Positions 1 to 11,014 of a DNA stretch of 11,014 nucleotides are shown here, piece by piece. Location: assembly GCA_900554165.1 (NCBI GenBank), contig USGR01000016.1, forward strand, positions 1-11,014, given 5' to 3'. A program made the position numbers and the translations under genes. The notes under the pieces are model-generated. The model worked only from the letters and a program-made list of their open reading frames with translations. It was not told the origin of the DNA and made no database searches. Every line of letters begins with the position of its first letter. Position 1 is the stretch's first letter. Source of the DNA: an uncultured Oscillospiraceae bacterium (lineage in GTDB: Bacteria > Bacillota_A > Clostridia > Oscillospirales > Acutalibacteraceae).

Positions 1-921
1 CTGCCATTCAGCCACGGGACGGCCGTAGATGGCGTAGCCGTTGCTCCACATCTCCGGAAACAGCGCGATGTCCGCGCCGAGCGCGCGGTTCAAAATGACG
101 ATCGCTTCCGAGCGCTTGACCGCATTGTCCGGCAGCATCTTGCCGTCAATGCCGTTGAGCAGGCCGAGCGCGACCGCGCGGCCCAGCGCATCCGCCGCCC
201 AGTGGCCCTCGATATCCGGAAAGGCCGGCACGACAGGCTGCTCCGGCTCGCCGGGCTGCGTCTCCGTGCTGGTCAGCGTCAGCTCGACAGGCAGGGTGCG
301 CGCCGCGATGCGCGCGATATACAGCCGGGCCTCGTCCTCGGTAAAGCTGCCGGTCAGGGTGCAGCCGCCGTTCTCGCCCGCGCTCTCCGCCGTGGCCTGC
401 GCGATTTCCGCGCCGTCCATCGTGACGGTGAGCGTCGAGGCCGCGTCGAGCGCCTCTGCAAAGGTCTCCTCGCCCTCGTCGGTGAAATTGACCTGTATGT
501 ACGGGGTTTCGTCATCGGCAAAGCCGAGCGAGCTTTCCGACACGTTTTCGCGGGTCAGCCAGACCTTGCCGTCCGCGTCCGTGAACGCCAGCTCGTTCCG
601 CCATGCGAGGAACTCCGCCACACTATCGGTTTCCGTGTCCGTAGGCAGGGTGACGACGACCGTCTGCCGGTCCTCCGGGAAGGCGATCTCCGCCCCGGCA
701 ATGTTCAGCTGCTCCAGACGGTGCTCGAGCACGACACGCACCTGTTCGACCACAGCATCGTGCATCTGGTCGGTGTCATATTCGTCCGGCAGGATGACGG
801 CATAGGTCAGCACGGTGCTGCCGGACTGCCCCTCTGCTTCTGCCGCACTGCCGCCCGCGGCGAATGCCGTCGTCAGCAGCATCATAACGGCCAGCAGACC
901 GCTTATCACACGTTTTTTCAA
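1..921 (-). CDS. Secreted SecD-like domain / S-layer homology (SLH) protein, C-terminus cut by window edge
   Basis: The 307 visible codons read leftward off the window. The start is TTG at 921, preceded by AAGGGGG (930-936) 8 nt away; the ATG further upstream is followed at once by a stop. Residues 1-28 look like a signal peptide (KKR, then a hydrophobic core, then AFA-A). Residues about 55-215 resemble the first extracytoplasmic domain of SecD: VVLEHRLEQLNIAGAEI, then VVVTLP, NELAFTD, VNFTDEGEETFAEA, VTMDG, LTGSFTEDEA and ARTLPVELTL. A Pro/Glu linker precedes an SLH repeat at about 234-283 (FPDIEGHWAADAL...LNGIDGKMLPDNAVKRSEA), which normally anchors proteins to cell-wall polymer. I see no further membrane helices, so this is probably not a working SecD translocase subunit but a wall-bound protein that reuses the fold. 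More SLH repeats may lie beyond the edge. The function is unknown. It diverges from the zinc-ribbon gene. Confidence 0.87.
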   Translation of the reverse strand, partial: MKKRVISGLLAVMMLLTTAFAAGGSAAEAEGQSGSTVLTYAVILPDEYDTDQMHDAVVEQVRVVLEHRLEQLNIAGAEIAFPEDRQTVVVTLPTDTETDSVAEFLAWRNELAFTDADGKVWLTRENVSESSLGFADDETPYIQVNFTDEGEETFAEALDAASTLTVTMDGAEIAQATAESAGENGGCTLTGSFTEDEARLYIARIAARTLPVELTLTSTETQPGEPEQPVVPAFPDIEGHWAADALGRAVALGLLNGIDGKMLPDNAVKRSEAIVILNRALGADIALFPEMWSNGYAIYGRPVAEWQ

Positions 922-953
922 GGAATATTCCCCCTTGCTACATCATTATTTTC

Positions 954-982
954 ATTGTACGTTTGCCGGGTAGGCTTGTCAA
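954..982 (-). promoter_or_regulatory. Sigma-A promoter of the SecD-like/SLH gene
   Basis: Read on the minus strand, TTGACA (977-982) is followed after exactly 17 nt by TACAAT (954-959). This is near consensus and sits about 33 nt upstream of the TTG start. Confidence 0.8.
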
Positions 983-1087
983 GCGCAAGCATGGTTTCAG
1001 TTTCGATACAAAATCCTTTGTCCGGCCATTTCCCGTACCATTCCGAACTGACGGGCCGCCGTCCGGTTTTGTTCCCGCCGGCAGAGG

Positions 1088-1116
1088 TTTACAAGCGCTT
1101 TGCCGCGTGCTATACT
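1088..1116 (+). promoter_or_regulatory. Sigma-A promoter of the zinc-ribbon membrane protein gene
   Basis: TTTACA (1088-1093), 17-nt spacer, TATACT (1111-1116). It lies 59 nt upstream of the ATG and faces away from the minus-strand promoter at 954-982, so the two genes are transcribed divergently from separate promoters. Confidence 0.75.
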
Positions 1117-1175
1117 ATTATAGGCTATTTATAGCCGCATTGAATTGGTATATTTTTCAGAGGAGGAAACCATAC

Positions 1176-2486
1176 ATGCTTTGCAAGAACTGCGGCAAGG
1201 AGCTGCCCATTGCGGGCAAATTCTGCCCATTCTGCGGCGCGCCCGTCGAGCAGACCGGCGTCAACGACGAGACCGCCGTTTTCACCTCGCTGCCCGAGGA
1301 CCTCGAAGGCCCGATCGATCTGTCGGCGTTTGACGCCGCGATGAAGGAGGGCCATCCTTCCGCCGGCGCGGCGGAGGACGGCATCACGGCCGGCGATCCG
1401 CTCGCTGCGACCGACACGCGCATCCCTGCATCCGACGAGCTGCCGCCCATCGACGTGCCGCCGGTGCGCCGTGCAGCCGGCACGCCCGAGGCCCCGCGCA
1501 CGACCTATTTCGGCGAACCCGATCCGGACGACAGACCCTACCGAAAGCCCTCCAAGGGCAAAAAGGGCGCGGTCATCGCGGTCGTGGTCATCATCATTAT
1601 CGCGCTCATCGCGGGCGGCGTGTGGTTCTTCCTGTCCCGCAGCCAGCCGGATGAGAACCTCACCCTTGCCGAGCAGTACATGAACCGCGGCGACTTTGAC
1701 AAGGCGCTCGAATACTACCTCGCGGCGCAGGCCGAGGCCAGCGACCCGTCCTCGCTGGATGCGACCATCCAGCTGATCCGCGACTATCAGGCCGCGCAGG
1801 ACTATGTGGACAACGGCCAGTACACCGAGGCAGTCGCGGCGCTCAAGCAGCTGCAGAACCGCGTGACCGACCCGTCCTCCGCGCTCTATGCCGCGGTTGA
1901 GGACCTGCTCAGCCAGGCGCAGTCCGCCCAGTCGGACAGCGAGTTTGCCGCGGACTTCGAGCGCGCGCAGGAATACCTCGCAAACAGCCAGTATGACCAG
2001 TGCGCGGCCATGCTCGACACGCTCGACGCGGACGACACCCTGACCGACGACCAGAAGCAGCAGGTCGCCGACCTGCGCGAGGAACTGACCAAGGCGCAGG
2101 AATCCGCGCAGCGCCAGGAGGAGAACCAGCAGCAGCAGTCCGAGCAGAAGCAGTCGTTCTCGGAGCGTATTGACTCGCTCGAGCAGACCGACCTGGAAAT
2201 CGCGTCCGCCGCCACCGCGGAGGATGAGCTCGCGCTGACCGCAAGCTCGTTTGAGCAGTGGGACGCGCTGCTGATGGAGATGTACGATTACTTGTCCACC
2301 ATCCTGAACGCCGACCAGTACGCCGCTGAGGAAGCGAGCTTCCAGCAGTGGGTCGAGGAGCGCGACTCCGGCGCGGCGAACGCCGCCAGCGCGGTCGAGG
2401 ATGAGACCGAGGCGCAGCTTGCCTCCTACAGCTTCCGCCAGAGCTATACCAAGGCAAGATGCTATAAGCTGCTGGATATGATGTGA
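1176..2486 (+). CDS. Zinc-ribbon, single-pass membrane protein with TPR-like and LprI/DUF1311-like extracellular region
   Basis: 436 aa from ATG 1176, with AGGAGG (1161-1166) 9 nt upstream. The open frame continues further upstream, but that part lies across the promoter. Residues 1-21 form a zinc ribbon with Cys3, Cys6, Cys17 and Cys20 (CxxC-10-CxxC). Residues 30-125 are a disordered Pro/Asp-rich linker. A basic patch (KPSKGKK) precedes a transmembrane helix at about 131-153, so the ribbon is predicted inside and the rest outside. Helical repeats resembling TPRs follow at about 164-190, 206-230 and 262-285. A Gln/Glu-rich coiled coil spans about 292-325. The C-terminus (about 345-433) resembles the LprI/DUF1311 family: a spaced W...RD...A segment and a closing TKARCYKLL helix. 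Only the general architecture is recognised; the role is unknown, perhaps envelope sensing or scaffolding. It stands alone between its own promoter and terminator. Confidence 0.9.
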   Translation: MLCKNCGKELPIAGKFCPFCGAPVEQTGVNDETAVFTSLPEDLEGPIDLSAFDAAMKEGHPSAGAAEDGITAGDPLAATDTRIPASDELPPIDVPPVRRAAGTPEAPRTTYFGEPDPDDRPYRKPSKGKKGAVIAVVVIIIIALIAGGVWFFLSRSQPDENLTLAEQYMNRGDFDKALEYYLAAQAEASDPSSLDATIQLIRDYQAAQDYVDNGQYTEAVAALKQLQNRVTDPSSALYAAVEDLLSQAQSAQSDSEFAADFERAQEYLANSQYDQCAAMLDTLDADDTLTDDQKQQVADLREELTKAQESAQRQEENQQQQSEQKQSFSERIDSLEQTDLEIASAATAEDELALTASSFEQWDALLMEMYDYLSTILNADQYAAEEASFQQWVEERDSGAANAASAVEDETEAQLASYSFRQSYTKARCYKLLDMM

Positions 2487-2501
2487 TCCAAATACGGGAC
2501 G

Positions 2502-2535
2502 AACGGGACGGGCCGCCAGGCCTGTCCCGTTTTTT
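2502..2535 (+). terminator. Intrinsic terminator of the zinc-ribbon protein gene
   Basis: Arms 2502-2514 and 2519-2531 form a 13-bp GC-rich stem (one G-U) with a GCCA loop and a run of six T (2530-2535). It begins 15 nt after the stop codon. Confidence 0.9.
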
Positions 2536-2592
2536 CTGCCCGCATCCGCTGCATCGGCTTGCGAAATTTCCGGTTTTTCTTTTATTTGCCTC

Positions 2593-2622
2593 TTGACAAA
2601 TTTTCGGTTTGCGCGCTATAAT
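2593..2622 (+). promoter_or_regulatory. Consensus sigma-A promoter of tRNA-Asn
   Basis: TTGACA (2593-2598), 18-nt spacer, TATAAT (2617-2622). Both hexamers are perfect consensus, as expected for a stable-RNA gene, and they lie 42 nt upstream of the mature tRNA 5' end. Confidence 0.88.
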
Positions 2623-2664
2623 GGTTAGGCTAACTGCAATAGATGTACCAGCAAATTTGTACAT

Positions 2665-2740
2665 TCCTCAATAGCTCAGTTGGTAGAGCATGCGGCTGTT
2701 AACCGCAGGGTCGTTGGTTCGAGTCCAACTTGAGGAGCCA
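2665..2740 (+). tRNA. tRNA-Asn (anticodon GTT), CCA encoded
   Basis: A complete cloverleaf can be traced. The acceptor stem is TCCTCAA/TTGAGGA (2665-2671/2730-2736), the D stem GCTC/GAGC, and the anticodon stem TGCGG/CCGCA around loop CTGTTAA with GTT at 34-36. The T arm is GTTGG-TTCGAGT-CCAAC, the discriminator is G2737, and CCA is genomically encoded at 2738-2740. It has its own promoter and terminator and no tRNA neighbours in view. Its 3' end coincides with the abrupt drop in GC content. Confidence 0.97.
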
Positions 2741-2748
2741 GAGACAGA

Positions 2749-2778
2749 AGAGAGTAGAATCATCTACTCTCTTTTTTC
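2749..2778 (+). terminator. Intrinsic terminator of tRNA-Asn
   Basis: A perfect 10-bp stem (2749-2758/2763-2772) with loop ATCA is followed by a T run at 2772-2777 and further T-rich sequence. It begins 8 nt after the CCA end. Unlike the GC-rich terminator at 2502-2535, its composition matches the AT-rich right block. Confidence 0.88.
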
Positions 2779-2890
2779 TTTTATGAATTTATATTTTAGA
2801 GTTCGATGTGTTGTTTTTATGTTCAACCTCGTACAATTTATTTGCATTCTTCCTCGTGCTATTTAGCTTTTTACTCTGGATAGTTTAATA

Positions 2891-2933
2891 TGAAAAGGAA
2901 GGTCAGTATCTCTTTTCTTGACCGTCCCTTTTT
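2891..2933 (-). terminator. Probable terminator of the SDR gene
   Basis: An imperfect stem pairs 2893-2905 with 2919-2932 (GGTCA/TGACC core plus an AAAGG/CCTTT extension across two mismatches). On the minus strand it is followed by TTTTCATATT. It lies about 30 nt past the SDR stop, and no other minus gene could use it. The rest of 2779-2964 shows nothing else I can support. Confidence 0.55.
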
Positions 2934-2964
2934 ATACTAAACTATTTATTTGAGCTTTCTTATT

Positions 2965-3729
2965 TTATGGTCGAATTCCACCACCACCATCTACATGTAT
3001 GGTGTGACCAGTAATGTATGACGCATCTTCTGAGGCAAGGAATAGGCAAGTACGTCCAATATCTTTTTCAGGATCGCCATAACGTCCTAGTGCAATGTTC
3101 TTTAAATTCGCTTTAGCCATTTCTGGTTCTGCTTCAGTCCATTGTGCCAATCGTTCTGTCATAGCCAATGGACATACAATGTTAACTGTGATTCCGAACT
3201 CGCCCCATTCGCGTGCTGCTACGCGTGACATACCCCGAATTCCTTCTTTTGCAGCTGCATAAGAAGTCTGTCCAATATTTCCATATACGCCTGCCGATGA
3301 AGCAAAATTAATGACTCGAGGTTGTTTACTTTGTTTTAAATATGGAAAACATTCTTTCATATAGTAGAATGCTGCATATAGACCGGAGTGAATTGCTAAA
3401 TTAAAGTCTTCTACTGAATGGTCAGCAAATAAAACACCAGATTTAGAGGCTTGGGCATTATTGATTAAAACATCTATGCCTCCGAATGTGTCAACCGTAT
3501 TTTTAACAGCACTTTGTACCTGTGCATAATTTCCGCCATCTGCGTGCAGCGCTAATACTTTTACACCGTATTCTTCTTCTAATGTTCTTTTTGCATCATC
3601 TAATTCTTCCTGTACAATACTGGTTATAACAAGGTTTGCACCTTCTTTTGCAAAAGCTGTTGCAATGCCATATCCAATGCCACGGGCACCACCTGTAATA
3701 ATAATCGTTTTATTAGTAAATTGTCCCAT
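2965..3729 (-). CDS. Short-chain dehydrogenase/reductase (FabG-like SDR)
   Basis: 254 aa, the usual size for classical SDRs. The start chosen is ATG 3729 with AAGGAG (3738-3743) 8 nt upstream; the frame stays open 36 codons further, but that part covers the promoter. It has a Rossmann fold with the cofactor-binding motif TGGARGIG (12-19), NNA (90-92), the catalytic Ser144/145, and YxxxK as Tyr157 and Lys161. It ends in the common ITGHTIHVDGG signature (about 239-249). The usual catalytic Asn (in the NLxxxF motif of FabG) aligns with Gly116 in SGLYAAF. There is no acidic residue right after beta-2 (T36-S37), so NADPH preference is possible but not certain. Family knowledge supports NAD(P)H-dependent oxidoreduction of a hydroxyl/carbonyl pair. 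The substrate cannot be read from the sequence, and no fatty-acid or sugar genes flank it. Confidence 0.93.
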   Translation of the reverse strand: MGQFTNKTIIITGGARGIGYGIATAFAKEGANLVITSIVQEELDDAKRTLEEEYGVKVLALHADGGNYAQVQSAVKNTVDTFGGIDVLINNAQASKSGVLFADHSVEDFNLAIHSGLYAAFYYMKECFPYLKQSKQPRVINFASSAGVYGNIGQTSYAAAKEGIRGMSRVAAREWGEFGITVNIVCPLAMTERLAQWTEAEPEMAKANLKNIALGRYGDPEKDIGRTCLFLASEDASYITGHTIHVDGGGGIRP

Positions 3730-3760
3730 AATATCTTCTCCTTTTGATTTGTTGAGGAAC

Positions 3761-3766
3761 AGTATA
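3761..3766 (-). promoter_or_regulatory. Likely -10 box of the SDR gene
   Basis: TATACT on the minus strand, 31 nt upstream of the SDR start codon. No convincing -35 lies 16-18 nt further upstream, so the promoter assignment is tentative. Confidence 0.4.
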
Positions 3767-3945
3767 TCATGCTTGATGCCCCAAAAGCTATTGACTTTTA
3801 CAACAAAAATATACATAAATTTAATAGATTTTATCATTTTTATGTGAAAATTGATAAAAAATAATCAAACTTAGTTAAAAATACTTCAATCAAGGGTGTT
3901 ATTTTATATTTTAAAGGCATGATACTTTTATGAAATAATAATTGG

Positions 3946-4251
3946 GTGATAATTGTGGCAATTTTTATAGGAAGCATTATTCTGCTTATTTTATTATGTA
4001 GTGTGGTAGTTTCTGCAAAAGCAATTTCTAAAAGAAACCGGGATGATCAATCTGATGCAGTATATCGTGATAACTATCGTTATCGCAATCAATACAGAGA
4101 GGATTCAGACGATTCGATTTCAATAGAATCATCTGAGTCAGAAGAATCTACTACAGAATCTGTAAAAATCAATATGGAGGAGGAGTCTGAGGATTATTTT
4201 AGTGCAGAATCTACAACTGTAATTGCTCCGGGCGAAGATATTAAAAAATAA
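3946..4251 (+). CDS. Small acidic single-pass membrane protein, unknown function
   Basis: 101 aa from GTG 3946; GTG 3955 is an alternative (98 aa) that would place GGTGA (3945-3949) at 5 nt. Neither start has a strong ribosome site. Residues 1-25 are a hydrophobic membrane helix (IFIGSIILLILLCSVVVSA), followed by a basic stop-transfer segment (KAISKRNR) that suggests the C-terminus is cytoplasmic. The remaining 65 residues are disordered and very acidic, with Ser/Glu-rich runs such as SIESSESEESTTES. I recognise no family. Support for a real gene is a sensible membrane topology, an uninterrupted frame, and a stop codon (4249-4251) directly followed by a strong hairpin. It could be spurious, since its strand has no clear promoter. 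Confidence 0.55.
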   Translation: MIIVAIFIGSIILLILLCSVVVSAKAISKRNRDDQSDAVYRDNYRYRNQYREDSDDSISIESSESEESTTESVKINMEEESEDYFSAESTTVIAPGEDIKK

Positions 4252-4290
4252 AAAAGAAAACGTCCAAAAATTTTGTTTTGGACGTTTTCT
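4250..4290. terminator. Bidirectional terminator shared by the small ORF and small RNA A
   Basis: A perfect 15-bp stem (4255-4269/4276-4290) with a 6-nt loop. On the minus strand the stem is followed by TTTTTT (4255-4250), A, TTTTTT, a very strong termination tail. On the plus strand the U run is only the stem's TTTTCT. The minus-strand geometry is the better one, which argues for a transcript arriving from the right. Confidence 0.88.
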
Positions 4291-4358
4291 GTTAGCTTAA
4301 AATTTTGATTGAGAAGAATGGGAGGTAGAAAAGATAGTTGCGGTCTATCTTTAACTAC
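4250..4358 (-). ncRNA. Putative small RNA A (about 109 nt), paralogous to small RNA B
   Basis: The inferred transcript starts near 4358, 7 nt past a TATAAT box (4365-4370), and ends in the T run near 4250. In order it contains: a perfect 8-bp hairpin (4345-4352/4330-4337) whose loop is ACCGCAA; an unpaired pyrimidine-rich stretch with ACCTCCC (4320-4326), which is complementary to a Shine-Dalgarno; CTCAATCAAA (4304-4313); AAGCTAAC (4291-4298); and the terminator. The same order occurs in small RNA B about 190 nt upstream. This combination of promoter, structure, single-stranded C/U-rich motif and terminator is typical of trans-acting regulatory RNAs of the LhrC or csRNA kind, which block ribosome sites. 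That analogy is structural, not sequence homology. No open frame of note runs along it. Confidence 0.65.
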
Positions 4359-4364
4359 AATGTT

Positions 4365-4370
4365 ATTATA
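4365..4370 (-). promoter_or_regulatory. -10 box of small RNA A
   Basis: Perfect TATAAT on the minus strand, 7 nt before the inferred start. The -35 region is weak: ATAACT at a 17-nt spacing is the best I see, so activation by another factor is possible. Confidence 0.5.
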
Positions 4371-4436
4371 GAATGATATTATGACGAAGTTATGAATAGT
4401 TTTATATTCATTTGTAAACATTCTACGAAAATTTAG

Positions 4437-4469
4437 AAAAAGAAAAACCGAATCATATAGGTTCGGTTT
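4437..4469 (-). terminator. Intrinsic terminator of small RNA B
   Basis: On the minus strand, AAACCGAA (4462-4469) pairs with TTCGGTTT (4445-4452) and is followed by a TTTTTCTTTTT tail (4447-4437). The long T tail lies only on this side, so the minus strand is the transcribed one. Confidence 0.8.
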
Positions 4470-4553
4470 CTTTTGGTTAGCTTGAAAGGTTATTTGATTG
4501 AGGAGTGTAGAATGTACGAAAAGAATGGTTGCGGCTTCCTTTCCTCTGTACAC
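4437..4553 (-). ncRNA. Putative small RNA B (about 115 nt), paralogous to small RNA A
   Basis: The inferred start is near 4551-4553, downstream of TATAAT (4558-4563). The layout matches small RNA A: an 8-bp hairpin, GAAAGGAA (4536-4543) with TTCTTTTC (4518-4525) and one G-U, whose loop carries CCGCAACC; then a pyrimidine-rich stretch with CTCCTC (4500-4505); CTCAATCAAA (4493-4502); AAGCTAAC (4476-4483); and its own terminator. The two hairpin stems differ in sequence yet both still pair, which favours selection for structure. The loop and the two downstream blocks are conserved while the linkers have drifted, suggesting an old tandem duplication. It diverges from lexA across about 85 nt. The predicted role is pairing with ribosome-binding sites of mRNAs; the targets are unknown. 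Confidence 0.65.
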
Positions 4554-4557
4554 TTAT

Positions 4558-4563
4558 ATTATA
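4558..4563 (-). promoter_or_regulatory. -10 box of small RNA B
   Basis: Perfect TATAAT on the minus strand, 5-7 nt before the inferred start. No good -35 lies at 16-18 nt (AACAAT is the best at 17), the same weakness as for small RNA A. Confidence 0.5.
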
Positions 4564-4637
4564 ACGAAAAAAAGAGATGAATTGTTACAGCTCTGTGAAT
4601 AGAGTAAAGTAATTTTGTAAATAAATTCCCTAAATAT

Positions 4638-4651
4638 CAAACATTTGTTTG
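4638..4651. promoter_or_regulatory. Probable LexA (SOS) box
   Basis: CAAACATTTGTTTG matches the Gram-positive SOS box CGAAC-RNRY-GTTYC at 11 of 14 positions, including the AAC...GTT core. Its right end overlaps the lexA -35 hexamer, where a bound repressor would block RNA polymerase. This fits LexA autorepression. Confidence 0.65.
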
Positions 4652-4677
4652 TTTTTTTGATGTATATGTGGTATGAT
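4649..4677 (+). promoter_or_regulatory. lexA promoter (extended -10)
   Basis: TTGTTT (4649-4654), 17-nt spacer, TATGAT (4672-4677), with an extended -10 TG at 4669-4670. It lies about 31 nt upstream of the lexA ATG and overlaps the SOS-box candidate. Confidence 0.75.
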
Positions 4678-4708
4678 TACATTATCCGAAATCAGGAGGA
4701 AAGTTTAG

Positions 4709-5296
4709 ATGAAGCCATTGACAAAAAGCCAACAGCGAATATTTGATTTTTTAAAAGACCGTTCTCAATATGGAATTCCTCCATCCGTACGAGAAATTTG
4801 TGCTGCTACAGGGTTAAAGTCTACTTCCACTGTACATGCCCATTTAAAAGCGTTAGAAAATTTGGGTTACATCTCGCGTGATGCAGGACTAAATAGAGCC
4901 ATTCATATTGAGGGGTGTGAGCAAACAGCACAAGTGCCTATTTTAGGCAAGGTTACAGCAGGACTTCCAATTTTGGCAGTAGAAGAGGTACAAGGTTACT
5001 TACCAATTACTGCTAGTCAACAGAGAGGCCGAGAGCTATTTGCATTAACTGTACAAGGTGAAAGTATGAAAAATGCTGGTATCTTAGACGGTGACTATGT
5101 TGTAGTAGAACGGACTCCTACTGCGCGTGATGGAGATATTGTTGTTGCTTTAATTGAAGATGAAGCAACGGTAAAACGTTTATACAGAGAAACAGATTGC
5201 GTTAGATTACAGCCGGAAAATGATGCGTTTGAGCCAATTTATGCCAAAGAGGTTCTTATTTTGGGAAAAGTAGTTTCTGTAGTGCGTTACTATTAA
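4709..5296 (+). CDS. lexA: LexA, SOS-response repressor / autoprotease
   Basis: 195 aa, close to the usual 200-aa length of LexA. AGGAGG (4694-4699) lies 9 nt before ATG 4709. Residues 1-65 are the winged helix-turn-helix (LTKSQQRIFDFL, then PPSVREICAATGLKSTSTVHAHLKALE). The self-cleavage site is Ala84-Gly85 in KVTAGLPI. The S24-type protease fold supplies the catalytic dyad Ser119 (QGESM) and Lys156 (ATVKRL). RecA-ssDNA filaments trigger cleavage in this family, which derepresses DNA-repair genes. The SOS box at 4638-4651 indicates autoregulation. No terminator follows, so some transcription may continue into mtnN 109 nt downstream, although mtnN has its own promoter. All key residues are present. 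Confidence 0.98.
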   Translation: MKPLTKSQQRIFDFLKDRSQYGIPPSVREICAATGLKSTSTVHAHLKALENLGYISRDAGLNRAIHIEGCEQTAQVPILGKVTAGLPILAVEEVQGYLPITASQQRGRELFALTVQGESMKNAGILDGDYVVVERTPTARDGDIVVALIEDEATVKRLYRETDCVRLQPENDAFEPIYAKEVLILGKVVSVVRYY

Positions 5297-5343
5297 AAAT
5301 AGGTTGTAATAAAAAATCACGTAGTCTGGGATTCTTATTGGCG

Positions 5344-5372
5344 TTGTATTCTGCATATAAATATGATAAAAT
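5344..5372 (+). promoter_or_regulatory. mtnN promoter (extended -10)
   Basis: TTGTAT (5344-5349), 17-nt spacer, TAAAAT (5367-5372), with TG at 5364-5365. It lies 33 nt upstream of the start codon. Confidence 0.65.
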
Positions 5373-5405
5373 CGAAAAAACAGTTATTTACGGAGGATTT
5401 ATCGT

Positions 5406-6098
5406 ATGATAGGAATTATCGGTGCTATGGATATGGAAGTGAATGGTTTGAAAGAGCGTATGCTGAATACACAAGTAGAAACCATTGGAACAATTGATTT
5501 TTATAAAGGAACGATTCAGGGAGTTCCTTGTGTAGTAGCACGCAGTGGAGTAGGAAAGGTAAATGCGGCAATATGTGCGCAAATTATGGCTTTAGTGTAT
5601 CATCCAAAGGCAATTATCAATACTGGAGTTGCAGGTGGCATAGGAAAAGGTGTAGCAGTAGGTGATGTAGTGGTTTCCAGAGGTTTGGTACAACATGATA
5701 TGGATACCAGTGCAGTAGGAGATCCTAAAGGCTTTGTTTCCGGAATTAATTTAATTACAATTCCTGCGACAGAGAAATTGGTAAATTTGGTAGTAGAAAA
5801 AGCCAAACATATGTATCAAGGGGCAGTACATATTGGGATTATTGCTACAGGAGATCAGTTTATTAGTCAATCTGATAAATTAAAAGAAATTTCCAATCAG
5901 TTTCAGGCCATTGCATGTGAAATGGAAGGCGGAAGTATTGCTCAAGTTTGTTATATGAATGATATTGATTTTGTTGTGATTCGTGCCATTTCCGATAATG
6001 CAGATGAAGTTGCCAATATATCCTTTGAACAGTTTGCCGCTATGGCAGCAGAAAAATCCATTCAATTATTATGTGAAATTCTCCCTGTATTAGTATAA
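5406..6098 (+). CDS. mtnN: 5'-methylthioadenosine / S-adenosylhomocysteine nucleosidase
   Basis: 230 aa, the normal family length. GGAGGA (5392-5397) lies 8 nt before ATG 5406. The enzyme cleaves adenine from methylthioadenosine and S-adenosylhomocysteine in the cytoplasm, feeding methionine salvage and, through S-ribosylhomocysteine, possible autoinducer-2 synthesis. Diagnostic motifs are GAMDMEV with Glu11, GVGKVNAA (48-55), TGVAGG (73-78), CEMEGGSIAQ (171-180) with Glu174, and SDNAD with Asp197. These match the E. coli catalytic residues Glu12, Glu174 and Asp197. CEMEG is followed by GS where many homologues have AA, a conservative change. No luxS or methionine-cycle gene lies nearby. It has its own promoter and a strong terminator. 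Confidence 0.97.
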   Translation: MIGIIGAMDMEVNGLKERMLNTQVETIGTIDFYKGTIQGVPCVVARSGVGKVNAAICAQIMALVYHPKAIINTGVAGGIGKGVAVGDVVVSRGLVQHDMDTSAVGDPKGFVSGINLITIPATEKLVNLVVEKAKHMYQGAVHIGIIATGDQFISQSDKLKEISNQFQAIACEMEGGSIAQVCYMNDIDFVVIRAISDNADEVANISFEQFAAMAAEKSIQLLCEILPVLV

Positions 6099-6109
6099 AA
6101 TATAGCCCC

Positions 6110-6148
6110 AAAAAGCGCATTCCTTGTAGCAGTGGAATGCGCTTTTTT
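6110..6148 (+). terminator. Intrinsic terminator of mtnN
   Basis: A perfect stem of at least 13 bp (6111-6123/6134-6146, GCGCATTCC core) with a 10-nt loop is followed by T6143-6148. It starts 12 nt after the mtnN stop. Confidence 0.9.
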
Positions 6149-6209
6149 GCGTAATAATGTATACAAAATTGGGGAATATATCTATGCAGCTTACATATAT
6201 GAATGTATT

Positions 6210-6227
6210 TTTATAAATATTTAACAA
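6210..6227. promoter_or_regulatory. Possible Rex-like operator upstream of citrate synthase
   Basis: TTTATAA-ATAT-TTAACAA matches the clostridial Rex pattern TTGTTAA-N4-TTAACAA at 12 of 14 fixed positions. It ends 9 nt before the -35. A second copy of the half-site, TTGTTAA (6237-6243), covers the -35. The region is very AT-rich, so chance resemblance is a real possibility. Confidence 0.3.
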
Positions 6228-6236
6228 TTTTGTAGC

Positions 6237-6265
6237 TTGTTAAGAATTGTGTTTTATGGTATAAT
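6237..6265 (+). promoter_or_regulatory. Citrate synthase promoter (extended -10)
   Basis: TTGTTA (6237-6242), 17-nt spacer, TATAAT (6260-6265), with TG at 6257-6258. Transcription from here would give a leader of about 110 nt before ATG 6383. I see no obvious riboswitch or attenuator in that leader. Confidence 0.75.
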
Positions 6266-6382
6266 TGAGGACATATTAACGCAGATAAAATAGTAAAATT
6301 TTTTATATATTATTCCATAAAAAATTGAAAAGAGAGGTACTTTTATTAGAAACAAGATTATACTTAGGAAGAGGTAGAAATT

Positions 6383-7747
6383 ATGGATTATCAATACTCA
6401 GAGATTACCCCTGAAGTAATAGAATTAGCAAAATTATGTACACAAAAAGGTGGTATTGACCCAAGTTTATATGCAAAATATGAGGTAAAACGCGGCCTTA
6501 GAGACATAAACGGTAAAGGTGTCCTAGCGGGTCTCACCGAAATATCTGAAGTACATGCAAATGATATTGTCAATGGTGAATCCGTACCATGTGAAGGCAA
6601 ATTATATTACAGGGGAATCAATGTTGAAGATATTGTTGCGGGTTTTATGCGTGATGAGCGATTTGGCTTTGAAGAAACTGTTTACTTATTATTATTTGGA
6701 AATTTGCCAAACGAAAAACAATTGAATGATTTTCGTGGTTTATTAGCAAAGTATAGAACGTTGCCCACCACATTTGTGCGCGATATTATTATGAAAGCAC
6801 CAAGTTCCGATATGATGAATGCTTTGGCAAGAAGTGTGCTTACTTTATATGCATATGATGATTTGCCAAATGATACATCTATTCCTAATGTATTGGCACA
6901 ATGTATGCAGTTAATTGCATTGTTTCCTGTATTGGCAGTGTATGGTTATAACTGTTATCGTCATTATCATGGAGGTCAGAGTCTGATTATTCATGCTCCG
7001 CAGCCACATCTGTCTACAGCAGAAAATATTTTACATCTGCTAAGACCAGATAGCAAATATACCCAAATGGAGGCTCGCGTATTAGATCTTGCTCTTGTTC
7101 TCCATGCAGAGCATGGAGGAGGAAATAACTCTACTTTTACTACGCATGTGGTATCTTCTTCCGGAACGGATACATATTCGGCAATTGCAGCGGCTTTAGG
7201 CTCTTTAAAAGGACCAAAACATGGTGGTGCTAATATTAAAGTGACGCAGATGTTTGAGGATATGAAACAAACAGTAAAGGACTGGAGCGATGAAGAAGAA
7301 GTAAAAAATTATCTGGTTTCTTTGCTGCGTAAGCAAGGATTTGATAAAACAGGACTTATATACGGTATGGGACATGCAGTATATTCTTTGTCTGATCCGA
7401 GAGCAAAATTATTAGGCCAATTTGTAAAAGGATTGTCTGAAGAAAAAGGTCGTCAAAAGGAATATGAATTATATAGTATGGTAGAACGATTAGCACCGGA
7501 GGTAATTGCGAAAGAGCGCAGAATTTATAAGGGTGTTAGTGCCAATGTGGATTTTTACAGTGGCTTTATTTACAGTATGCTAGATTTACCGGCACAATTG
7601 TATACTCCTTTATTTGCGATTGCTCGTATTGCGGGATGGAGTGCTCACAGAATAGAGGAGCTGTTGAATAACAGTAAAATTATTCGTCCAGCATATATGA
7701 ATATTGCTGAGCATAGACCTTATCAAGATTTAAAAGAAAGACCATAA
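6383..7747 (+). CDS. gltA: Citrate synthase (citrate/2-methylcitrate synthase family)
   Basis: 454 aa from ATG 6383, with GAGGT (6371-6375) 7 nt upstream. It condenses acetyl-CoA with oxaloacetate to citrate in the cytoplasm. The catalytic set is present: His280 (GPKHGGAN), His331 (GMGHAVYSLSDPRAK) and Asp390 (NVDFYSG), with the preceding HAEHGGGNNSTF block (241-252) and the C-terminal IARIAGW motif (413-419). The protein has an N-terminal extension of about 60 residues before the VNGESVPCEGKLYYRGI region, as in the long clostridial form. The GMGHAVY loop has Ala where many enzymes have Arg (GFGHRVY). No aconitase or isocitrate dehydrogenase is adjacent, so this is a solo unit that may serve glutamate synthesis. 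2-Methylcitrate synthase activity cannot be excluded, but no prp genes are present. Confidence 0.95.
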   Translation: MDYQYSEITPEVIELAKLCTQKGGIDPSLYAKYEVKRGLRDINGKGVLAGLTEISEVHANDIVNGESVPCEGKLYYRGINVEDIVAGFMRDERFGFEETVYLLLFGNLPNEKQLNDFRGLLAKYRTLPTTFVRDIIMKAPSSDMMNALARSVLTLYAYDDLPNDTSIPNVLAQCMQLIALFPVLAVYGYNCYRHYHGGQSLIIHAPQPHLSTAENILHLLRPDSKYTQMEARVLDLALVLHAEHGGGNNSTFTTHVVSSSGTDTYSAIAAALGSLKGPKHGGANIKVTQMFEDMKQTVKDWSDEEEVKNYLVSLLRKQGFDKTGLIYGMGHAVYSLSDPRAKLLGQFVKGLSEEKGRQKEYELYSMVERLAPEVIAKERRIYKGVSANVDFYSGFIYSMLDLPAQLYTPLFAIARIAGWSAHRIEELLNNSKIIRPAYMNIAEHRPYQDLKERP

Positions 7748-7790
7748 ATAGAAGGAGCTGCCCATATCATAGGCAGCTCCTTCTATTTAT
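7744..7790 (+). terminator. Long hairpin terminator of citrate synthase
   Basis: A perfect 19-bp inverted repeat (7744-7762/7772-7790) with a 9-nt loop. Its 5' arm includes the citrate synthase stop codon. The trailing U run is only CCTTCTATTTAT, so it may act as a terminator, an mRNA 3'-end stabiliser or both. Confidence 0.75.
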
Positions 7791-7941
7791 GAATATGAAA
7801 AAAGTACTGGTTTTATGGGGACGATAGAAATAGAACATAAACGGATTTTGTGAAATATATAAATTATCTTTACGGGCGCTTGAAATAAAGGTATTTTACG
7901 TTATATTTAGTACAGAAAAGTAGCAATTTTAGTAGAAATGT

Positions 7942-7975
7942 AAAACAGCTCTCTTTATTCAATAAGAGAGCTGTT
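7942..7975 (-). terminator. Intrinsic terminator of NAD+ synthetase
   Basis: A perfect 12-bp stem (AACAGCTCTCTT, 7944-7955/7964-7975) with an 8-nt loop. On the minus strand it runs into TTTTAC. It begins 11 nt beyond the nadE stop. Positions 7791-7941, between the two convergent units, show nothing else I can support. Confidence 0.8.
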
Positions 7976-7985
7976 CATATTATAA

Positions 7986-9896
7986 TTATAGAGATATAGC
8001 TTCTACATCTTTAAGCCAGATAGATGATTTTACATCACTAGGCATAAGCCAACCGCCTCTGGGAGATAGAGTTACGCTGCCAACAGCCGGACCATCGGGT
8101 AGACAGGAACGCTTAAACTGTTGTGCAAAAAACCTTCGATAAAAAACAGTCATCCAGTGTTTGATAGTTTCTTTTTCATATTTATCTCCCAATGCAAGGT
8201 AGGCTAAACGAAAAATTTTATGGGGCATAAAACCATAACGAAGCGTGTAAAACAAGACAAAATCATGCAGTTCATAAGGACCTACAATTTCTTCGGTTTG
8301 TTGGGAAATCGTTTCTCCTATCGGAGGCAATAATTCCGGGCTAACAGGTGTTTGTAAAATATCCATTAGAATCTCACTTAAAGGAGCTACGGTCACATTA
8401 ATGCAGTGTGCTACCAAATAACGAACCATTGTTTTGGGAATGTCACAGTTTATGCTGTACATAGACATATGGTCACCATTATACGTTGCCCAACCAAGCG
8501 CAGATTCGGATAAATCTCCTGTTCCTATGACAATGCCCCCAAGTTGATTGGCAATATCCATTAATACTTGTGTGCGTTCTCTTGCTTGTGCATTTTCATA
8601 TGTGACATCATGTTGATTTGGGTCTTGTCCAATATCGTGAAAATGCTGTGTCACAGATGAGGAAATATCAATTTCTCGAAACGTACATCCAAGCTCTATT
8701 GCTAAAGAACGTGCATTCAATCTGGTACGGTTGGTAGTGCCAAAACAGGGCATAGAAACTGCGGTAATGCCGCTAGTATCTAATTGCATAGCTTCAAAAG
8801 CACGTACGGTGGCAAGCAATGCCAAAGTAGAATCTAATCCACCGGATAGACCAATTACTACATGACGACAGCCAATATGAGTTAATCTATTTTTTAGACC
8901 GTTTGATTGTATATTGAGTATAGATTCACAGCGGGCAGGCAAGTCTGGAAGTTGAGGAGGTAAAAATGGATTTGCTTGTATGGTGCGCTCCAATTGCAGA
9001 GAAATAACAGGCAGAGAAAAGCTCACTTTTTGATAGCTTGGAGTTGCAACATGATTCCAGCAGGAAGTATGACAGCGTTCTTGCCAAAGTAATTGCAGGT
9101 CAATATCCGCATGGATAAACCCTGTAGAAAAGAGGGGACTTTCTGCCAATATCGTACCATTTTCAGCAATTAAGTCATGACCGGAGTAAACATAATCTGT
9201 TGTGGATTCTCCTTGGCCTGCATCTGCATACACATAGGCACAGATTAGTTTGGCTGATTGACCGCTTACCAATGTTTTACGGTATGCAGATTTTCCTACG
9301 ACTTCTGCGCTAGCAGATAAATTGAAAATAATAGTCGCGCCTTCTTTAGCCAGTACATTAGAGGGTGGTTCTGTGACCCAAATATCTTTACAGATTTCAA
9401 CACCAAATTGAAATTCTGTTAAAGTATCACACGAAAATATAATATTTGTGCCAAACGGTACAATTTGATTACACAGCGTTATTTCGCGATAGGAAGGAGC
9501 AGAGCAAAAATAGCGTGTTTCGTTTAGTCCGCCCTGGTTTACTAAATTAGTTTTTGGTACAATTCCTAATAGTTTTCCGTGATAACATACTGCTGCACAG
9601 TTGTACAAATTTGTTTCCACCCTAATAGGAAGTCCAACAATACAAATGATATCTTCTTGTTTTAACTCATTTAAAATTGTTTCCAATCCGTTTAAAGCAG
9701 AGGTTAGCAGCGTTTGTTGAAAAAATAAATCACCGCATGTATATCCTGTTAGGCAAAGTTCGGGAAATACAATTACACTTACTTGTTTTTCTGCTGCCTG
9801 CTTTGCAATAGTAATAATTTGTTGTGTATTGTAAGGACAATTTGCAACCTGAATTGCTGGAGTTGCAGATGCAACTCTTAGAAAACCGTCATGCAT
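7986..9896 (-). CDS. nadE: Glutamine-dependent NAD+ synthetase
   Basis: 636 aa, typical of the two-domain glutamine-hydrolysing form. ATG 9896 is preceded by AGGAGGT (9903-9909) 6 nt away. The N-terminal nitrilase-type glutaminase domain (about 5-290) has the Glu46 (FPELCLTGYTCGDLF), Lys115 (VPKTNL) and Cys169 (GVEICKDIW) triad. The C-terminal ATP-pyrophosphatase domain has the P-loop SGGLDS (351-356) and GTGDLSESALGWATYNGDH (458-476). The enzyme adenylates nicotinate adenine dinucleotide and amidates it with channelled ammonia, the last step to NAD+. All catalytic residues are intact. It lies downstream of a glycosyltransferase on the same strand but is separated from it by a terminator-like hairpin. 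I see no clear promoter of its own, so partial readthrough is possible. Confidence 0.97.
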   Translation of the reverse strand: MHDGFLRVASATPAIQVANCPYNTQQIITIAKQAAEKQVSVIVFPELCLTGYTCGDLFFQQTLLTSALNGLETILNELKQEDIICIVGLPIRVETNLYNCAAVCYHGKLLGIVPKTNLVNQGGLNETRYFCSAPSYREITLCNQIVPFGTNIIFSCDTLTEFQFGVEICKDIWVTEPPSNVLAKEGATIIFNLSASAEVVGKSAYRKTLVSGQSAKLICAYVYADAGQGESTTDYVYSGHDLIAENGTILAESPLFSTGFIHADIDLQLLWQERCHTSCWNHVATPSYQKVSFSLPVISLQLERTIQANPFLPPQLPDLPARCESILNIQSNGLKNRLTHIGCRHVVIGLSGGLDSTLALLATVRAFEAMQLDTSGITAVSMPCFGTTNRTRLNARSLAIELGCTFREIDISSSVTQHFHDIGQDPNQHDVTYENAQARERTQVLMDIANQLGGIVIGTGDLSESALGWATYNGDHMSMYSINCDIPKTMVRYLVAHCINVTVAPLSEILMDILQTPVSPELLPPIGETISQQTEEIVGPYELHDFVLFYTLRYGFMPHKIFRLAYLALGDKYEKETIKHWMTVFYRRFFAQQFKRSCLPDGPAVGSVTLSPRGGWLMPSDVKSSIWLKDVEAISL

Positions 9897-9916
9897 AAAA
9901 ATACCTCCTATTTATA

Positions 9917-9964
9917 AAAAGTCAACGATGCTCTATATTAACATATAAAGCAGCATTGACTTTT
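9917..9964 (-). terminator. Hairpin terminator of the glycosyltransferase
   Basis: A 22-bp stem with three mismatches (9917-9938/9943-9964) with a short loop. On the minus strand it continues into TTTTTATAAAT. It lies between the glycosyltransferase stop and the nadE ribosome site. Because it ends only about 8 nt before AGGAGGT, it could also tune how much readthrough reaches nadE. Confidence 0.65.
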
Positions 9965-9977
9965 GGTTGGCAGTGCA

Positions 9978-10997
9978 TTAACTTTCTCTTTTTGGTTTTG
10001 TAATTCTTGGTTTTTTGTCAAATTCTTGGGGACTGAGTACGCCGGGTAAATTATAAGCATAGGTAGTGTAATCAAATTCTTTGCTGGCACAAAAAGACAA
10101 AGCGCTGCGAATTTTTTTCATATTAGACCAAAGGCCTCCCATAGAGTTATTCCTTTTATGAATTTTTAATGCACAATATAAACAATACCAACCTGTCTTT
10201 TTGGTAAGAGCGCGATATGCTTTTTTATATTTTTCATAAACACCATTTTGGTCTAAAGAAGCACGCACCATTGCTGTGGCCAAAATAAAGTCGTTGACTT
10301 TTTGGGCATTAATCGTTGCTAAAGTACTGGCGCTTTGTTGATTATAGTAGTATAATGCGCGGTTAATTACAACTACTTTTTCAGCATGAGAAAATAATTT
10401 ATGGGTAGTAGCCATATCTTCAAATGCCATAGAGGGAAACGTAATTCCGTGGTCAATAAACAGAGAACGTTTATAAATTTTATTCCAGGCAAGACTTTGA
10501 ATTTGCACGTCTTTTAATAGTTTTTTCAAAGCTTCTTCTTTGTTAAATACGCCGCTGGTACGAAAAGGATATTTATATAAAGAATCTGACTCAACAAAAT
10601 GGTAGTAATAATAACAACAGGCAATGTCAGCATCGTGGGTGGTAATTGCCTGGTATAATTCCTGAAGAAATGTAGGTGCAAGGTAATCGTCACTATCAAC
10701 AAAACAGATATATTTACTATCCGCCAACGCCAATGCTGCATTACGCGCCATAGACATACCTCTATTAGGTTGATCAATTACAGTAATATTATGATATCTT
10801 GCTTCAAAATCTCTTAAAATTTCCAGACAATTATCAGTAGAACCATCATTTACCGCAATCAGACGAAAATCCCGAAAGGTTTGATCCATTAGAGTTTGTA
10901 AACACTTTGGCAAAAATTTACTAACGTTATAAACCGGCATAAGCACCGTTATTTTAGGTGGTTGATATTGGTTTGCGTTCTCCGCCAATGAATTCAT
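9978..10997 (-). CDS. Family 2 glycosyltransferase (GT-A fold)
   Basis: 339 aa from ATG 10997. The N-terminal GT2 domain (about 15-235) has ITVLMPVYN (16-24), VNDGSTD (49-55) for nucleotide-sugar binding, NRGMSMARN (78-86), and the metal-binding FVDSDDYL (99-106). FEDMATTHKLF, LYYYNQQSASTL and the region that follows are typical of EpsJ/WcaA-like enzymes that build capsule, exopolysaccharide or teichoic-acid side chains at the inner membrane face. The donor and acceptor cannot be read from the sequence. There is no membrane helix; the C-terminal 100 residues are basic. The start is uncertain: AAAGG directly abuts the ATG (zero spacing), whereas TTG 10988 has AGGA 8 nt upstream and would give a 336-aa protein. 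The upstream context lies outside the window. Confidence 0.93.
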   Translation of the reverse strand: MNSLAENANQYQPPKITVLMPVYNVSKFLPKCLQTLMDQTFRDFRLIAVNDGSTDNCLEILRDFEARYHNITVIDQPNRGMSMARNAALALADSKYICFVDSDDYLAPTFLQELYQAITTHDADIACCYYYYHFVESDSLYKYPFRTSGVFNKEEALKKLLKDVQIQSLAWNKIYKRSLFIDHGITFPSMAFEDMATTHKLFSHAEKVVVINRALYYYNQQSASTLATINAQKVNDFILATAMVRASLDQNGVYEKYKKAYRALTKKTGWYCLYCALKIHKRNNSMGGLWSNMKKIRSALSFCASKEFDYTTYAYNLPGVLSPQEFDKKPRITKPKRES

Positions 10998-11014
10998 CCT
11001 TTCTTTAAAATAAA

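What the first reader, a model, noticed from the sequence alone, without database searches (positions are those of the whole stretch)
4250..4563. Tandem pair of related small-RNA genes with anti-Shine-Dalgarno motifs, divergent from lexA
The non-coding gap holds two minus-strand units with the same order of parts: TATAAT; an 8-bp hairpin with a loop carrying CCGCAA; a pyrimidine-rich segment (ACCTCCC in A, CTCCTC in B); CTCAATCAAA; AAGCTAAC; and an intrinsic terminator with a T tail only on the minus strand. The hairpin stems and terminator stems differ in sequence but still pair, while loop and linker blocks are conserved. This is the pattern of a duplicated regulatory RNA. Multi-copy sRNAs with C/U-rich single-stranded motifs (LhrC in Listeria, csRNAs in streptococci) repress translation at ribosome sites. 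I do not recognise this sequence as any named family.
Basis: partly seen in the sequence, partly recalled or inferred. Interest (0 to 1): 0.8.

Follow-up and report, generated by a model that had tools for sequence, protein, structure and literature searches.

The report
Undescribed small-RNA family beside lexA
Next to the DNA-damage regulator gene lexA, this relative of gut Clostridia carries two copies of a small RNA whose hairpin and ribosome-site-matching segment are preserved in many related bacteria, and which probably shuts off translation of other genes under the control of a signalling protein.

Summary
Two related minus-strand units, A (RNA about 4358-4247) and B (about 4551-4437), lie between a 101-codon ORF and lexA. 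Each has TATAAT, a 5' hairpin with CCGCAA in its loop, a pyrimidine-rich linker and an intrinsic terminator. No Rfam family matches at its cut-off. A covariance model built from 18 lexA-adjacent relatives, window and L001 held out, finds B at E=9.4e-10 and A at E=8.3e-4 in the window. A second model, built from 41 matches, finds the RNA in 68 of 150 sampled genomes of the family of Anaeromassilibacillus and 33 of 394 of its order, samples that include genomes behind the model. The hairpin covaries: 149 double-change cells, 39 in shuffles, at most 45 in slid controls. Promoters carry TTMAYA half-sites on an 11-bp lattice upstream of the -10 (45 pairs at 11 bp, 0.04 in shuffles), as expected for an OmpR/PhoB-type response regulator. 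Best reading: an undescribed trans-acting small RNA that blocks ribosome-binding sites, working like streptococcal csRNAs but shown to be related to none. The tandem pair was seen only in the window and L001. Expression, targets and regulator are untested.

The parts
4583..4599 (-). Unit B upstream direct repeat TTCACA-N5-GTAACA, 19 nt before the -10 (putative response-regulator site)
   Evidence: similar sequence and position in most relatives examined
4558..4563 (-). Unit B -10 box TATAAT
4437..4551 (-). Unit B small RNA (about 109-115 nt); the more canonical copy
   Evidence: held-out R1 match 4551-4472, 40.8 bits, E=9.4e-10; RNA body 77 of 82 identical to L001 against 501 of 589 columns in the lexA coding sequence
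4514..4551 (-). Unit B 5' hairpin, loop carrying GCCGCAA
   Evidence: fold; covariation of this stem in the family
4500..4514 (-). [quoted passage not shown]
   Evidence: sequence; block conserved in relatives in a slightly different form
4480..4490 (-). Unit B second C/U motif ACCTTTCAAGC (ACCCCTCAAGC in many relatives)
4435..4471 (-). Unit B intrinsic terminator and T tail
   Evidence: not flagged on this strand by the consensus scan
4380..4396 (-). Unit A upstream direct repeat TTCATA-N5-GTCATA, 9 nt before the -10 (one 11-bp step closer than usual); a weaker match
   Evidence: sequence; lattice
4365..4370 (-). Unit A -10 box TATAAT
4247..4358 (-). Unit A small RNA (about 104-112 nt); diverged duplicate
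   Evidence: held-out R1 match 4358-4287, 18.0 bits, E=8.3e-4 in the window and 0.063 over 81 sources; RNA body 67 of 68 identical to L001
4325..4358 (-). Unit A 5' hairpin, loop ACCGCAA
   Evidence: fold
4320..4326 (-). Unit A anti-SD segment ACCTCCC
   Evidence: identical in L001
4247..4290 (-). Unit A intrinsic terminator (15-bp stem) and T tail
4709..5296 (+). lexA, divergent neighbour
   Evidence: Pfam LexA_DNA_bind and Peptidase_S24
4638..4651 (+). CAAACATTTGTTTG palindrome upstream of lexA (operator-like by position; not tested); does not overlap the small-RNA promoter
   Evidence: similar palindromes by eye upstream of lexA in relatives

Best explanation
The two units are tandem paralogues of an undescribed family of trans-acting small RNAs of about 105-120 nt, found in Acutalibacteraceae and some related Clostridia. 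An OmpR/PhoB-family response regulator, bound as an array on 11-bp-spaced TTMAYA half-sites, activates a promoter that has a -10 box but no evident -35 (inferred from sequence). The RNA folds into a 5' hairpin with a conserved CCGCA loop, an unpaired linker and an intrinsic terminator (supported by folding and covariation). The linker carries anti-Shine-Dalgarno segments; in just over half of the copies examined the first is laid out as SD + spacer + start codon in complement. It would pair with ribosome-binding sites of target mRNAs and block translation (inferred). In the window's lineage the gene has duplicated: B keeps the ancestral layout, while A has lost the second C-rich motif and has a shifted anti-SD seed, so it may serve other targets (inferred).
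For: No Rfam match at cut-off in the window or 11 relatives. The held-out model finds both copies. R2 finds it in 68 of 150 (family), 33 of 394 (order) and 5 of 398 (phylum) genomes. Hairpin covariation: 85.8% of cells paired, 11 of 11 pairs with a double change, 149 double-change cells against 39.2 shuffled and at most 45 slid. CTCCTCAA in 70 of 77 and CCGCA in 71 of 77 aligned copies. Terminators called in 29 of 38 copies against 0.2 expected from shuffles. At most 1 mismatch to TTCAYA-N5-TTMACA in 63 of 75 upstream regions. Half-sites mostly 9, 19-20, 30-31, 53 and 63-64 nt before the -10; 45 pairs at 11 bp against 0.04 shuffled. RNA bodies more conserved than the lexA coding sequence between window and L001. 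Next gene downstream on either strand: 35 same, 24 opposite, 3 none, of 62, by a rough ORF caller.
Against: No expression data. No target found: near-complements of the anti-TIR block in 11 genomes gave 6 non-self hits (2 in the reversed-pattern control), in unrelated genes. No regulator found: a one-mismatch box search in 12 genomes gave 11 non-self hits against 10 control hits and no shared gene follows. A is a weak member (18 bits with R1) without the anti-AUG register or the second motif. The canonical extended anti-AUG form is in 43 of 77 copies, B not among them. In L003 and L006 the second motif pairs with GAGGGG beyond the terminator stem, so it is not always free; in L013 the predicted fold lacks the 5' hairpin. 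The genome samples include genomes that supplied the model. Shuffle controls ignore relatedness, and A4 is fitted to the model's structure. Of 12 window RNA-TIR pairings, 4 beat 95% of mononucleotide-shuffled RNAs, which any anti-SD sequence may do.
Confidence: 0.72

Rival explanations
1. It is a cis-acting leader (attenuator) of the gene downstream, in many genomes an M23-type peptidase.
For: 19 downstream genes form one protein cluster, in the same direction as the RNA; one member is Peptidase_M23 by Pfam. Hairpin plus terminator resembles an attenuator. In L003 and L006 the second C-rich motif pairs with sequence beyond the terminator stem.
Against: The next downstream gene was called on the opposite strand in 24 of 62 loci and not at all in 3; the caller is rough (it missed the peptidase gene in L010, and some opposite-strand calls, such as L031, may be shadows of a same-strand gene), but in the window and L001 the convergent ORF is plain. 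The RNA also occurs beside other genes (L104, L109, L112, L113).
Confidence: 0.07
2. The RNA acts mainly by binding a protein or the ribosome through the CCGCA hairpin loop and the anti-SD-like linker (a sponge or a 16S 3'-end mimic), not by pairing with particular mRNAs.
For: Loop and linker are strongly conserved. No conserved near-perfect target was found.
Against: Short C-rich seeds without long complementarity are usual for anti-SD small RNAs such as LhrC and RoxS (passages). In 43 of 77 copies the linker also carries the complement of a start codon at a normal SD distance.
Confidence: 0.15
3. The RNA encodes a short peptide.
For: Some copies have an open frame such as MEPHHYLIHVLPSSIYPSS (similar frames in L006, L010, L013, L020, L023).
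Against: Of the 38 copies scanned many, the window units among them, list no frame of 10 codons or more ending near the RNA, and the frames listed in others differ. The linker is conserved base by base rather than by codon position.
Confidence: 0.03
4. The regulator is PhoP and the RNA is a phosphate-starvation small RNA.
For: TTMACA-N5-TTMACA resembles PhoP boxes of Bacillus (recalled). In the same genomes a TT-rich repeat of this type was found by script upstream of 5 of 12 pstS genes read.
Against: By eye the pstS repeats prefer T or A at position 3, whereas the small RNA prefers TTCAYA. Other OmpR-family regulators use the same head-to-tail geometry (passages).
Confidence: 0.2

Closest known systems
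csRNAs of Streptococcus (CiaR regulon; PMC3091779, passages seen)
   Same: Many have a 5' stem-loop and a terminator stem-loop, an unpaired linker complementary to SD and start codon, and a promoter driven by a direct repeat with 11-bp period.
   Different: Repeat TTCAYA/TTMACA instead of TTTAAG; usually 19-20 nt to the -10 instead of 10; conserved CCGCA hairpin loop; usually one match per genome here; no Rfam match; a different class of bacteria.
LhrC small RNAs of Listeria (PMC4132741, passages seen)
   Same: Redundant CU-rich motifs that block ribosome-binding sites, two-component control, several copies.
   Different: No Rfam match; motif UCCC in other places of the fold; LisR element not comparable.
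RoxS/RsaE (PMC4409812, passages seen)
   Same: Conserved small RNA with several C-rich regions that pair with ribosome-binding sites, under a response regulator (ResD/SrrA).
   Different: No Rfam match; conserved upstream element is one 8-nt stretch around -65, not a lattice at the -10.

Membership tests
csRNA (CiaR-dependent small RNA) | CiaR repeat TTTAAG-N5-TTTAAG, about 10 nt before TATAAT | tested here: not met
   Repeats are TTCAYA-N5-TTMACA, mostly 19-20 nt before the -10
csRNA (CiaR-dependent small RNA) | Unpaired anti-SD plus anti-start-codon sequence between two stem-loops | tested here: met
   B has a variant form (CAUUCUACACUCCUC) in its unpaired linker; the canonical extended form is in 43 of 77 aligned copies, B not among them; A lacks the anti-AUG register
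csRNA (CiaR-dependent small RNA) | Expression dependent on CiaR | not testable with these tools
   No expression data
LhrC | Match to the Rfam library, which is expected to hold this family (recalled) | tested here: not met
   No match at gathering in the window or 11 relatives; the E-value-mode list for 4200-4720 does not name it
RsaE/RoxS | Match to the Rfam library, which is expected to hold this family (recalled) | tested here: not met
   As above
RsaE/RoxS | ResD/SrrA-dependent promoter | not tested
   Regulator unknown; only the half-site lattice was measured
OmpR/PhoB-family response-regulator promoter | Head-to-tail half-sites about one helical turn apart upstream of the -10 | tested here: met
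   45 half-site pairs at 11 bp against 0.04 in shuffles, 68 upstream regions; binding itself not testable
Cis-acting leader of an adjacent gene | Same-strand gene immediately downstream | tested here: not met
   Convergent ORF in the window and L001; opposite strand in 24 and none in 3 of 62 loci by a rough caller

The most novel reading that the evidence does not exclude
This is a core small RNA of Acutalibacteraceae and allied Clostridia, comparable in role to RoxS/RsaE of Bacilli: a response-regulator-driven anti-ribosome-site RNA, kept mostly beside lexA, with an unusual multi-site 11-bp promoter array and a conserved CCGCA loop of unknown partner. In the window's lineage it has duplicated, and copy A has evolved a new seed and a promoter array shifted by one 11-bp step.
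Probability: 0.55. Interest if true: 0.72.

Novelty: new variant of a known kind. Interest (0 to 1): 0.62.

Why it matters
Post-transcriptional regulation in these largely uncultured Clostridia is little explored. A small RNA found in 68 of 150 sampled genomes of one family (the search used stricter filters that lose weak matches, and the sample includes genomes behind the model), with a defined promoter array, hairpin and seed, can be probed directly in cultured carriers (Anaeromassilibacillus senegalensis, Scatolibacter rhodanostii). The tandem pair shows a seed changing after duplication. The conserved loop points to an unknown partner.

Tried and rejected
Rfam at gathering and E-value thresholds: no match of the element reached a cut-off. 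Near-complement target search in 11 genomes: 6 non-self hits against 2 in the reversed-pattern control; 5 of the 6 lie at the start of an open frame of more than 100 codons, but in unrelated genes. Regulon search with the promoter box: strict forms hit only the small RNA itself, and in only 4 of 10 and 5 of 13 genomes; the one-mismatch form is at background (11 non-self against 10 control hits in 12 genomes). pstS promoters as a Pho test: of 15 pstS loci given to the script, 12 gave an ORF and 5 of these a repeat by pattern. Viral contigs: no exact match of the block in its commonest form. Small ORF in the RNA: not shared by the copies. Literature: ten searches; six aimed at this RNA or its hosts listed nothing describing it, four were on csRNAs, RsaE/RoxS and regulators; the library is open-access only.

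Rows dropped or doubtful; of 85 loci, two (L186, L187) had no strand assigned and eight were left out as having the same last 50 upstream bases, leaving 75; of these L173-L175 are the marginal phylum hits, L188 and L189 were read on the wrong strand, and L105/L166 and L113/L167 are the same sites; all stay in the count, and the site was allowed anywhere in 80 bases; a hand-made list of 70, L044 and L184 without a -10 left out; a few half-sites lie off the lattice (6, 13, 17 and 50 nt, two each); four weak rows of A4 left out (L173, L174, L175 and the second match of L035), 77 of 81 kept; 62 loci, strand set by motif or by hand; the ORF caller is rough; terminators not called in 9 of 38, among them L002, L003, L007 and L008, whose folds show long stems.

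Full report
What is there. The gap between an ORF of 101 codons (3946-4251, plus strand) and lexA (4709-5296, plus strand) holds two minus-strand units of the same design. Each has TATAAT, six bases, a hairpin closed by GUAG/CUAC (A) or GUAC/GUAC (B) whose loop carries CCGCAA, a pyrimidine-rich unpaired linker, CTCAATCAAA, AAGCTAAC and an intrinsic terminator. Their similarity is far above chance (local score 61; 2000 dinucleotide-shuffled pairs, mean 21, maximum 44). The predicted RNAs fold as hairpin, linker, terminator (z -7.4 for A, -2.65 for B). Between the window and its nearest relative L001, which has the same tandem pair, the RNA bodies are 67 of 68 (A) and 77 of 82 (B) identical, against 501 of 589 alignment columns in the lexA coding sequence and 243 of 309 in the 101-codon ORF.

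A family. LexA was used to fetch 80 loci. In the 700 bases upstream of lexA, on the opposite strand, L001-L010 carry the element and L011 does not. Eighteen lexA-adjacent copies, without the window and L001, gave alignment A2 and model R1. R1 gave 41 matches with E up to 1 in 38 of 81 sources, that is in the window and 37 of the 80 loci; some loci have little upstream sequence, and L029, which carries the motif, was missed. The held-out B scores 40.8 bits and A 18.0 bits; in the window alone these are E=9.4e-10 and 8.3e-4, the next match being E=0.93. No Rfam family matches the element at cut-off in the window or 11 relatives. In whole genomes R1 finds one match in 16 of 17 handled genomes and in 27 of 394 of the order of G012, the genome of Anaeromassilibacillus senegalensis. 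R2, built from the 41 matches, finds it in 33 of 394 of the order, 68 of 150 of the family and 5 of 398 of the phylum. The five are G012 itself, G040 with a near-identical copy, and three marginal hits (E 3e-4 to 8e-4) that lack the promoter box and may be chance. These samples include genomes that supplied model sequences, and large searches used stricter filters. NCBI places the species in Acutalibacteraceae. Positive genomes show one match each except G830, whose second is at a contig end; R1 reports one match in G001 although L001 holds two copies, so diverged second copies can be missed.

Structure. On 81 R2 matches (75 distinct) the 5' stem is paired in 85.8% of cells, 11 of 11 pairs show a change on both sides, and 149 cells have such a change, against 39.2 in shuffles and at most 45 in slid versions (58 against 18.7 and at most 15 on the first alignment). 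The alignment was fitted to the model's structure and shuffles ignore relatedness; the gap from the slid controls is nevertheless large. Conserved unpaired blocks are CCGCA in the loop (71 of 77), CTCCTCAA (70 of 77) and ACCCCTC (58 of 77; 64 of 77 for [AC]CCCTC[AT]). Terminators were called in 29 of 38 copies against 0.2 expected. Single-sequence folds mostly agree, but in L013 the 5' hairpin is not in the predicted fold, and in L003 and L006 the second C-rich motif pairs with GAGGGG beyond the terminator stem. A second layout, in L029, L047, L051, L076, L078 and L116, has an extra hairpin between the two C-rich motifs.

Seed. In 43 of 77 copies the block has the extended form CAUGUUCUACCCUCC or close to it, the complement of an SD, a spacer of about seven bases and AUG: a translation-initiation region in complement. 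B has a variant of it (CAUUCUACACUCCUC). A has ACCTCCC instead and has lost the second motif. This suggests pairing with ribosome-binding sites, but no target is shown. Near-complements in 11 genomes gave 6 non-self hits, 2 in the control, in unrelated genes. Of twelve RNA-TIR pairs in the window four are stronger than 95% of mononucleotide-shuffled RNAs, which any anti-SD sequence may give.

Promoter. The consensus scan lists no -35/-10 pair at either TATAAT of the window; the relatives were not scanned for a -35. Instead TTCAYA-N5-TTMACA is present with at most one mismatch in 63 of 75 upstream regions (shuffled mean 4.0 mismatches), 19-20 nt before the -10 in 47 of the 67 with at most two mismatches. 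Exact TTMAYA half-sites lie mostly 9, 19-20, 30-31, 53 and 63-64 nt before the -10, and 45 half-site pairs are 11 bp apart against 0.04 in shuffles (68 regions, many of them related). OmpR-family regulators bind such head-to-tail repeats (PMC6222199, passages; csRNAs, PMC3091779, passages). B has the pair at 19 nt, A a weaker pair at 9 nt. Which regulator acts is unknown: box searches elsewhere in the genomes were at background, and some pstS promoters carry a related but different repeat.

Trans-acting rather than cis. The next gene downstream was called on the same strand in 35, the opposite in 24 and absent in 3 of 62 loci. The caller is rough; the convergent ORF in the window and L001 is plain, and other neighbours are seen in L104, L109, L112 and L113. 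Of 42 loci fetched by the RNA alone, 30 have lexA in the held stretch and 12 do not, some of these cut by contig ends. The orientation varies too: in L078 the RNA lies upstream of lexA on its strand, in L076 downstream. The palindrome near lexA does not overlap the small-RNA promoter.

Comparison. It works most like streptococcal csRNAs (anti-SD plus anti-AUG linker, direct-repeat promoter), and like LhrC and RoxS in its C-rich seeds; for these papers I saw passages only. It is shown to be a member of none: the CiaR repeat is not met and no Rfam model matches. Six paper searches aimed at it listed no description.

Verdict. A conserved RNA family is close to certain on sequence evidence.

Noticed in passing
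window 1-2660: GC is about 63% to position 2500 and 31-41% beyond 2500; L001 aligns only from the tRNA-Asn at 2665 onward. This may be a chimeric contig or an insertion at the tRNA.
   Followed up: partly
window 3946-4251 (+): 101-codon ORF with an N-terminal hydrophobic stretch, conserved in L001 (243 of 309 columns); its Pfam match to TMEM154 is barely over the cut-off (30.9 against 30.3 bits) and probably reflects composition.
   Followed up: no
L105:1583-2386 and 18 related downstream genes: An M23 peptidase-type gene follows the small RNA in the same direction in many genomes (cluster of 19; Pfam run on one member only).
   Followed up: partly
L029, L047, L051, L076, L078, L116: A second layout of the RNA with an extra hairpin between the two C-rich motifs.
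   Followed up: partly
L003, L006: The second C-rich motif pairs with GAGGGG beyond the terminator stem, making a longer terminator-like stem.
   Followed up: no
L035:2199-2254 (-): A second, partial copy of the element, 25.3 bits with R2, about 3.5 kb from the first.
   Followed up: no
L044, L045, L050, L067: The terminator loop also carries CCGCAAC; in L044, L045 and L067 the modelled 5' hairpin lacks it, as if the loop motif had moved.
   Followed up: no
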